This document shows positions 1 through 64,000 of a DNA stretch of 64,000 nt, in pieces. The notes under the pieces were generated by a model, which saw only the letters and a list, made by a program, of their open reading frames with translations, had not been told where the DNA came from and made no database searches. Each line of letters begins with the position of its first letter. Position 1 is the first letter of the stretch. Origin of the DNA: Numidum massiliense. GTDB lineage: Bacteria > Bacillota > Bacilli > Thermoactinomycetales > Novibacillaceae. The stretch is from contig NZ_CTDZ01000008.1 of NCBI RefSeq assembly GCF_001375555.1, forward strand, positions 8,279-72,278. Direction: 5' to 3'. Both the position numbers and the translations under genes were made by a program.

Positions 1-846
1 GATGGCTTATACGTCAAAGGGAGAGGCAAAGGAATAGAGATCAAAAATATGCTTGCCTATACCGGGTGGGAGCAAAACGGACAGCGTGTCTCGTTAACAG
101 ATCGTCACGTCTTTTCTACCGTTGAATCGGTGGATGACTTTTGGGAAATAGGTTATGCAGCGATTCGACATCGTTGGGATCTCTCACATACACATGTGGC
201 GACTAATGCGGATGCGGCTTCATGGATCTCTGAGGAACGCGTTCAAAATACCTTTTCTGAAGCGACATCGGTTGTCCGCCAATTGGATCCTTTTCACGTA
301 AAGAGGAGTATTCGTCGCGGGTTGAGCCGCCAGCCAAGGCTCATTCCTCAAATTGAAAAGGCAATATCCGAAAAAAATAAGGATAGGTTTAAAGCGGTGA
401 TTGATACGGCACAGGGAAATGCAGAGACGGAGCGAGAGGAAAAGCGTATCGAGAACATGCAGAAGTATCTTGAAGGGCACTGGGAGATCCTCTGCGACTG
501 GCGTGAGGTTAGTCCAGACGTGCCAAAAAATGCTCGTAGGATGGGATGCATGGAATCGAACCAGAGACGTCTGGCATACCGCATGAAACGTCGTGGCATG
601 TACTGGAGTGAAGAAGGGGCTCAAGCCATCGCCAAAGTACAACAAGGCGTTACCAATGGGACGTTGAGACAGGCATTATTAACTGTCTGGCCCAACCGCC
701 AAGTGACACAAAAACTAAAACGCCATGCGAGGCGAATAGGTAAGTCGGATCACATTGGGGTTCAAGTTGGCAGGATCCAAGTAGGTGCCGCATCAGCTTC
801 AAGTGCTATTGGGTATTTGGATAAGGTGGTTAATCGCCGTCCTTGA
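1..846 (+). CDS. ISLre2-family (UPF0236) transposase, 3' portion
   Basis: The frame is open from base 1 and the start lies outside the window, so only about the last 281 residues are present. The sequence begins DGLYVKGRGKG and continues into the TNADAASWI and DPFHVKR blocks that I recognise from ISLre2/UPF0236 transposases. The C-terminal part is rich in Arg and Lys and contains a segment with paired basic residues typical of this family. The product would catalyse transposition of its element by a DDE-type mechanism. A near-palindrome (841-864) lies across the stop codon but has no T-run. I could not identify the right terminal repeat or target duplication. Neighbouring genes are ordinary chromosomal genes, so this is probably an isolated insertion. 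Confidence 0.85.
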   Translation, partial: DGLYVKGRGKGIEIKNMLAYTGWEQNGQRVSLTDRHVFSTVESVDDFWEIGYAAIRHRWDLSHTHVATNADAASWISEERVQNTFSEATSVVRQLDPFHVKRSIRRGLSRQPRLIPQIEKAISEKNKDRFKAVIDTAQGNAETEREEKRIENMQKYLEGHWEILCDWREVSPDVPKNARRMGCMESNQRRLAYRMKRRGMYWSEEGAQAIAKVQQGVTNGTLRQALLTVWPNRQVTQKLKRHARRIGKSDHIGVQVGRIQVGAASASSAIGYLDKVVNRRP

Positions 847-969
847 AGAGTTAACTCCTCAAGGGCGGACAACAAGTGAACGTTAGGGAATGACATATTT
901 AGGTCTTTAAATCCTTGATCCTGTAAGGTCGTCGAGTAAAGCTTGACACATACTCACTCAACATATTAT

Positions 970-998
970 TTGACGAATCGGAGGGCAATTGCTATAAT
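970..998 (+). promoter_or_regulatory. sigma-A promoter of the iron/phosphonate-type ABC operon
   Basis: TTGACG (970-975), a 17-bp spacer and a perfect TATAAT (993-998) are visible about 210 bp ahead of the lipoprotein start codon. Nothing else in this intergenic region approaches the consensus so closely. Confidence 0.8.
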
Positions 999-1015
999 GC
1001 ACATCAATAGCAATT
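987..1015. promoter_or_regulatory. perfect 9-bp inverted repeat over the -10 and start site (operator candidate)
   Basis: AATTGCTAT (987-995) is repeated in exact inverted form as ATAGCAATT (1007-1015) with 11 bp between. It covers the -10 box and the expected transcription start, the classic place for a repressor site. It does not match a Fur box (GATAATGATAAT repeats), so the regulator is unknown. Confidence 0.5.
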
Positions 1016-1075
1016 AGTTGGCACGTTGCCGACACGGGACAGGCAATTTTTTTACGGAGAGGCGGAGACGAAGAG

Positions 1076-1135
1076 AACCTTGCCGTAAACACACGTCCGT
1101 TTAACGACGCGTGTTTATTGACGGTAAGGTTTTTT
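1076..1135 (+). terminator. leader hairpin with T-run ahead of the ABC operon (attenuator-like)
   Basis: AACCTTGCCGT (1076-1086) pairs with ACGGTAAGGTT (1121-1131), and the intervening AAACACACGTC/GACGCGTGTTT segments extend the stem. A short T-run follows to 1135. It lies in the transcribed leader between the promoter at 970-998 and the first start codon at 1210, so it could act as an attenuator. Confidence 0.6.
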
Positions 1136-1209
1136 GACTCTAAGATCAGTTGCGTGTCGCAGACGCCTTAATTGTGAAAAAAAAGGAGTTTAAGAGGAGG
1201 TTCTTATTT

Positions 1210-2256
1210 ATGCGCCGCAAGCGGAAGTGGCTGCACGTCGCCGTTGTACTCATGTTGTCGTTATCTGTCGCTTTAGCCGCGTGTTCATCGTCCAAAGACG
1301 TGGGAGGGAAAGACGGCAAAACGGGGAAGATCGTGCTTTATTCGCCGGAGACGCCGGACATGTCGAAAGAGCTCGCGCAAGCTTTTGAAAAGGCTTTCTC
1401 AGGGTCGAAAGTAGACGATCAATACGGTGGGACGAGTGTCATCGTCAACAAATTGATTGCGGAAAAAAGTAGTCCGAAAGCGGACGTTTGGTACGGTGGC
1501 GGGGGAATTTTTCCTTTTGAATCGGCGAAAAGCAAAGATATTATTACATCGTACACCCCGGAGTACGCCAAAGATTGGAAAGTCGTGCAAAACGGGATTA
1601 AAATGCGCGACGACGATTGGGACTGGGTCGGCGTCAACGTATTCGTGTTAGGTTTTATTTACAATACTGATCTCGTCAAAAAAGAAGATGCCCCAAAAAC
1701 GTGGGACGATTTGCTCGATCCGAAGTGGAAGGGCAAAGTGCAAATGCCGAATCCGGCCGCATCTGGTACGGCGACGTTAACCGTCCTCAGCCAGCTCATG
1801 AAGCGCGGCGACGACGAAGGCTGGAAGTACTTCGAAAAGCTCGTCGAGCAGACGAATGCGATTCCCGATTCTGGGCTCGCACCGTCGCAAGCGGTTGCAA
1901 AAGGGGAAGCGGAGGTGGCGATCGCCTTTGACTTCATGGCTTATGAAATGCAAGGGCGCGGAGAAAGTGTCGACTTCGTCGTCCCCGATGAAACGCCGAT
2001 TCTCGTCAACCCAGCGACGTTAGTTAAGGACGGCCCCAATCCGGAAGGGGGCAAACAGCTCATCGACTATTTGCTCTCCAAAGAGGGGCAAGAACTGTTC
2101 GCTAAGTGGTACATGATTCCAATTCGCGACGACGTCGAGTCAAAAACGCCGCTAAACTTGGAGAAGGTGCTTCCACACGCCCAAGACTTAGACTACGATT
2201 GGGTCGTGAAAAATTACGACCGCATCCGCGAAGAGTGGCAAGAAAAATTTGATTAG
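1210..2256 (+). CDS. ABC transporter substrate-binding lipoprotein (ferric iron / 2-aminoethylphosphonate type)
   Basis: A 348-residue periplasmic-binding-type protein anchored to the outer face of the membrane. A basic N terminus and hydrophobic segment end at lipobox LAAC with the lipidated Cys at residue 25. The body has the features of family SBP_bac_6/AfuA-FutA: an early IVLYSPETPD strand, ADVWYGGGG, FVLGFIYNTD, and WDDLLDPKWKGK. I chose the ATG at 1210 because AGGAGG lies just ahead at 1195-1200; an upstream in-frame start at 1150 has no such site. It is the first gene of a three-gene importer and is followed 11 bp later by the ATPase. The family binds Fe3+, phosphonates or similar; the substrate cannot be decided from sequence alone. 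Confidence 0.85.
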   Translation: MRRKRKWLHVAVVLMLSLSVALAACSSSKDVGGKDGKTGKIVLYSPETPDMSKELAQAFEKAFSGSKVDDQYGGTSVIVNKLIAEKSSPKADVWYGGGGIFPFESAKSKDIITSYTPEYAKDWKVVQNGIKMRDDDWDWVGVNVFVLGFIYNTDLVKKEDAPKTWDDLLDPKWKGKVQMPNPAASGTATLTVLSQLMKRGDDEGWKYFEKLVEQTNAIPDSGLAPSQAVAKGEAEVAIAFDFMAYEMQGRGESVDFVVPDETPILVNPATLVKDGPNPEGGKQLIDYLLSKEGQELFAKWYMIPIRDDVESKTPLNLEKVLPHAQDLDYDWVVKNYDRIREEWQEKFD

Positions 2257-2267
2257 GGGTAATAGCG

Positions 2268-3398
2268 ATGGGTTCAGTGATGATTGAACATTTGTATAAA
2301 CAGTTTGACGATTTCGTGGCATTAGACGATGTCAACCTAGAGATTAAGGAGGGCGAGTTTTTCGCCCTCTTGGGTCCGTCCGGCTGTGGGAAAACGACGA
2401 CGATGCGCTGCGTCGCCGGGTTTGAAGACCCTAGCTCGGGGCGTATTTTGATCGGCGACAAAGACGTCAGCCACGTGCCGGCGAATGCGCGCAGCTGCGG
2501 CATGGTGTTCCAAAGCTACGCCTTATTCCCACACTTGACCGTGTTTGAAAATGTCGCCTACAGCTTAAACGTGCGTCGTTTTTACGAAGGTGGGGTTGGG
2601 ACGAAGTTTGCGGTTTTAAGCCGCCTCTTCAGCCGCAAGTTCGGGAAGGTTCCTACAGACATTGAGCAAAAAGTGCGAGATACGCTCGACTTTGTCGAGC
2701 TGGGTCACTTAGCCGACCGACTGCCGGGGCAGCTATCCGGCGGACAACAACAGCGGGTCGCTTTGGCGCGCGCACTCATTATGGAACCGGCCGTATTGTT
2801 AATGGATGAGCCGTTGTCCAACTTAGATAAAAAATTGCGCAATAGCATGCGGGTGACGATTCGCCAAATCCAGCAAAAAGTAGGCATTACGACGATTTTT
2901 GTTACACACGACCAAGAAGAAGCAATGAGCATGGCCGACCGCGTGGCGGTGATGTCGGGGGGCAAAGTCGTTCAGATTGACACGCCGACGAACTTGTACA
3001 GCCACCCGAACTCCGAGTTCGTCGCCGACTTTGTCGGATCGTCTAATATTTTTACGGCGGCAGTTAAAGCGAGTGACGCACGCGAAGGGACGACGCTGTC
3101 ATTCGGCGAGCAACAAACGTTGCAGTCGGCATTCCCAGCGTACGACACGGAGGTGCAAGTGCTCATTCGCCCGGAAAGCATCCAACTGTACACGGAAAAA
3201 CAAGTCGCACCGTCGTTGAATGTGCTCACTGGAATAGTGACACTGGCCACTTACTTAGGGTCGACGGTTCGCTACGACGTGCAAGTAGGGGCACACGCCT
3301 TTCAAGTCGATACGATTTTTAAAAATGGAGGGCCACTTCTTTCACCCGGGGCGAAGGTGACGTTAGCTGTTGAGCCGGAGCGGGTGGTGATTTTATGA
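2268..3398 (+). CDS. ABC transporter ATP-binding protein (FbpC/PotA-like)
   Basis: A 376-residue ATPase energising the importer encoded on both sides. Walker A GPSGCGKTT is at residues 36-44, the Q-loop is near residue 82, signature LSGGQ at 156-160 and Walker B VLLMDEP at 176-182, followed by the switch His in VTHDQEEA. A C-terminal region of about 110 residues fits the TOBE-like regulatory domain of the iron, spermidine and phosphonate importers. Residues 103-127 form an extra Arg/Lys-rich stretch in the helical domain compared with typical FbpC. An AGGGG site lies 9 bp before the ATG. It overlaps the permease gene by 4 bp, so the two are translationally coupled. Confidence 0.88.
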   Translation: MGSVMIEHLYKQFDDFVALDDVNLEIKEGEFFALLGPSGCGKTTTMRCVAGFEDPSSGRILIGDKDVSHVPANARSCGMVFQSYALFPHLTVFENVAYSLNVRRFYEGGVGTKFAVLSRLFSRKFGKVPTDIEQKVRDTLDFVELGHLADRLPGQLSGGQQQRVALARALIMEPAVLLMDEPLSNLDKKLRNSMRVTIRQIQQKVGITTIFVTHDQEEAMSMADRVAVMSGGKVVQIDTPTNLYSHPNSEFVADFVGSSNIFTAAVKASDAREGTTLSFGEQQTLQSAFPAYDTEVQVLIRPESIQLYTEKQVAPSLNVLTGIVTLATYLGSTVRYDVQVGAHAFQVDTIFKNGGPLLSPGAKVTLAVEPERVVIL

Positions 3399-5212
3399 AG
3401 CCAGAAAAACACTCACAACCGTCCGCTCCCGGGCAGCCCGTACAACCTTCCGGTACAGAACAACCCGTACAACCGCAACCGCCCGGTCCAAAGCAACGTG
3501 CCACACGTCACCGTAAACGCAGGCCGCGTTTTGACGGTTTTACCGTTGTGAAGTGGCTTGTATACGTGTTTTTTGCCCTTTTTCTCATCCTGCCGCTGCT
3601 CTCGATTTTTTTAGTCAGTTTCATCGGCGAACCGGTTAACATTCTCGGTAGCTTTATCGACGGTGACGTGTTACAGACGACCTTGCAGCAACTATCGTCG
3701 CTCTCGCTCCAACCGTATACAGAGATGTTGGGGAAGCTGCGATATTTACTGTCTTTGTGGAACAGTGTAAAACTGGCGCTCGGCGTCGCTGTTCTAGTCA
3801 CTATCGTCGTGTTGCCGATCGCCTACGCCTATGCGCGCACGAACATGCCGTTTAAGAAGTTATTCGCCGTGCTTTCGACTGTGCCGCTCGTCATGCCGAC
3901 GTTTATCGCCGCAAACGCCTTTATTCTCATGTTCGGCGAGACCGGGTGGGTCAATTACATGTGGCGCACACTCGGTGGCGATGGGGTGTTGTTTGAAGTG
4001 AAATCGATGCTCGGCATCGTGCTCGTGCAGCTATTCTTCTTTTTCCCTTACGCTTTATGGCCGATGGTCGCCGCCTTTAAAGTGAGCGATGTGACGCTGG
4101 AGGAAGCGTCGCAAAATTTAGGGGCAAAAGGGCCGTTTACGTTTTTTCGCGTCACCCTGCCACTAGCGACGCCAGGCATTATTTCGAGCATGTTGCTTGT
4201 GTTTACTGTCAGTTTTTCCGACTTCGGGACGCCGATCTTCATGGCCCCGAAAAAGCTCAACTTAATCGTCGTCGATGCGTACCGCGAAATATCTGGCTTT
4301 TTTAACTGGTCGGGGTCAGCGATTCTAACCGTCGTCATGGTACTCGTCGCCGCGCTGTTTTTCTGGTTACAGCGGTTAGTGACGAAAGGGCGGGAGTACG
4401 GTACGATTTCCGGAAAGCCGACGCGGCAAAAATTAGTGTCGCACAAAGGGGTGACACGCGGGTTAGCCGTGTACACGTTTATTGTCATGTTCATCCCTTT
4501 GCTCGCACTCGGGACGATTGTGCTCGCTTCACTGGCGACGACGTGGGGGCACAAGGCGCTCCCCGACGGGTATACGTTTGCCCATTATGCGACTATTTTT
4601 AGCAGCTCGTCGGAAAACGTCGTCAACAGTTTAGTGTTGGCCTTCGGTTCCCTGCTGCTAAGTGTCGTCATTGCGACCTTCGTCTCTTACTTTGTCGTAC
4701 GCCGCGGTTCGGCCGGCCTCGACTTCTTGTCGTCGATCCCCCTCGTCATTCCCGGCATTGCCATCGGGGTCGCTTTTATTCAAACGTTTAACGCGACACC
4801 ACTACAACTGACGGGGACGGCGCTCATCCTGATCGTCGCTTACACGGTTCGGCGCATGCCGTACATGATCCGTTCCACGATGGGAACGATGATGGCGATT
4901 AAGCGCGACATTGAGGAGGCAGCAGTGAACTTGGGCGCTTCGCCGCTACTGGCGGCCCTTACTGTCGTCGGCCCACTCATGTTGCCAGGTATTTCTGCCG
5001 GAGCGATTCTCGTCTTTGTTACCGTGATTAAAGAAACGAGTATTTCGGTTTTAATCGGGCAAGGCGACTGGGCGCCGATGAGCTTGTCCGTGTTTCAAAA
5101 CATGCTGCGCGGACAGTATTATACTGCTTCGGCGATGGCGGTCTTCATTATCGCGATCGTCATTGTGTTGCAAGTCGTGGCGCGCAAGTTGACGAGAGAT
5201 GAGATGTATTAA
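3395..5212 (+). CDS. ABC transporter permease, fused two-domain FbpB-type
   Basis: A 605-residue membrane protein made of two tandem BPD_transp_1 permease units, so one polypeptide replaces the usual permease dimer. Each half carries the EAA loop that contacts the ATPase (LEEASQNLGAKG in the first half, IEEAAVNLGASP in the second). The first about 45 residues are a cytoplasmic Pro/Gln-rich and then Arg-rich tail that is unusual for the family. The ATG overlaps the ATPase stop codon in the ATGA arrangement. Duplicated permeases of this shape are typical of ferric-iron and 2-aminoethylphosphonate importers. A terminator follows, closing the operon. Confidence 0.88.
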   Translation: MKPEKHSQPSAPGQPVQPSGTEQPVQPQPPGPKQRATRHRKRRPRFDGFTVVKWLVYVFFALFLILPLLSIFLVSFIGEPVNILGSFIDGDVLQTTLQQLSSLSLQPYTEMLGKLRYLLSLWNSVKLALGVAVLVTIVVLPIAYAYARTNMPFKKLFAVLSTVPLVMPTFIAANAFILMFGETGWVNYMWRTLGGDGVLFEVKSMLGIVLVQLFFFFPYALWPMVAAFKVSDVTLEEASQNLGAKGPFTFFRVTLPLATPGIISSMLLVFTVSFSDFGTPIFMAPKKLNLIVVDAYREISGFFNWSGSAILTVVMVLVAALFFWLQRLVTKGREYGTISGKPTRQKLVSHKGVTRGLAVYTFIVMFIPLLALGTIVLASLATTWGHKALPDGYTFAHYATIFSSSSENVVNSLVLAFGSLLLSVVIATFVSYFVVRRGSAGLDFLSSIPLVIPGIAIGVAFIQTFNATPLQLTGTALILIVAYTVRRMPYMIRSTMGTMMAIKRDIEEAAVNLGASPLLAALTVVGPLMLPGISAGAILVFVTVIKETSISVLIGQGDWAPMSLSVFQNMLRGQYYTASAMAVFIIAIVIVLQVVARKLTRDEMY

Positions 5213-5227
5213 CTTGTGAGGGAAGGC

Positions 5228-5263
5228 AGCCGCTGTTCTCGCTTGGAACAACGGCTACTTTTG
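5228..5263 (+). terminator. terminator of the ABC importer operon
   Basis: AGCCGCTGTTCT (5228-5239) pairs with GGAACAACGGCT (5245-5256), with two G-U pairs, followed by ACTTTT. It starts 16 bp after the permease stop. Confidence 0.75.
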
Positions 5264-5264
5264 T

Positions 5265-5540
5265 CATATAATAACGAAAGATAATGTCAAAATTTACTTC
5301 TTAAATGACGTTGGGTAACGTTAGATAATATTGGGCGCCTCCTCAGCAGTACTCTGTACAGTAATTGGAAGTGTCCATTTTTTATGCAAAAAAATGCAAA
5401 AACACCCCGCCTACCCCACCGACTATTCGTACCCATGTTGCGCCAGACAAACAAAATTGTTATCGTAAGGAAACAAGAAAACATGTGGGCACGCAACGTG
5501 TGTCACTGCGATCGTTGCCACTTGCTGGAAGGAGTTTGTT
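5265..5540. other. gene-free interval, nothing recognised
   Basis: No coding sequence with a ribosome binding site was found here. An ACGTT direct repeat near 5311-5325 and AT-rich stretches are present, but no confident promoter or known RNA motif. Confidence 0.5.
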
Positions 5541-7250
5541 ATGGAGAGGTTGCGCAGCTTGTTACACCGGTTAGACGGGAAAGGGTATAAAGCGTACAAA
5601 GACATGCAAGGGACGTACCGCTTCCCCGGATGCACGCTGGCGATCGATTACGTGCAAGGCGATCCCTTTGCGACTCCGTCCCGCGTCCGCGTGCGCGTGC
5701 CGCAGTCGCGGGCGCGACTACAAACTGCTTGGTATGAAACGGCGCACCGTCGCGTGGCGCTGGAAGATTTTATTGCACGGCAACTGGCGGTGGTCATCCA
5801 GCGCCATGTACCGCACGTCGGCGGTACGGGCAAAAGCGGCCTCATCGCCGTCGACGCCCCGGGGCAAGAGATTTTGCCGCGTACGGCGGTGCGCGTGGCA
5901 GATCAATTTGTGGAAGCGCGACTGAGTGTCGGACTTCCAGCGAGCGGTAGGCGCATTTTGGGGCGGCAAGCGGCACAAATGTTGCTCGAAGCACTGCCAC
6001 TCCTCGCGGAAAAAGCGCTCTGCACCGCCGCGTTCGATCAGGCGCAACTGGAGCGGCGGCTTAAGCTCGTCGACAACCAACAGGCGATTCGCGCCCACAT
6101 GCGGGAAAAAGGGTGGATCGCCTTCGTAGCGAACGGGGCGCTGTTGCCGCGGCAGAGCGGGGTGAGCGACCGACCGCTTAAAGGAGAAAACGTCGTGACG
6201 TTCCAAGCGCCGCCGACGTTAGAAGCTGAAATCCAAGTGCCCCACGGCGCACCGCTTCGCGGCATGGCCCTTCCGGCAGGTGTCCACCTCATCGTCGGTG
6301 GCGGCTATCACGGAAAGAGCACACTCCTCAAGGCACTCGAACGCGGGGTGTACGATCACATCGAAGGGGACGGGCGCGAGTATGTGCTAACGGACGCGCG
6401 CGCGGTAAAAATACGGGCCGAAGACGGGCGCCGCGTGGAAAAAGTGAACATCTCGCCTTTTATTAACAACTTACCTTTCGGCCAGACGACAGAGCGTTTT
6501 TCCACGGAAGATGCGAGTGGCAGTACATCGCAAGCGGCGAACATCGTCGAGGCGTTAGAGTCCGGTTGTCGCGCGTTGCTCATCGATGAAGATACGAGTG
6601 CGACGAACTTTATGATTCGCGACGGCAGGATGCAACAACTCGTGGCCAAAGCGCAGGAGCCGATCACCCCCTTCATCGACCGGGTACGCCAGTTGCTGGA
6701 GGAACAGGGGGTGTCGACCGTGCTCGTGCTCGGCGGGTCAGGCGATTATTTCGACGTCGCCGACACGGTTATTATGATGGACAACTACTTGCCTTACGAC
6801 GTAACCGCAAAAGCACGTGAAATTGCTCAGGCTGCAGGTACTGTGCGGGCAGTGGAACGGGACGGGGCGTTTGGTCAGTTGCTGCGCCGTGCACCGGAAA
6901 GATCTAGCTTCGATGCCTCGCGCGGTAAGAAAGAAAAAGTGGATGCCAAAGGGTTGCACCAGATCGTGTACGGACGGACGACGGTTGACCTGACGCTCGT
7001 CGAACAGCTCGTCGATGCGAGTCAGACGCGGGCAATCGCGCAAATGATGCGTCTTATTGCTGCTGAAGCTGATGGGCGAACGGCGCTTGGTCACTTAATC
7101 GATCAGTTGTACGCCCGTATTGCACAGGAAGGATTAGCGGCGATTTCACCTTACAAAGATAAGGAAGTACACCCTGGCGACCTTGCCCTGCCACGTAAGT
7201 TCGAACTGGCAGCGGCGGTGAACCGGCTGCGCACGTTGCGGATGCGGTAA
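5541..7250 (+). CDS. ABC-class P-loop ATPase (PF09818 type), soluble
   Basis: A 569-residue protein with no membrane segments, matching the predicted ABC-class ATPase family (PF09818). The N-terminal 230 residues are family-specific. They are followed by Walker A GGGYHGKST at residues 253-261, a signature-like SGSTSQAANI at 326-335 and Walker B ALLIDEDTSATN at 345-356, then LVLGGSGDYFDVAD. The GGAAGGAG site at 5530 fixes the ATG. No transporter subunit adjoins it and it appears to be a single transcription unit. The family is widespread in Bacillota but its role is not established, so no function is assigned beyond nucleotide binding. Confidence 0.85.
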   Translation: MERLRSLLHRLDGKGYKAYKDMQGTYRFPGCTLAIDYVQGDPFATPSRVRVRVPQSRARLQTAWYETAHRRVALEDFIARQLAVVIQRHVPHVGGTGKSGLIAVDAPGQEILPRTAVRVADQFVEARLSVGLPASGRRILGRQAAQMLLEALPLLAEKALCTAAFDQAQLERRLKLVDNQQAIRAHMREKGWIAFVANGALLPRQSGVSDRPLKGENVVTFQAPPTLEAEIQVPHGAPLRGMALPAGVHLIVGGGYHGKSTLLKALERGVYDHIEGDGREYVLTDARAVKIRAEDGRRVEKVNISPFINNLPFGQTTERFSTEDASGSTSQAANIVEALESGCRALLIDEDTSATNFMIRDGRMQQLVAKAQEPITPFIDRVRQLLEEQGVSTVLVLGGSGDYFDVADTVIMMDNYLPYDVTAKAREIAQAAGTVRAVERDGAFGQLLRRAPERSSFDASRGKKEKVDAKGLHQIVYGRTTVDLTLVEQLVDASQTRAIAQMMRLIAAEADGRTALGHLIDQLYARIAQEGLAAISPYKDKEVHPGDLALPRKFELAAAVNRLRTLRMR

Positions 7251-7359
7251 AAGTGGCCGGGTGGGTATGGGCGTACATGATTAATATTAGGTAGTTCGCG
7301 TGGTTGATCTAATTAGGAAGTGTATGTTACAAAGTGGCAATGGACGAAAGGGCGATTCG

Positions 7360-7803
7360 ATGAAAGACGTAACAATTTATACGGATGGCGCTTGTTCGGG
7401 AAATCCCGGCCCTGGCGGTTGGGGGGCGGTGCTCCTTTATGGCCAACACCGCAAAGAACTGTCGGGCGGGGAAAGGGAGACGACGAATAACCGCATGGAA
7501 ATACAAGCATCCCTTTCCGCGCTGCAGCAATTGAAACAGCCGTGCCGCGTACAGCTGTACAGCGACAGTGCGTATCTCGTCAACTGCATGAAGCAGCGCT
7601 GGTACGTCAAATGGCAACAAAATGGCTGGCAGACGAGTAAGAAACAACCGGTAGAAAATAAAGACTTGTGGCAGGCACTACTCCGCGAGATGGAGCGCCA
7701 CGACGTCACGTTTCACAAAGTGAGAGGGCATAGCGACAATGAGCTGAACAACCGCTGTGACGAACTGGCGCGAGCGGCGAGCAAGCAGGTGCAAAATAGT
7801 TAA
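7360..7803 (+). CDS. rnhA: ribonuclease HI
   Basis: A 147-residue RNase HI that cleaves the RNA strand of RNA-DNA hybrids in the cytoplasm. The metal-binding residues are visible: D9 in YTDGACSGNPG, E47 in RMEIQA, D69 in SDSAYL and D134 in RCDELA, with catalytic His in RGHSDN at 124. A basic protrusion resembling the E. coli handle region (about residues 78-98) is present, so this is the long bacterial type. The ATG at 7360 is preceded by GAAAGGG and gives the family's usual length; a longer in-frame start at 7300 lacks support. Confidence 0.93.
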   Translation: MKDVTIYTDGACSGNPGPGGWGAVLLYGQHRKELSGGERETTNNRMEIQASLSALQQLKQPCRVQLYSDSAYLVNCMKQRWYVKWQQNGWQTSKKQPVENKDLWQALLREMERHDVTFHKVRGHSDNELNNRCDELARAASKQVQNS

Positions 7804-7945
7804 ACCTTCGACCCTCGCCGCTATCCGTTGCACGGTAGGAATTGGCGCTGTCTGGATTATTTTGGAGAACTTTGGAGGACTGCTGACCGAAACGTCGTTG
7901 CGCGTGATCCGTATATGTTAAGAGGAACACACGTAAGCGAAAGTA

Positions 7946-7985
7946 GCGCGAAGTTGCACGAAGTTGTACGAAGCTGTACGAAGGC
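7946..7985. repeat. four 10-bp tandem repeats (consensus GTACGAAGTT)
   Basis: Four consecutive 10-mers (gcgcgaagtt, gcacgaagtt, gtacgaagct, gtacgaaggc) lie in the rnhA-queG gap. They are not in a recognisable gene. Confidence 0.7.
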
Positions 7986-8080
7986 GTGTGTATTTTTAAA
8001 TATACTTATCGTGTGAATCAGTGAGTTTAGTAAATCAGTGAATGTGTGGTATTTATTCGGAAAGCGGGGTGAAGGGCAGG

Positions 8081-9220
8081 ATGGACAGTGTAGACGGCGC
8101 TAAGTTAAAAGAAGAGTTGACACAGTACGCCCAGGAAATCGGCATCGATAAAATCGGCTTTTGTTCTGCGGCGCCATTTACGGAATTACGGGAGCGGCTC
8201 GTCGAACATCGGGGCAAAGGGTACGAGTCCGGTTTTGAAGAAAAAGATATTGAGAAGCGCGTCGATCCATCACTGTCGCTACCAGGGGCGCAAAGCATCG
8301 TTGCCATTGCGCTCGCTTATCCGAGCAGACTGCCGGAACGACGCAAGCAGGTACCTGGTGCACATCGTGGTCTCATGGCGCGTGTGGCGTGGGGGCAAGA
8401 CTATCACCACGTGCTCCGGGATCGCTTGCAAAAACTGAAAACCTTTTTACTCGAACGCGTCACGGGCGCGACAGCCGAAGTGATGGTCGATACGGGACCG
8501 CTGTCCGACCGTGCCGTCGCCGAGCGAGCTGGGATCGGCTGGATAGGAAAAAACACGCTCCTCATCACCCCGGAGTTCGGTTCATGGGTGTACTTAGGAG
8601 AAATGGTGACGGATGTTTATTTTCCGCCAGACGAACCGTTGCCGGACGGTTGCGGCGACTGTACGCGCTGCCTCGATGCTTGTCCGACGAGTGCTTTAGT
8701 ACAGCCGCGCCAGTTAAATGCGCAGCAATGTCTCGCTTACTTGACGTTGACGCGCGATGCGCTCGCAGAGCCGTATCGGGACAAAGTCGGAACCCGCTTG
8801 TACGGTTGTGACACGTGTCAATCGGTTTGTCCTTATAACAAAGGGAAAAATGCGACCCACCATCCGGAATTTACGCCCGACCCGGACCAGAGTAAGCCGT
8901 TGCTTAAACCGTTGCTCGAGCTGAGCAACCGCGAATTCAAAGAGCAGTTCGGGCAGTCTTCCGCGGCGTGGCGCGGCAAAAAGCCGATCCAACGCAACGC
9001 CATTATTGCGCTAGCGCATTTTAAGGACGAGACAGCCGTGCCGCTGTTAGCACGCGTGCTGCAGGAAGATCCGCGGCCAGCCATTCGCGGCACGGCAGCG
9101 TGGGCATTGCACAAAATTGGCGGCCATGCGGCAGGAGCAGCTTTGGAGCAAGCGGCTGAATGCGAACGCGATGCCGACGTGCTGGCTGAAATCGCGCAGT
9201 CACACAAAAGAGAGGCTTAA
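8081..9220 (+). CDS. queG: epoxyqueuosine reductase
   Basis: A 379-residue cobalamin- and iron-sulfur-dependent enzyme that reduces epoxyqueuosine in tRNA to queuosine. The catalytic Asp is D137 in VDTGPLSDR. Two [4Fe-4S] motifs follow: CGDCTRCLDACP (191-202) and CDTCQSVCP (243-251). The last about 80 residues contain HEAT-like repeats that contact tRNA in this family. I chose the ATG at 8081, preceded by GAAGGG, over the in-frame ATG at 8042, which has no ribosome binding site. No other queuosine genes are seen nearby, consistent with the scattered location of queG in many Bacillales. Confidence 0.93.
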   Translation: MDSVDGAKLKEELTQYAQEIGIDKIGFCSAAPFTELRERLVEHRGKGYESGFEEKDIEKRVDPSLSLPGAQSIVAIALAYPSRLPERRKQVPGAHRGLMARVAWGQDYHHVLRDRLQKLKTFLLERVTGATAEVMVDTGPLSDRAVAERAGIGWIGKNTLLITPEFGSWVYLGEMVTDVYFPPDEPLPDGCGDCTRCLDACPTSALVQPRQLNAQQCLAYLTLTRDALAEPYRDKVGTRLYGCDTCQSVCPYNKGKNATHHPEFTPDPDQSKPLLKPLLELSNREFKEQFGQSSAAWRGKKPIQRNAIIALAHFKDETAVPLLARVLQEDPRPAIRGTAAWALHKIGGHAAGAALEQAAECERDADVLAEIAQSHKREA

Positions 9221-9300
9221 CTGGCTGAAGACGAGGGAGAAAATGACGATTGCGGTCGTGTATGTAGTTCTAATTTTTAGATGAAGGGAGCGGATAGAGG

Positions 9301-9846
9301 ATGGGCGTTGCAGAAATAGTTGGCGAAACGCCTGACATCGCCTACGCGGTTGCGGACACGCCGATTGGCGCCGTAACCGTTGCGACATGGCAAGAAAAAG
9401 TGTGTTGGTTGTCTTTTGTCAGCAGTAAGCCGGCCGAGTGGGAACTTGACATGTGGTGCAAGCGTTGGTTAGGGAACGACGTGCGCTGCACAGCAGGCGA
9501 GGCTGACGTGCAGCCAGTACTTAAACAGTTGGACGAATACTTTGCGGGAAAACGCTGCTACTTCGACGTACCGATTGCTTTTCTAGGGGGCACGTCGTTT
9601 CAACAAAAAGTGTGGCAGGAGCTGTTGAACATTCCGTACGGCGAGGTGCGCACCTATAAAGAAATCGCTCAGGCGGTTGGCATTCCGAAAGCGGTGCGCG
9701 CGGTCGGCGGCGCGAACAACCGCAACCCGCTTTCCATCATCGTGCCTTGTCACCGCGTGATCGGTTCCAATGGCGCTTTAGTCGGATACGGTGGCGGCCT
9801 AGAGAAGAAAGAGTACTTGCTTAGGTTGGAAGGGTACTTGCAATGA
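9301..9846 (+). CDS. ogt: methylated-DNA--protein-cysteine methyltransferase
   Basis: A 181-residue suicide DNA-repair protein that removes alkyl groups from O6-alkylguanine. The acceptor Cys is C150 in the invariant PCHRVIG, and the C-terminal GYGGGLEKKEYLL block closes the active site. The helix-turn-helix segment SFQQKVWQELLNIPYGEVRTY is read around residues 99-119. GAAGGGAG precedes the ATG by about 8 bp. It stands alone and ends at a good terminator. Ogt versus AdaB type cannot be separated confidently. Confidence 0.92.
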   Translation: MGVAEIVGETPDIAYAVADTPIGAVTVATWQEKVCWLSFVSSKPAEWELDMWCKRWLGNDVRCTAGEADVQPVLKQLDEYFAGKRCYFDVPIAFLGGTSFQQKVWQELLNIPYGEVRTYKEIAQAVGIPKAVRAVGGANNRNPLSIIVPCHRVIGSNGALVGYGGGLEKKEYLLRLEGYLQ

Positions 9847-9861
9847 ATGACATATTAAAAA

Positions 9862-9903
9862 GAAGCGGACTCTCTATACAGAAAGTCCGCTTCTCGCTTT
9901 TTT
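9862..9903 (+). terminator. terminator after ogt
   Basis: GAAGCGGACT (9862-9871) and AGTCCGCTTC (9884-9893) form a perfect 10-bp stem followed by CTCGC and a seven-T run. Confidence 0.9.
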
Positions 9904-9991
9904 GATCATATTATTTTATCAACATACCCCCATGCGCATAAGATGAAAACAACGCATCTTCAGAGTGATTTTTGGAGGGGGAACGAGTGAC

Positions 9992-10501
9992 ATGCGCATT
10001 TCAGGGCAAGGCTATGACCGCCATCGCGTACTACAATACGCCGACGAGTGGTGGAACGACTATAACCCGCGCTTTCATAAATTTGACGTCGACTGCACGA
10101 ACTACGTCTCACAGTGCATGTACGCAGGAGGGTTTTCGATGCACGGTGCACCCCAGCGCGGGCAAGGCTGGTGGTATCAAGGGGGCCGGGGATCGGGTGC
10201 CCAGTGGAGCTACAGTTGGAGTGTCGCCCACAGTTTGCACACGTATTTAGCGAGCGGCAAGGCAGCTCTACCCGTGGAACGCGTCACACACCCGGCAGAA
10301 TTAGAAGTTGGCGATATTATTCTTTACGACTGGGACGGTAACGGCACGTGGGGGCATAGCGTTATAGTGACTGGTTACAGTGAACACGGACCACTCGTTC
10401 ACGCCCATACAGACAACAGTCGCTTTCGACTGTGGGCGTACCAAGATTCGCGCGGCTGGTCAGAGCGTACGAAGTATCAGTTTTTCCACATTGACGCTTG
10501 A
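9992..10501 (+). CDS. amidase-domain protein (Amidase_6-like), no signal peptide
   Basis: A 169-residue protein that matches the putative amidase domain PF12671 by pattern: DCTNYVSQCMYAGG near residues 33-46 supplies a catalytic-type Cys, WSVAHSLHTYL follows, and the DIILYDWDGNGTWGHSVIVTGY block supplies a His-containing half typical of NlpC/CHAP-like folds. There is no hydrophobic leader, unlike many secreted relatives. The GGAGGGGG at 9974-9981 favours the ATG at 9992 over the in-frame GTG at 9965. In Bacillales such proteins are often linked to sporulation or the cell wall, but nothing nearby tells its substrate. Confidence 0.75.
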   Translation: MRISGQGYDRHRVLQYADEWWNDYNPRFHKFDVDCTNYVSQCMYAGGFSMHGAPQRGQGWWYQGGRGSGAQWSYSWSVAHSLHTYLASGKAALPVERVTHPAELEVGDIILYDWDGNGTWGHSVIVTGYSEHGPLVHAHTDNSRFRLWAYQDSRGWSERTKYQFFHIDA

Positions 10502-10959
10502 ATTGCGAGATACATGGTAAAGACATCGGGGGAAGTAGGGCACTGCGTCGGAAGAAATGTTGTATCGAGGAAAACTTAAACGGTCCTCCGTTCCTCCGTT
10601 CATAGAGCTAGGCAACGACGTTTTTACAAAAAAATTGCTCTTAAGTGAAACCTAATGCCGTTTCCTTTCGTAATACTCAATAGAGGAGACGGCGCTAGGC
10701 GTAACGTGCGAAGCAAGCAGCCCTGGGGCGATCGACGTAAAATGTATGCGCGGGGCAAAACTCCGTGAAATGGGCGCGCAAAACTTGTATACTTGAAGTA
10801 ATCGCACGTTTTCACTTTTTGTGCATGGCAACACTTTTTTTATAAGCACTAGAGCTGCCTAGCTTGCCTAGCTGTCTAGCAGCTTAGCAGTCTGCCGCAG
10901 ACGCAGCTGCATCCCCGCATACATAGGGGATCAAAAATGGATACGATGGAGGGGTTTTC
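10502..10959. other. 458-bp gene-free interval
   Basis: No coding frame with a ribosome binding site was found. A CTAGC/TAGCAG-rich stretch at 10850-10910 has several overlapping short inverted repeats. No known RNA motif was recognised. Confidence 0.5.
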
Positions 10960-11667
10960 ATGTTCACATTTTTCAAGCGGTTAAAGACGATCACTGAAGC
11001 GACGTTAAACGACTTGCTGGATAAAGCAGAAGATCCGGTAAAAATGCTCAACCAGTATTTGCGGGACATGGGGGAAGAAATTAATACGGCCGAAGTGGCG
11101 GTAGCGAAACAGATTGCTGTCGAGAAAAAGCTAAAGCAGCAATTGGAAGACGCGGTAAAAATGGTCGAGAAGCGCGAACAGCAAGCGCTCAGGGCGCTTG
11201 AAGCTGGCAACGAAGACTTGGCGCGCCGCGCGCTTGAAGATAAGCGAGATCACCAAGAGCGGGTCAACGACTTCCAGTCGCAACATAGCACCGCTAAGGA
11301 AACGGCCGACAAGTTAGTCAAGCAGTTGGACGAAATGAAGCGCGAATACGAAAAGATGAAGAACAAGAAAGACACGTTAATCGCGCGTGCAGAAGCGGCG
11401 AAGGCGAAGAAGCAAATTAACAAAGTGATGGGCAGCATCGGTACCGACACGGGGGCGCGCGGGTTTGAGCGCATGAGTGACAAAGTGATGCAAATGGAAG
11501 CTGAAGCGGAAGCATCGGTAGACCTCACCGCCAAAAACCGCTCACTGGACGACGAGTTGGACGCATTAGGACCCACGGAAGTCGACGCTGAGTTAGAAGC
11601 ATTGAAACAGCGTCTGGCGAGCAAAAACAGCAGTGCCGCCGAAACGAAGAGTGAAGAAGACAACTAA
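10960..11667 (+). CDS. pspA: PspA/IM30 family membrane-stress protein
   Basis: A 235-residue, almost wholly alpha-helical protein of the PspA/LiaH/Vipp1 family, which coats the inner membrane under envelope stress and forms ESCRT-III-like oligomers. The N-terminal amphipathic helix MFTFFKRLKTITEATLNDLL is typical, followed by EDPVKMLNQYLRDM, the conserved start of the coiled coil. Long coiled-coil heptads run to about residue 165, and the acidic C terminus is disordered. GGAGGGG lies just upstream of the ATG. No sensor or FtsX-like partner adjoins it. Assignment to PspA rather than LiaH is by general resemblance only. Confidence 0.88.
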   Translation: MFTFFKRLKTITEATLNDLLDKAEDPVKMLNQYLRDMGEEINTAEVAVAKQIAVEKKLKQQLEDAVKMVEKREQQALRALEAGNEDLARRALEDKRDHQERVNDFQSQHSTAKETADKLVKQLDEMKREYEKMKNKKDTLIARAEAAKAKKQINKVMGSIGTDTGARGFERMSDKVMQMEAEAEASVDLTAKNRSLDDELDALGPTEVDAELEALKQRLASKNSSAAETKSEEDN

Positions 11668-11887
11668 TTCACCTCGCAGCTTAGGGTAGGCGGTAGGAGG
11701 GCTTCGGACGATAGCTGACGAGTGCAACGAAGTGCTTAACGTTAGCAACTTATACGTAGGGCTGCGGAACAGAGCCAAAGGAACGCTACAATGAGAGGGG
11801 ATCTCCCGGTTGGAGGTCCTTTTTATTTTTCGGTGTAGTCGGCTGCGGGCAGGGGAATTATAATGGAATGTAGAGGTGACAAAGCAA

Positions 11888-12352
11888 ATGGCCTTACACA
11901 TCGTTTTAGTGGAACCAGAAATTCCGTATAATACGGGGAATATCGCCCGCACGTGTGCGGCGACTAACATGAAGCTACATCTCGTGCGGCCTCTCGGTTT
12001 TTCTACCGACGATAAATATTTGAAGCGGGCGGGGTTGGACTACTGGCACGCTGTCGACATTACGTATTACGATTCGTTTGCCGAAGTGCAGGGAGCTTTT
12101 CCCGCTGGACGCTTTTTTTATTGCACGACGAAGGCGGACAAGCGTCACAGCGACTTTGCCTTTCAAGACGGCGATTTGTTCGTCTTTGGCAAAGAATCGG
12201 CCGGTTTGCCGCAGGAGTTGCTCGCGGCGAATCGCGAGACGTGTATGCGCGTGCCGATGGGCGAGGCGGTGCGCTCGTTAAACTTGTCGAACAGTGTCGC
12301 GATCGTCGCTTACGAGGCGTTGCGGCAAATGGACTATCCGAGGTTGCGGTAG
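11888..12352 (+). CDS. trmL: tRNA (cytidine(34)-2'-O)-methyltransferase
   Basis: A 154-residue SPOUT-class methyltransferase (TrmL/CspR/YibK) that methylates the wobble nucleotide of certain leucine tRNAs using S-adenosylmethionine. Family landmarks are LVEPEIPYNTGNIARTCAAT at the N terminus and the knotted C-terminal motifs FGKESAGLP and RVPMGEAVRSLNLSNSVAIV. The ATG at 11888 has GAGGTG 9 bp upstream; the in-frame GTG at 11876 is inside that ribosome binding site. It is a single-gene unit converging with the small minus-strand peptide gene. Confidence 0.93.
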   Translation: MALHIVLVEPEIPYNTGNIARTCAATNMKLHLVRPLGFSTDDKYLKRAGLDYWHAVDITYYDSFAEVQGAFPAGRFFYCTTKADKRHSDFAFQDGDLFVFGKESAGLPQELLAANRETCMRVPMGEAVRSLNLSNSVAIVAYEALRQMDYPRLR

Positions 12353-12450
12353 TTGCTGTGCAGGAGAAAGAGGGCTTACGAGTAGCAGCCTGTACAGGTT
12401 GTACAGGCTATGGAGCCTACGAATAGCATATCTCGGTTTCGGTTAATGGG

Positions 12451-12501
12451 AAAAAGGGCCGTCCGGCGAGGCGCAAGATTAACTCGCGGACAGCCCTTTT
12501 T
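12451..12501. terminator. bidirectional terminator between trmL and the small peptide gene
   Basis: AAAAAGGGC (12451-12459) pairs with GCCCTTTTT (12493-12501), with inner CCGTCCG/CGCGGAC pairing. T-runs are available on both strands, suiting the convergent genes on either side. Confidence 0.8.
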
Positions 12502-12534
12502 GCATTGTTGACCCGTTTAAACCGTTCGGACCGA

Positions 12535-12627
12535 TTAAAAGTTAAACGTCTTGTCTTCGTTGTAACCGGCGGTAAAGATGGCGCCGAGAAAAGCGACAGA
12601 TACAACTAAAATGATCGCCAAACCCAT
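12535..12627 (-). CDS. 30-residue single-span membrane peptide, unknown
   Basis: A short frame reads MGLAIILVVSVAFLGAIFTA followed by the polar tail GYNEDKTFNF. It has one clear transmembrane segment (about residues 2-20) and a charged C terminus. AAAGGAG lies about 10 bp ahead of the ATG, and a convergent terminator follows 34 bp after the stop, so transcription and translation are plausible. A TATACT box sits upstream on the minus strand. Single-span peptides of this size serve as subunits or modulators of membrane complexes, but I do not recognise this one and assign no function. Confidence 0.65.
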   Translation of the reverse strand: MGLAIILVVSVAFLGAIFTAGYNEDKTFNF

Positions 12628-12735
12628 CAAACTTTCGCTCCTTTACAGCTCATTTAGTTTTAGTATATACGATACGGTGGGCATATGGGAAGTCCTGCGC
12701 CGCAGGATCGTAATCCTCGACAGCCCCACAACACC

Positions 12736-14523
12736 TTACTGGTGCCGCTCGAGGAAGTCGAGAATGAGACGGTTTACTTTGATCTCGTTCTCCTTCTTGG
12801 TGAAGCCGTGACCTTCGTCTTCCAAGACGAGGTACTCGACGGCGACACCCCGTTCTTTGAGGGCAGCGACGATCTGATCCGATTCCGCCTTCACGACGCG
12901 CGGGTCGTTTGCTCCTTGGATGACGAGCATCGGTTTCGTCATTTGCTCCAAATACGTGATCGGCGAGTCCTTCGTCAGCCGCTCTTTATCTTCTACCGGA
13001 TCGCCGAGCCACTGTTTCATCATTGGTTTCCAATGTTCCGGTACGGAGTCGAGGAAGGTGAACAAGTTACTCGGGCCGAATATGTCGACCGCGGCGCGGA
13101 AGTATTCCGGATGGCGCCCGGCGAGTAGCAATGTCATATATCCACCGTAACTGCCACCGACGACAAATAGCTTGTCGCGGTCGGAAATGCCTTGGTCGAA
13201 CAGCCACTCGATGCCAGCGACGCAGTCGAGGCGCGGTCCTTCTCCCCAGTCGCCTTCGACTAATTTAGTGAAAGAGGCGCCGTAACACGTACTGCCGCGG
13301 AAGTTGGGCGCAAAGATCGTGTAGCCGCGGGCGAGTAAAAATTGGAACAAGGCGCGGAATTGCTTGCGCTCAGCCCATTGTGGTCCGCCGTGAGGCCAAA
13401 ACACGGTGTAACCGTTAGCGACGCCTGCTTGTGGGTGAAACAGCAGGGCTTCGATGCGTTTACCGTCGAAGGAGTCGTAATGTACCACTTCTGGCTCGAT
13501 TAATTCGTCGGGAGAGATGCCTAAGACGCGGTTTTCTGTAAGTGCTGTCCATTGTTCGCCAGGCGCTTTGCGGTAAATGTTGAAGTTATGTGTCGCGCTG
13601 CGGCCGAGTAAGTAGACGTTGCCGCTGTCGGCGACATGTAGCTGCTCGACGATCGCCACTGGGAGCGGCATAGCTGTTAGTTCTCCTGTAGCTACGTCGT
13701 AAGCGTACAGCTTGTCGGTGACGCCTTTTTCTGTCGCGAGGTACAGCGTGCCACTTTGTTTGTGCCATTTGATTTCCTTGACTTCTTCGTTTTCGATGTG
13801 CACGAGCGGTTTAAACGTGCGCGACGTTAAGTTGTAGTGAGCGACATACGAAAATTCGCGATCGTAATTCGTGACGAAGTAGAGCTCCTCGTCATTGGCA
13901 AAGACGATGTCTGTCACCGTGTGCACGACGTCGGGGGACGGCGTTAAACAGAGGTGTTCCTCGCCGACGTTGACGTATCCGAGTATGTACGTGTTCGCAA
14001 ACGTTTTAATGTAAGCTAACGCGCGTTCATTCGGGCTCGTCGCGAGGAGGTAACCCGGTCCGTCACTGCCTTCGATGAGCAGTTCGTCCGTTTGCGTGCG
14101 TAAATTGCGGCGGCGAATATCGAGGAAGGTCGGGTTATTTTTACTCGACATGTAGTATACGCGTTCGCCGTCAGTCGATAAGGAGGCGAAGTAATACTTT
14201 TCCTCTTTTTCCCCTGTAATGAGCGGGAACGGCTCGCCTCCGGACGGCGGGAGGGCGTAAATTTGATAATTTTCATCCCCGTCGTGATCAAAGCCACTCA
14301 AGATGAAGTTGTTGTTCGGGTCAATTTTAATAAACTGACAGCTTTCGTCGTTCGCGGTGAGCGGGTACGGGTACGTGTTCGGCAAATCCATCGCCCACAA
14401 GTTGAACTTTCCGTTTAAATTACTGCTGAATACGAGCCGTTTTTCGTCTTTACTAACGGCAAATTGCGAGATGACGTATGTACGGAAGTACTGTTCGACA
14501 TCTGGTTTTGGAAAGGGGATCAT
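12736..14523 (-). CDS. S9-family alpha/beta-hydrolase peptidase (prolyl oligopeptidase type)
   Basis: A 595-residue cytoplasmic serine peptidase. The first about 340 residues form a beta-propeller of repeated strands (for example FSSNLNGKFNLWAMD), followed by the alpha/beta hydrolase domain. The catalytic triad is readable: S458 in GGSYGGY, D540 in GANDPRV and H572 in DEGHGF. Family members trim acylated or proline-containing short peptides; the exact specificity is unknown. GAGAGGAG precedes the ATG. It runs towards the small peptide gene, about 110 bp away, with a TATACT box between them, so co-transcription is uncertain. Confidence 0.88.
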   Translation of the reverse strand: MIPFPKPDVEQYFRTYVISQFAVSKDEKRLVFSSNLNGKFNLWAMDLPNTYPYPLTANDESCQFIKIDPNNNFILSGFDHDGDENYQIYALPPSGGEPFPLITGEKEEKYYFASLSTDGERVYYMSSKNNPTFLDIRRRNLRTQTDELLIEGSDGPGYLLATSPNERALAYIKTFANTYILGYVNVGEEHLCLTPSPDVVHTVTDIVFANDEELYFVTNYDREFSYVAHYNLTSRTFKPLVHIENEEVKEIKWHKQSGTLYLATEKGVTDKLYAYDVATGELTAMPLPVAIVEQLHVADSGNVYLLGRSATHNFNIYRKAPGEQWTALTENRVLGISPDELIEPEVVHYDSFDGKRIEALLFHPQAGVANGYTVFWPHGGPQWAERKQFRALFQFLLARGYTIFAPNFRGSTCYGASFTKLVEGDWGEGPRLDCVAGIEWLFDQGISDRDKLFVVGGSYGGYMTLLLAGRHPEYFRAAVDIFGPSNLFTFLDSVPEHWKPMMKQWLGDPVEDKERLTKDSPITYLEQMTKPMLVIQGANDPRVVKAESDQIVAALKERGVAVEYLVLEDEGHGFTKKENEIKVNRLILDFLERHQ

Positions 14524-14665
14524 TCGTGTTTCTCCTCTCGAAAAATGATAGGGATTGCTTAAGTTACGTTTATCTTAACACAAAGTACACCGCTGCTGGC
14601 AGTTGAAAAAAGCTTGCTTTTACCTGGCTCGTTAGCGATAATAAAGAATAACCATTACGGTTTGT

Positions 14666-14806
14666 GTAAGTGCCGATGTTTCACGTGCACGTACTGTGTC
14701 TTTGGGAACTACGTCATTGGCGTAATTATTATTGTACGATATATTGCACACCTTCGGGTGATATATCGTGCGTTAGCCAGTGTCGACAGCAAACGTAGGC
14801 ACTTAC
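14666..14806. repeat. 141-bp element bounded by 16-bp inverted repeats, with an internal UUCG-capped hairpin
   Basis: The left arm GTAAGTGCCGATGTTT (14666-14681) matches the inverse of the right arm (14791-14806) at 14 of 16 positions. Inside, ACGATATAT and ATATATCGT form a further stem capped by CCTTCGGG. The element lies immediately ahead of the Zur-like box and the GTPase gene. It could be a structured leader RNA or a small MITE-like insertion; no clear target duplication is seen. Confidence 0.6.
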
Positions 14807-14820
14807 TATGTCTACGACAC

Positions 14821-14841
14821 AAATCGTAATGACTACGGTTA
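14821..14841. promoter_or_regulatory. Zur-box-like operator
   Basis: AAATCGTAATGACTACGGTT resembles the Bacillus Zur consensus, whose core is TCGTAATnATTACGA, with a few mismatches in the right half. It sits between the structured element and the ribosome binding site of a COG0523 GTPase, a known Zur target family. Confidence 0.65.
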
Positions 14842-14858
14842 TCATAGGAGATGATCAC

Positions 14859-16043
14859 GTGAATAAAATTCCTGTAACTGTCCTCAGTGGCTATTTAGGC
14901 GCAGGTAAAACGACCTTGCTCAACTATCTGTTGCAAAACGAGCACGACTTAAAAATAGCGGTCATCGTCAACGATATGAGCGAGATTAATATTGACGCCC
15001 AACTAGTGAAACAGGGGGGTGGCTTGTCGCGGACAGAAGAAAAACTTGTCGAGATGTCCAACGGCTGCATTTGCTGTACGTTGCGCGAAGACCTTCTCGT
15101 AGAAGTGGAGAAATTGGCGCGCGCGGGAGGGATCGATTACATCGTTATCGAGTCGACTGGCATTAGCGAGCCGATTCCGGTGGCACAAACTTTTTCCTAC
15201 ATAGACGAGGAAATGGGGATCGACTTAACGCAGTTTTGTACGTTAGATACGATGGTCACTGTCGTCGACGCGAACCGCTTTTGGCAGGACTTTCAGTCGG
15301 GGGACAGTTTACTCGACCGTAAAGAGGCGTTAGGCGAAGACGATACGCGGGAAATTGCCGACTTGTTAATTGACCAAATCGAGTTTTGCGACGTGCTGCT
15401 CCTGAATAAATGTGACCTAGTGTCTGAGGAGGCACTCGATCAATTGGAAGCTGTCTTGCGCACATTGCAGCCTACGGCCAAAATTATTCGCACTGTGAAA
15501 GGAAAGATCGACCCGCAGGAAGTGTTAAACACGGGACGCTTCGATTTTGAACGTGCCAGTGCAGCAGCTGGGTGGATTCAAGAATTGAACAACGTCCACC
15601 ATACGCCCGAAACGGAAGAGTACGGGATCGGGTCTTTCGTGTACAGTCGGCGCGTGCCGTTTCATTCGGAACGGTTTTACGAGTGGTTACAGCGAATGCC
15701 GCGAAACATTGTACGGGCAAAAGGGATTACGTGGTGGGCGACGCGCAACGACGTGGCGATTTTACTGTCGCAGGCGGGGCAATCTGTGTCGATCGAACCG
15801 CTTTCGTATTGGGTCGCTTCCTTGTCAGAGGCAGAGCAGGCGCACATACGGCGCAACGAACCGGAGGCGTTAGCGGAGTGGGATGACGAAGTGGGCGATC
15901 GGATGACGAAGCTCGTCGTAATCGGGACAGCCCTCGATCGGGTAGAGATTTGCAAACAACTGGATATGTGTTTGCTGACGCCGGAAGAATACCGCGCCGA
16001 TTGGAAGGCAATGTGCGATCCGTTCCAATGGACGATCGCGTAG
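14859..16043 (+). CDS. COG0523 (CobW/ZagA-type) GTPase, probable zinc metallochaperone
   Basis: A 394-residue P-loop GTPase of the G3E/COG0523 family. Walker A GYLGAGKTT is at residues 11-19, and the metal-binding CxCC motif NGCICC has its cysteines at 70, 72 and 73. ESTGISEP and NKCDLV give the remaining G-motifs, and the C-terminal CobW_C domain starts near residue 250. I chose the GTG at 14859 because AGGAG lies 8 bp upstream; earlier ATG codons in the frame would place the Zur-like box inside the coding region. In B. subtilis the relatives YciC/ZagA are induced on zinc starvation, which the upstream box supports here. Confidence 0.87.
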   Translation: MNKIPVTVLSGYLGAGKTTLLNYLLQNEHDLKIAVIVNDMSEINIDAQLVKQGGGLSRTEEKLVEMSNGCICCTLREDLLVEVEKLARAGGIDYIVIESTGISEPIPVAQTFSYIDEEMGIDLTQFCTLDTMVTVVDANRFWQDFQSGDSLLDRKEALGEDDTREIADLLIDQIEFCDVLLLNKCDLVSEEALDQLEAVLRTLQPTAKIIRTVKGKIDPQEVLNTGRFDFERASAAAGWIQELNNVHHTPETEEYGIGSFVYSRRVPFHSERFYEWLQRMPRNIVRAKGITWWATRNDVAILLSQAGQSVSIEPLSYWVASLSEAEQAHIRRNEPEALAEWDDEVGDRMTKLVVIGTALDRVEICKQLDMCLLTPEEYRADWKAMCDPFQWTIA

Positions 16044-16046
16044 TCT

Positions 16047-16100
16047 CGGCAGCTTCACGGCAACCGCTTCATTGCGGCAGCTTCACGGCGACCGCTTCAT
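16047..16100. repeat. two tandem copies of a 26-28-bp unit
   Basis: The unit CGGCAGCTTCACGGC followed by ACCGCTTCAT occurs at 16047-16072 and again at 16075-16100 with one substitution. It lies right after the GTPase stop, before the terminator. Confidence 0.8.
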
Positions 16101-16101
16101 A

Positions 16102-16128
16102 ACGACCGCTTTAAGCGGTCGTTTTTTT
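16102..16128 (+). terminator. terminator after the COG0523 GTPase gene
   Basis: ACGACCGCT (16102-16110) and AGCGGTCGT (16113-16121) enclose a two-base TA loop at 16111-16112, followed by a seven-T run. Confidence 0.9.
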
Positions 16129-16256
16129 GCTTATTTGCCGATCTTCCTTCGTCTATTTTGCCTTCGCTTCCACTGCATCCTATGTCTCAACGGGGTATTT
16201 CATCACGTAAACGCGAGTACGACAAAAAGTTTTTTAACATTTTCCGAAAAAAAGTG

Positions 16257-16285
16257 TTGTCACGTCCGCCAAACTGTTATATAAT
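16257..16285 (+). promoter_or_regulatory. sigma-A promoter of the CxxCxGxG protein gene
   Basis: TTGTCA (16257-16262), a 17-bp spacer and TATAAT (16280-16285). The start codon lies about 210 bp downstream, so the transcript has a long leader containing 9-bp repeats. Confidence 0.8.
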
Positions 16286-16368
16286 AAACTCAACAACTAC
16301 AAACTGTATTAATACAACTGACAGAAGTCAGAAGCAAGTGCAAATGGTACGGAACGACGGGACTCGCG

Positions 16369-16422
16369 TTACGGACATTACGGACATTACGGACATTACG
16401 AACGTTACGGACAGTACGAATG
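16369..16422. repeat. six tandem 9-bp repeats (consensus TTACGGACA)
   Basis: Four perfect copies of TTACGGACA (three consecutive, then one after a variant) and two variants follow each other in the leader of the small zinc protein gene. The period is a multiple of three and stays open in the downstream frame, where it would read as Thr-Asp-Ile repeats. Confidence 0.8.
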
Positions 16423-16496
16423 GAACGAACAGAACTAAACGGAACGAGCAACACGAACCAAACACATTCGGAGAACCGACAGAGGGGGAGATTTTA

Positions 16497-16703
16497 ATGG
16501 CGGATTGTTACGATTGCAACGGAAACGGAGAAGTGACTTGCCCGGGGTGCCGTGGACGAGGCTTTGACTCGCGCGATATGACGTGTTTAGTTTGTCACGG
16601 GCGCGGTGAGACGTATTGCACGACGTGCATGGGCACGGGTGCGAGCGAAGAAGGCGTCAGTCAAGCACCGGCATCTCAGCAGCCATTGACTGCCGCTGGT
16701 TAA
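16497..16703 (+). CDS. small DnaJ-type zinc-binding protein
   Basis: A 68-residue protein built of four CxxCxGxG-like zinc modules at Cys pairs 4/7, 15/18, 30/33 and 41/44, the pattern of the DnaJ cysteine-rich domain, which binds two zinc ions. A short Ser/Ala/Gln tail follows. There is no J-domain. GGGGGAG 6 bp before the ATG at 16497 fixes the start; the frame stays open upstream through 9-bp repeats but has no other credible site. It lies between a GTPase gene behind a Zur-like box and prkA. It might hold zinc or assist folding of a partner, but this is inference from the motif only. Confidence 0.75.
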   Translation: MADCYDCNGNGEVTCPGCRGRGFDSRDMTCLVCHGRGETYCTTCMGTGASEEGVSQAPASQQPLTAAG

Positions 16704-16747
16704 CGAGAGCGGCAGGGTAAAGCTTAAGACGTTGTTCTTTTCCTCCA

Positions 16748-16781
16748 CCCCGTAGCGGACGGCCCGCGCGGGGTTTTTTTT
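16748..16781 (+). terminator. terminator after the small zinc protein gene
   Basis: CCCCG (16748-16752) with inner GCGG pairs with CCCGC and CGGGG (16769-16773), followed by eight T residues. Confidence 0.85.
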
Positions 16782-17024
16782 GCGCCTGTTTTTTTCAACC
16801 GACATCCAATCCCCGCAACCGCCCGGCCTTAGGAAACTTGTCGCAACTTCCGCGTACGAGCGCATACTTATATAGTATCCCCCAGATCAATCATCCGTTT
16901 CGAAGACACAACACCTTATCGACTTTCTCACCCGGCCTTCGCACCACACGAGCCAGGTCGGAGCGATCTCACAGCCGGACGCCGCTCGCACAGGGGGATT
17001 GATCGGAAGGAGAGGAAAAAACAG

Positions 17025-18920
17025 GTGGACATCTTAAAACGCATTGCTGAACATCGCCAAGAAGAGAAGAAGTTGGCCTGGGAAGGGACTTTCGCGGACT
17101 ACTTACAAATCGTTCGCGCACAGCCGTCAGTGGCGCAGACCGCACATTCCCGCATCTATCATATGATCAAAGACGCCGGTGTCGAGGAAGCTGACGAAGG
17201 CAAATCCTACTCCTTTTTTAGCCGCGAAATATTTGGACTCGAACGCTGTATCGAGCGGTTAGTGGAAGAGTATTTTCATTCAGCGGCACGGCGCCTCGAC
17301 GTCCGCAAACGCATCTTATTGTTAATGGGACCGGTGAGCGGCGGAAAATCGACGATTGTCACCTTATTAAAAGAAGGGTTAGAAAAATATTCGCGCACCG
17401 ACGCCGGTGCTGTTTACGCCATTAAAGGTTGTCCGATGCACGAAGAACCGCTCCACCTTATTCCACAAACGCTGAGGCCGGAATTGGAAAAAGAGTTCGG
17501 CGTGCGCATCGAAGGGCGACTTTGTCCGTCGTGTCAATTGCGGTTAAAGACGGAGTACGCGGGTCGCGTAGAAGACATACCGGTCGAGCGCGTGTTACTG
17601 ACGGAAGAAGACCGCGTCGGCATCGGTACGTTCAGCCCCTCTGATCCGAAGTCGCAAGATATTGCCGATCTAACTGGGAGTATCGATTTCTCCACGATTG
17701 CCGAATACGGCTCCGAATCTGATCCGCGCGCGTACCGCTTTGACGGCGAGCTGAATAAGGCGAACCGCGGGTTAATGGAGTTTCAGGAAATGTTGAAGTG
17801 CGACGAGAAGTTTTTGTGGAATTTGCTTTCGCTTACACAAGAGGGAAATTTTAAAGCGGGGCGGTACGCACTAATCTCCGCGGACGAACTCATTATTGCT
17901 CATACGAATGAAGCGGAGTACCGATCGTTTATTAGTAACAAAAAAAATGAGGCGCTGCAGTCGCGCATCATCGTCATGCCGGTCCCGTACAACTTAAAAG
18001 TGACACAAGAAGAAAAAATTTACTTGAAACTTATCCAACAGAGCGACATGAGCCACATTCACATCGCCCCGCACGCCTTACGGGCGGCAGCGGTGTTTAG
18101 CATTTTGACGCGGTTGCGGGAATCGAAAAAACAAGGGATGGATTTGTTGAAAAAAATGCGCCTTTACGACGGTGAAGAAGTGGAAGGGGTGAAAGGGTCC
18201 GACTTGCGCGAGCTGCAGCAGGAGTATTTGGACGAAGGGATGGACGGCGTTGATCCGCGCTACGTCATTAACCGCATCTCTAGTGCGCTCATCCGCCAAG
18301 ACGCCACCTGCATTAACGCACTCGACATTTTACGCGCCTTGAAAGACGGACTCGACCAACACCCATCCATTCAAAAAGAGCAGCGCGAACGCTACCTCAA
18401 CTTCGTCTCCGTCGCGCGCAAAGAATACGACGAGGCGGCGAAAAGAGAAGTGCAAAAGGCGTTCGTCTATTCATACGAAGAGTCGGCGAAAACGCTGTTA
18501 GACAATTACTTGGACAACGTGGAAGCGTACTGTAATCGGCACAAAATTCGCGACCCGATTACGGGAGAAGAACTCGATCCGGACGAGAAGTTGATGCGCT
18601 CGATCGAAGAGCAGATCGGCATTTCCGAAAATGCAAAAAAATCGTTTCGCGAAGAAATTCTCATCCGCATTTCCGCGTACGCCCGCAAAGGCAAGCGGTT
18701 TGACTACAACAGCCACGAGCGGTTGCGCGAAGCGATCCAGAAAAAACTGTTTACCGATTTAAAAGACGTCGTCAAAATTACGACGTCGGCAAAGACGCCC
18801 GACGAGAACCAGTTGAAAAAAATTAACGAGGTGACGAAGCGGCTCATTGACGAGCACAACTATTGTCCAGTTTGTGCGAACGAACTTTTGAAATACGTCG
18901 GCAGTTTGCTAAATCGGTAG
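17025..18920 (+). CDS. prkA: PrkA family serine protein kinase / AAA+ protein
   Basis: A 631-residue protein combining an N-terminal AAA+-like core with a C-terminal kinase-like domain; Walker A GPVSGGKST lies at residues 102-110. In B. subtilis PrkA acts early in the mother cell during sporulation. Length and motifs match the family (about 630 residues). The start is a GTG with AAGGAGAGG just ahead. It heads a run with yhbH (12 bp gap) and spoVR, the conserved sporulation trio. A CATACTTA sequence at 16863 resembles a sigma-E -10 box but no convincing -35 was found. Confidence 0.93.
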   Translation: MDILKRIAEHRQEEKKLAWEGTFADYLQIVRAQPSVAQTAHSRIYHMIKDAGVEEADEGKSYSFFSREIFGLERCIERLVEEYFHSAARRLDVRKRILLLMGPVSGGKSTIVTLLKEGLEKYSRTDAGAVYAIKGCPMHEEPLHLIPQTLRPELEKEFGVRIEGRLCPSCQLRLKTEYAGRVEDIPVERVLLTEEDRVGIGTFSPSDPKSQDIADLTGSIDFSTIAEYGSESDPRAYRFDGELNKANRGLMEFQEMLKCDEKFLWNLLSLTQEGNFKAGRYALISADELIIAHTNEAEYRSFISNKKNEALQSRIIVMPVPYNLKVTQEEKIYLKLIQQSDMSHIHIAPHALRAAAVFSILTRLRESKKQGMDLLKKMRLYDGEEVEGVKGSDLRELQQEYLDEGMDGVDPRYVINRISSALIRQDATCINALDILRALKDGLDQHPSIQKEQRERYLNFVSVARKEYDEAAKREVQKAFVYSYEESAKTLLDNYLDNVEAYCNRHKIRDPITGEELDPDEKLMRSIEEQIGISENAKKSFREEILIRISAYARKGKRFDYNSHERLREAIQKKLFTDLKDVVKITTSAKTPDENQLKKINEVTKRLIDEHNYCPVCANELLKYVGSLLNR

Positions 18921-18932
18921 GAGGGAGTGGCA

Positions 18933-20090
18933 ATGGGCGAATCGACCTTTATCGTTTCGCGTGAAGACTGGTCGCTGCATCGAAAAGGGCACCTCGATCA
19001 ACAACGGCACAAAGAAAAAGTGAAAGAGGCGATCCGCGACAATTTGCCGGATCTCATCTCCGAAGAGAGCATCATTATGTCTGACGGACGCGACGTCGTG
19101 AAAATTCCGATCCGTTCGATGGAAGAATATAAGATTCGTTACAATTACGACAAGTCGAAGCACGTCGGGCAAGGAGACGGCGATAGCCGCGTCGGCGATC
19201 TGGTAGCGCGCGGCCGCGAGCGGGGGATGGCACCCGGTCAAGGACGCGGTGCCGGCGACCAACCTGGGACAGACTATTACGAAGCGGAAATTTCCGTCGA
19301 AGAGTTAGAAGAAATGTTGTTTCGCGAATTAGCGTTGCCGAACTTAAAACCGAAGGCGGCCGACAACATCGTCACGCAGGAGACGCGCTTTAACGACGTA
19401 CGTAAAACGGGACTCACGGGAAACATCGATAAGAAACGGACGATCCTCTCCGCGATCCGCCGCAACGCTTTACACGGGCGTCCCGGGTTGCATCGCATAT
19501 CCGTCGACGACTTGCGTTTTAAGACGTGGGAAGAGGTGGAAATCCCGCATTCGAACGCCGTCGTCATTGCGATGATGGACACGAGCGGAAGTATGGGGAT
19601 CTTCGAGAAATATATGGCGCGTAGTTTCTTTTTTTGGATGGTTCGTTTTTTGCGCACGCGCTATGAAAAGGTCGAGGTTGTGTTCATCGCTCACCATACG
19701 GAAGCGAAAGAAGTGAGCGAGGAGGCGTTTTTTTCTAAAGGAGAAAGTGGTGGGACGATTTGTTCTTCTGCCTATCAGAAAGCACTCGACATCATCGAGG
19801 AGCGGTATGCGCCGAGCCAGTACAACATATACCCGTTTCACTTCTCGGACGGCGACAATTTGACGTCGGACAACGAGCGTTGCGTACAGCTCGTGAAACA
19901 GTTGATGGGAATGTGCAATTTATTCGGGTACTGTGAAGTTAATCAGTACCAACGACATTCTAGCTTAATGTCCGTATTCAGGCGTCTCGACGCCCCGTTG
20001 TTTAAGTACTACATCATTAAAGATAAACGCGAAGTGTATCAAGCGCTGAAGACATTTTTTAAAGAAGAGGAAGCGCCTTCGGCCGGCTAA
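18933..20090 (+). CDS. yhbH: sporulation protein YhbH (DUF444/YeaH family)
   Basis: A 385-residue protein of the YhbH/YeaH family. The central region carries a von Willebrand A-like metal site, DTSGSMG, preceded by a basic and Gly-rich segment. The GEGGGTI-type block appears as [14 protein letters not shown]. Bacillus yhbH is expressed in the mother cell and required for efficient sporulation. TAGGAGGG 7 bp before the ATG selects 18933 rather than the in-frame GTG at 18927. It follows prkA by 12 bp and precedes spoVR, so the three are likely one operon with a functional link conserved even in non-sporulating bacteria. Confidence 0.93.
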
Positions 20091-20275
20091 GTGGCTTGAG
20101 GCTGTAACGCTTGCCCTTGAGACGGTCGAGGATCAGCAAGAACAGCATGCCACACGTATTAGGAACAGCATATGTCTGAGCAATATGTCACACATCCTGC
20201 ATGCGTCCGAAGCAAGATGCCAGACATAGACTGTCTCTAAGGCAGTCATAACGATCGCTCGTGGGGGAGGTCGAC

Positions 20276-21733
20276 ATGGCGGTAGATGATCGTAAGAAAC
20301 TAGAGCGCGCGATTGCCGAAATTACGGAAATCGCGCGCGGCTTTAAGTTAGATTTTTTTCCGATGCGCTATGAAATATGTCCTTCAGATATTATTTACAC
20401 GTTCGGGGCATACGGGATGCCGACCCGCTTCAGTCATTGGAGCTTCGGTAAGGCGTTTCACAAAATGAAGCTGCAGTACGACTTCAATTTAAGTAAAATA
20501 TATGAACTCGTCATTAACTCTAATCCTTGTTATGCCTTTTTGCTCGAAGGAAATTCACTGATCCAGAACAAATTGATCGTGGCGCACGTGCTCGCACATA
20601 GCGACTTTTTTAAAAACAATGCCCACTTTCGCAATACGAAGCGCGATATGGTCGAAAGCATGGCTGCGAGTGCTGAACGCATTCGCGACTATGAAATACG
20701 CTACGGCAAAGACGCTGTTGAACGCTGTCTCGACGCTGTGTTGGCGATTAATGAACACGTCGATCCGAGTTTACTCCGCCCGCAACTGCGCTGGAACGCC
20801 GAGGAAGCGGAAGAGCGGGACTTGACGCGCGATTGGCGGGAGAGGGGTGAGCGAAGCCAGCGAAGTGAGCCGTACGAAGAATTGTGGGCACTCGACGAGC
20901 AGGAGAAGCAGCTTAAGCGCGAAGCAGAGCGGCGGCGAGAGCAGCCGCGCAAATTTCCACCGGAACCGGAAAAGGACCTGTTACTGTTCATTCAAGCACA
21001 CAGTCCAATCTTAGAAGATTGGCAGCGCGACATCCTAACGATCTTGTGGGAAGAAATGTTGTATTTCTGGCCACAGTTGGAGACGAAAGTTATGAACGAA
21101 GGTTGGGCGTCGTATTGGCACGCGCGCATTTTGCGCGAACTCGACTTGACCGAAGAAGAGACGATCGAATTTTCCATGCTCAATGCGTCCGTCATTCAAC
21201 CCGCTCGCACGAGCATTAACCCGTACCACCTCGGGGTGAAAATATTTGAGGACATCGAAAAAAGATGGGACAATCCGACGGAGGAAGAGCAGCGGCGGTT
21301 TGGCCGTAAGCCAGGCCAGGGGCGGGAAAAAATTTTTGAAGTGCGGGAGATTGAACGCGACACGTCGTTCATCCGCGATTATTTAACGAAAGACCTTCTA
21401 CAGCGTCTCGACCTGTTTTTGTTCCAAAAGCACGGCAACGACTGGATCGTTTCCGATAAGGAGTGGCAATCTGTCCGCGACCAACTCGTCGCCGCGCGCG
21501 TCAACGGCGGCTTCCCGTACATTACGGTCGAGGACGGCGATTATTTACAAAATGGTGAGCTGTATTTAAAGCACCAATACGAAGGCTTGGAACTCGATGT
21601 GAAACATTTGGAAAAAGTGCTCCCGTACGTTCACGAGCTGTGGGGGCGAGTCGTCCACTTGGAGACGACGATTGAAGAGCGGCACGTCCTATTTACGTGC
21701 GACGGGAAGAAAACGAACCGGCGCTTGCTGTGA
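20276..21733 (+). CDS. spoVR: SpoVR family protein
   Basis: A 485-residue protein of the SpoVR family, needed for normal spore cortex formation in B. subtilis. Recognisable blocks are [26 protein letters not shown]-like near the N terminus (read around residues 24-50), [13 protein letters not shown] and [14 protein letters not shown]. Residues 180-235 form a highly charged Glu/Arg region. GGGGGAGG at 20263-20270 favours the ATG at 20276 over the GTG at 20261. The 185-bp gap after yhbH contains no terminator that I can see. The strong terminator at 21851 probably ends the trio. Confidence 0.93.
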
Positions 21734-21850
21734 GCGCCGACAGCCTTTAATTGACGTTGACACGGTGGTAAGTGGGAAGGGAAAGCGACCCTTAGGAACG
21801 GTCTTTGTGTCGTCTTAGGAAAACAAGATCTTGGGCAAATAGTGCACGTA

Positions 21851-21889
21851 ACACCTCTTAAGCACCGACATAGCTTAAGAGGTGTTTTT
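21851..21889 (+). terminator. terminator of the prkA-yhbH-spoVR unit
   Basis: ACACCTCTTAAGC (21851-21863) and GCTTAAGAGGTGT (21873-21885) form a 13-bp perfect stem followed by a T-run. The tail overlaps the stop codon of the convergent padR-type gene. Confidence 0.92.
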
Positions 21890-22379
21890 ATACGAGCATG
21901 TCCAGCCAGCGCAAGTCGGCCTCTAAATGCAGTAACCCACCTTCGACGAGCAAGAGCATGTCGCGGTCTTTGGCCGCGTGCAGGTCGTTCTTAAACTGCG
22001 TCAGTTGCAAAATTTGTTTGATCACTAAGTGCCGCTGCCGCTCGATCATGCGCTGTTGCTCAGGAAAATCTATCGTGCGCGCACACAAAACTTTGAAATA
22101 AAACTCATCCTTAAGTAGCGAATGTTTGACAGGTTTTAATAGCCATTCGTGCAGTTCCGTTTTTCCTACTTCCGTAATGCGGTACTGTTTGCGGTCTCTT
22201 TCATCCTCGCCGAGTGGTTGGACGTAGCCGTCGCGTACTAACCGTTCCAGTGTCGTATACACTTGACCCGTGTTGAGCCGCCACTGGTGATAAACGAGCG
22301 CATCAAATTGCGTTTTAATTTCATAACCGTGACGCGGTTGTGTATATAGCAAACCTAAAATTGCATGTTTGACGGACAT
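21888..22379 (-). CDS. PadR-family transcriptional regulator
   Basis: A 163-residue repressor with an N-terminal winged helix-turn-helix (MSVKHAILGLLYTQPRHGYEI, residues 1-21; LERLVRDGYVQPLG and YRITEVGKTEL in the wing) and a C-terminal helical dimerisation region, the long PadR form. I take the ATG at 22379, which has a GGTGG sequence upstream and gives the standard family N terminus; a longer frame reaches 22460. It lies 96 bp after the ABC permease gene in the same direction. PadR regulators commonly control adjacent efflux operons, so it may sense a compound exported by the neighbouring ABC or SMR pumps. Confidence 0.87.
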   Translation of the reverse strand: MSVKHAILGLLYTQPRHGYEIKTQFDALVYHQWRLNTGQVYTTLERLVRDGYVQPLGEDERDRKQYRITEVGKTELHEWLLKPVKHSLLKDEFYFKVLCARTIDFPEQQRMIERQRHLVIKQILQLTQFKNDLHAAKDRDMLLLVEGGLLHLEADLRWLDMLV

Positions 22380-22475
22380 CCCGACCACCATTTCTATATT
22401 CTGTACTAAATGCGTGTCTGCTTGGGTGTCAATGCGGCTAACAGAATTGTTCGCGTACACCTACTCAAGTCACGT

Positions 22476-25277
22476 TTACTCGTTTTTTAACGTTTCATTC
22501 AATGAGACGTTAGCAGCTTTCCAGCCCGGGAGCAAACTCGCGAGCCCACTCGTCACAAGGGCTAACGCAAATCCGGCCCAGACCGACTTCCATGAGATGG
22601 CAAAAGGGAGCGGCATCCACAAATCGCCGTTTTGTACGGCTGTTAGGTACATCATGAGTACGCCCATCGCGCCGCCGACTAGTGCTGCCACAGTGCCGCT
22701 AATAAAGGCTTCACTCAGTATGACTTTCATTACTTGCCAGCGGGTAAAGCCGAGGGCCCGCATCGTGCCGACTTCGCCGCGGCGTGCCATCACCTGCATA
22801 AGCCACGCGTTGGCCATACCGATCCCAGCTACAATTATACTAAAGATAGCAACAGTACGGAGTAAGGTAGTCATCTTCTCCGTTTGCGCTACGCGTACTT
22901 GTAGGATGTCGGGTAAGGTGGCAATGTGCGCGATATGTGTAGCGTCGCTTTGCCAGATTAATTTTTTTACCGTTTGTTCGCGGCCGTCAGCTACGTTTAG
23001 TAACACTTCTTGCTGTGCGCCGATGTGAAAATCTCTGGCGAATGCGTCTTCGTGCACAAACCCGACGTAGCCGCCGCGCGTCATCGTCTTCACGACACCG
23101 ACGACGGTAAACGGCTTTATGCCAGTCGCTGTGTCGAGTGCTATTTGTTCCCCAACCTTGCCATCCCAACGTTCGTAAGCGGTGACGCCGAGAACGACTG
23201 TGCGCGGGTTCTTTAGCTTTTCCAAAAGTTCTCCGTGTGTGTGTTGGTCGTTCGCTGCAGTTTCCCCGGAGGAAAATATAGGGGAACGCGCCATTTGTTC
23301 CTCGTTGACACCGTACACGTCGAACGTCCCTAACTGATCGCCTGCCTGCCAGTTTACGTCATTCCTCTGCACAGCAGTGGTAGATTGGACGCCGTCGATC
23401 TGTTGTAGTTGACCGATTTGCTCCGCCGAGCGCGGGCGGTCATAGTTGACCCGCACATCGCCACCGGACGTTTGTCGCGTGAGATCGATGGCTCCTTGCT
23501 CAAATGAGAGGACGAGCGAGCCGAGAAAAACGACTAAGGTGATGCCGAAACTCAAACTAGCCGCTGTCCACGCCGTACGCGATTTGTGGCGTGCGATGTT
23601 TTGCACTGTGAATCGACTCTCTCGCCCAAATAACAGGCGGTTGAGCGGAGCGGGTATCCGCTGTACGACAGCAAACGCGTACGGCAATAGTAGGGCGATA
23701 CCTAGAAAAAACGGGACAAAAGCGACCATGTGGTTGACGAATAAGCTCGGTAGTAGCATGGCGAGTCCGAGTATGACTCGGGCGCTTTCGAGCGCGGGTT
23801 CAAGTGGCGTTGCCACGCCTTTAAAGACATCTACTGCACTGATACGGCTCGCGTTTACTAGCGGAACGATTGCCGCGGCGAGCGGAATGACGATACCTGC
23901 AGAAAAGGCGGCGATCATCGGCGTTAGCCACTCAATACGAAACTGTATTTTGTCTTGAAACGACTGAAACAGTATGTCGGTCAGTCCGAGCGATAACAAA
24001 AACCCTAGTCCCAGACCGAGGAGCGCCCCGGTGAAAGCGAGTAAAAACAGTTCGCGAAACAGATGGCCAGTTATTTGCCGTGGGGTATAGCCGTACGTTT
24101 TCATAATGGCAAATTCGTCGCGTCGTTCCGCGACGCTCATCGACGACGTGTTGTACATAATGAAGGCACTAAGAATCAAGCTAATGCCGCCGATGACGTA
24201 CAGCATGCTGTACAATTCCGCAAAGCCGACCCCTACGCGGTGTCGGTCGGCGACGACGGCGCGTGTGCGGAGCCCCTCTTCCGGTGCCGACGCCAGCGAC
24301 TCGTCCAGTTGCTCGCGCACGAATCGCGGCGCGAGATCGTCCTGAGCGCGAACGTATACTTTGTCAATGCGGCGCGTGTCTTGTTCGAGACCTGCGGCGC
24401 CTTGTTCGAGTCCCGCGTCTTGTCCAAGCCATTCTTGTAACGTCTCAAGTGGCAACAACACGTGCCACGCTCGCCCACTAGCGGCCGCCCAGCTGTCGGG
24501 ATTAAAGAAAAACAAGGGGTTGCGCACGACTGCAGTCACTGTTACCTCATGTGTTTCTGAATGGTCTGTAACGTTGCGTTTACTTGTGCCACCGTAGGGG
24601 GCGCTAGGGCTATCGGACGTTCGACGGCGTGCGTCATTGTCTGAAGACCGTTGATCCGATCGATTAGCGCGTTCATCCGTCCCGCCGAAAGAAGAGTGTT
24701 CATCCGTCCCGTCGCGTCCAAGTTCGGGACGATTGCCTCTTTGTCCCAGGGTGACGCGATCACCGACTTGCACATCCCACACGGCGGCCGTTTTTTCATC
24801 GACGACGAGTCCGTCTGCAGTGAGGTCTCCCGCGAGCACTTCCAACTGCAAAATGTCGCTCGTCATGTCATCCACGCCGATGACGTTCACTTTGTGTGGT
24901 TCGTCTTGCTGGTTCTGACTGGCATTGGCTTCTGTAGACGTACGAACTTCTGTAGATGTACGGGCTTCTGTAGATGTACGAGGTAAGCGATCGAGGGAAA
25001 AAGGTACGTCTAGCCGGCCGACGGTAGCGGCAACGCCTTTTATTGCTGCGGCGCGCTCGACCCAATCGCGTGTGAGACGCCCCTCGCTACTAGAAATGTA
25101 AAAATCAGCGTTGCCGTCTGCGCGGTCAGCGATTTCTTCCAGCGTGCGCTCGGTCGTCTGCACCGTACTGAGTACGGCCGTCGTTGCGCCGACCCCGACG
25201 GCGATGGCGATGACCGTAAGGAAAGAACGCCACTTTTTACGCATTAAAATCCGCCAGGAAACCTGCCATGAGTTCAT
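22476..25277 (-). CDS. ABC transporter permease, double FtsX/MacB type
   Basis: A 933-residue membrane protein with two FtsX-like modules: an N-terminal transmembrane helix (about 17-38), a large extracellular region, three helices near 365-480, a further anchor near 575, a second extracellular region and three C-terminal helices. Two low-complexity insertions interrupt the first extracellular region: a three-fold RTSTEA-type hexapeptide repeat (about residues 99-117) and a Ser/Asp/Arg-rich stretch (about 180-245). GAGGAGG 10 bp before the ATG supports the start inside the ATPase gene, giving a 41-bp overlap. Together with the ATPase it forms a LolCD/MacB-like exporter or mechanotransmission complex; the substrate is unknown. 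Confidence 0.87.
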   Translation of the reverse strand: MNSWQVSWRILMRKKWRSFLTVIAIAVGVGATTAVLSTVQTTERTLEEIADRADGNADFYISSSEGRLTRDWVERAAAIKGVAATVGRLDVPFSLDRLPRTSTEARTSTEVRTSTEANASQNQQDEPHKVNVIGVDDMTSDILQLEVLAGDLTADGLVVDEKTAAVWDVQVGDRVTLGQRGNRPELGRDGTDEHSSFGGTDERANRSDQRSSDNDARRRTSDSPSAPYGGTSKRNVTDHSETHEVTVTAVVRNPLFFFNPDSWAAASGRAWHVLLPLETLQEWLGQDAGLEQGAAGLEQDTRRIDKVYVRAQDDLAPRFVREQLDESLASAPEEGLRTRAVVADRHRVGVGFAELYSMLYVIGGISLILSAFIMYNTSSMSVAERRDEFAIMKTYGYTPRQITGHLFRELFLLAFTGALLGLGLGFLLSLGLTDILFQSFQDKIQFRIEWLTPMIAAFSAGIVIPLAAAIVPLVNASRISAVDVFKGVATPLEPALESARVILGLAMLLPSLFVNHMVAFVPFFLGIALLLPYAFAVVQRIPAPLNRLLFGRESRFTVQNIARHKSRTAWTAASLSFGITLVVFLGSLVLSFEQGAIDLTRQTSGGDVRVNYDRPRSAEQIGQLQQIDGVQSTTAVQRNDVNWQAGDQLGTFDVYGVNEEQMARSPIFSSGETAANDQHTHGELLEKLKNPRTVVLGVTAYERWDGKVGEQIALDTATGIKPFTVVGVVKTMTRGGYVGFVHEDAFARDFHIGAQQEVLLNVADGREQTVKKLIWQSDATHIAHIATLPDILQVRVAQTEKMTTLLRTVAIFSIIVAGIGMANAWLMQVMARRGEVGTMRALGFTRWQVMKVILSEAFISGTVAALVGGAMGVLMMYLTAVQNGDLWMPLPFAISWKSVWAGFALALVTSGLASLLPGWKAANVSLNETLKNE
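24929..24982. repeat. three tandem 18-bp repeats inside the permease gene
   Basis: Three copies of CTTCTGTAGATGTACGRR-like units encode the repeated Arg-Thr-Ser-Thr-Glu-Ala hexapeptide of the permease. The period keeps the frame. Confidence 0.85.
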
Positions 25278-25968
25278 CTTTATCGGCCTCCTCGCGCAAA
25301 ATTTCAGTTTCTATTTTACCGTCTTTCAGCATGAGGACGCGGTCGGCGTAACCCGCTGCGAAAATGTCGTGCGTTACCATGACGATTGTGTGGTGTTCTT
25401 CTTTGTGTAACTTAGCCAACAGCTGTAAGATGTCGTTCCCTGTTTTGCGGTCGAGATTGCCGGTCGGCTCATCAGCTAAAATAAAGCGCGGGTTAGGTGC
25501 CAATGCGCGCGCAATAGCGATGCGCTGTTGCTGACCACCACTTAAGGTGTGCGGAAACGATGGCGCTTTGTCTTCTAAATCCATTGCGGAAATTAGCTTC
25601 GTGACACGAGTTGTAATTTCAATTTGCGACACGCTGTCCGCGTGAAGCGGAAAAGCGATGTTTTCCGCCACCGTTAGCGTCGGCAACAGGCGATAGTTTT
25701 GAAAGATGAAGCCGATGTTGCGGCGGCGGAACATGGTGCGCGCTTTTTCGGATAATGTGTTTAAAGAGATGTCGTCGATGACGACTTCTCCGGTTGTCGG
25801 TACGTCCAATCCGCCGAGCAAATGCAGCAAGGTACTTTTTCCAGAGCCACTCGGGCCCATCACGGCGACGAACTCACCTTTTTTTATGCTTAGATCCACG
25901 TTAGCGAGCGCTTGGAACGTTTCATTGCCGTTCTGAAACGTGCGACTTAAATTCCGGGTAACGATCAT
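25237..25968 (-). CDS. ABC transporter ATP-binding protein (LolD/MacB type)
   Basis: A 243-residue ATPase with Walker A GPSGSGKST near residue 37, signature LSGGQQQR, Walker B FILADEPTGNLD and the switch His in VTHD. The DEPTGNLD form is diagnostic of the MacB/LolD/FtsE-like group that works with FtsX-type permeases. GGAGAGG precedes the ATG. Its 3' end overlaps the permease gene by 41 bp, a strong sign of translational coupling. The pair lies downstream of two SMR exporter genes in the same direction with a 92-bp gap and no obvious terminator, so they may share a transcript. Confidence 0.9.
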   Translation of the reverse strand: MIVTRNLSRTFQNGNETFQALANVDLSIKKGEFVAVMGPSGSGKSTLLHLLGGLDVPTTGEVVIDDISLNTLSEKARTMFRRRNIGFIFQNYRLLPTLTVAENIAFPLHADSVSQIEITTRVTKLISAMDLEDKAPSFPHTLSGGQQQRIAIARALAPNPRFILADEPTGNLDRKTGNDILQLLAKLHKEEHHTIVMVTHDIFAAGYADRVLMLKDGKIETEILREEADKDELMAGFLADFNA

Positions 25969-26060
25969 GTTTACCTCTCCTACGGGGAATGATCAACACT
26001 TGTTAAGTGGTGTACCGTGGCCCATCCAGTGCAAGGTGACGTTGTGCATATTTGATGCAT

Positions 26061-26375
26061 TCAACTAATTATCTTTAACGTAACGACAATCATCAATATA
26101 CCGGCGATGCAGAATAGACGCAGCACATGGCGCGATTCTTTAAAAAAGAGGATACCGACGACTGCGGAGCCTAACGTACCAATTCCGGTCCAAACGGCGT
26201 AGGCAGTTGACAGTGGGATGACCTGCATTGCCGTCGACAAAAAATAAAAGCTCGTAATGAAGCCGCCATAGAGTAACAGGTTGTTCGTCCAATTGTCATG
26301 TGTGGATGTTTGTTTGATGCCGACCACCCCGACAATTTCAAACAAACCCGCGATGATAAGATAGGTCCATGCCAT
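26061..26375 (-). CDS. SMR-family multidrug/guanidinium exporter subunit
   Basis: A 104-residue small multidrug resistance protein with four predicted transmembrane helices. The essential Glu is E13 in LFEIVGV, and the conserved segments IPLSTAYAVWTGIGTLG and FFKESRHVLRL are present. SMR proteins exchange protons for cationic drugs or guanidinium. Its ATG directly abuts the stop codon of the upstream SMR fusion gene (TAA then ATG), so the two are made together and probably pair as a heterodimer, as YkkC/YkkD and EbrA/EbrB do. No guanidine riboswitch was seen. Confidence 0.9.
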   Translation of the reverse strand: MAWTYLIIAGLFEIVGVVGIKQTSTHDNWTNNLLLYGGFITSFYFLSTAMQVIPLSTAYAVWTGIGTLGSAVVGILFFKESRHVLRLFCIAGILMIVVTLKIIS

Positions 26376-27386
26376 TTATGCCGCCCCCCGACTGGTATCG
26401 CCCGTCAACTTTAATCCGATAATAAACAATGTTAGCAGCAAGATGAGCGCAATTTTGAGTAAGCTGATTGGCTCGTGGAAAAAGAACATGTCAGCTAAGA
26501 TCGTTCCACTTGCCCCGATCCCAGCAAAGACAGCGTAAACCGTGCCGATCGGTATCGCCTTGGCCGCGCGCACGAGCAAATCAAAACTGCCAAGCATCGC
26601 GATGACCGTCAGTAGGCCGATTGACCCCGTTTTTAATTGGCTGGCCCAAAAAATTTCCAGTAAGCCGCCGGCACATACGTACAACCAGGCGCGGCTAGTC
26701 GATAGACGTTGCACGCCTTCTGCAGGTTGCACGCCTTCAGCAGGTTGCACATCTTCTGCAGGTTGCACGTCCTCTGCAGGATATACGTCCACTGAAGGAG
26801 CGGTCTTAATCCTTTGCTCGACATCGCTCGCCTTTTGCGTGCGATTGGCAAGGTCTATCCTATGTGTCCGGGAAGTATTTTCTTCATTTCGATACTGGTT
26901 GATGTGGTTTGTCTGATCGAACGCATCAGCCCGCCCGCTTCTCCGTGTAGTGTCCACTCGGTTGATTCTTTCGGTTTGCGTAGTGTCGCGCGGCGGTTGT
27001 TTCGGGAAAACCGTATACCACAATCCCCAACCGACGGCGTGAACAATGAGTCCTTTCATCCACAGCGCACTTATTTTGTTGACGAAGTCATTTTGGAAAT
27101 AACCGTTTTTGCCACTTAACAACCACTGTAGAAACTGCCCTTCGTATGAGCCGGCCGGTAGGTCAGCAGGCGGTACGAGGCCGAACAAAAAGATACACGC
27201 GATGTGCGCAGCGACAAAAATGGTGGCGTGGCGATAGACATAGGCGCGCTCCAACTTGGCGTGGGCTGCACCGTACAGTGGATGTTCTTCATCCTTGCGA
27301 CTGCCTGGCGGAAATCGGTCTGTACTGTTGTGGCGGCTCGTTAGAAATCGCTCCGTATTGCTGTTTTTGCCGTCAGATGGCTTCAT
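26376..27386 (-). CDS. SMR transporter with an extra N-terminal two-helix membrane domain
   Basis: A 336-residue protein, three times the usual SMR size. Residues 40-130 hold two predicted membrane helices (about 53-72 and 108-126) with the pattern of a 2TM-like domain. Residues 131-230 are a polar linker with hexapeptide repeats of VQPAEG/D type. Residues 231-330 are a complete SMR domain with the essential Glu E244 in LLEIFWA and IPIGTVYAVFAGIGASG. The SMR half resembles the YkkC/Gdx side of heterodimeric pairs. The next gene is a plain SMR subunit whose start touches this stop codon. The fusion could change topology or add regulation; I know no characterised example. Confidence 0.82.
   Translation of the reverse strand: MKPSDGKNSNTERFLTSRHNSTDRFPPGSRKDEEHPLYGAAHAKLERAYVYRHATIFVAAHIACIFLFGLVPPADLPAGSYEGQFLQWLLSGKNGYFQNDFVNKISALWMKGLIVHAVGWGLWYTVFPKQPPRDTTQTERINRVDTTRRSGRADAFDQTNHINQYRNEENTSRTHRIDLANRTQKASDVEQRIKTAPSVDVYPAEDVQPAEDVQPAEGVQPAEGVQRLSTSRAWLYVCAGGLLEIFWASQLKTGSIGLLTVIAMLGSFDLLVRAAKAIPIGTVYAVFAGIGASGTILADMFFFHEPISLLKIALILLLTLFIIGLKLTGDTSRGAA
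26709..26798. repeat. five tandem 18-bp repeats in the SMR fusion linker
   Basis: Four close copies of TTGCACGCCTTCTGCAGG and one diverged copy encode the repeated Val-Gln-Pro-Ala-Glu-Gly/Asp linker. The period preserves the frame. Confidence 0.9.
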
Positions 27387-27456
27387 TTGCTTAACTCCTT
27401 TCGCCGTCGGTTTATGTTTTTCCTGTTAATTGCGTGTGTGACGCAAGCGTTATTGG

Positions 27457-28197
27457 CTAGCGGGTAACCGTAATGTTTCCAGACGTCGCTCTCAGCTGCA
27501 CATCGTGTTCACCGTTACCGCTCGTACCTGACAGTGTGTGCTTGTCAGACGAACTCGACATCGTAAAATCGACCTGTTTGGAACCGGAAGTGGTCGTCGC
27601 TCGGACGGACATGTTCGGCTGCTTTTCATTTAGCTTCAGGAGAATGTTCCCGCTCGTACTCGACAGATTGATATCGGTGGCAAACGTGGCAAAATCGATC
27701 GATACGCCCCCACTCGTCGTACTGCCGCTTATGTGTCGCGCCGTCAGGCCATGGGCGTCGAAGCGACCTGACGTCGTGTCAAATTGGATGTGATCTAAGC
27801 TCAAGTCCCGCAGCTTAATGCTGCCCGACGACCCGGAGAACTGCACATTGTGTTGAAACGACTTGGGGACGTTGACCGATAGTTTCGGCCCTAACGATTG
27901 ACTTAATGTAATGATCCCCAGGCGAAACTCTCCGCCTTCCATCCCGATGTCGACGCTACTGTCGCTCTTTGACAACGCGAGTTTCGGTCCGTTTTCTGTC
28001 GTCGCAAGGACGACATCTAACGTGTCGGTGTCTCCGTAGCTTACTTCGACAGGCGTGTTGCCGTGAGTGATGGCAATTGTGTCGATCCCGTTCACTTCGA
28101 CCGATGCGGCATCTGTCGCTTGCTCACCTCCGAGACCAGAACAGCCAGCAACGACTAACACAGCTACCAACAATGGCAGGATGACCCTGTTTGCCAT
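27457..28197 (-). CDS. DUF4097-type beta-helix lipoprotein
   Basis: A 246-residue exported lipoprotein: a hydrophobic leader ends at lipobox VAGC with Cys at residue 19. The rest is a series of short beta-strand repeats with TTSG/SSTSGNI motifs, the DUF4097/DUF4098 adhesin-like pattern that forms a right-handed beta structure. Such proteins are often next to PadR or PspC-like genes and membrane transporters in Bacillota. It is the first gene after the strong minus-strand promoter at 28269-28297, and the SMR fusion follows 70 bp later. The function is unknown; a surface sensor or scaffold for the exporters is only a guess. Confidence 0.82.
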   Translation of the reverse strand: MANRVILPLLVAVLVVAGCSGLGGEQATDAASVEVNGIDTIAITHGNTPVEVSYGDTDTLDVVLATTENGPKLALSKSDSSVDIGMEGGEFRLGIITLSQSLGPKLSVNVPKSFQHNVQFSGSSGSIKLRDLSLDHIQFDTTSGRFDAHGLTARHISGSTTSGGVSIDFATFATDINLSSTSGNILLKLNEKQPNMSVRATTTSGSKQVDFTMSSSSDKHTLSGTSGNGEHDVQLRATSGNITVTR

Positions 28198-28246
28198 TCG
28201 CTTAATCCCTCCAATAAAAAACGTTCGCGAAGAAATGCTCGGCCTA

Positions 28247-28274
28247 TATACTGAGTATATACATACTGAGTATA
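28247..28274. promoter_or_regulatory. twin 13-bp palindromes, probable repressor operator
   Basis: TATACTGAGTATA (28247-28259) is a perfect palindrome. It recurs as ATACTGAGTATA at 28263-28274, with centres about 16 bp apart. The second copy contains the -10 box of the minus-strand promoter and the first covers its start site. The binding protein is unknown; the PadR-type product of the same cluster is a candidate. Confidence 0.65.
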
Positions 28275-28297
28275 CAAACGCAGCGGGGAAATGGCAA
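28269..28297 (-). promoter_or_regulatory. sigma-A promoter of the DUF4097-SMR operon
   Basis: On the minus strand TTGCCA (28297-28292), a 17-bp spacer and TATACT (28274-28269). It lies about 70 bp before the lipoprotein start codon. Confidence 0.8.
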
Positions 28298-28322
28298 CCC
28301 CAATTTTCAAATGTGAGCGCAC

Positions 28323-28349
28323 AAAAAAAGAAGCCTGCACACAGGCTTC
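28323..28349 (-). terminator. terminator of the minus-strand alpha-glucosidase gene
   Basis: GAAGCCTG/CAGGCTTC form an 8-bp stem (28330-28349) with a four-base loop, followed on the minus strand by seven T residues. Confidence 0.88.
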
Positions 28350-28487
28350 CAAATTCCGTTCATTTGGCTTTCTGAACCCTCAAATATACCGAAAAGGGGT
28401 CGTGTTAAATGGCCTCGTTTTCGGTACTGATCACAGATCAACGAGAACTGATCAAATAGCTGGGTTAGTACAGGCGAAAGCGGCATG

Positions 28488-30164
28488 TCACACGCGGTAA
28501 ATGCGCGTTTCGTACGGTTTTAAGGCGAACGCCGTGAGGGGATCGTGTGGGGAGACGTCGTAATTGTGCAACAGGAGCTGATCACGGTGCAGCTGAAAAG
28601 TGTCGCAACGATAGTCGGCTTGTTGCGGCGATAAGTTACAGATGACGACGACTCGCTCGCCTGAGAGTGTCCGCGTATAAGCATAAATGTACCGATCATC
28701 CGCTAATAGTAAGTCGTACGTGCCGTAAGTAAACAGTTCATGTCCTTTTCTTAACGCGATGAGCTGTTTGTAAAAGTGTAAGATAGAGCGAGAGCCCTTG
28801 TCAGTGCTACTTATGCTCTGCTTGGCGACGTTAATCGCTTTATAATTCGGATTCACGGCGAGCCACGGAGTGCCCGTTGTAAAGCCAGCGTGGGGCGCAT
28901 CGCTCCACTGCATCGGGGTGCGTGCATTGTCCCGCGCCGTCGCCCAAATCGAAGCCATAATCGTTTCGTGTGGTACGCCTGCTTCGCGCTTTAGGCGGTA
29001 CGTGTTTTTTACTTTGACGTCATCATAGGCATCGATCGACGGGAAGCGGACGTTCGTCATGCCGATTTCCTGCCCTTGATAAATAAAGGGAGTGCCTTGC
29101 ATTAAAAAGTACATTGCCGCCAGTGCGGTTGCGCTTTCGTACCAATACTGTTCATCGTCGCCCCACGTAGACACTGCGCGCGGAATGTCGTGGTTTTCAA
29201 TGTATAAGGCGTTCCATCCTCTTCCTTCTAACCCTTTTTGCCACCGTGTGAGTACTTGTTTTAGGCCGACAATATCTACTTCCCGCCGTTCCTCCGTTTG
29301 CCACAAATCTAAATGCTCAAATTGAAAAATCATGTTCATCTTGCCGTGCGCCTCATCGACCCAAAGCGGGGCGTCTGCGGCTGACACACCGTTTGCTTCT
29401 CCTACAGTCACAATGTCGTAGTTAGCAAAGGTTCGCTCTTTCAACTCTGTTAAATAATCGTCAATACCGTCCACGTTCATATGATTGGCGAACGAGGGGA
29501 CGTATTTAAGTCCGTCGGGATTCGGCATGTCGGGGAGCCCTTCCGCCTTTTTAATGTGGCTAATGGCATCAATGCGAAATCCGTCGATCCCTTTATCTAG
29601 CCACCAGTTGATCATCTCGTAAACCGCTTCGCGCACCTCGCGATTTTCCCAATTTAAATCGGGTTGTTTCCGCGAAAAGAGATGCATGTAATATTGATCA
29701 GTCTCTTCATCGTACTCCCACACCGAGCCGCCAAAAATACTTTCCCAGTTGTTCGGTTCTTTGCCATCTTTGCCGTCGCGCCATATGTACCAATCGCGCT
29801 TCGGATTGTCTTTAGATGAACGAGATTCAATAAACCACTCGTGTTCGTCGCTCGTATGATTGACGACTAAATCGATGATTAATTTCATCCCGCGTCGGTG
29901 CGTTTCTTGTAACAATTGATCAAAATCGGCCATCGTGCCAAACTCGGCCATAATCGCTTTGTAATCGCTAATATCGTAGCCGTTGTCGTCGTTGGGAGAG
30001 GCATACATCGGACAGAGCCAAAGGACATCAATACCTAAATCGCGTAAATAATCCAGTTTAGAAATAATGCCTTGTAAATCGCCGATCCCGTCGCCGTTGG
30101 AGTCCATAAAACTGCGCGGGTATATTTGGTATGCGATCGCTTCTTTCCACCATACTTTTTTCAT
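28488..30164 (-). CDS. GH13 alpha-glucosidase (glucan 1,6-alpha-glucosidase-like)
   Basis: A 558-residue cytoplasmic glycoside hydrolase that releases glucose from alpha-glucosides. GH13 motifs are complete: DLVVNHTS, nucleophile D199 in GFRIDAISH, acid/base E256 in TVGEANGV and D326 in ENHDIPR. These blocks differ from the second glucosidase in this locus (GFRMDVINF, GEMPGV, NNHDQPR), so the two probably prefer different linkages or chain lengths. It is transcribed away from the importer genes from a promoter with a LacI-type operator. No signal peptide is seen, so substrates must be imported first. Confidence 0.9.
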   Translation of the reverse strand: MKKVWWKEAIAYQIYPRSFMDSNGDGIGDLQGIISKLDYLRDLGIDVLWLCPMYASPNDDNGYDISDYKAIMAEFGTMADFDQLLQETHRRGMKLIIDLVVNHTSDEHEWFIESRSSKDNPKRDWYIWRDGKDGKEPNNWESIFGGSVWEYDEETDQYYMHLFSRKQPDLNWENREVREAVYEMINWWLDKGIDGFRIDAISHIKKAEGLPDMPNPDGLKYVPSFANHMNVDGIDDYLTELKERTFANYDIVTVGEANGVSAADAPLWVDEAHGKMNMIFQFEHLDLWQTEERREVDIVGLKQVLTRWQKGLEGRGWNALYIENHDIPRAVSTWGDDEQYWYESATALAAMYFLMQGTPFIYQGQEIGMTNVRFPSIDAYDDVKVKNTYRLKREAGVPHETIMASIWATARDNARTPMQWSDAPHAGFTTGTPWLAVNPNYKAINVAKQSISSTDKGSRSILHFYKQLIALRKGHELFTYGTYDLLLADDRYIYAYTRTLSGERVVVICNLSPQQADYRCDTFQLHRDQLLLHNYDVSPHDPLTAFALKPYETRIYRV

Positions 30165-30195
30165 ACGTCTCGCCTCTTTCTGTGAAGCAAATAGT

Positions 30196-30207
30196 GCAAT
30201 CGGTTGT
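30196..30207. promoter_or_regulatory. LacI-type operator (minus-strand side)
   Basis: GCAATCGGTTGT, preceded by TAGT, is one mismatch from the perfect palindrome found at 30352-30363. It sits just downstream of the minus-strand -10 box, where a repressor would block the glucosidase gene. Confidence 0.7.
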
Positions 30208-30218
30208 CATACAACGCT

Positions 30219-30247
30219 ATCGTAACAAGGTATGAAGGAAATGTAAA
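30219..30247 (-). promoter_or_regulatory. sigma-A promoter of the GH13 gene
   Basis: On the minus strand TTTACA (30247-30242), a 17-bp spacer and TACGAT (30224-30219). Confidence 0.7.
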
Positions 30248-30351
30248 GTAAGGTTGGTGATTAACCGTTAATATGAATAATTAGTGACTACAATAGCTGT
30301 TGTACACACATGGGATTGCAGATTGTAATCAATTATGATAGTGTTAGTAGT

Positions 30352-30363
30352 GCAATCGGTTGC
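30352..30363. promoter_or_regulatory. LacI-type operator (plus-strand side)
   Basis: GCAATCGGTTGC has the palindromic form typical of LacI-family operators (central CG). It lies about 12 bp after a TATGAT (30334-30339) that may be the -10 of the importer operon; no good -35 is visible. Confidence 0.7.
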
Positions 30364-30534
30364 TCAAACTTAAGCCCTGATTTTACAGTTCGCAGCGCAG
30401 TTCACATGTGCTATGAGGCAATACGCGACATAAGGGCGCGATCCAAAGGGACAGTTTTTGAACAAAGATGTTGTTAAAGTACGTTGTCGTTGAAAAGGCG
30501 TACATATCGAATCCATGAAGGAGGAACGAAACAG

Positions 30535-31854
30535 ATGAAGACACGGAAAGTTTTTTTAGCTATGGTCGCGCTGTTGCTCGTCGTGAGCGTCGGTTTGGTC
30601 GGTTGTTCATCGACGAGTGGTGGAGATGAGGGGAAAGGCAGTACAGAGAGTAAAGACAAGGAACAAGTTACTTTGGATGTGTTTCAATTTAAGGTAGAGT
30701 TTAAGAAAGCGTTTGAAGATGTTGCCAAAACGTATGAGAAGGAAAACAGCAATGTAAAAATTAACATCACGACTGTCGGTGGCGGCGAAGACTACGGCGC
30801 TGCGTTAAAGTCTAAGTTTGCTTCCGGCAACGAACCAGCTATTTTTAACGTCGGCGGACCGCAAGACGTTCTCGATTGGGATGGGAAACTAGCAGACCTC
30901 GCAGATACGAAAGCAGCGGCCGCGGCGTTAGAAGGCACGCTTGACGGCGTCCAAAAAGACGGAGAAACGTTAGGGCTACCTTACAACCAAGAAGGTTACG
31001 GCTTTATTTACAACAAGAAGGTTTTTGCCGAAGCTGGTATTGACGCGGACAAAATTAAGAGCTTTACAGATTTGGAAAAAGCGGTAAAGACGTTAGATGA
31101 GAAAAAAGAAAAGTTACAGCTAGACGCTGTGTTTGCGTTCCCCGCGAAAGAAACGTGGGTGACGGGGCTGCATTTGGCCAATACGTTTTTGGCTCCCGAA
31201 TTTGACCACAACGTGTTAAACGCCTTCAATGCCGACACCGTAGGATTTAAGTACGAAGACGCCATGAAAAAAGTTGTGGACTTACAAAATAAATACTCCG
31301 TGCAGCCGACGGTCAGCCTCGACTACTCAAAACAAGTCGAAGAACTATTCTCGACTGAGCGTGTGGCGATCATTCAGCAAGGAAACTGGGTGTATAACTC
31401 GATTGCCGATATTGACCCGGAGCTCGCTGAAGAACATATCGGAATCATCCCGATTCCAGTGGAAGGATACGAAGAAGACGTTCTCCCTGTCGGTGTGCCG
31501 ATGTACTGGGCCGTCAATAAAAACAAAGATGAGCATGTGATCGAGGAAGCGAAGAAATTTCTCGATTGGTTGTACACGAGTGAAGAAGGTAAAGAAATCG
31601 TCTTGAACGACTTTAAATTTATTCCCGCTTATGACGGTTACGATGCGGACAAGATTGCCGATCCGTTAGCGGCCACTATTTACGACTACGCCCAAAAGAA
31701 ACAGACGATCGGCTGGATCTTCATGGGTGAGCCAACTGGCTGGGGACAAAATAAACTAGGGACGAACATCCAAAAGTACCTTAGTGAAAAGATGAGTTGG
31801 GACGACGTCATTAAACAGTCGCAACAAGCGTGGGAAAAGGCGCGAAAGAAATAA
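30535..31854 (+). CDS. CUT1 sugar-binding lipoprotein (alpha-glucoside type)
   Basis: A 439-residue extracellular solute-binding lipoprotein of the family 1 type. The lipobox LVGC places the lipidated Cys at residue 24. Features include VGGGEDYGAALKSKF, AIFNVGGPQDV, GLPYNQEGYGFIYNKKVF and the C-terminal EPTGWGQNKLGTN. GGAGG 11 bp upstream supports the ATG at 30535. With the two permeases it forms a sugar importer; flanking alpha-glucosidases indicate uptake of maltose-, isomaltose- or sucrose-like sugars. A hairpin separates it from the permease genes, which usually keeps the binding protein more abundant. Confidence 0.88.
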   Translation: MKTRKVFLAMVALLLVVSVGLVGCSSTSGGDEGKGSTESKDKEQVTLDVFQFKVEFKKAFEDVAKTYEKENSNVKINITTVGGGEDYGAALKSKFASGNEPAIFNVGGPQDVLDWDGKLADLADTKAAAAALEGTLDGVQKDGETLGLPYNQEGYGFIYNKKVFAEAGIDADKIKSFTDLEKAVKTLDEKKEKLQLDAVFAFPAKETWVTGLHLANTFLAPEFDHNVLNAFNADTVGFKYEDAMKKVVDLQNKYSVQPTVSLDYSKQVEELFSTERVAIIQQGNWVYNSIADIDPELAEEHIGIIPIPVEGYEEDVLPVGVPMYWAVNKNKDEHVIEEAKKFLDWLYTSEEGKEIVLNDFKFIPAYDGYDADKIADPLAATIYDYAQKKQTIGWIFMGEPTGWGQNKLGTNIQKYLSEKMSWDDVIKQSQQAWEKARKK

Positions 31855-31894
31855 ACGGTGCTCACAGGTAACGTTCGCAGAGGTTTTGGAAAAC

Positions 31895-31930
31895 AAACAA
31901 AGCGGCATCGTCGGTATGCTGCTTTGTTTT
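31895..31930 (+). terminator. intercistronic hairpin between binding protein and permeases
   Basis: AAACAAAGCGGCAT (31895-31908) pairs perfectly with ATGCTGCTTTGTTT (31916-31929), followed by a short T-rich stretch. It probably causes partial termination or protects the upstream message. Confidence 0.75.
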
Positions 31931-31978
31931 CCCGCACAGTTCTTTAGAAAACGTCATTTACAGTAGGAGTGTCCGTTC

Positions 31979-32839
31979 ATGCGAAATCGGGATGTGGCGT
32001 TTTGGGTTTTTTTAGCGCCAGTTTTAGTTGCTTTGCTAACCGTCGTCATCATGCCGTTAATTATCGGCACGTATTATTCGTTTACCGATTGGAACGGCAT
32101 TGACAGCAAGCAGTTCGTCGGCTTTGCAAACTACAGTGAACTATTTCAAGACGAGGAGTTTTTAAGTGCACTGTGGTTTACGGCCAAATTCTCGATAGCC
32201 TCTGTCCTCGCAATTAATGTCATCGGCCTCGGCTTGGCCGTCATTGTGACGCAAAAAATTAAGTCGCGCTTTTTTTTGCGCACCGTCTTTTTTATGCCAA
32301 ACTTAATCGGTGGCTTGATCCTGGGCTTTATTTGGCAGTTCATTTTCATTAAAGTGTTTGCCAGTTTAGGTGACCTCTTCGGGGCTCAGAACTTGCAAGG
32401 TTGGTTGTCGACGACAGAAACAGGTTTTTGGGGTCTTGTCATCTTAATGACTTGGCAAATGGCCGGTTATATTATGGTTATTTATATCGCTTATTTAGAA
32501 AATGTACCGCAAGAGTTACTCGAAGCGGCCGACTTAGACGGGGCCAATCGCTTTCAGCGCTTCCGTCACATTACGTTTCCACTCGTGGCACCAGCGTTTA
32601 CCGTCAGTATGTTTTTAACGCTGTCCAATTCCTTTAAACTGTACGATCAGAACTTATCGCTGACCGCAGGTGGTCCGTACAATTCGACGCAAATGATAGC
32701 GATGGAAATTTTTAATACGGCGTTCGGTGAAAATCAAATGGCGTATGCGCAGGCGAAGGCGGTCATTTTCTTTGTGATTGTGGCAGTTATTTCCTTGACG
32801 CAAGTGTACATTAACAAAAAACGGGAGGTAGAGATGTAG
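31979..32839 (+). CDS. CUT1 sugar ABC transporter permease (MalF/UgpA-like)
   Basis: A 286-residue inner-membrane permease with six predicted helices. The EAA loop that docks to the ATPase reads LLEAADLDGANRFQRFRHITFPLVAP. It starts with MRNRDVAFWVFLAPVLVALL, close to typical MalF-type N termini. A GGAG sequence at about 31967 precedes the ATG. The stop codon overlaps the next permease gene's GTG by one base. Together the two permeases form the translocation pore; no ATPase is encoded here, so a shared MsmX-type ATPase elsewhere is expected, as in B. subtilis sugar importers. Confidence 0.9.
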   Translation: MRNRDVAFWVFLAPVLVALLTVVIMPLIIGTYYSFTDWNGIDSKQFVGFANYSELFQDEEFLSALWFTAKFSIASVLAINVIGLGLAVIVTQKIKSRFFLRTVFFMPNLIGGLILGFIWQFIFIKVFASLGDLFGAQNLQGWLSTTETGFWGLVILMTWQMAGYIMVIYIAYLENVPQELLEAADLDGANRFQRFRHITFPLVAPAFTVSMFLTLSNSFKLYDQNLSLTAGGPYNSTQMIAMEIFNTAFGENQMAYAQAKAVIFFVIVAVISLTQVYINKKREVEM

Positions 32840-33654
32840 TGAAAAAAAAGCACCCGTACGTTACCGAAATTTTCGGCGTGTTGTTGGCTTTATTGTGGCT
32901 CTCCCCGTTTTATTTAATGATCGTCAATTCGTTTAAAACAAAACGAGAGATTTTTACCGACACGTTGCGCATCCCAGAAGTATGGACGGTCGATAATTAC
33001 GTCGAGGCGTTCGCGCAACTCGACTTTGTGCAGACGTTAATGAACTCGCTAATCATTACGGTTGTCAGTGTGACGGTGATCATCGTCTGTTCCGCCATGG
33101 CCGCTTACGCTCTTTCACGCAATAAAAGCAAGTTGAGTGGGCTGCTGTTTTTTGTGTTCGTTGCGGCGATGCTCATTCCGTTTCAGTCGGTCATGATCCC
33201 ACTTGTCTCCATTTTTGGTAAAATGGAGATGTTAAATCGGATGGGGCTGATCTTTATGTACCTAGGGTTTGGCTCCAGCTTGTCGATTTTTTTATTTCAC
33301 GGCACACTTAATGGGGTCCCAACGGCGCTAGATGAAGCGGCGGCAATCGACGGTTGCAACAAATATCAAACGTTTTGGCGCATTATTTTTCCGTTGTTAA
33401 AACCGATTGCTGTGACGGTCGGCATTTTAAACACGATTTGGATTTGGAATGACTATTTATTGCCCTCTCTCGTCATAAATCAAGAAGGGACGCAAACGAT
33501 CCCGCTAAAAATGTTCTTCTTTTTCGGCGAATACACGAAGCAGTGGCATTTAGCGATGGCAGGGTTGACACTCGGCATCATTCCGGTCATTGTCGCTTAC
33601 TTTTTTGCGCAGCGACAAATTATTAAAGGCGTCGCGGAAGGTGCGGTTAAGTAA
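32839..33654 (+). CDS. CUT1 sugar ABC transporter permease (MalG/UgpE-like)
   Basis: A 271-residue permease and partner of the preceding one. It has six predicted helices and the EAA loop LDEAAAIDGCNKYQTFWRIIFPLLKP. The GTG start overlaps the upstream stop (TAGTG), with GGGAGG about 10 bp upstream at 32823-32828, so translation is coupled. The operon then runs to the LacI-type regulator after a 225-bp gap containing short direct repeats of ATGAAGCCCAGC. Confidence 0.9.
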   Translation: MKKKHPYVTEIFGVLLALLWLSPFYLMIVNSFKTKREIFTDTLRIPEVWTVDNYVEAFAQLDFVQTLMNSLIITVVSVTVIIVCSAMAAYALSRNKSKLSGLLFFVFVAAMLIPFQSVMIPLVSIFGKMEMLNRMGLIFMYLGFGSSLSIFLFHGTLNGVPTALDEAAAIDGCNKYQTFWRIIFPLLKPIAVTVGILNTIWIWNDYLLPSLVINQEGTQTIPLKMFFFFGEYTKQWHLAMAGLTLGIIPVIVAYFFAQRQIIKGVAEGAVK

Positions 33655-33879
33655 GGGGACGACATATAGGCAATTTATGAGCGCCAGTTATTATTATTCG
33701 CGACGTGATTAAGCACTGCGTGACTATGCTCAGAGATAATATATACTGCATGATTAGGACTTACGCTATGAAGCCCAGCTTATGAAGCCCAGCGTTATTA
33801 AGCCCACACTGTTATGAAACGGGACGAGATGAAAATGTACGCTAGTTGGCGTGACGAAGTTAGGAAGGTAGATTCAACG

Positions 33880-34902
33880 ATGGCAATTACGATCAAAGAC
33901 GTGGCAAAAAAGGCGCAAGTCGCGCCTTCTACTGTGTCGCGCGTCATTGCGGACAGCCCGCGCATTAGTGAAAAAACGAAGCGGAAAGTGCGCAAAGTCA
34001 TGGAAGAACTCGGGTATCATCCAAACATTAACGCGCGCAGTTTAGCGGTGAAAGCGACGCAAACGATCGGCCTCGTCATGGCGCGTTCGACGAGTCAATC
34101 GATGCACAACCCTTTTTTTCCGGAAGTCATTCGCGGCATAAGTGCGTACTGTCGACAAAAAGAGTATAGTATTTCGATGACGACTGGCGAAACGGCGGAG
34201 GAAATTTTTCAAGATGTCGTAAAGATGGTGCAAGGGAGTCGCGTCGACGGCATGCTCGTGTTGTATTCGCGTAAAGACGACCGGGTCGTGCAATATTTAA
34301 AGGAGATCGATTTTCCGTTTGTCCTCATTGGAAAGCCGCCAGCAGAAAATGCGGGGATTACTTACGTCGATAACAATAATTACCGCGCCGCAAGAGAGCT
34401 CACAGACTATTTAATCGGCCTTGGCCATGAAAAAATTGCCTACATCGGCGGGGATGTGAAGCTGACGGTCACACAAGAACGGTTCAACGGTTACAGTGAA
34501 GCGATGCGGTTAGCCAATTTCGCCGTATCAGATGACTATGTGAAGTACATCGCTTTTGAGCGGGAGGAAGGAAAGCGAGCCGTCAACGAAATTATGGACT
34601 TACCGCAGCCGCCGACGGCATTGATCGTCGCCGACGATTTAGTTGCTCTCGGCGTGTTAAGTGCGCTGCAGGAAAAACAGATAAAAGTACCTGAAGAGGT
34701 GAGCGTCGTCAGTTTTAACAATGCGCTCATATCGGAATTAGCGAGCCCGCCGTTGACGACTGTCGATATTAACATTTTTCAATTAGGCTTTGAGGCGGCG
34801 AAGTGCGTGTTGGAGCTCGTCGAGCAACCGGAGATGATGAGTAAACACGTGATTGTACCGACAGCGATTGTGAAACGAGAGACGTGTCGCCGGAGAGACT
34901 AA
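33880..34902 (+). CDS. LacI-family transcriptional regulator
   Basis: A 340-residue repressor with the N-terminal helix-turn-helix (ITIKDVAKKAQVAPSTVSRVI, about residues 3-23) and hinge helix, followed by a periplasmic-binding-like sensor domain (GLVMARSTSQ, VDGMLVLYSRKD, DDLVALGVLSAL). I chose the ATG at 33880, which starts the canonical HTH and has AGGAAGG upstream; a longer frame from 33814 has none. The two matching operators at 30196 and 30352 are the likely targets, so it would repress both divergent units until an alpha-glucoside is present. It resembles MalR-type regulators. Confidence 0.9.
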   Translation: MAITIKDVAKKAQVAPSTVSRVIADSPRISEKTKRKVRKVMEELGYHPNINARSLAVKATQTIGLVMARSTSQSMHNPFFPEVIRGISAYCRQKEYSISMTTGETAEEIFQDVVKMVQGSRVDGMLVLYSRKDDRVVQYLKEIDFPFVLIGKPPAENAGITYVDNNNYRAARELTDYLIGLGHEKIAYIGGDVKLTVTQERFNGYSEAMRLANFAVSDDYVKYIAFEREEGKRAVNEIMDLPQPPTALIVADDLVALGVLSALQEKQIKVPEEVSVVSFNNALISELASPPLTTVDINIFQLGFEAAKCVLELVEQPEMMSKHVIVPTAIVKRETCRRRD

Positions 34903-35010
34903 GCGACTTGGCAACTATCGCAATTCCTTGTGCAGCCTTTGTACGGGATTTGACTTGTATCGCTAATTTAAGCAGGCGCATGAGAACGGAGGAAAAAAGG
35001 GGTGCAATCA

Positions 35011-36717
35011 ATGACGCACAATTGGTGGAAAGAAAGTGTCGTTTATCAAATATACCCGCGCAGTTTTATGGACAGCAACGGGGATGGGATCGGTGACTTG
35101 CAGGGCATCATTTCTAAGCTCGATTATTTGCAAACGCTCGGTGTCGACGTTATTTGGCTATCGCCGATTTATGCCTCGCCGAACGACGACAACGGCTACG
35201 ATATTAGCGATTACCGCAGCATTTTGCCGGAATTCGGGACGATGGACGATTTCGATGAACTGCTCGCGGCGGCCCATGCGCGGGGATTAAAGGTCATTAT
35301 GGACCTCGTCGTCAACCACACGTCCGACGAACATGCGTGGTTCGTCGAAGCGCGCCAGTCGAGAGAGAGCCCTTACCGCGACTATTACATTTGGAAACCT
35401 GGGAAGGACGGGCAGGCGCCGAACAACTGGGAAAGTAACTTTGGCGGCTCGGCTTGGGAATACGACGAGGCGACGGATGAATACTACTTGCACTTGTTTA
35501 GTAAGAAACAGCCAGACCTCAATTGGGAAAATCCGCGCATGAGACGCGACATTTACGACATGATGACGTGGTGGTTGGATAAAGGGATCGACGGGTTTCG
35601 CATGGACGTTATTAACTTTATTTCGAAACACCCCGACTTGCCTGACGGGGAACGAATCGCCGGGAAAAAATATGCGTCAGGAAGTCCGTATTACGTGAAT
35701 GGGCCGCGCGTTCACGCGTTTTTACAAGAAATGAATGCGCAGGTGCTATCACGCCACGACCTACTCACCGTCGGGGAAATGCCCGGTGTGACGGTTGAGG
35801 AGGCGCAGCGCTACACTGGGGAAGACAGGCAAGAGCTCAACATGGTATTTCAGTTTGAGCACGTCGGACTCGGCAGTGGGCCGAATGGCAAGTGGAGTAA
35901 CCTCTCGTGGAAGTTGCCCGACTTAAAGCGCATCCTCTCGCGGTGGCAATATGGCTTAGCGGAGACAGGGTGGAACAGCTTGTATTGGAACAACCACGAT
36001 CAGCCGCGCGTCGTTTCTAAGTTTGGCGACGACGGGGCGTATCGCGTCGAAAGTGCGAAAATGCTGGCGACGTGTCTCCACCTGATGCAAGGCACGCCTT
36101 ACATTTATCAAGGGGAAGAGCTCGGGATGACGAACGTCGCCTTCCCGTCGATCGCCCACTACCGCGACATTGAAACGATTAACTTTTACAACGAAGCGAT
36201 GCGGCAGGAAGGCAGCGATGAAGACGACGTGCTAGCAGCAATTCACGCCATTAGCCGCGACAATGCCCGCACGCCGATGCAGTGGAACGCGGAGGAGCAG
36301 GCGGGGTTTACGACCGGGACGCCGTGGCTCGCCGTTAATCCGAATTACCGTTCGATCAATGCAGCGCAGGCGCTCAGCGACGAACACTCCGTCTTTTACT
36401 ACTACCAGCAGCTCATTCGCTTGCGCAAACAATACCCGCTCATCGTTTACGGCCGGTATGAGTTACTTCTTCCGGACGACGAACAAATTTTTGCTTACAC
36501 GCGGACGCTCGGAAAGGAACAGTTACTCGTCCTCTGCAATTTTTCCGCTTCGCGAGCCGTATGTGAGCTACCCGCACCGCTGTCCACCCAGCTGTCCGCT
36601 TCTAGCGCAAAGGTGTTGATCGCCAATTACGACGATCGGGAACGGGAGCAGGAGCAGGTGGACGGTTGTCTCGACCTTCGTCCGTATGAGGCGGTAGCTT
36701 TTTTACTCGAAAGGTGA
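35011..36717 (+). CDS. malL: GH13 oligo-1,6-glucosidase / alpha-glucosidase
   Basis: A 568-residue cytoplasmic glucosidase of the GH13_31 type. Catalytic residues are D199 in GFRMDVINF, E256 in TVGEMPGV and D330 in NNHDQPR, matching B. subtilis MalL and oligo-1,6-glucosidases. Either ATG 35011 (AGGGG 8 bp upstream) or the in-frame GTG 35002 (GGAGG 9 bp upstream) could be used; the ATG gives the typical N terminus. It follows the LacI gene by about 100 bp without a terminator and probably belongs to the importer operon. It would hydrolyse imported isomaltose, maltose or sucrose-type sugars. Confidence 0.9.
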   Translation: MTHNWWKESVVYQIYPRSFMDSNGDGIGDLQGIISKLDYLQTLGVDVIWLSPIYASPNDDNGYDISDYRSILPEFGTMDDFDELLAAAHARGLKVIMDLVVNHTSDEHAWFVEARQSRESPYRDYYIWKPGKDGQAPNNWESNFGGSAWEYDEATDEYYLHLFSKKQPDLNWENPRMRRDIYDMMTWWLDKGIDGFRMDVINFISKHPDLPDGERIAGKKYASGSPYYVNGPRVHAFLQEMNAQVLSRHDLLTVGEMPGVTVEEAQRYTGEDRQELNMVFQFEHVGLGSGPNGKWSNLSWKLPDLKRILSRWQYGLAETGWNSLYWNNHDQPRVVSKFGDDGAYRVESAKMLATCLHLMQGTPYIYQGEELGMTNVAFPSIAHYRDIETINFYNEAMRQEGSDEDDVLAAIHAISRDNARTPMQWNAEEQAGFTTGTPWLAVNPNYRSINAAQALSDEHSVFYYYQQLIRLRKQYPLIVYGRYELLLPDDEQIFAYTRTLGKEQLLVLCNFSASRAVCELPAPLSTQLSASSAKVLIANYDDREREQEQVDGCLDLRPYEAVAFLLER

Positions 36718-36764
36718 GGATAGGATCGCGTGTCATTCTGTGTCATTCAATGAAAGGTTATGAA

Positions 36765-36791
36765 GGGAACGCTATTCGCGAGCGTTCCTCT
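36765..36791 (+). terminator. weak terminator after malL
   Basis: GGAACGCT and AGCGTTCC (36766-36788) form an 8-bp stem followed by only a weak T-containing tail. Confidence 0.5.
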
Positions 36792-36856
36792 TGCAGAAAC
36801 TCGCCACAGGCCGTGGAGCAAACCGGGCGGCTGTCTCTTCAGATGAAACTTACGGG

Positions 36857-36887
36857 GCGCGCTGTCGCAATCGCAGCGCGCTATTTC
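36857..36887 (+). terminator. second hairpin after malL
   Basis: GCGCGCTG (36857-36864) pairs with CAGCGCGC (36874-36881), followed by TATTTCT. It lies between convergent genes. Confidence 0.5.
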
Positions 36888-36907
36888 TGTGTCCCTCACC
36901 CTATATT

Positions 36908-37740
36908 TTACTCACCCCAAGAAAAGTCATTGCGGTAAATCGCGTTCGGAACGCCGATGTAATCTACTTTGTTGTCGTGTTCGCTGACGATGAGTGCCCG
37001 TTCTTCGATGTTTAACGTTTCTCCAGGCGGAAATTGCACGTCCCAGTATACTGTCAAGTCGACAACTTCGCTCGGTTTTAAGGTAATCCCTTTGGCGGGG
37101 AACGGTTTGTTGTCCTTATTCACGATAATATCCTTTTGTCAAACTTAATGTTCGGGTTGTTGCTAATGAAACCTGTGATGCGTACAGGGTAATCGTTGTC
37201 GTTTCTGACCCCGATTTTTAACGGATTCGATTGTGGGAATACAGCAAATTCCCGGATTAATACCATGATGCCGGAATAGCCTCCTTCTATGACGTTGACG
37301 GTAATTTCACCGAGGTTAAGCACCTTCGTACCGTCTTTCGTTTTAAAGGAAATTTTCGTAAATGTATGGTTGCCAGGTTTTTGTGTCGACAAATCGATCG
37401 CAAGTGCTTTTTGCTCCAATTTATCTTGGGGAGGGTTTTCTTCAATCTTGAACGAATCAAGGGACACGATGTCAGTTTCAGGCAATAACTTGACCTCTTC
37501 AACGTATTGATCGTCGACTTTCAACTCCGATGAATGATTAAATGCAAGGTTTAAAATATAAGAATCGTCCTGCTCCCCCTCTTCGGCGCTAGGATCGAAA
37601 TAAGCTTCGTAACTTCCTTGATTTAGGACCATTTCAAAGGTGGGGGGCGACGACTTTTTTTCGGTGGATGTGGGCTTCGTGCAACTAACGAGTAATAAGG
37701 TACTGATCAGGATTAATGTTAAGGTGCGCCGTTTGCTCAT
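36908..37740 (-). pseudogene. frameshifted lipoprotein, unknown function
   Basis: Two frames (37740-37120 and 37123-36908) read as one protein interrupted near 37120. The first has a lipoprotein leader with Cys 20 in LLLVSC, a Thr/Ser/Lys-rich spacer and beta-rich sequence ending NNPNIKFDKRIL; the second continues with NKDNKPFPAKGITLKPSEVVDLTVYWDV, which looks like the next strands of the same Ig-like domain. The second frame starts one base off at the third base of codon 206. The first part has GAGGGGAG before its ATG. It is either a recent frameshift, a sequencing slip near an A/G run, or two coupled genes. No family was recognised. Confidence 0.6.
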
Positions 37741-37763
37741 CGTTTGTTGTCTCCCCTCTAAGT

Positions 37764-38048
37764 TTAAGAATATAGGCCTTCCGGATGGTGGAAGGCCTTG
37801 ACTTTAATGGTACTTTTGGAGGCTGTCCTTGAAAATTTGTAAGTGACCTTCTTACTAGACATATTCTTGAATTTTTCGACTGTATAAGGTGTACCGTACG
37901 CACTCGTTTGAGAAATGAATGTCCACTTGTCAAATAGGTACGGAAAGAACCAACGCTTTTTTGACCACGACAACCTCTCCTTTAACCTTAAAATTTTGTT
38001 ACAGTGTTTACATTCGACACTTACAAATAACAATCCTTCTATTTTCAA
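37764..38048 (-). CDS. small unknown protein with a CxxC pair, doubtful
   Basis: A 94-residue frame starting at a TTG with no clear ribosome binding site. It contains ECKHCNKIL near residue 12, a CxxC pair that suggests a zinc ribbon remnant, and a Lys-rich C terminus. AAAGGAGAGG occurs inside the frame (about 37985) and could serve a shorter product starting at TTG near 37977. It lies directly upstream of the broken lipoprotein, on the same strand. Base composition is more AT-rich than the flanks. It could be a degraded gene; confidence is low. Confidence 0.3.
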   Translation of the reverse strand: MKIEGLLFVSVECKHCNKILRLKERLSWSKKRWFFPYLFDKWTFISQTSAYGTPYTVEKFKNMSSKKVTYKFSRTASKSTIKVKAFHHPEGLYS

Positions 38049-38174
38049 ATACTTTTTCTGTGAATAATTAGGATCTTTCTAGGCACTAATGCCTATTTTT
38101 CAATTTCCTGTTATGACAGGCACAACGAAATGATGAGTGGGCCTGTCTTTTGCAAAATAAATAGCATAAAAGTG

Positions 38175-38203
38175 TTTACATATTTGCTTTACTGTTATAT
38201 AAT
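38175..38203 (+). promoter_or_regulatory. sigma-A promoter of aceBA
   Basis: TTTACA (38175-38180), an exact 17-bp spacer and TATAAT (38198-38203). The leader to aceB is about 185 nt and contains two very short frames with good ribosome binding sites. Confidence 0.85.
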
Positions 38204-38397
38204 ACATAAAAACATATGCTAACTGTACTTATACAGAATAGGAGGGCTGAGTGCCAGCAGGTGGGGGGAAAAGATTGAGGATTTAGGATTGATCGATAGC
38301 ACCACAGCGAAGGAGAAAAAAGGTGAATAGACAAAGCAGTGAACAAGAGAGGAACATGTGAGGAACAAGCATAATAGCGAAAGGATGAAGGGACCTC

Positions 38398-39984
38398 ATG
38401 GAAGCTAAAACGGAGCGGCTGAACGTGATCGGGGATGTGCCCGAGGCGTACAGCGACATTTTGACGGCGGAGGCACTAGACTTCGTCGCCACGTTAGCAG
38501 AGCTATTCGAGGGACGGCGGCGAGAGTTGCTTAAGCGCCGCGAGGAGAGACAGGCAGCGTTTGATGCAGGGGAGATGGCCGATTTTTTACCGGAAACGGC
38601 ACACATTCGCGAAGGTTCGTGGAAGGTGGCATCGGCTCCGCACGACTTGCGCGACCGCCGGGTAGAAATTACGGGACCGGTCGACCGCAAAATGGTCATT
38701 AACGCCTTGAATTCCGGCGCTAACGTATTTATGGCTTGCTTCGAAGATGCGAATGCGCCGACGTGGGCGAATAACATAGAAGGGCAAATTAACTTGCGCG
38801 ACGCTGTTAACCGCACAATTAGTTACGTTAGTCCGGAAGGGAAGCAGTATGCGCTAAAGGAAAAATTGGCTACGCTCGCTGTGCGGCCACGCGGCTGGCA
38901 CCTCGTCGAAAAGCACGTCCAATACGACGGAGAGCCAATTTCCGCTAGTTTGTTCGACTTTGGCCTCTTTTTCTTCCACAATGCGCGAACGTTGATCGCA
39001 AATGGGAGCGGCCCTTATTTTTACTTACCGAAGATGGAGAGTCATTTAGAGGCGCGGCTATGGAACGACGTGTTTAACTTTGCGGAAGATGCGCTCGGCA
39101 TCCCGCGGGGGACGATTAAAGTGACGGTGCTCATCGAGACGATTTGGGCCGCCTTCGAGACAGAAGAAATTTTATACGAGCTGCGCGAGCGTTCCGCTGC
39201 CCTAAACTGTGGGCGCTGGGATTACATTTTTAGCTTTATTAAAATGTTCCGTAACCATCCCGACGTCGTGTTGCCCGACCGGGCGAGCGTGACGATGACG
39301 TCGCCCTTTATGCGCGCTTACTCACTGCACACGGTAAAAACGTGTCACAAGCGCGGTGCTCATGCGATCGGCGGCATGGCCGCGCAAATTCCAGTGAAAA
39401 ACGATCCGGCAGCCAACGAAGTGGCCTTTGCGAAGGTGCGCGAGGATAAGACGCGGGAAGCGAAAGACGGCCACGACGGTACGTGGGTGGCGCACCCCGG
39501 GCTCGTACCCGTCGCCTTAGAAGTGTTTAACGCGTATATGCCTAAAGCGAACCAGATTGACAAACAGCGCGACGATGTCCAGGTGACGGCGGAGCAGTTG
39601 CTCGAAGTGCCCCAAGGGGACATAACGGAAGCGGGTCTACGGACGAACGTTCGCGTCGGGTTGCAGTATATCGAAGCGTGGTTTGCCGGGCGCGGTGCCG
39701 TGCCGATCGACAACTTGATGGAAGACGCGGCAACGGCAGAAATTTCTCGGGCGCAAGTTTGGCAGTGGATTCGCAGTCCGCAAGGGGTGTTAACGGACGG
39801 GCGAAAGGTGACTGCCGAGCTGTTTGAACAGATCTTGCAGGAGGAACGCCAGAAGCTCAGTGAAAGTTACGGTAGTGAACGTGAAAGCACCATTGCCGCA
39901 GCTAGTGACCTGTTGCAGAAAATTGTGTTAGACGACGAGTTTGTGACGTTTTTGACCTTGCCAGGATATGAACTGTTGTCGTAA
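38398..39984 (+). CDS. aceB: malate synthase A
   Basis: A 528-residue enzyme condensing glyoxylate with acetyl-CoA to malate, the second step of the glyoxylate shunt. The length and the blocks [40 protein letters not shown] and [10 protein letters not shown] match the A isoform. Its ATG follows an AAAGGATGAAGGGA stretch. It is followed by isocitrate lyase 83 bp later, giving an aceBA operon with a shared terminator. The shunt allows growth on acetate and fatty acids and is sporadic among Bacillales. Confidence 0.95.
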
Positions 39985-40066
39985 TTGCCGTTGTCGCAAC
40001 GATTGAAAACTAACGAAGCACACATTCAGAAGAAGTGATCGCCAACTAATAGGAGGAGAAACTGTT

Positions 40067-41344
40067 ATGACGAAAAGTGAGGAAGCGCGCAAGTTGGAGG
40101 AGAGCTGGGAGACGTATAGCCGCTGGCAAGGGATTGAACGACCCTATTCAGGAGACGACGTCGTTCGCCTGCGCGGGTCGGTGCAAATCGAATACACACT
40201 AGCGCAAATGGGTGCGGAGCGGCTGTGGGAGCTGTTGCACACAGAAGATTACGTGCACGCCCTCGGCGCGTTGACCGGTAACCAAGCGGTGCAACAAGTG
40301 AAGGCGGGTCTTAAAGCGATTTACTTGAGCGGGTGGCAGGTGGCGGCCGATGCGAACTTGGCCGGACAGATGTACCCCGACCAAAGCTTGTATCCGGCAA
40401 ACAGTGTGCCCCACGTCGTCAAGCGCATCAACCAAGCGCTACAGCGTGCAGACCAAATTGACCACTCGGAAGGAAACAGCGGGAAACATTGGTTTGCGCC
40501 GATCGTCGCCGATGCCGAAGCCGGGTTCGGTGGACATTTAAACGTGTTTGAACTGATGAAATCGATGATTGAAGCTGGCGCAGCAGGGGTTCACTTCGAG
40601 GACCAACTCGCGTCGGAGAAAAAATGTGGCCACATGGGCGGTAAGGTGCTCATTCCGACACAGCAGGCGATTCAACACTTAGTTGCAGCACGGCTCGCGT
40701 CTGACGTAATGGGTGTGCCGACGCTCATCGTCGCCCGCACGGATGCGAACGCGGCGACCTTGCTGACGAGTGACGTCGATTCCCGCGACCACAAGTTTAT
40801 GACTGGCGAACGCACGACAGAAGGGTTTTATAAGGTAAAGGCTGGCATTGAACAGGCGATTGCCCGCGGACTCGCTTATGCACCCTACGCCGACTTGCTC
40901 TGGTGCGAGACGTCGGAGCCGAACATCGCGGAAGCGCGCCAGTTTGCCGAGGCAATTCACAGCAAGTACCCTGGAAAACTGCTCGCCTACAACTGTTCGC
41001 CTTCGTTTAACTGGAAGAAGAAGCTCGACGATGCGGCGATCGCTTCGTTCCAGCAAGAACTCGGAAAAATGGGCTACAAGTTCCAGTTCATTACGCTCGC
41101 TGGATTCCACGCGCTCAACAACAGCATGTTTGAATTAGCGTCTGCTTATCGGGATCACGGGATGACGGCATATTCGGAATTACAGCAACGAGAATTTGCC
41201 AATGAGGCGAGCGGCTACACGGCGACGCGACACCAACGCGAAGTCGGCACCGGTTATTTTGACGAAGTCGCGCAAGTGATTACGGGTGGCACGTCGTCGA
41301 CAACCGCTCTGACGGGTTCGACCGAAGAGGAACAGTTTATTTAA
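40067..41344 (+). CDS. aceA: isocitrate lyase
   Basis: A 425-residue enzyme splitting isocitrate into glyoxylate and succinate. The signature [10 protein letters not shown] with catalytic C187 is intact, as are the metal-binding and substrate blocks [35 protein letters not shown] lies just ahead of the ATG. It is co-transcribed with aceB. The protein ends with a Thr/Ser-rich tail ([18 protein letters not shown]), usual for the bacterial form. Confidence 0.96.
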
Positions 41345-41477
41345 TCGTTTCCTCATCGGTTACCCCATTCATTCGTCTCAAAAGTGGTTATGCGACTAAC
41401 CAGCAGTTGAGGCAGCGGGAAGGGGGTACTGCCCACCCCCATTCCCTTTAGGTTACGAAAATCGCTACTTTTTTGTA

Positions 41478-41518
41478 CCCTCTCCTTTACCACGCCATTA
41501 CAGGAGGGGGCTTTTTTT
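41478..41518 (+). terminator. terminator of the aceBA operon
   Basis: CCCTCTCCT (41478-41486) pairs with AGGAGGGGG (41502-41510), one G-U pair, followed by C and seven T residues. Confidence 0.88.
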
Positions 41519-41625
41519 ATGATGTAGCTGCTTTGAGGGCTACTTTGATGTAGCTCCTTGATATAGCTAATTCTTTGTAGCTACAAGGTCGCCCGAGAAC
41601 TCTCGTCACCGATAACGTGAGAGGT

Positions 41626-42283
41626 TCAATGATTATAATACTCCGGATTCACAAACCGTGCAAACGCACAAATGACGACGTCGCGGAACATGGCTACGCG
41701 CGTGATGCGGTTGTCCGTCAGCACGCCGATTGCCCCTTCGCGTTGCTTTACATTGCGTGCGCCCGTCCACTCGTCCATCACTGTCCCGAGTTCCTTTCCT
41801 TGATACAGCTGCTCGGCGACGGCAGGCGGCAGTTGCACGCGGTGCCCGCCGCCGATGCCGACCGCGCAGCTGCTCGGCGACGGCAGGCGGCAGTTGCACG
41901 CGGTGCCCGCCGCCGATGCCGACCGCGCCGTCGCTACATACGACAGCCCCCCAGTTGCAGACGAACAAACCGTGGGGCGTCTCGACGACCCCGCCTTCGA
42001 GTCCGATCCCGTACGCCAACGGTTCGCCGTATGCGCGATGTAATTCCGTGTGATTGAACCCTTCCGCGTCATGCGACTCCGAGTGTTGTACCCTCATCTG
42101 TTGTAATACCGCACGCGCGCGATTGATCGCCCCAGTAATCGTTTCTTCGTCAGAAAAGGGCTGTTTGGACACGCCGGAAGCGACAGCGATGCCGACGACA
42201 GTGCCGCCTAGCTGTAAGTCGTGGCAAGCGAGACGCACCGCGTCCACCTTCGCCGGATTTTTGGAGCCGACAGCGATTTGCAT
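41626..42283 (-). pseudogene. DUF84 inosine/xanthosine triphosphatase, broken by a 61-bp tandem duplication
   Basis: The N-terminal half, from MQIAVGSKNPAKVDAVRLA, is a clear YjjX/DUF84 non-canonical purine NTPase, which removes ITP and XTP from the nucleotide pool. After GIGGGHRVQLPPAVAEQL the frame is lost. An exact 61-bp duplication (41806-41866 and 41867-41927) adds a length not divisible by three. The second frame repeats GIGGGHRVQLPPAVAEQL and then carries on with the expected C-terminal half (YQGKELGTVMDEW, then GVLTDNRITR). Removing one copy would restore a complete gene. As sequenced the product would have a scrambled Arg-rich tail and is probably inactive. Confidence 0.88.
41806..41927. 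repeat. perfect 61-bp tandem duplication
   Basis: Both copies start CAGCTGCTCGGCGACGGC and end GATGCCGACCGCG. They are identical by eye and lie inside the DUF84 gene. Confidence 0.95.
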
Positions 42284-42764
42284 GCAATCCCCCCTAACAA
42301 AACCAACTTAAATTATACCAACCTGCAATGGGGTGGCCAAAATTACCATTGTGTGACTGCCAATAATTTCACCTGTGTCCAATGTTCTCCTGCTAATTTT
42401 AACACGTTCGGCGGTGAAGGATGTCCCGATAAGCCTCATTCTACGAGGTGGCATGTACCGTATGCAAACGTATCAAAAGAGTGTACCTATGGGATGAAAG
42501 CTGTTTCTGTACCAATAGTCGAAGATTCTATTTCGCGAAAAGGCACCCAACAGTTTCCCATTTGATTTTAAACGAGAAGAGACAACGACAAGTTTCAAAA
42601 AAAAAAGTTGGAAAATAAATGGAAACTATTGCTGTGCTAATTCGGATAATTGTTGTGTTAACATGGGGGTACTTCGCGGACGAACCCACCAAAGATGTCG
42701 CCGTAAGAACATCCGGGGGGACATTCCGCAAGTGGGATAACAAAAGAGGAGATGGTGTGAAGAC
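42284..42764. other. 480-bp AT-rich interval without a confident gene
   Basis: A plus-strand frame is open from before 42284 to 42565 and reads as a Cys-containing segment (TCVQC, EGCPDKP, KECTYG), but no start with a ribosome binding site was found. A poly-A stretch lies near 42600. The second half may hold the promoter and leader of the NlpC/P60 gene; no known riboswitch was recognised. Confidence 0.4.
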
Positions 42765-43274
42765 ATGTTTTCAAAGGCAAAAAAATCAGTCGGTACGTTT
42801 GCAATCGCGGTGACAGTTGCATTCGGGTTGATCTTTTCGGTAGGGAGTGGACAAGCTTACGCGGCAACACCTACTAGTGCGCCGTCGTCGCAAACAGTAG
42901 CTGACAAAATTATTGTTACGGGAAACCAGTACATAGGCACACCGTACCAGTTCGGGGCACGATACGGGCAAACGCGGACGTTTGACTGCTCGTCGTTCGT
43001 CAAAACGGTGTACGCGAAACATAACGTTTACTTGCCCCGTTCGTCGCGTCAACAGTCGCAAGTCGGGAAGTACGTACCTCGCAATCAATTGCAAAAAGGT
43101 GACCTCGTCTTTTTCTCGACGAGTAAATCAAAAGGGCGCGTCGGTCACGTAGGTATTTACGCTGGCAACGGTCTCCTTTTACACACATATGGACCGGGTG
43201 GCGTGCGCTACGACAGTTTGAACAAAGGTTGGTTGAACCGCGCCTACATTACGGCCAAACGGGTGCTAAAGTAA
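42765..43274 (+). CDS. secreted NlpC/P60 cell-wall endopeptidase
   Basis: A 169-residue exported hydrolase. The signal peptide is cleaved after AYA (about residue 33). A single NlpC/P60 domain follows with the triad C75 in FDCSSF, H128 in GHVGIY and H140 in LLHTYG; there is no separate cell-wall binding domain. Such enzymes cut gamma-D-glutamyl bonds in peptidoglycan stem peptides during growth or sporulation. GAGGAG lies about 13 bp before the ATG. It is a single-gene unit after an AT-rich leader, converging with the acetyltransferase gene. Confidence 0.9.
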   Translation: MFSKAKKSVGTFAIAVTVAFGLIFSVGSGQAYAATPTSAPSSQTVADKIIVTGNQYIGTPYQFGARYGQTRTFDCSSFVKTVYAKHNVYLPRSSRQQSQVGKYVPRNQLQKGDLVFFSTSKSKGRVGHVGIYAGNGLLLHTYGPGGVRYDSLNKGWLNRAYITAKRVLK

Positions 43275-43375
43275 TAAGACACATTCAATCTTGTTGTTCG
43301 CAACGAGAAACAGTGCAGGCTATAAAAGCTCCACGTGGTGAATCGCAAGTGAGAAATGAATAAAACAGCGTATGT

Positions 43376-43412
43376 AAAAAAATAGGAAGGCGTCGTATAC
43401 CGCCTTCCTATT
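43376..43412 (-). terminator. terminator of the YheC/D-GNAT cluster
   Basis: AATAGGAAGGCG (43381-43392) pairs with CGCCTTCCTATT (43401-43412); seven T residues follow on the minus strand. The stem overlaps the stop codon of the acetyltransferase gene. Confidence 0.88.
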
Positions 43413-43878
43413 TATTAATGATTCCCTCTATTTCCTCGCGGCGCCAGTCGCCCGCACCGAGCCAAAGCGTCGGTTTTCCCGTTACCCCTGTAAACATGTC
43501 GAAGGCGACCATGTTCATGGAGAAGCACAAGTTTAAGCTTGCTGTATTGTCGACGGCGACGCGCGCGTACATGCGTCCAAGCCTGTTGACGATGAAAGAG
43601 ACGAGCTGCTTGGCTACGCCTTTATTGCGAGCAGTCGGTTTTACCGCGATGATCGCTTCGTCGACGCCGTATTTGCCGACGGCGATGATGCCGACTAACT
43701 GTTTGTTGTGTACGGCGACAGCGATTGCTGTACCGAGATGTTCGCGGCCTAGCGGTAAATCGCGCAACCAGCGCAGCGCCTTGTGCGTGAGGCGCTGGTC
43801 ACCGTACTTGCGCAAAAAAAGCAGTAGGCGGCTGCGGTATTTATCGAGCATTCGTAGAGGAATGTCGCGGATGACCAA
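43408..43878 (-). CDS. GNAT-like N-acetyltransferase overlapping the YheC/D cluster
   Basis: A 156-residue protein with the GNAT pattern: a beta strand LVGIIAVGKYG, then AIIAVKPTARNKGVAKQLVSFIV, where the P-loop-like R/Q-x-x-G-x-A for CoA binding reads ARNKGVA, and the strand ARVAVDNTASLNLCFSMNM. It would transfer an acyl group from acyl-CoA to an unknown amine. The start is a TTG with GAGG about 8 bp upstream. It overlaps the 3' end of the ATP-grasp gene by 38 bp and is the last gene of the cluster, so it is very likely co-translated and functionally linked. Confidence 0.75.
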   Translation of the reverse strand: MVIRDIPLRMLDKYRSRLLLFLRKYGDQRLTHKALRWLRDLPLGREHLGTAIAVAVHNKQLVGIIAVGKYGVDEAIIAVKPTARNKGVAKQLVSFIVNRLGRMYARVAVDNTASLNLCFSMNMVAFDMFTGVTGKPTLWLGAGDWRREEIEGIINK

Positions 43879-45271
43879 CGGTTTCGCCTCGCTTCGCTAA
43901 GTAATCGGCATATTGAATGAGTCGTTCGAGGGAGCGTTTGCGAATGTGCGGTTCGTCGAACTTCATCGGTTTGGCGTTCGCTTCAAACAACCAAAAACGG
44001 CGTTCTAGGTCGAGCCCTAAGTCGAGCGACATCTCGCCTAACATTTGCCCACTTTGCTGTTCAATCCGTTCGGCAATTAACACCGATGTCGTAACCGCCT
44101 GCTCGTAGACACTCCGCGCCGCGGTACCGAAGACGCGCGGCAGGACGTGCTTGACTGCGCCGATCCGCCCGCCGCGGGGGACGTGGGTCGTTATGCCGTG
44201 TGCATCGGCGATGCGGATGCCGACACCTGTTACCGTCCATTGGCCGTTACCGTTTTTTTGTACGAGGGCGCGTAAATCGAAGGGGCACCCGTCGTAGCGC
44301 AGGAGGACGATCCCTTGTTGAATCATGTAGCGCTTGCCGCGGGAGAGTGCGTCGATTTGCTTGTATAACGTTTTGAGTGACGTTGTCCGATAGCGCTTTA
44401 ATTGTTTGGCGTTGCCGGTTACAACTGTTAAGCGGTATTGTGTACCTTTTTGTTGCACTTGCATAATGCCGACCCCGGCGTGGCCGTGCGCCGGTTTGAC
44501 GTAAACGAGCGGGTATTGTCGTAACATGTCCGCGAGTGTCTGCTCGCTGCCCCACTCGCGCGTGTGCGGCACATAACGCTGCAAGAAGGCGTCGTCTTCA
44601 CTCCACTGGACGAGGCGTTGTTTATCGAAAAAAGACGGGTTAAACAGCCTTGTTTTGCTTGAGGCCGAAAAAAGTTGCAGCGCCTGTTGCTCCGCTGACC
44701 GTTGTTCAGACAAGCGGTCGGGGATGCGGTTGTACACGACGTGGGGCCAAGGAAATGTGCAGCGAACCCACTGATTGCCGTTTGGGTGATGCGTGTATCC
44801 CTCGATTTGCGCGGTATTTTCGTCGACCCCTTCCGGAGTAAAGACGAAAACGAGTACGCCCATGCGGCGCCCCGTTTGCACAATATCACTGAAATTGGCT
44901 TTGTTGCCGCGAAAGCCCGGTTTGCTGTGATATGTGGACGTTAAAATGCCGATGAGCGGCGAAACGCGCCAGTCGTTAACGCTTACGCGTAGCGGTTGCA
45001 CGGGAAAAATTAGCTCGTCTGGGAATGGTAGCCGCGAGGAGATGGCCAATTGATCTCCTCCGGCGCCAAAGGTGACCGTTACGGGTCGGTTAACCGCTTG
45101 GTTATTTTCGCGACCCGGCTTGCTCAGGTGGTTTTGTTTGCTTCGGTTACTCAGTTTACTGCGTTCGCGTGCACGTTCTTCACTGCGCGTTCTTTGTGTA
45201 CGGTGTGGCACGTATACGTACCACGTCTGTTCTCTTGTCCAGACGAGTCGCTCGAGTTTCTTGTTCGTCAT
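43841..45271 (-). CDS. YheC/YheD-family ATP-grasp protein (copy 1)
   Basis: A 476-residue member of the YheC/YheD ATP-grasp family, whose B. subtilis relatives associate with the spore coat. ATP-grasp features are VYVKPAHGHAGVGI (nucleotide lid), DLRALVQKNGNGQW and LFEANAKPM with the metal-binding Glu and Asn. Residues 20-65 form an Arg/Ser/Lys-rich insertion not seen in the other three copies. The ATG at 45271 follows AAGGGGG by about 12 bp; a longer frame begins at 45328. It is the fourth gene of the four-copy run and overlaps the acetyltransferase gene. Its substrate is unknown. Confidence 0.85.
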   Translation of the reverse strand: MTNKKLERLVWTREQTWYVYVPHRTQRTRSEERARERSKLSNRSKQNHLSKPGRENNQAVNRPVTVTFGAGGDQLAISSRLPFPDELIFPVQPLRVSVNDWRVSPLIGILTSTYHSKPGFRGNKANFSDIVQTGRRMGVLVFVFTPEGVDENTAQIEGYTHHPNGNQWVRCTFPWPHVVYNRIPDRLSEQRSAEQQALQLFSASSKTRLFNPSFFDKQRLVQWSEDDAFLQRYVPHTREWGSEQTLADMLRQYPLVYVKPAHGHAGVGIMQVQQKGTQYRLTVVTGNAKQLKRYRTTSLKTLYKQIDALSRGKRYMIQQGIVLLRYDGCPFDLRALVQKNGNGQWTVTGVGIRIADAHGITTHVPRGGRIGAVKHVLPRVFGTAARSVYEQAVTTSVLIAERIEQQSGQMLGEMSLDLGLDLERRFWLFEANAKPMKFDEPHIRKRSLERLIQYADYLAKRGETVGHPRHSSTNAR

Positions 45272-45374
45272 TGAGATGCACGTCCCCCTTGTTACTAGTA
45301 CAGCACATGCAGCATACTTATTTGCCACTTCCCCCCGTAGCCCGCCAGCCGCATGTCGCTTGTGTGTAAAGGCA

Positions 45375-46763
45375 TTAGATGAATTCAGCTAACTTTAGGC
45401 TATATTCGGTAATAAAGCGCGCCGATTGCCGTCCCGCAGAACGCAGGTCGGGATGGTAAAAGATGTGCCGTCCCGGTTTGGCGTTCACTTCGAAGAGCCA
45501 GACGCGCTGGTGGGTATCGATCCCCATATCCATCCCTAATTCACCTAATAACCCGGGGGTCGTCCCTTCAAGCGCTTGTGCAATGGCGACTGCTGCCTGT
45601 TCCAATTTTTTTTGCAATTGTGGACCGGAAGACCCGTAGTGCATCCGAAACAGTTCGTGCGCGGGAATGACCGATCCACCCGTGCGAACGTGAGTCGTGA
45701 CACTGCCTGTGCCAGCAACTTTTGCCGCCGTTCCTGCTAATTTCCATTCATTGCAGGCATTTTTGTGCATGTGCAGGCGAAAGTCGACGGCGCGGTTTTC
45801 GTGCCGGATGAGGCGAATACCTTGTTGTGCGATATAGCGGTCCATGCGTGTCGCTTGCTGAGAGAAGAAATAGCGCACGAGTTTATCGAGAGATGTAAAC
45901 CGTTTGAGGACGTTACGCTGTAAGGAGTGGTAACGGCAGTAATAGCTGCCTTTCGCTTGCTGTGTAATGCGGATGATCCCAAGCCCCAAGCTACCGCTGC
46001 TCGGCTTTAAGTAGAGCATTTGATGGCGGTTTAACATCTCTTGCAACTCTTTGACGCGCGGCGAATGAATCGTTTCCGGAATGTACTGAGACGCGACCGG
46101 GTGATTGTACAATTGCTCATGAATATGCCACTTGTTGAAGAACCCTTGGTTAAACCAGCGAATGTTATGTCGGTGGTTTAAGAGGCGCTCTTTACAGGCG
46201 ACGACGGACGGTTCCATCTCTTGTTTGCGGTTCGGCACGCGATCGTAGACGACATCGGGGAGCGGTGTGCGTTCCGCCCGCCATACGTATTGTTTATGCG
46301 CCGGGTGATAGTGGATAAACCATCCAGTAACTGTTTCGTTCTGCCAATCGACCATGGCCGGTGTAAAGACGAAAAAAATCGGTCCGTCTGCTAGTCCTGC
46401 GACGAGAAATTGTTTGAAGAGGGATGTCCGCGCTCCGAACGGTTTTAGTGGTGAACCGGTGAACCCAGTCGTCAAAATGCCGATGACCGGCCCTAGGCGG
46501 AGCGTCCGATTGTGAAATATGACGCGCGCGGCGGAGATCGGCGGTAAGGAGAGTTCCGCGGCGACAGAGGCGGGTAAATAGATCACCTCTTCTTTTTTAC
46601 CTTTAATAGAGGCGATGCGGGTGATCAGCTCTTTATTGCCGCAGCAAAGACGTACAGAAGAACCTGCCGTGCAACCGAGCTTGCGCATGATCGCGGGTGT
46701 CATAACGACAGCCTTCGTCGGTGCCGAGCGCAGGCGATGAAGGCGACATACGTACGAGTTCAT
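45375..46763 (-). CDS. YheC/YheD-family ATP-grasp protein (copy 2)
   Basis: A 462-residue paralogue. The N-terminal domain (about residues 1-110) ends in RLGPVIGILTTGFTG, the conserved GILT block of the family. The ATP-grasp fold follows with YLKPSSGSLGLGI, VDFRLHMHKN, LLGELGMDMGID and LFEVNAKPG. AGGAGG 6 bp before the ATG at 46763 fixes the start; the much longer frame to 47087 overlaps the neighbouring gene out of frame and is spurious. The gap to copy 3 is 10 bp. The protein probably forms an amide- or ester-type bond using ATP, by family chemistry. Confidence 0.88.
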   Translation of the reverse strand: MNSYVCRLHRLRSAPTKAVVMTPAIMRKLGCTAGSSVRLCCGNKELITRIASIKGKKEEVIYLPASVAAELSLPPISAARVIFHNRTLRLGPVIGILTTGFTGSPLKPFGARTSLFKQFLVAGLADGPIFFVFTPAMVDWQNETVTGWFIHYHPAHKQYVWRAERTPLPDVVYDRVPNRKQEMEPSVVACKERLLNHRHNIRWFNQGFFNKWHIHEQLYNHPVASQYIPETIHSPRVKELQEMLNRHQMLYLKPSSGSLGLGIIRITQQAKGSYYCRYHSLQRNVLKRFTSLDKLVRYFFSQQATRMDRYIAQQGIRLIRHENRAVDFRLHMHKNACNEWKLAGTAAKVAGTGSVTTHVRTGGSVIPAHELFRMHYGSSGPQLQKKLEQAAVAIAQALEGTTPGLLGELGMDMGIDTHQRVWLFEVNAKPGRHIFYHPDLRSAGRQSARFITEYSLKLAEFI

Positions 46764-46773
46764 GATGATCCTC

Positions 46774-47913
46774 CTACTTACTTTGCAGTAATGAATGGGC
46801 GTAAAGCATCGGGCGTTTAACTGCAGTGTAGTATATGTCTTTCGTGCCTGCTTGTTGAAACGAGTGGCGACCCGGTTTTGAATTAACTTCGAGTAGCCAA
46901 ACGCGCCCCTGACGATCGATGCCGATGTCGATCCCCAATTCACAAAGACGGCCGTGCTCGCGTTCGATGAGCGGTGGCACCTCTTTACAAATCGTGTGCA
47001 CGTGTCGTTCGATTTGCCGCATCGTCTCCGCGTCGAACGACAGCTTATGCAAGAACGGGGCGAACGGCTCGGCTTTTCCACCCCCATGCAAATTCGATGT
47101 CAAGGAACGTCGATTTCCCGTACGCACCGCCATCCCGGTTAGTTGCCACGTCCGTCGTTCGTCTTTTTGCATTAACGCGCGAACGTCGAACGGGGTGTTG
47201 TCCGGCGTATGCAAGTGGAGGTACGGTTGTAAAATGTATCGGCTCTTTCCGATAAATTGGTGTAACCAGGCGAAGGTTGTCGTTTCTGTGGCGAATGTGT
47301 GTGCGAGTGGTTCGTTCTTTTTGCTCCGGCCGAGGACGGCATACGTATTTCCTTGTTTGTGGTGAAAAATAGCGACAATGCCGTTCCCTTGACTACCTCC
47401 ACTTGGCTTAGCGACAAAGGCGCCGTATTGGTGTAAATATTTTTCGGCGTCTGTCGGTTTCGTGTAACGTTCGGTCGACGGCATGTAGGCCGTAAGATTA
47501 GGCGCGCGGGAGACGATTTGCGCCAGCTGCCACTTTCCTTTCAGCGACAGTCCCAGTAGCTCCGTAAACGGGTCGCGCTCAATTAATTGCACATACGGCT
47601 TGTAACTTAAGTAATGCGCACTCGTGACGTAAAAACAGCGGTCGTAAATGACCCCTGGTATGTCTGTCTCAACTTTCACCCACTTGTTAGTCGCGTGATG
47701 GTGACGGTAACCGCGTACGCGGCGGGTGCGCCAATCGATGTGTTTCGGGCTAAAGACGACGACCGCGATTCCGAGTCGCCTGCCGATCCGCGAGAGCTGT
47801 TCGTAATAGACGCGCTCGGAAAAAGGCGGGTACTTGTTCGTCGAACAGACGATAATACCGAGTGCGTTCGCGCGACGCTGCCTGTTTGGTAGTGGCTTGG
47901 TGAGGCGTCTCAT
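46774..47913 (-). CDS. YheC/YheD-family ATP-grasp protein (copy 3)
   Basis: A 379-residue, shorter paralogue lacking most of the N-terminal domain: it begins almost at the LGIIVCSTNKYPPFSERV block. ATP-grasp motifs are FVAKPSGGSQGNGI, DVRALMQKD, LCELGIDIGID and LLEVNSKPG. AAGGTGATC precedes the ATG. The start overlaps the stop of copy 4 by 4 bp (ATGA). Length and start position resemble B. subtilis YheC-type proteins. All catalytic motifs appear intact. Confidence 0.88.
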   Translation of the reverse strand: MRRLTKPLPNRQRRANALGIIVCSTNKYPPFSERVYYEQLSRIGRRLGIAVVVFSPKHIDWRTRRVRGYRHHHATNKWVKVETDIPGVIYDRCFYVTSAHYLSYKPYVQLIERDPFTELLGLSLKGKWQLAQIVSRAPNLTAYMPSTERYTKPTDAEKYLHQYGAFVAKPSGGSQGNGIVAIFHHKQGNTYAVLGRSKKNEPLAHTFATETTTFAWLHQFIGKSRYILQPYLHLHTPDNTPFDVRALMQKDERRTWQLTGMAVRTGNRRSLTSNLHGGGKAEPFAPFLHKLSFDAETMRQIERHVHTICKEVPPLIEREHGRLCELGIDIGIDRQGRVWLLEVNSKPGRHSFQQAGTKDIYYTAVKRPMLYAHSLLQSK

Positions 47914-49340
47914 CGGATCACCTTCGTTTTGGTGCGAATCGACCTCGAACGGCTTTTTAGTGGGAATTTAGTGACGTATAAGGTGTAATCCATCGTTTTG
48001 TGGACAGAAGGACGGATGAGCAGCTCTGCATTCGCAATCGCATCGTCTGTTTTCGACGGCTTAGAGTTAATTTCTAGCAGCCAAACTTTACCCTTTTTAT
48101 CGACTGCTAAATCAATGCCGAGTTCGGCGAAGTGGCCGTTAATTTGCTGCTCAAAGACGTGCGCGACTTGTAGGGCGCAGCCGCGCAAGCTAGGGAGTGT
48201 CGGTTTCGGCAAATTCGGATCGACTTGCTGTAAAATGTGCGACACCGGCGCAATGGTGCCACCGCGGGCCAAGTTAGAGACGATACTCGTATCGGCGGCG
48301 ATGCGACCGACGATCGACGTAATCGTCCATTGGCCACGGCCATTTTTTTGCACGAGGGCGCGAAAATCGATGTTGCGATTGAGCGAGGTGATTAGTTGCA
48401 ACCCTTGCTGCATTAAATATTTTCCTTGCCGGCTACGACGCGCCATGTGTTGGGCGACTTCCTTAAGAGATAAATCTTTTTTGGTTATCGTGCTGTTTAA
48501 AGTGGTATACTGCATGTGATAACGGCCGCCCTTGGACGTCAAGCGCATGACGCCTTGCCCCAAACTGCCATTGACCGGCTTGACATACACCGTTTCGTAT
48601 TGCTTAAGCATATCTCGCAATTGCATAATTTTATCGTAGGGCCTGGTTACTGGGAGGATGGGACGCATTTTTGCATCGTGCCACAAGGCGCTATGGACTT
48701 GCCATTTATCTAAGAACTGTTCATTGAACAGTTGGACGGGGTAGCGGCGCTTGAGCCATTGGATTTTTTGCTGTAAGTGTTCGCCTGCTTCGATGCGGCG
48801 GGAAGTAATCCGGTTGTATACGACTTCGGGCAAGGGACACTTATGTTGCTCCCAGCAGCCGTTAACATTGACCCAACCGTTTATTTGTTTCCCTTGTACG
48901 TCAAGGTCTTCTGCGGTAAATACGTACAGGCGGATGCCGCGCAATAGGGCGGCTTGTTGACATTCGTTGTAAAAGCGGGTCATACTGCCGAAACGCTGGT
49001 CGTGCGCCGCTTGGCTGTTAATGCCGTTCGTAAGCACCCCTAAGAGCGGACCGAGTTGTAAGCGGTGGTGTTGCGGAAAATAGCGAATATTAACAGCTCC
49101 GTCCCCGTATAGGCCGAGTAAGCGTGCGAGGGAAGCGCGCATCCGCAGCATACGGCTTTTATTTGCCCGTTGACTAGGGGCGACGCGCACGATATTAGAA
49201 GCAGATCCGCACGATACGACGAGCGGTTCCCTTGACGATAGGCGCCACTTTTTCGTTAATAGTTGGGGGAGAACGAAGTCGACGTCTGTAGGAAAAGTGG
49301 TGTCGGGGCTGATGAACAGCTGCAATTTAACCTGATTCAT
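47910..49340 (-). CDS. YheC/YheD-family ATP-grasp protein (copy 4, first in operon)
   Basis: A 476-residue paralogue and first gene of the minus-strand cluster. A 110-residue N-terminal beta-rich domain precedes LGPLLGVLTNGINSQ. ATP-grasp motifs are VYVKPVNGSLGQGV, DFRALVQKNGRGQW, FAELGIDLAVD and LLEINSKPS. The C terminus is strongly basic. GGAGGGG lies before the ATG. Upstream, at about 49376, CATATTATG resembles a mother-cell sigma factor -10 element; I could not find a matching -35. The divergent neighbours are yheB and yheA, as in the Bacillus yhe region. Confidence 0.88.
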   Translation of the reverse strand: MNQVKLQLFISPDTTFPTDVDFVLPQLLTKKWRLSSREPLVVSCGSASNIVRVAPSQRANKSRMLRMRASLARLLGLYGDGAVNIRYFPQHHRLQLGPLLGVLTNGINSQAAHDQRFGSMTRFYNECQQAALLRGIRLYVFTAEDLDVQGKQINGWVNVNGCWEQHKCPLPEVVYNRITSRRIEAGEHLQQKIQWLKRRYPVQLFNEQFLDKWQVHSALWHDAKMRPILPVTRPYDKIMQLRDMLKQYETVYVKPVNGSLGQGVMRLTSKGGRYHMQYTTLNSTITKKDLSLKEVAQHMARRSRQGKYLMQQGLQLITSLNRNIDFRALVQKNGRGQWTITSIVGRIAADTSIVSNLARGGTIAPVSHILQQVDPNLPKPTLPSLRGCALQVAHVFEQQINGHFAELGIDLAVDKKGKVWLLEINSKPSKTDDAIANAELLIRPSVHKTMDYTLYVTKFPLKSRSRSIRTKTKVIR

Positions 49341-49442
49341 GAAGATCCCCTCCGCATAAACTACTTCATAATATGTAGGCGAGTAAACGACAGTGAAAAA
49401 AAGAGGCTGAATTGGGGATAGACTTGGGGGGTACTAGCACAA

Positions 49443-50447
49443 ATGTTGCTTTTTTTGATGATGAGTACGGTTGTCGGCGGAATCATTGGGGGTGGGACGA
49501 ACCGCTTAGCGATCGCCATGTTATTTCGCCCTTATCACGCCGTACAGATCGGTTCGTGGCAGCTCCCGCTCACCCCGGGTCTCATCCCGAAACGGCGGCA
49601 AGAGTTAGCGTATCAATTAGGGCGAACGGTGCGGGAATACCTCATTAACGGTGAGGCGATTCGCCGCGTGACGGGAAGTGCAAACGCAAAGGAGCAGTTG
49701 ACGAAGTGGCTCGCGCGGGAGTGGGAGGCTTGCAAGGCGCAGCACCGGGTGAAACAGTGGGTGCTCTCGCTACTAGAGCAGGAAGAAGCGTCGTTAGACT
49801 TAGAGCAGGAAATGTGCCTTGGCGATCTCGTCACGAGTGAATGGCGCTTAGAAATTGAACAGTTGGGCACGGAATGGGCTCTGCAGCTCAACCGGGCGCT
49901 CATTCGCTTTTTGACGAGTGAGGAAGGCTCGTTGGCGCTCCGGGGCATATACAGCGAATGGACGCGTTCGCGCGGCTGGGTCGGGAAAGTAACGAGTACG
50001 CTGTTCGACGAACGGCGCGCCGCCGAAAAAGGGCAAGAGTGGCTCGTACAGGCACTCGCTTCACCGCAGGGGCTTACGCTGACGCGCGCGTTACTCGCCC
50101 ACGGAACAGAGGCGCTCTACGAATTGAAGGTGCGCGATGTCGTCGCTTGGTGGACGCGCCACACCGCCGCTCCCTCGGCTGTGCGTACGGAGACGATCCA
50201 CCGGTTGTTGGAGAGGACGGTGCCTTACATCTTGCAAACGATCGGCGCGCGGGCTGAGGAGTTACTCGAGTTGTTGCAGCTCGATCGGTTAGTGCGCGAG
50301 CAAGTGGAGACGTTTAGTCTGCCAATGTTGGAAGAAATGATTGTGCAAGTGGCGCGGCGCGAACTGCGAATGATTACGTGGATCGGCGTGCTCATCGGTT
50401 CCTTCATCGGTCTGTTGCAAGGGGTGTTCGTCTCGTTATTCGGGTGA
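49443..50447 (+). CDS. yheB: DUF445 membrane protein YheB
   Basis: A 334-residue DUF445 protein with an N-terminal membrane segment containing TVVGGIIGGGTNRLAI (residues about 9-24), the family signature, a conserved LPLTPGLIPKRR loop and a C-terminal helix WIGVLIGSFIGLLQGVFVSLF. The middle is soluble and helical. B. subtilis YheB is a sporulation-associated membrane protein; its molecular role is not known. The ATG follows a GGGGGG stretch. It is divergent from the YheC/D cluster and precedes yheA, conserving the yheA-yheB-yheC/D neighbourhood. Confidence 0.9.
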   Translation: MLLFLMMSTVVGGIIGGGTNRLAIAMLFRPYHAVQIGSWQLPLTPGLIPKRRQELAYQLGRTVREYLINGEAIRRVTGSANAKEQLTKWLAREWEACKAQHRVKQWVLSLLEQEEASLDLEQEMCLGDLVTSEWRLEIEQLGTEWALQLNRALIRFLTSEEGSLALRGIYSEWTRSRGWVGKVTSTLFDERRAAEKGQEWLVQALASPQGLTLTRALLAHGTEALYELKVRDVVAWWTRHTAAPSAVRTETIHRLLERTVPYILQTIGARAEELLELLQLDRLVREQVETFSLPMLEEMIVQVARRELRMITWIGVLIGSFIGLLQGVFVSLFG

Positions 50448-50604
50448 GCGCGCGTTGCATGTAGCGTGAAGTGTGGAGTGTGTAGTGTGTAGTGTGAAGT
50501 GTGCATGGGCCGTTAGCGCTATAGTAGTAATAGTCGTAGTAGCCGTGGGCGACAGTAGCCTCTAGGCACCAGAACCCTTATACTAGAGGGGAAGGAGTGA
50601 TGGT

Positions 50605-50967
50605 ATGGGAAACGTGTACGATAAGGCACACGCGCTCGCGCGAGAACTGCGCCAGGCGCCGGAGGTTGTCCAATTGCGGGAGATTAGTCAGCAGATCGAA
50701 ACTAATCCGGAGCAAAAAAAGTTGTTACTGGCGTTTCAGCAACAACAGTTTGCCCTACAGGCGAAACAGATGCAAGGAGAGAGCCCGAGCGAAGAAGACG
50801 TAAACAAACTGAACGAACAGGTAGCAAAATTGCAGCAAGAGCCGTTGTTAGTGCAGTACTTAGAGCTGATGCAGCGCCTTAGCGTCATAACGGCCGACAT
50901 TCAGCAAATTATGAGCGAGCCACTGCAAGACATTTTTCACTTCGCGGAAGGAGACATGCCGGAATGA
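50605..50967 (+). CDS. yheA: YlbF/YmcA-family protein YheA (UPF0342)
   Basis: A 120-residue helical protein of the UPF0342/YheA family, related to YlbF and YmcA, which form the Y-complex that steers RNase Y in B. subtilis; YheA itself is uncharacterised. Residues 1-55 and 70-110 are long amphipathic helices rich in Gln and Glu ([16 protein letters not shown]). GAAGGAG 7 bp upstream supports the ATG. Its stop overlaps the next gene by 4 bp. Confidence 0.88.
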
Positions 50968-51653
50968 ACATGACTTGGCACGGGCAAAGTTGTTTTGAAA
51001 TTGAGCACGAAGGGACGCGGCTCATTATCGACCCGTTCTTAACCGGCAATCCGCTGGCCAAAAAAGCGGCGAAAGACGTCAAGGTCGATTATATTTTACT
51101 GACGCACGGCCACAACGATCACGTCGGCGACACGGTAGCGATTGCGAAACAGAACGACGCGACGGTGATCGCCACGTTCGAACTGGCGACGTACATGGAA
51201 TGGCAAGGTGTGAAAGCACACGGCATGCAACACGGTGGCAGCTACCGATTTGATTTTGGCCGCGTCAAGATGACGCTAGCGTTTCACGGTTCCGCTTACC
51301 AGCCGGACGGTGAAGAGACATTCATTTATACTGGACAGCCAGCGGGATTGTTGTTGTTCCTCGGCGACAAAACAATTTACCATGCGGGTGACACCGCACT
51401 GTTCGGCGATATGAAATTACTCGGCGAATTTGAAAACGTCGATTTGGCGATGCTGCCGATCGGCGACAACTTTACGATGGGGCCAGACGACGCCGTCATT
51501 GCGGCCGAATGGGTCGGGGCTAAAGCTGTCGTTCCGATGCACTACAACACGTTTCCGGTGATCGAACAAGACCCGCACGCCTTCGTGTGCAAGCTAGAGG
51601 CGAAAGGGATTAAAGGCTTTGTTCCGGAAAGCGGCGTCGCTTTTCGCTTTTAA
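50964..51653 (+). CDS. metallo-beta-lactamase-fold hydrolase (UPF0173, YtkL-like)
   Basis: A 229-residue cytoplasmic metal-dependent hydrolase. The metal-binding motif is [10 protein letters not shown] near residues 48-57, with further His/Asp ligands in [10 protein letters not shown] and the C-terminal PMHYNTFP. The N terminus [13 protein letters not shown] is diagnostic of the UPF0173 group. The natural substrate is unknown. It starts with an ATG overlapping the yheA stop codon, so the two are translationally coupled. Confidence 0.92.
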
Positions 51654-51687
51654 CTCGTGTGTATAGAGGTGGCGTACATTAACAACT

Positions 51688-51736
51688 TGTAAAGTCTCTG
51701 TAATCTTACTGTAACATTCCCCTGTTATGCTATAAG
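51688..51736 (+). promoter_or_regulatory. three 11-bp-spaced TGTAAN boxes with an extended -10: PhoP/WalR-type promoter
   Basis: TGTAAA (51688), TGTAAT (51699) and TGTAAC (51710) are direct repeats with exactly 5 bp between, the geometry of WalR and (read on the other strand as TTACA) PhoP boxes. Downstream at 51728-51736 lies TGCTATAAG, an extended -10. The repeats cover the expected -35, which is poor on its own, as in response-regulator-activated promoters. Confidence 0.65.
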
Positions 51737-51741
51737 CACGA

Positions 51742-51791
51742 TGAAAAACCCCCTTAATCAGCGATGTGGTCACGGAAACCACATCTTTTTT
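51742..51791 (+). ncRNA. candidate ~50-nt small RNA ending in an intrinsic terminator
   Basis: From the predicted start just after the extended -10, the transcript would contain a single-stranded AAAACCCCCUUAA region and then GATGTGGT (51763-51770) pairing with ACCACATC (51778-51785), followed by TTTTTT. No coding frame with a ribosome binding site lies in it. The C-rich stretch is complementary to strong Shine-Dalgarno sequences. Existence and targets are inference. Confidence 0.45.
51763..51791 (+). terminator. intrinsic terminator
   Basis: An 8-bp perfect stem with a seven-base loop and a six-T run. It could end either the yheB-yheA-MBL transcript or the predicted small RNA. Confidence 0.85.
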
Positions 51792-52003
51792 CTTTTTCAG
51801 GACCTTTTTTAACCTCGAAGCCCAGCTCCAAAACTCCATAACTCCAAAACTGAAAAATTTTATAAGTTCCGAAGTTACCAAGTTCTAAAGCCCTTAGCTT
51901 CGAGGCGCGGTGGCATGCTGCATCACCGACAAGCTGCGTACATAGACGCGGCTCTATTGCACGTTCGATGGCAGGTTAACGATTGTGTACGAGAGCTAGA
52001 ACG

Positions 52004-52489
52004 TTAGTTTAAAGTGAGCGACAGCAATTCGTCGCCAACCTCTACGCGACCGCCTATCGCGACAACTTCGATCTCCGCGACTGCGTCCATATTCGTGACG
52101 ACGAGTGGCGTAATAATCGACGGGACACGCGGTTTAATTTGCTCCCAGTCGACCGTCATTAACTGCTCCCCAGCCTTTACCGTGTCACCCGCCGCTACTG
52201 CACACTGAAAGCCCGTGCCTTCCAAGTTGACCGTATCGATGCCGAGGTGGAGTAACAGATCAATCCCTTTCGCTTGTAAGCCGATGGCGTGCAACGTTGG
52301 AGCTACTTGGACAATTTTCCCGGCTGCCGGTGCACAAACGGACGCCGACTGTGGGGCGAGTGCAATGCCGTCTCCTAACATTTTTGATGAAAAAACGTCG
52401 TCCGGCACGTCGGTTAACGGAACGATTTCTCCAGAAAACGGTGCGAGTAACGTCAGTTTCTTCTTGTTGAAATTGAATAGTTTGAGCAT
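52004..52489 (-). CDS. PTS glucose-family EIIA component
   Basis: A 161-residue soluble IIA(Glc)-type phosphocarrier. The active-site histidines are H67 (LHAIGL) and H81 in the LLHLGIDTV block, the latter being the phosphorylated one in the family. It passes phosphate from HPr to an EIIB domain. The divergent murP encodes EIIB-EIIC but no IIA, so this protein is its likely partner, as MurP relies on a separate IIA(Glc) in other bacteria. GGAAGG precedes the ATG. Its leader carries a RAT/terminator switch. Confidence 0.9.
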   Translation of the reverse strand: MLKLFNFNKKKLTLLAPFSGEIVPLTDVPDDVFSSKMLGDGIALAPQSASVCAPAAGKIVQVAPTLHAIGLQAKGIDLLLHLGIDTVNLEGTGFQCAVAAGDTVKAGEQLMTVDWEQIKPRVPSIITPLVVTNMDAVAEIEVVAIGGRVEVGDELLSLTLN

Positions 52490-52530
52490 GTGAACCTTCC
52501 TTTGCGTTCATTTTTAATGGGAATATAAAA

Positions 52531-52571
52531 CATAAAAACCGAGAAAAAATAACGTGATTTTTTCTCGGTTT
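52531..52571 (-). terminator. leader terminator of the EIIA gene (antitermination target)
   Basis: On the minus strand AAACCGAGAAAAAAT pairs with ATTTTTTCTCGGTTT (15 bp, 52536-52571) followed by a T-rich tail. Its upstream arm is shared with the RAT sequence, so the two structures exclude each other. Confidence 0.88.
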
Positions 52572-52597
52572 ATGCCTGATCGAATCAGTGACACACC
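52567..52597 (-). promoter_or_regulatory. RAT (ribonucleic antiterminator) site before the EIIA gene
   Basis: The minus-strand RNA reads GGTGTGTCACTGATTCGATC, then AGGCATAAACC. It matches the SacY/LicT/GlcT-type RAT pattern (GGNNTGTTACTG, loop, CAGGCANNACC) closely. Confidence 0.85.
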
Positions 52598-52632
52598 TCA
52601 AAGTGACAAGGTATCCACTTTTGATTAACCTA

Positions 52633-52661
52633 AGAGTAATACAGCTGGGGACATTTGTCAA
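52633..52661 (-). promoter_or_regulatory. sigma-A promoter of the EIIA gene
   Basis: On the minus strand TTGACA (52661-52656), a 17-bp spacer and TACTCT (52638-52633). It lies just upstream of the RAT site. Confidence 0.75.
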
Positions 52662-52685
52662 TAATCGTACGAATGTGCGATAGGC

Positions 52686-52715
52686 TTGACGGTTACGCGC
52701 GCCATTTAGTAGACT
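52686..52715 (+). promoter_or_regulatory. probable promoter of the murP operon
   Basis: TTGACG (52686-52691), an 18-bp spacer and TAGACT (52710-52715), about 40 bp before the plus-strand RAT site. Confidence 0.6.
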
Positions 52716-52755
52716 ACAGGTAGTGGTTGAATTAAAAATGCATACATGACTTATT

Positions 52756-52784
52756 CGTGTGTTACTGTTCGGCAGGCATCAACG
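52756..52784 (+). promoter_or_regulatory. RAT site before murP
   Basis: CGTGTGTTACTGTTCGGCAG followed by GCATCAACG has the RAT signature TGTTACTG...CAGGCA. It overlaps the first arm of the terminator at 52775-52829. Confidence 0.8.
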
Positions 52785-52829
52785 GATGGGAGAAGGAATT
52801 AACTTCCTTCCCTTCGTTGGTGCCTTTTT
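52775..52829 (+). terminator. leader terminator of the murP operon (antitermination target)
   Basis: GGCATCAACG (52775-52784) pairs with CGTTGGTGCC (52815-52824). GGGAGAAGG further inside pairs with CTTCCTTCCC, and five T residues follow. Confidence 0.88.
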
Positions 52830-52860
52830 AATTTCAACCACAAAAAACGATTGGGAGGTT

Positions 52861-54261
52861 ATGACATTGTCTAAGGAACAACGGTTGGCGCAGCAAATTT
52901 TAGACGTGCTAGGTGGAAAAGATAATATTGCCTCTGTCAACCACTGTATGACGCGGCTCCGAGTGATGCTCCGTGACGAGAGCAAAATGGACAAACAAAA
53001 ACTGTCGGCGATCAGCGGTGTTATGGGTGTCGTCGACTCGGCCGGCGAATGGCAGATCATTCTCGGACCGGGGATCGTAACGAAAGTTACACAAGAAATC
53101 GCGCGAGTCACAGGATTGACAGCGGGAGAAGTACAAGATTTACAAGCACAAATTAAAGATAAAAACCGCACCCCGTTTAAACTGTTTTTACGTAAGCTGG
53201 CAAACATTTTCGTACCGCTCATTCCGGCCATCGTCGCCAGCGGGGTCATTGCGGGAGTCAACAACATCGTCATCCAGTCGGGGGCGGATCCAGAGCACAT
53301 CTTGATCAAGTTACTTAATGTGATCGGTTGGGGCGTCTTCGGTTACTTGGCGGTGTTTGTCGGGATTAACACGGCAAAAGTGTTCGGCGGTACGCCGGCA
53401 TTAGGGGGCGCCGCCGGGATCTTATTAATTAACCCGGCCATTGAAGGGCTAGTCATTCAGTTGGGCTCACTGCAGATCGACCTCGTTCCCGGTCGCGGCG
53501 GTCTGATCGGGGCGATGTTAGCGGCGTGGTTTATCGCCGTTATCGAAAAAAGGATACGCAAGTATGTGCCAGCGGCGATCGACATTATCGTCACGCCGAC
53601 ACTCGCTTTACTCGTCACTGGTTTTGCGACGTATTTTGTCCTACAGCCGCTCGGCGGCTGGGCCTCTGACGGTATCACTTACGGCTTACAGTGGCTCATT
53701 GATCAAGGGGGGGCCCTATCCGGAGCGATCTTAGCAGGGACGTTCCTACCCCTCGTCATGACGGGCTTACACCATGGCTTAGCGCCCATCCACGCGCAAT
53801 TTTTAGACAGCACGGGGATGAACCCGCTGTTGCCAATTTTGGCGATGGCCGGGGCCGGGCAAGTCGGCGCTGCGTTCGCCATCTACTTCAGAACGCGCAA
53901 CGAAAAACTGCGCAACGTCGTTAAAGGGGCGCTTCCGGTAGGTATTTTAGGAATTGGGGAACCACTTATTTTCGGGGTGACATTGCCGCTCGGGCGGCCA
54001 TTTATTACGGCTTGTATCGGGGCGAGCTTCGGCGGCGCCTATCAAGCAGTTATGGCGACGGCGACGAGTGGATTCGGCGTTTCCGGACTGCCGCTGACGT
54101 TTTTAATGAAGACGCCGGCAATGATTCCGCACTACTTGATCGGGATATTCCTCGCTTACTTAGGCGGATTTGTCGTGACGTACTTTTTCGGCTACAAGGA
54201 AGAGATGGCGACCAACTTTGCGCCAGACGCCGATATGCCTAGCTTGACGAAAACATCTTAA
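52861..54261 (+). CDS. murP: PTS EIIBC permease for N-acetylmuramic acid
   Basis: A 466-residue permease that imports and phosphorylates N-acetylmuramic acid or its disaccharide. The EIIB domain comes first, with the phosphorylated Cys C29 in VNHCMTRLR. The EIIC domain (about residues 110-460) has multiple helices and the GIGEPLIFG motif. I chose the ATG at 52861 with GGGAGG just upstream; a longer frame from 52759 runs through the leader terminator and is spurious. Assignment to MurP rests mainly on the following mupG and murQ genes. No IIA domain is attached. Confidence 0.88.
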   Translation: MTLSKEQRLAQQILDVLGGKDNIASVNHCMTRLRVMLRDESKMDKQKLSAISGVMGVVDSAGEWQIILGPGIVTKVTQEIARVTGLTAGEVQDLQAQIKDKNRTPFKLFLRKLANIFVPLIPAIVASGVIAGVNNIVIQSGADPEHILIKLLNVIGWGVFGYLAVFVGINTAKVFGGTPALGGAAGILLINPAIEGLVIQLGSLQIDLVPGRGGLIGAMLAAWFIAVIEKRIRKYVPAAIDIIVTPTLALLVTGFATYFVLQPLGGWASDGITYGLQWLIDQGGALSGAILAGTFLPLVMTGLHHGLAPIHAQFLDSTGMNPLLPILAMAGAGQVGAAFAIYFRTRNEKLRNVVKGALPVGILGIGEPLIFGVTLPLGRPFITACIGASFGGAYQAVMATATSGFGVSGLPLTFLMKTPAMIPHYLIGIFLAYLGGFVVTYFFGYKEEMATNFAPDADMPSLTKTS

Positions 54262-54274
54262 GGAGGCGTGCACT

Positions 54275-55366
54275 GTGGCTTTGCTCGGACAATCGCTTTA
54301 TCCTTCTCTCGGCGTCGCCGAAGCGGCGCAGCATTTGCAACAAGCGCAGCGGCAAGGCTGCCGCCACCTGTTTACGTCGCTGCACTTGCCTGAGGCGAGT
54401 GCAGACGACTGGGCGTCTTTACAACAATTGTTAAAGCAGGCGGCCGCACAAGGGATGCGAGTGACGGCCGACGTTAGTCCGCTCGCCTTTGAACGGTTTG
54501 GAGCGACGCCGGACAATATCGAACCTTTGCTTGCGCTCGGCATTCACGCGCTCCGGCTCGATTACGGCTTTACATTGCAAGAGATGCAGGCGATCGCGCG
54601 TCACGACGGCGTCTCCCTCGTCATTAACGCGAGCACCGTCAGCGAAAAACAGCTCGCGGAATGGCAGGAGAACGGTCTGCCGTTAGCGAATGTAACAGCC
54701 ATCCACAACTTTTATCCGCGTCCGGAGACAGGGTTGTCGCTCGACTTTTACCGTAAAAAAAGCCGCTTGTGCCGCGCCTACGGCTTGCGCGTCGGGTCCT
54801 TTCTCCCAGCGCACCGGGTGCCGCGCGGCCCTGTCTTTGCCGGCTTGCCGTCGGTCGAAGCGCATCGCTATACACCTACAGCGGTGGCTGTTGCCGAACT
54901 GCTAGCAGACGGCTTGACCGATATCGTCTACTTCGGCGATCCGGCGCCGGGAAAATCCGAATGGGAAGCGGCGGCACAAGTCGCCGCGGGCGTCATTCCG
55001 TTGCGGGTGGAGTGGTCGGCAGACGTGCCACCTGCGGCGCGCCAGTTAATGGAACAGACGCACGTGCAACGTAGTGACGTGTCCGGATGCGTCGTCCGTT
55101 CCGAGACGAGTCGCACCTATGCACAAGCTAACGGCTTGCAGATTAAACCGTTTCATGCCGCAGCGCGTCCTAAAGGCACGGTGACGATCGACAACGAAAC
55201 GTACGGTCGCTACGCGGGCGAGCTGCAAATCGCGCGGACGGACTTACCCGCCGACTCACGCGTCAACGTGGTGGGGCGAGTCGTTGCAGCCGATCGTCCA
55301 CTGCTTTCCTTCATTGGGCCAAACACGTCCTTCGTGTTTGCTACTGAAGGCGAAGGAGATGCGTAG
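54275..55366 (+). CDS. mupG: 6-phospho-N-acetylmuramidase (DUF871)
   Basis: A 363-residue cytoplasmic glycosidase of the DUF871 family, characterised in Staphylococcus aureus as MupG, which splits MurNAc-6-phosphate-GlcNAc after PTS uptake. The N-terminal TIM barrel includes RVTADVSPLAFE, LRLDYGF and AIHNFYPRPETGLSLDFY. The C-terminal about 110 residues form the small domain ending in GPNTSFVF. The GTG start has AAGGAGG 8 bp upstream and lies 13 bp after murP. Its presence indicates import of the disaccharide MurNAc-GlcNAc, not only of free MurNAc. Confidence 0.88.
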   Translation: MALLGQSLYPSLGVAEAAQHLQQAQRQGCRHLFTSLHLPEASADDWASLQQLLKQAAAQGMRVTADVSPLAFERFGATPDNIEPLLALGIHALRLDYGFTLQEMQAIARHDGVSLVINASTVSEKQLAEWQENGLPLANVTAIHNFYPRPETGLSLDFYRKKSRLCRAYGLRVGSFLPAHRVPRGPVFAGLPSVEAHRYTPTAVAVAELLADGLTDIVYFGDPAPGKSEWEAAAQVAAGVIPLRVEWSADVPPAARQLMEQTHVQRSDVSGCVVRSETSRTYAQANGLQIKPFHAAARPKGTVTIDNETYGRYAGELQIARTDLPADSRVNVVGRVVAADRPLLSFIGPNTSFVFATEGEGDA

Positions 55367-55424
55367 GTGCAGAGGTGCCGTGGTTTGCTTGGGGAAATGC
55401 GAACAGTAATTGGAGGAAAGCACA

Positions 55425-56345
55425 ATGACAGACAACAACTGTGCGTCTCTCACGACGGAACAAAGAAATAAAGGGTCGGAAAATTTGGACCGACTGTCCA
55501 CTATTGAAATTTTACAGTGCATGAACGATGAAGATCAAACTGTCCCTGCCGTTGTTGGCAAGAACCTAGACGTCATTGCGCAAGCAGTCGACCTCATTAG
55601 TGCGCAAATGGCGCAAGGCGGGCGACTATTTTATGTCGGTGCCGGTACGAGTGGGCGTCTCGGCATTTTGGACGCCTCTGAATGTCCGCCGACATTTGGT
55701 ACGGCACCGGAACTCGTACAAGGAATCATCGCTGGCGGCGACCACGCCATCCGCGAGGCGATCGAAGGGGCCGAAGACGATACCGAGCTTGGGCGGGATG
55801 ACTTGGCACAGCGTCGGCTACAGCCGGAAGACGTCGTCGTCGGGATTGCCGCCAGTGGGCGTACACCTTACGTCATCGGTGCCCTCACGTATGCGAAAAC
55901 GGTCGGGGCAAAGACGATTGCCCTCAGTTGTAACTCCCCGTCGCGCATCGGTGCACTGGCGGACATCGCTATCGAGATCCCCGTCGGGCCGGAAGTTCTC
56001 ACCGGTTCGACCCGTTTAAAAGCGGGTACAGCACAAAAACTCGTGCTTAACATGCTTACGACGGCGACGATGGTGAAACTGGGCAAGGTGTATGGCAACT
56101 TAATGGTCGATGTGCAAGCGACGAACGAAAAGTTGCGTACGCGCTCGCTCAACATCATCCGCGACGTTACTGGAGTCGACAAGGAAACAGCGACACGTAC
56201 GTATCGCGCAGCCAGTGGCAACGTAAAGGTTGCGATCGTCATGCTATTAGCGGACGTAAGCGAGGAAGTCGCTACCAAGAGTTTAGATGCGAACGGCGGT
56301 CGCATCCGCCAAGCCCTGGAACAGCTGGCGCAAAGACGGAACTAA
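55425..56345 (+). CDS. murQ: N-acetylmuramic acid 6-phosphate etherase
   Basis: A 306-residue SIS-domain lyase that removes the lactyl ether from MurNAc-6-phosphate to give GlcNAc-6-phosphate and D-lactate. The phosphosugar loop GAGTSGRLG is at about residues 72-80, with the catalytic-type Glu E86 in DASECPPTFG. VGIAASGRTPYVIGAL and SLNIIRDVTG are further family blocks. GGAGG 8 bp upstream selects the ATG at 55425; a TTG at 55410 opens the same frame. It follows mupG by 58 bp and completes the cytosolic recycling route. Confidence 0.95.
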   Translation: MTDNNCASLTTEQRNKGSENLDRLSTIEILQCMNDEDQTVPAVVGKNLDVIAQAVDLISAQMAQGGRLFYVGAGTSGRLGILDASECPPTFGTAPELVQGIIAGGDHAIREAIEGAEDDTELGRDDLAQRRLQPEDVVVGIAASGRTPYVIGALTYAKTVGAKTIALSCNSPSRIGALADIAIEIPVGPEVLTGSTRLKAGTAQKLVLNMLTTATMVKLGKVYGNLMVDVQATNEKLRTRSLNIIRDVTGVDKETATRTYRAASGNVKVAIVMLLADVSEEVATKSLDANGGRIRQALEQLAQRRN

Positions 56346-56626
56346 CTTGCAGACGGTTTGGGCGGCGGGTACAATAAATAGAGACAATACGCATAAGGTT
56401 TTTTTACAGCGCACGGTAATATGTGCGCTGTTCCGTTGTATATATAGAGGTAGTACGAGCGTATATGAGAGGGCATCGTTATAAGACAGGAATTTTGTTC
56501 GCTTCTATGGAGATGGCACGAATGTGTACGCCTTGGACAGACAGGTTCGGCGACGTTGTCTCTCCGGGAGTCAGAACGTGGAAGTGCGGCAAGTGGGCAA
56601 CTGGAAAGTGAGGATGGTGTACCGCG

Positions 56627-57472
56627 ATGCTCCGGTCGAAGAACAAACAATTTACCGTTATTAAAGCGTTTAACAACAACGTCGTATTAGTGAAAGGCGC
56701 TAGAGGGAAGGAAATTATTTTAATCGGCAAAGGGCTCGGCTTTAACGTAAAGAAGGGGACGCGCATTGCCCCAGACAACGACGGGATCGAAAAGACCTTT
56801 TCCTTGGACGACCCGGTAAAAAGGGAGAACTTTAACCAAATGGCCGCCCAAGTGGACGCGCACATTTTGTTAGTCGCGGAAAAAATTATCGCCATGGCCG
56901 AGGAAACGCTTGGGCCAGTGAACGAACATATTCACATCGCGTTACCCGACCATCTAAACTTTACGCTACAGCGGCTATCTAACAACTTGGAAATTCGCAA
57001 CCCGTTTCGGTATCAAGTGCAGACGTTGTACAGCGATGAATACGCCGTCGCCGTCAAAGGGGCAGCATTGATCGAACAAGAACTTGGGGTAGCCATTCCA
57101 GACGATGAAATCGCCTTTATCGCGCTGCATTTACACTCAGCGCTATACGAAGAAAAACCTTGGAAGACACTCGAGTTTACCACCCTGATCCACGAGATGG
57201 TGCAACACGTGCGGGAACAGCCTGGATTTGATCTTCCGGAGACGGGTGTCAACTACGTCCGCCTCGTGACGCACTTGAGCGCGGCGCTCAAGCGTATTAG
57301 CGAAGGGGAGTCTGTGCACAATCCGCTACTCCAAAACATTCGTCGCGATTTTCCCGACGCATACCGCTTGGCCGAGGAGCTAGCCCGGATTGCACACGGC
57401 GAACTTCATTTGCTTTTTCCGGACGACGAGGTCGGATTTCTCGCCCTTCACTTGCAGCGCTTAAAACAGTGA
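56627..57472 (+). CDS. BglG/LicT-family transcription antiterminator
   Basis: A 281-residue RNA-binding antiterminator. Residues 1-58 form the CAT RNA-binding domain (NNNVVLVKGARGKEIILIGKG, then KKGTRI). Two PTS-regulation domains follow (about 70-170 and 180-281), with conserved histidines in EHIHIALPDH, FIALHLHSAL, TLIHEMV/LVTHLS and LALHLQRL. PTS phosphorylation of these histidines gates RNA binding. The two RAT/terminator switches in the divergent mur leaders are the obvious targets. GAGGATGG precedes the ATG. The 281-bp gap from murQ contains a 9-bp hairpin (56408) without a T-tail, so the gene may have its own promoter. It replaces the MurR-type repressor used elsewhere. Confidence 0.9.
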   Translation: MLRSKNKQFTVIKAFNNNVVLVKGARGKEIILIGKGLGFNVKKGTRIAPDNDGIEKTFSLDDPVKRENFNQMAAQVDAHILLVAEKIIAMAEETLGPVNEHIHIALPDHLNFTLQRLSNNLEIRNPFRYQVQTLYSDEYAVAVKGAALIEQELGVAIPDDEIAFIALHLHSALYEEKPWKTLEFTTLIHEMVQHVREQPGFDLPETGVNYVRLVTHLSAALKRISEGESVHNPLLQNIRRDFPDAYRLAEELARIAHGELHLLFPDDEVGFLALHLQRLKQ

Positions 57473-57552
57473 GGCAGGTCGTGAGGCGGGGAACTGGTGG
57501 GGAGCAACGAAGGTTTGTCCAGCGAACGGGGACAAGCTCGATCGAAATGAAG

Positions 57553-57589
57553 AGACACTAGCCGTTAAATTGCGGGGTGTCTTTTTTTT
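57553..57589 (+). terminator. terminator after the antiterminator gene
   Basis: AGACAC (57553-57558) pairs with GTGTCT (57577-57582), with an inner CCG/CGG pairing and an eight-T tail. Confidence 0.75.
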
Positions 57590-57672
57590 GTAAGTAAAAT
57601 CCACCTGTATTAGTCAAACTTGCAGGGCAAGTAAATAATGAAGCTCGTGGACAAACGAGGCTTACTACCTCA

Positions 57673-57702
57673 TTGAGATGTACGCGGCTCCTCGTGTACA
57701 AT
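57673..57702 (+). promoter_or_regulatory. promoter embedded in a palindrome, upstream of the ThiF-like gene
   Basis: TTGAGA (57673-57678), an 18-bp spacer and TACAAT (57697-57702). CTCATTG...TGTACG and CGTGTACAATGAG form an inverted repeat spanning both boxes (57669-57705). The leader to the next start is about 200 nt, with no known motif. Confidence 0.6.
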
Positions 57703-57911
57703 GAGAGAGGATTTAGCGGACAGGTGGTCTAAAGGAAGGCAACTGGCCGTTCGCGCACGTTCGCGACTGATCGCGTACGAGCTACTCGACGTCAAAGAGA
57801 CGTTCTTCCATTCTTGTTAAGATTGTTATTGGCGCCGTAAGGACGTTGTACCGTACGGCGTGAGATTGTCTGGACGTCGGGGTTAGTCGACTGATGGAGG
57901 GAATTATTTTT

Positions 57912-58937
57912 ATGACGGAACGTTATTCGCGCTTAGCGCTTTTTTCTCCTATAGGTAAAAAAGGGGTCGAACAGTTACGGCAGTCGGCGGTGCTCATCGT
58001 CGGTGCTGGTGCACTCGGATGTCCGAATGCCGAAATGTTGACTCGCGCCGGCGTCGGACTGATTCGCTTAGTCGACCGCGATTACGTCGACTGGTCCAAT
58101 TTACAGCGGCAGCCGTTGTTCGACGAACAGGATGCGCGCGACGTGCAGCCGAAGGCGGTCGCTGCCGCCAAGCGTTTGTCTGCCATCAACAGCGATGTGC
58201 GTATTGAACCGCTCGTTACCGACGTAACGGCGGAAAACGTATTCGCACTGTTGGATGGCATCGACGTCGTCATCGACGCGACGGACAATTTTGAAACACG
58301 CTATTTACTAAACGACGCCGCCTGCGAGCGACGTCTGCCGTGGCTTTACGGGGCGTGCGTCGGCGCGTACGGGGCGTCGCTGACGATCGTCCCCGGGGAA
58401 ACGCCGTGTCTCGCCTGCGTGTTCGGGGAGGATATCCCTGCGCAGCGGGAAACGTGCGACACGACGGGGGTGATCGCGCCAGCGCCACAAATGGTGGCAT
58501 CGTATCAAGCGGCAGAAGCGTTAAAGCTCCTGACGCACAATAAGAAGCAGTTGCGGCAGACGCTCGTCTCTTTTGACTTGTGGAAAAACGAAAACGTGGA
58601 AATCAAGGTCGGTAAAAAGCGGCGCGCTAATTGTCCGGTGTGTGGCAAATCGCCTGTCTATCCTTACTTAAGTGAGCAAAAAGGGACGAGCGCCGCTGTT
58701 TTATGCGGGCGCGATACGGTCCAAATTCGCCTGCGCAACGTACGCGGCTGGGATTTGGCGACAGTTGCGCAGGCGGCCAAGAGCATCGATCCGGAAGCAG
58801 TGGCCAACCCACATCTCGTTTCTTTCCGCGCTGACGGATGCCGGCTTGTCGTCTTTCGGGATGGGCGCGTCCTCGTGCACGGGACGAAGGATGCTGCCAC
58901 CGCACGCAAGTTGTGTGCGAAGTATTTGGGGATGTGA
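57912..58937 (+). CDS. ThiF/MoeB/HesA-type adenylyltransferase
   Basis: A 341-residue E1-like enzyme that adenylates the C terminus of a small sulfur-carrier protein. The nucleotide site IVGAGALGCPNAEML begins near residue 28, followed by DRDYVDWSNLQRQ, and DATDNFETRYLLND is near 125. Zinc-ligand Cys pairs appear as CLAC and CPVC; a further Cys in RETCDTTG is in the position of the catalytic Cys in relatives. The last about 75 residues form an extra domain after the E1 core, not the rhodanese domain of MoeZ. GGAGGG 10 bp upstream favours the ATG at 57912. No ThiS or MoaD gene adjoins, so the pathway (thiamine or molybdopterin) is open. Confidence 0.85.
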   Translation: MTERYSRLALFSPIGKKGVEQLRQSAVLIVGAGALGCPNAEMLTRAGVGLIRLVDRDYVDWSNLQRQPLFDEQDARDVQPKAVAAAKRLSAINSDVRIEPLVTDVTAENVFALLDGIDVVIDATDNFETRYLLNDAACERRLPWLYGACVGAYGASLTIVPGETPCLACVFGEDIPAQRETCDTTGVIAPAPQMVASYQAAEALKLLTHNKKQLRQTLVSFDLWKNENVEIKVGKKRRANCPVCGKSPVYPYLSEQKGTSAAVLCGRDTVQIRLRNVRGWDLATVAQAAKSIDPEAVANPHLVSFRADGCRLVVFRDGRVLVHGTKDAATARKLCAKYLGM

Positions 58938-59051
58938 CATATGATGGCCCATCTATTTTTGTACTACACGCGTCGCTGGCACTCCCCTCCCCCCCTTGAG
59001 AATCACATGTTGTCGGTAGTTAGGATGGGGGGATGCTAAGATGGACGGATG

Positions 59052-59540
59052 CTAATTAGAAGGCGCACTAATTAGACCATCTGGCGCTAACTGGACATAA
59101 CCGCGGAAAATGCCGGTGTTTTTTGTTTTGAACGGCGGTATAGACAATGCTTGCAAGCCCTTTAGTAACGCACTGTTCGCTTGCACAAGTTGTCTTTGTT
59201 GTACAACTTGTAGTTTGTGCGTGTCGTGGTGGTATGTGTAAGGCTTTAAAACGTTGCACCACCAATCGTACCCGAGTGTTTCTTGTTCTTCTCGCGCCAA
59301 AATCGCCGTTTTTATAGCGCTCGCTTCGGCGTGCGAGAGACGAACCCCTTCCGCCCATTGCTGCAGTAAACCATCCAGCTCGCTATGATCGGTTGCTGTC
59401 CATTGCTCCAACTCGCTACAATCGGCGGCTACTGACTGCTGGGGAGGCTCTGTAAAGTTGCCGTATTCGTCTTCTTGCCGACAAGGCGACGGTTGGACAC
59501 AGTTGTCAAAAGTAAGCTTTCCCAGTAAGTGTTTGTTCAC
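59052..59540 (-). CDS. unknown 162-residue protein
   Basis: The frame starts with a GTG that has GGAGGTG about 8 bp upstream, which supports expression. The protein is soluble and acidic in the first half (ADCSELEQW and TDHSELDGL look like an internal repeat) and contains a Trp/Tyr-rich middle (LGYDWWCNVLKPYTYHHDTHK). The C-terminal part reads SIPPFKTKNTGIFRGYVQL. No known motif was recognised. It stands alone between a plus-strand ThiF-like gene and a plus-strand GNAT. No function is proposed. Confidence 0.6.
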   Translation of the reverse strand: MNKHLLGKLTFDNCVQPSPCRQEDEYGNFTEPPQQSVAADCSELEQWTATDHSELDGLLQQWAEGVRLSHAEASAIKTAILAREEQETLGYDWWCNVLKPYTYHHDTHKLQVVQQRQLVQANSALLKGLQALSIPPFKTKNTGIFRGYVQLAPDGLISAPSN

Positions 59541-59743
59541 GATCGCACCTCCTTGCTACGTCGTTCTGTCTTCTTGCGCGAATCAGAATATTATCATTAA
59601 GAGGATTGGTTGAGAGAATCGGCGGAAGTCGTCTGTTGTCGGGCCAAACAGTTGTCAATGACGTTGAAAGCGTTATGTGTGAAGACGTTCGGCGGGAGAA
59701 GTTACGCGTTTTGGACATGTCTTGTACGTAAAACGAGAGGGGG

Positions 59744-60640
59744 ATGACAGTGGAAATAGTAATTAAACCGTTGACAGAATGTACGTTTGCCGAGGCTGTA
59801 CATATTTGGAACAGGAGTTTTGAAGGTTATGTCGTAAATATGACTAAGACTGCTGACAGTTTTACTGCCCGCCTCGGGTTAGAAGGATTGTCTCCAGAGC
59901 TGTCGCTCGTCGCATACGTAGGAGATACACCTGCGGGGATCGTATTGAACGGTGTAAAAACGGTGGGAGGAAAGAAAATCGCCTGGAACGGTGGGACGGG
60001 TGTCGCGACTGCCTTTAGGGGACAAGGAATTGGAAGGGCTTTAATGGAGGCAGCTATGGCCCTCTATCGTCGAGAAAAGGTAGGCATCGCTACGTTAGAA
60101 GTGTTTGCGACGAACGAAACGGCCGTATCTCTTTATAAGCGCATCGGCTACGAAATCGTCGATCGGTTATTGTTTTTAGAGCACCGCGGACGACTGGCTG
60201 CGGATTCCTTTCCGGTGACCGAAAACAGTAACTACCGAGCGATTGAAGGGTCGGCTCAGGCAGCGCGCACGTTACCGTTTTATCGATACGTTGTCCCGTG
60301 GCAAACGCAATCGGCCAATATTCGCGACGGTCAATCGCTCGTCGTGCAAACCGCAGCAGGCGAGGTGCTCGGCTACGCATTATACAAGCGCGTGTACGAC
60401 GACGAGGGACAATTGACGTCCATCCTCTTATACCAATGTCAGTTGCGCGAAGATGTAGCTGAACCGGAAATAGTGATTAATGTAATGTTACGTAAGGTGT
60501 TTACTCCTTTTGAGAAGGCGTGTAAGCGGACGACATTCAATTTCTTAGCGGGCAACGAGGCGGTCGTCCGCCAACTAGAGGTTGCCGGTTTCACGTTAGC
60601 TGCGACACAATGGTTTATGGTAAAGCAAATGGACGCATGA
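59744..60640 (+). CDS. two-domain GNAT acetyltransferase
   Basis: A 298-residue protein with an N-terminal GNAT domain: the CoA-binding loop GVATAFRGQGIGRALMEAAMAL is read near residues 85-106, followed by TLEVFATNETAVSLYKRIGYE. The second half (about 160-298) has the weaker fold of a degenerate second GNAT domain (LGYALYKRVYDDEGQ, RQLEVAGF). It would acylate an unknown amine. The start is the ATG at 59744, or the GTG at 59750, which is better spaced from AGGGGG. It precedes the hydrolase gene by about 50 bp, so the two may be co-transcribed. Confidence 0.85.
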   Translation: MTVEIVIKPLTECTFAEAVHIWNRSFEGYVVNMTKTADSFTARLGLEGLSPELSLVAYVGDTPAGIVLNGVKTVGGKKIAWNGGTGVATAFRGQGIGRALMEAAMALYRREKVGIATLEVFATNETAVSLYKRIGYEIVDRLLFLEHRGRLAADSFPVTENSNYRAIEGSAQAARTLPFYRYVVPWQTQSANIRDGQSLVVQTAAGEVLGYALYKRVYDDEGQLTSILLYQCQLREDVAEPEIVINVMLRKVFTPFEKACKRTTFNFLAGNEAVVRQLEVAGFTLAATQWFMVKQMDA

Positions 60641-60691
60641 CGATCGGTGGCGTAAATAACGACGTAAATAATAAAGATGAGGTTGATTGTC

Positions 60692-61501
60692 GTGGAACAA
60701 CTAAAGCAGACGTTAGAGCAACTTATGGAAAAAGCGGGCGGGATGTGGGCGCTTGTCGTCGACGATTTGGACCGGCAGACGCAGTGGGCCCACAATGAGG
60801 AAGAACTTTTTTATGCGGCTAGTGTAATCAAAATACCGATTATGGCTGCCGTTTTTGCCGCTGCCGCACGGGGTAATCTGCGGTTAAGCGACCGCGTCAC
60901 GCTCATGCGAGAAGACATCGTCGGCGGAGCAGGCGTGTTGCAGCACATGACGCCCGGCATTCAGCTACCGATTGTCGATTTGCTCACCCTAATGATCATT
61001 CAGAGTGACAATACGGCGACGAATGTGTTGATTGACGCCGTAGGGAAACCGTTCATTCGAGAAACGATGCGCGAACTAGGGATGTCGCGCAGTGAATTTC
61101 ACCACAAATTAATGATAGTGCCAGCGAAGACCAAAGGTTACAACGTGATCACCGCCGCGGACATGTCATGTCTGTTGGCTAGGCTGGCTCACGGGAAATT
61201 TTTGTCAAGACACGCGTGTGAGCAAATGATCGCAATCCTCAAGAAACAGCAATTTCGCGACTGTTTGCCGGCGCACTTGCCCGAGCACAACCCGCCATAT
61301 ATCAGCGTACTACCGACGTGGGAGTTGGCGCACAAGACGGGTTGGGTGACGGGCATTCGCCACGACGTCGGTATTTTTTACGTTGGTAATCGCTGTATGA
61401 CTGTCGCCCTATTGTCGCGAGATGTCGACGATTTCGTTGCACGGCAGACGATGGCGGCGGTAGGTAGGCACATTTATGAGTATTTGCGCACATACTCGTA
61501 G
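60692..61501 (+). CDS. class A beta-lactamase-fold serine hydrolase without a signal peptide
   Basis: A 269-residue hydrolase of the Beta-lactamase2 (PF13354) fold. Active-site motifs are S44-x-x-K47 in YAASVIKIP, SDN at 105-107 in IIQSDNTATN, and HKTGW in the KTG position. There is no leader peptide or lipobox, so it should be cytoplasmic, unlike true beta-lactamases, and no typical Glu166 omega-loop motif is evident. The GTG at 60692 has TGAGGT about 8 bp upstream; an ATG at 60677 lies within that region and has none. The nearby GNAT gene hints at a shared, unknown small-molecule substrate. Confidence 0.8.
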   Translation: MEQLKQTLEQLMEKAGGMWALVVDDLDRQTQWAHNEEELFYAASVIKIPIMAAVFAAAARGNLRLSDRVTLMREDIVGGAGVLQHMTPGIQLPIVDLLTLMIIQSDNTATNVLIDAVGKPFIRETMRELGMSRSEFHHKLMIVPAKTKGYNVITAADMSCLLARLAHGKFLSRHACEQMIAILKKQQFRDCLPAHLPEHNPPYISVLPTWELAHKTGWVTGIRHDVGIFYVGNRCMTVALLSRDVDDFVARQTMAAVGRHIYEYLRTYS

Positions 61502-61555
61502 TGGTGGTTGTCGTTGACACGCCGCTCTAGCCGAAATCGCCCCTAGTAAAGGGGC

Positions 61556-61599
61556 GAAGCTAGATTTACTCGCGTATGAAGCTAGATTTACTCGTGTAT
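61556..61599. repeat. two tandem 22-bp repeats
   Basis: GAAGCTAGATTTACTCGCGTAT is followed directly by a copy with one substitution (61578-61599). It lies between the convergent hydrolase and SulP genes, next to a CGCCCC/GGGGCG hairpin. Confidence 0.85.
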
Positions 61600-61624
61600 A
61601 ACGTTATTCAGGCAGACGGCTAAT

Positions 61625-63409
61625 TTATTCGCCTAAAATGCTTTGTTTGTGTGGTAATACGAGTGTCTTCTGTTTGTCTGTGGTAGGCGGCGTCTCTTCC
61701 GACAAGGACGTGCACTCGAGAAAGGCGAAGTGTGGACAAGTGCGGCAAAACTGTTTGTCGATCCACTCGGTCGCGTAATCGATCGCTTCATACGAGTGGT
61801 CAAAAAAATTGTTCGCGCCGATGGCATCGTACAACCTCGACTTTTTTATTACTTCTAAAGGCTGTTCCTGAATGCCGGAAATGATGACCAACCCGCTATG
61901 TTTTTTAAAGTGCTTGACGACACTTGCCAAGTAACTTTCTCCGGTCGCATCGAGAAAGGGGACGCGACTCATCCGCAAGATAAGCACTTTCGGTTTCAAG
62001 TTGATCGTTTCCATGACTCGTTTTTCGAACAGTTGGGCTACCCCGAAAAACAAAGGTCCTTCAACGGTGAAAATGCTAATTTGCGGGCAGGTACGCCCCA
62101 AGTCTTGTGGGTCGGAAACCATCTTGCGATGCTGCGACGTATGATCGGGCGCGATCGTCTGTACTTCTTGGACGTCACTCATATTTTTGACGAACAAAAT
62201 AAAGGCGAGCACGAAGCCGACTTGTACAGCGAGCGTAAGGTTCGTGAACACTGTGAGCAAAAAGGTCGTCACGAGCACGAGCCGGTCGCCGCGCGTCGTT
62301 TTCAGGACGTGCATAAATTCTTGCCGTCCACTCATGTTCCACGCGACGAGCATGAGGACGGGTGCCATACTCGCTAACGGAATGTGGGCGGCGTAAGGTG
62401 CTAAGAGCAACACGATGACGAGCACGACGACACTGTGAATGACGCCGGAGAAAGCAGTGACAGCGCCGGACTTAATGTTTGTTGCCGTGCGGGCAATGGC
62501 TCCCGTCGCCGGAATGCCCCCGAAGAGCGGGACGGCCATGTTAGCCAGTCCTTGTCCAATCAGTTCCCGGTTACTGTTGTGTTTTGTGTTCGTCATGCCG
62601 TCGGCGACGACACAAGATAGTAGTGACTCAATTGCCCCGAGGGCGGCAATAATTAACGCCGGTTGGAACATTTGTTGTATGCGCTCCCAAGTGATTTCCG
62701 GCAACTGGGGAACGGGTAGGTTGTTCGGGATCCCGCCGAACTGTGAACCAATCGTCGCCACTTTACCGTTGAAGAACAGCACCGCGACGAGTGTCGAGAC
62801 GACGAGGGCGACCAAGGATCCCGGTATTTTCGGAAACAGGCGCGGTGTCAATAAGATGACGGCGAAGGAAATGAGGGCGACGATTAACGCGTATGGGTTA
62901 AATGCCGCGACGTTTGCGGCAATTTCCCGCATGTTGTCGATGAATAATTCGTGTTTTTTCAAATTTTCCAATCCCAAAAAATTGCCGATCTGCCCGGCAA
63001 AAATGATGACCGCGATCCCAGAAGTAAAGCCGATCGTCACCGAGCGCGGAATAAATTTAATGTACGATCCGAGTCGAAACAGACCCATTAACAGTAAGAA
63101 AACTCCAGCCATCAATCCGGCGATAAGCAAGTTTTCATAGCCGTACTGCATCGTAATACCGAGCAAGATCGGGATAAAAGCACCCGTCGGTCCGGCAATT
63201 TGAAACCTTGAGCCGCCGAATAGCGACACGAGCACACCTGCGACGATCGTCGTATAGAGCCCGTATTCCGGTTTTACGCCAACAGCTATGGCAAACGCCA
63301 TCCCGAGCGGAATGGCGATAATGCCGACGACTGCGCCGGCAATAAGGTCTTTTTTTAACGACGACCAACTGTAACCTTTAAGTGAAGCTAAGGAAGACGT
63401 ATCCCGCAT
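61625..63409 (-). CDS. SulP-family anion transporter with STAS domain
   Basis: A 594-residue transporter with about 12-14 predicted helices and a C-terminal STAS domain (about 440-555; LILRMSRVPFLDATG). The N-terminal block AIPLGMAFAIAVGVKPEYGLYTTIVAG and GGSRFQIAGPTGAF are diagnostic for SulP. A Cys-rich tail (CRTCPHFAFLEC) follows the STAS domain. SulP members carry sulfate, bicarbonate or related anions; the substrate here is unclear. The ATG at 63409 fits AAGG spacing better than 63418. The leader carries a c-di-AMP riboswitch, which points to a role in ion or osmotic balance. Confidence 0.9.
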   Translation of the reverse strand: MRDTSSLASLKGYSWSSLKKDLIAGAVVGIIAIPLGMAFAIAVGVKPEYGLYTTIVAGVLVSLFGGSRFQIAGPTGAFIPILLGITMQYGYENLLIAGLMAGVFLLLMGLFRLGSYIKFIPRSVTIGFTSGIAVIIFAGQIGNFLGLENLKKHELFIDNMREIAANVAAFNPYALIVALISFAVILLTPRLFPKIPGSLVALVVSTLVAVLFFNGKVATIGSQFGGIPNNLPVPQLPEITWERIQQMFQPALIIAALGAIESLLSCVVADGMTNTKHNSNRELIGQGLANMAVPLFGGIPATGAIARTATNIKSGAVTAFSGVIHSVVVLVIVLLLAPYAAHIPLASMAPVLMLVAWNMSGRQEFMHVLKTTRGDRLVLVTTFLLTVFTNLTLAVQVGFVLAFILFVKNMSDVQEVQTIAPDHTSQHRKMVSDPQDLGRTCPQISIFTVEGPLFFGVAQLFEKRVMETINLKPKVLILRMSRVPFLDATGESYLASVVKHFKKHSGLVIISGIQEQPLEVIKKSRLYDAIGANNFFDHSYEAIDYATEWIDKQFCRTCPHFAFLECTSLSEETPPTTDKQKTLVLPHKQSILGE

Positions 63410-63450
63410 TGATCCCATCCTTAAGTCGTGTTATGCGATCAACCTCTCGG

Positions 63451-63577
63451 GTACGCTGACGGGGTTAGCTGACGGGTTCGGGACTGAGAGTTTCCCGGCT
63501 CACGTTTGCGAGCTTCACCCCTGGAGCGGTCGGCGCTCCGTTGGATCCCCCGTTCTCCAAATAGGAAATTAAGCGTT
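63451..63577 (-). promoter_or_regulatory. c-di-AMP riboswitch (ydaO/yuaA class)
   Basis: The minus-strand RNA carries the hallmark segments in order: ACGCTTAAT, ACGGGGGATCCA, AGGGGTGAAGCTCGC, GAGCCGGGAAACTCTC, CCCGAACCCGTCAGCTAACC and CGTCAGCGT closing P1. They correspond one by one to the ydaO consensus. No T-tailed terminator follows before the start codon, so control may act through the downstream segment or translation. Binding c-di-AMP normally turns such genes off. Confidence 0.93.
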
Positions 63578-63610
63578 TCAAAATTCTCGCATTGCAAACA
63601 GCTACTTTAC

Positions 63611-63639
63611 ACTCTAACATTTTCCTGACTAGTTGTAAA
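63611..63639 (-). promoter_or_regulatory. promoter of the SulP gene
   Basis: On the minus strand TTTACA (63639-63634), a 17-bp spacer and TAGAGT (63616-63611), placed directly before the riboswitch. Confidence 0.65.
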
Positions 63640-63661
63640 GTAAACCGTTTTTATTTACGCT
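63633..63661 (+). promoter_or_regulatory. divergent promoter sharing its -35 with the SulP promoter
   Basis: TTGTAA (63633-63638), a 17-bp spacer and TACGCT (63656-63661). The -35 overlaps that of the SulP promoter on the opposite strand. Confidence 0.5.
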
Positions 63662-63686
63662 TTGTAAAGAGGGAGGTGGAAAGAAA

Positions 63687-64000
63687 TTGCAGCTACACGA
63701 AGATTTCAAAACGCAAATAAAACGCGCGTTCGGCGAACGAGGGCGTCGGTGGTTGGATCACTTGCCACACCTTTTGCACGCTTGCCAACAAAAATGGCAA
63801 TTGCGGAATAGCCACCCCGCTCCTAGACTGTCTTACAACTTCGTCTGTTTTGCGGAATCGCCTGCGTTCGGTGAGGTCGTACTCAAAATCGGAGTACCAC
63901 ATTCCGAGTTGTATACGGAAATGAGGGCTCTGTCCTTCTTCGACGGTCGTCGCATGTGTAAGCTGTATGACACTAGTGAGGCGCTCGGTGCGTTACTGAT
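63687..64000 (+). CDS. aminoglycoside 6-kinase / hydroxyurea phosphotransferase-like protein, 5' portion
   Basis: A TTG start with GGAGGTGG 7 bp upstream opens a frame that runs off the window end after about 104 codons. The sequence (RWLDHLPHLLHACQQKWQL, LSYNFV, FGEVVLKIGVPHSE, EMRALSFFDGR, LYDTSEALGALLL) fits the N-terminal lobe of the APH(6)/streptomycin kinase family (PF04655). The Lys in VVLKIG would bind ATP. Members inactivate streptomycin by phosphorylation, though many chromosomal copies have unknown substrates. It diverges from the SulP gene with overlapping promoters. Confidence 0.75.
   Translation, partial: MQLHEDFKTQIKRAFGERGRRWLDHLPHLLHACQQKWQLRNSHPAPRLSYNFVCFAESPAFGEVVLKIGVPHSELYTEMRALSFFDGRRMCKLYDTSEALGALL

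Follow-up and report, generated by a model that had tools for sequence, protein, structure and literature searches.

A conserved small RNA gene behind response regulator-type direct repeats in Numidum massiliense, with a seed predicted to pair with Shine-Dalgarno sequences

The window analysed here, a 64,000-nucleotide stretch of the Numidum massiliense genome, contains an intergenic region between a ytkL-type metallo-hydrolase gene and a convergent PTS EIIA gene (Table 1). A preliminary description, made from the letters alone, had proposed a small RNA in this region, with no gene between the repeats of its promoter and an intrinsic terminator, and we could confirm that the stretch from the end of ytkL to the terminator is free of genes. 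The three TGTAAN hexamers lie on the coding strand with an exact 11-bp spacing, as had been reported; head-to-tail repeats with this period are of the type bound by OmpR/PhoB-family response regulators. Within the 64 kb, TGTAA-N6-TGTAA is confined to this site (two overlapping matches versus 0.13 expected, a number reached in 0/100 shuffles), and the perfect TGTAA triple occurs a single time in the whole 3.76-Mb genome. In relatives, a weaker fourth half-site (TGAAAT or TGTAAC) precedes the first TGTAA by 11 bp. Of 50 non-identical loci, 50/50 have A as its fifth base, and the sequence upstream of it is near random among them. The -10 element had initially been assigned to TATAAG (51731-51736), which is not conserved and was placed 5 bp off; the conserved hexamer is TATGCT, at a distance of 10 bp from the third repeat. 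A simple promoter scan of the window did not pick up the promoter because it has no -35 element.

Table 1. Features of the small RNA locus, in window coordinates
Feature	Position	Strand	Basis
ytkL-type metallo-hydrolase gene, conserved upstream neighbour outside the RNA	50964-51653	+	Pfam Lactamase_B_3
Fourth, upstream half-site position, CATTAA, degenerate in the window	51677-51682	+	11-bp register
Direct repeat 1, TGTAAA	51688-51693	+	seen in the window; 44-49/50 per base in relatives
Direct repeat 2, TGTAAT	51699-51704	+	seen in the window; kept in relatives
Direct repeat 3, TGTAAC, -35 position	51710-51715	+	seen in the window; kept in relatives
-10 hexamer, TATGCT (TAnnnT)	51726-51731	+	T, A and T unchanged across 38 aligned loci
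Predicted sRNA, start 51738-51741, end in T run, ~51-54 nt	51738-51791	+	inferred from conserved -10 and terminator
Seed GATGAAAAACCCCCTTAA, unpaired, complementary without mismatch to the DUF1002 start	51740-51757	+	fold and pairing
Intrinsic terminator hairpin, 8 bp, 7-nt loop	51763-51785	+	fold; compensatory changes at 8/8 pairs
T6 tract of the terminator	51786-51791	+	seen in the window
PTS EIIA gene, downstream, convergent	52004-52489		

Given the position of the conserved -10, transcription more likely starts within 51738-51741 than at 51742 as first suggested. The RNA 51742-51796 folds into the terminator hairpin only, leaving GAUGAAAAACCCCCUUAAUC open and the CCCCC stretch (51749-51753) single-stranded, which agrees with the exposed C-rich segment that had been predicted. 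The terminator behind the promoter was likewise confirmed, with eight pairs followed by T6, and each of the eight pairs shows two-sided compensatory changes across relatives; 91.1% of cells are paired, a value matched in 0/500 shuffles, and slid controls give at most 64%. Searches with the Rfam 15 covariance models, run on the window and on 51600-52010 at a loose threshold, gave no bacterial match at the element, and no sRNA family (LhrC, RsaE/RoxS, FsrA and others) scored above its gathering score.

The 131-bp region, used as a BLAST query, matched 12 further genomes of the class (E<=1e-3, best 6e-21). We then used a pattern consisting of two repeats followed by ATGAWA...CCCCCTT, in which the first TGTAA was not required, and found it on 49 GTDB contigs, with about one chance match estimated, from Brevibacillus, Aneurinibacillus, Ammoniphilus and Thermoactinomycetaceae (e.g., Laceyella, Hazenella and Thermoflavimicrobium). 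By model search, the RNA was detected in 30/38 sampled genomes of the order to which Numidum belongs, and all 30 have the CCCCC seed behind GATGAAAA or GATAAAA. The nearly invariant parts are the repeats, the -10 and GATGAAAA(A)CCCCC. In relatives the element occupies the same locus, 3' of ytkL, DUF445 or ylbF, and is mostly followed by ytoI or ytpI (74/92 loci counted, some of them redundant); the window is an exception on this right side, where the usual ytoI/ytpI neighbour is missing. The repeats are thus kept along with the -10, a 5' end whose C-rich sequence does not vary and a terminator stem with compensatory changes. This comparative evidence bears out a small RNA behind PhoP/WalR-type repeats, and is the opposite of one of the cases that the preliminary description named as fatal to it, namely unconserved repeats beside a terminator serving only the upstream operon.

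We then searched the start regions of the genome for complements of the seed and obtained one outstanding match, the gene for a secreted, YpuA-like DUF1002 protein (PF06207). Its start reads TTAAGGGGGTTTTTCATCAATG, of which 18 nt, TTAAGGGGGTTTTTCATC (G000:C9:368155-368172), are complementary to positions 51740-51757 of the window without a mismatch. The full duplex of the RNA with the DUF1002 leader has a predicted energy of -46.4 kcal/mol, and 0/1000 shuffled leaders were as good; the ortholog of the nearest relative has AAGGGGGGATTTCATC at its start. A DUF1002 gene was found in 42/42 genomes of the order, among them the 38 searched with the model, and we compared its ribosome-binding site with the occurrence of the RNA. 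GGGGG stands at this site in 28/30 genomes with the RNA (24/26 counted automatically plus four more, read directly in G030 and G035 and inferred from the protein frame in G009 and G016), versus 1/8 genomes without detected RNA, its absence being called from a filtered model search. The association has a Fisher p of 2e-5 by genome and 0.0016 by genus (20/21 versus 1/5 genera), values inflated by kinship among the genomes, which do not count as independent observations. Genera g4, g17, g25 and g26, the lineages without the RNA, all lack GGGGG at DUF1002, and seven genomes have neither (G003, G024, G028, G029, G036, G037 and G038); the exceptions are G021 and G034, which have the RNA without GGGGG, and G018, with GGGGG but no detected RNA. 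The median duplex energy was -21.1 kcal/mol at DUF1002 starts versus -9.7 kcal/mol at 57 control start regions taken from the same loci, one of which proved to be a DUF1002 start. Pairing of the CCCCC stretch with Shine-Dalgarno sequences, suggested earlier by analogy with other Gram-positive RNAs, is thus supported by a ribosome-binding site that co-varies with the RNA: an unpaired C-rich seed is complementary to it and is conserved together with the target. This names a co-evolving target for the sRNA and gives a clear example of a Shine-Dalgarno sequence that stays GGGGG, and not the customary GGAGG, in genomes that have the sRNA. In B. subtilis, the ypuA promoter is in use as a reporter of cell-envelope stress (PMC9147123).

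DUF1002 cannot be the sole target of the RNA, because the gene is absent from the Brevibacillus-type genomes searched and its start region in an Ammoniphilus genome is different and shows no match; we therefore rejected it as a universal target and consider further targets likely. Candidates with AAGGGGGTTT-ATG in Brevibacillus include an FtsW/RodA-type gene (in two species), sugar-binding proteins and others; many such matches lie off gene starts, and their counts are not far above a reversed-pattern control. Long-complementarity searches in Brevibacillus returned only the sRNA itself and isolated weak matches.

To look further afield, we built a covariance model from promoter and RNA and ran it on 398 sampled genomes of the class, which gave matches in 239 of them, from 108/146 genera. 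Brevibacillus-type genomes have two matches each. At most of the loci examined, the second kind of match is flanked by trxB and by a NUDIX (yvcI-like) or rapZ (yvcJ-like) gene, the rapZ assignment having been made by eye from the sequence. This sister RNA has four hexamers with 5-bp spacers, 10 bp to a TAnnnT, then ACCCCCUU and a terminator, with the CCCCCUU seed and the terminator at a fixed distance as in the window RNA. The window promoter falls into the same register (four hexamers, N5 spacers, N10, TAnnnT), its first box being degenerate, and in many genomes the window model finds the sister loci at E values of about 1e-8 to 1e-10. An Rfam search of 20 sister loci gave no match to an sRNA family. 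A 52-nt independent transcript with a high expression value has been reported between trxB and yvcI in B. licheniformis (PMC3871023), and a yvcI-trxB intergenic sRNA of B. amyloliquefaciens FZB42 has been described as potentially homologous to one in B. subtilis (PMC4634765). From its position and length, we infer that the B. licheniformis transcript is the sister gene modelled here, and it is the best available evidence for transcription of the window copy, whose predicted RNA (51740-51791) is also 52 nt long. BLi_r2828, the trxB-yvcI ncRNA, thus shares with the window RNA its promoter plan, the ACCCCCUU seed, the terminator and a length of about 52 nt, whereas locus and seed flanks differ. 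Our search of the open-access literature found no function for the trxB-yvcI RNA, and the present comparison ties this abundant transcript to a promoter type and a probable mode of action.

With both RNAs in hand, we weighed whether the terminator might simply end the DUF445-ylbF-ytkL operon, the repeats being a chance occurrence or an unrelated regulatory site. It is found 110 bp beyond the stop codon of ytkL, the upstream genes are always co-oriented, and read-through from the operon could indeed use it. An operon terminator has, however, no need for four phased repeats, an invariant -10, an invariant 18-nt seed or a co-varying partner mRNA, and the sister RNA repeats the same plan at an unrelated locus where a 52-nt transcript is known; we regard this explanation as very improbable. 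Even less credible is that ATGAAAA, an almost invariant sequence at the predicted 5' end, opens a leaderless small protein. The A run is four or five long, so that the frame shifts after codon 3, and ATGAAAA is accordingly not a codon start. It is preceded by no Shine-Dalgarno sequence, the downstream residues are not kept, the frame enters the terminator, G034 has GATAAAACCCCC, and many sister RNAs are without ATG at that place. A coding peptide was thus ruled out on frame and conservation.

The identity of the regulator bears on a further alternative, a phosphate-starvation sRNA whose boxes PhoP would bind in the opposite direction. Reverse-complementing TGTWAA gives TTWACA, PhoP boxes are likewise repeats spaced by 11 bp (four precede the alkaline phosphatase gene of this genome), and the four-repeat arrangement resembles Pho promoters. 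Yet the PstS-like, alkaline phosphatase and GDPD-adjacent solute-binding genes of the same genome carry TTWACA on their coding strand, opposite to the boxes of the sRNA, which makes PhoP less likely than WalR, and we consider a PhoP-driven gene unlikely, though well ahead of the two explanations above. All three hexamers fit the WalR (YycF) box TGTWAH-N5-TGTWAH in sequence and in coding-strand orientation. The sRNA has three to four boxes 10 bp from the -10, whereas two promoters of this genome that are likely of the WalR type have two boxes at 21 bp: those of an OmpR-type regulator and a polysaccharide deacetylase (L104, G000:C9:953648, and L105, G000:C9:1276889), which share TGTWACATTTTTGTTAC-N21-TATACT. 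Genome-wide box counts equal those of a reversed-pattern control. Judged by box sequence and orientation, the regulator would be WalR in the first place and PhoP in the second, or another member of the OmpR family. Each of six Brevibacillus-type genomes has a single exact copy of the promoter plan, located at the sRNA. The Numidum genome has one second perfect copy, TGTAAA-N5-TGTAAC-N10-TATAAT, and no further ones. This copy (L080:1500-1640, corresponding to G000:C9:3350450-3350597, minus strand) precedes a 38-aa membrane peptide, MNESQHVHAPFWIGVATATLGSVPLWGLLVLLIKIIAS, with GGGGGTG in its start region; a similar peptide stands behind an imperfect copy in G001 (L083). The peptide is possibly a second member of the sRNA's regulon.

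Returning to the small RNA gene itself, we consider it probable that this is a free-standing gene activated by an OmpR/PhoB-family regulator, with a CCCCC seed that blocks translation of mRNAs including DUF1002. The response regulator would bind the half-sites, three to four in head-to-tail order along the coding strand, which end 10 bp before the -10, and switch on an RNA of about 52 nt made up of an unpaired 5' segment, GAUGAAAA(A)CCCCCUUAA, and the terminator hairpin. The CCCCC would pair with AAGGGGGUUUU(C)AU-type Shine-Dalgarno sequences and thereby block ribosome binding, the conserved target within the order being the mRNA of DUF1002, a secreted cell-envelope protein; the net effect would be that synthesis of exported proteins is stopped under the inducing stress. 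Comparison among relatives shows that promoter, seed and terminator are conserved and that the target co-varies; the window copy is probably transcribed, and the effect is probably one of repression. Very probably, then, the RNA shuts off the DUF1002/YpuA-like protein when a two-component system turns it on.

The sRNA is real, conserved and absent from the Rfam families, and belongs to a kind that is already known, with a response regulator-type promoter and a C-rich, Shine-Dalgarno-pairing motif; we found no named or functionally studied counterpart of it in the open-access literature. The CiaR-driven csRNAs of streptococci are likewise short, with response-regulator direct repeats near the -10 and an anti-Shine-Dalgarno motif; they differ in their TTTAAG repeats, in their regulator and in the clade, and the likeness noted is one of layout. 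RoxS/RsaE and FsrA, from Bacillales and Staphylococcus, act with C-rich motifs on Shine-Dalgarno sequences, as proposed here, but have another sequence and locus, and the window RNA has no Rfam match to them; their regulators are ResD/SrrA and Fur. LhrC1-5 of Listeria resemble our reading in being envelope-stress sRNAs with C-rich pairing motifs under the OmpR-type LisRK, and block translation of lapB, which encodes a cell-wall protein (PMC4132741). LhrC, however, exists in several copies and has three UCCC sites, some of the sequence lying in loops, in contrast to the single 5' CCCCC seed of the much shorter window RNA.

At a locus of G091 (L224:1493-1608), a sister-type RNA adjoins a ytpI-like gene, which is the window RNA's own locus and therefore supports a common origin of both RNAs. 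Whether the two form one ancient, Bacilli-wide family, an LhrC-like RNA arm of an OmpR-family envelope-stress system with DUF1002/YpuA as one long-conserved target and others specific to clades, we regard as evenly balanced. The RNA described here would add another widely spread sRNA family to the few known to be conserved across distant Bacilli; RsaE/RoxS has been described as the only trans-acting sRNA, besides 6S RNA, common to S. aureus and B. subtilis (PMC4409812).

Directly 3' of the sRNA, on the side where the window lacks the common ytoI/ytpI neighbour, lies a near-perfect hairpin of about 96 bp (51811-51906; -51.9 kcal/mol, z -8.85). It resembles a small palindromic insertion element and accounts for spurious microRNA matches in the Rfam search; the sequence examined contains no second copy. 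The window also contains a c-di-AMP riboswitch (RF00379, 92.8 bits) at 63439-63585 on the minus strand.
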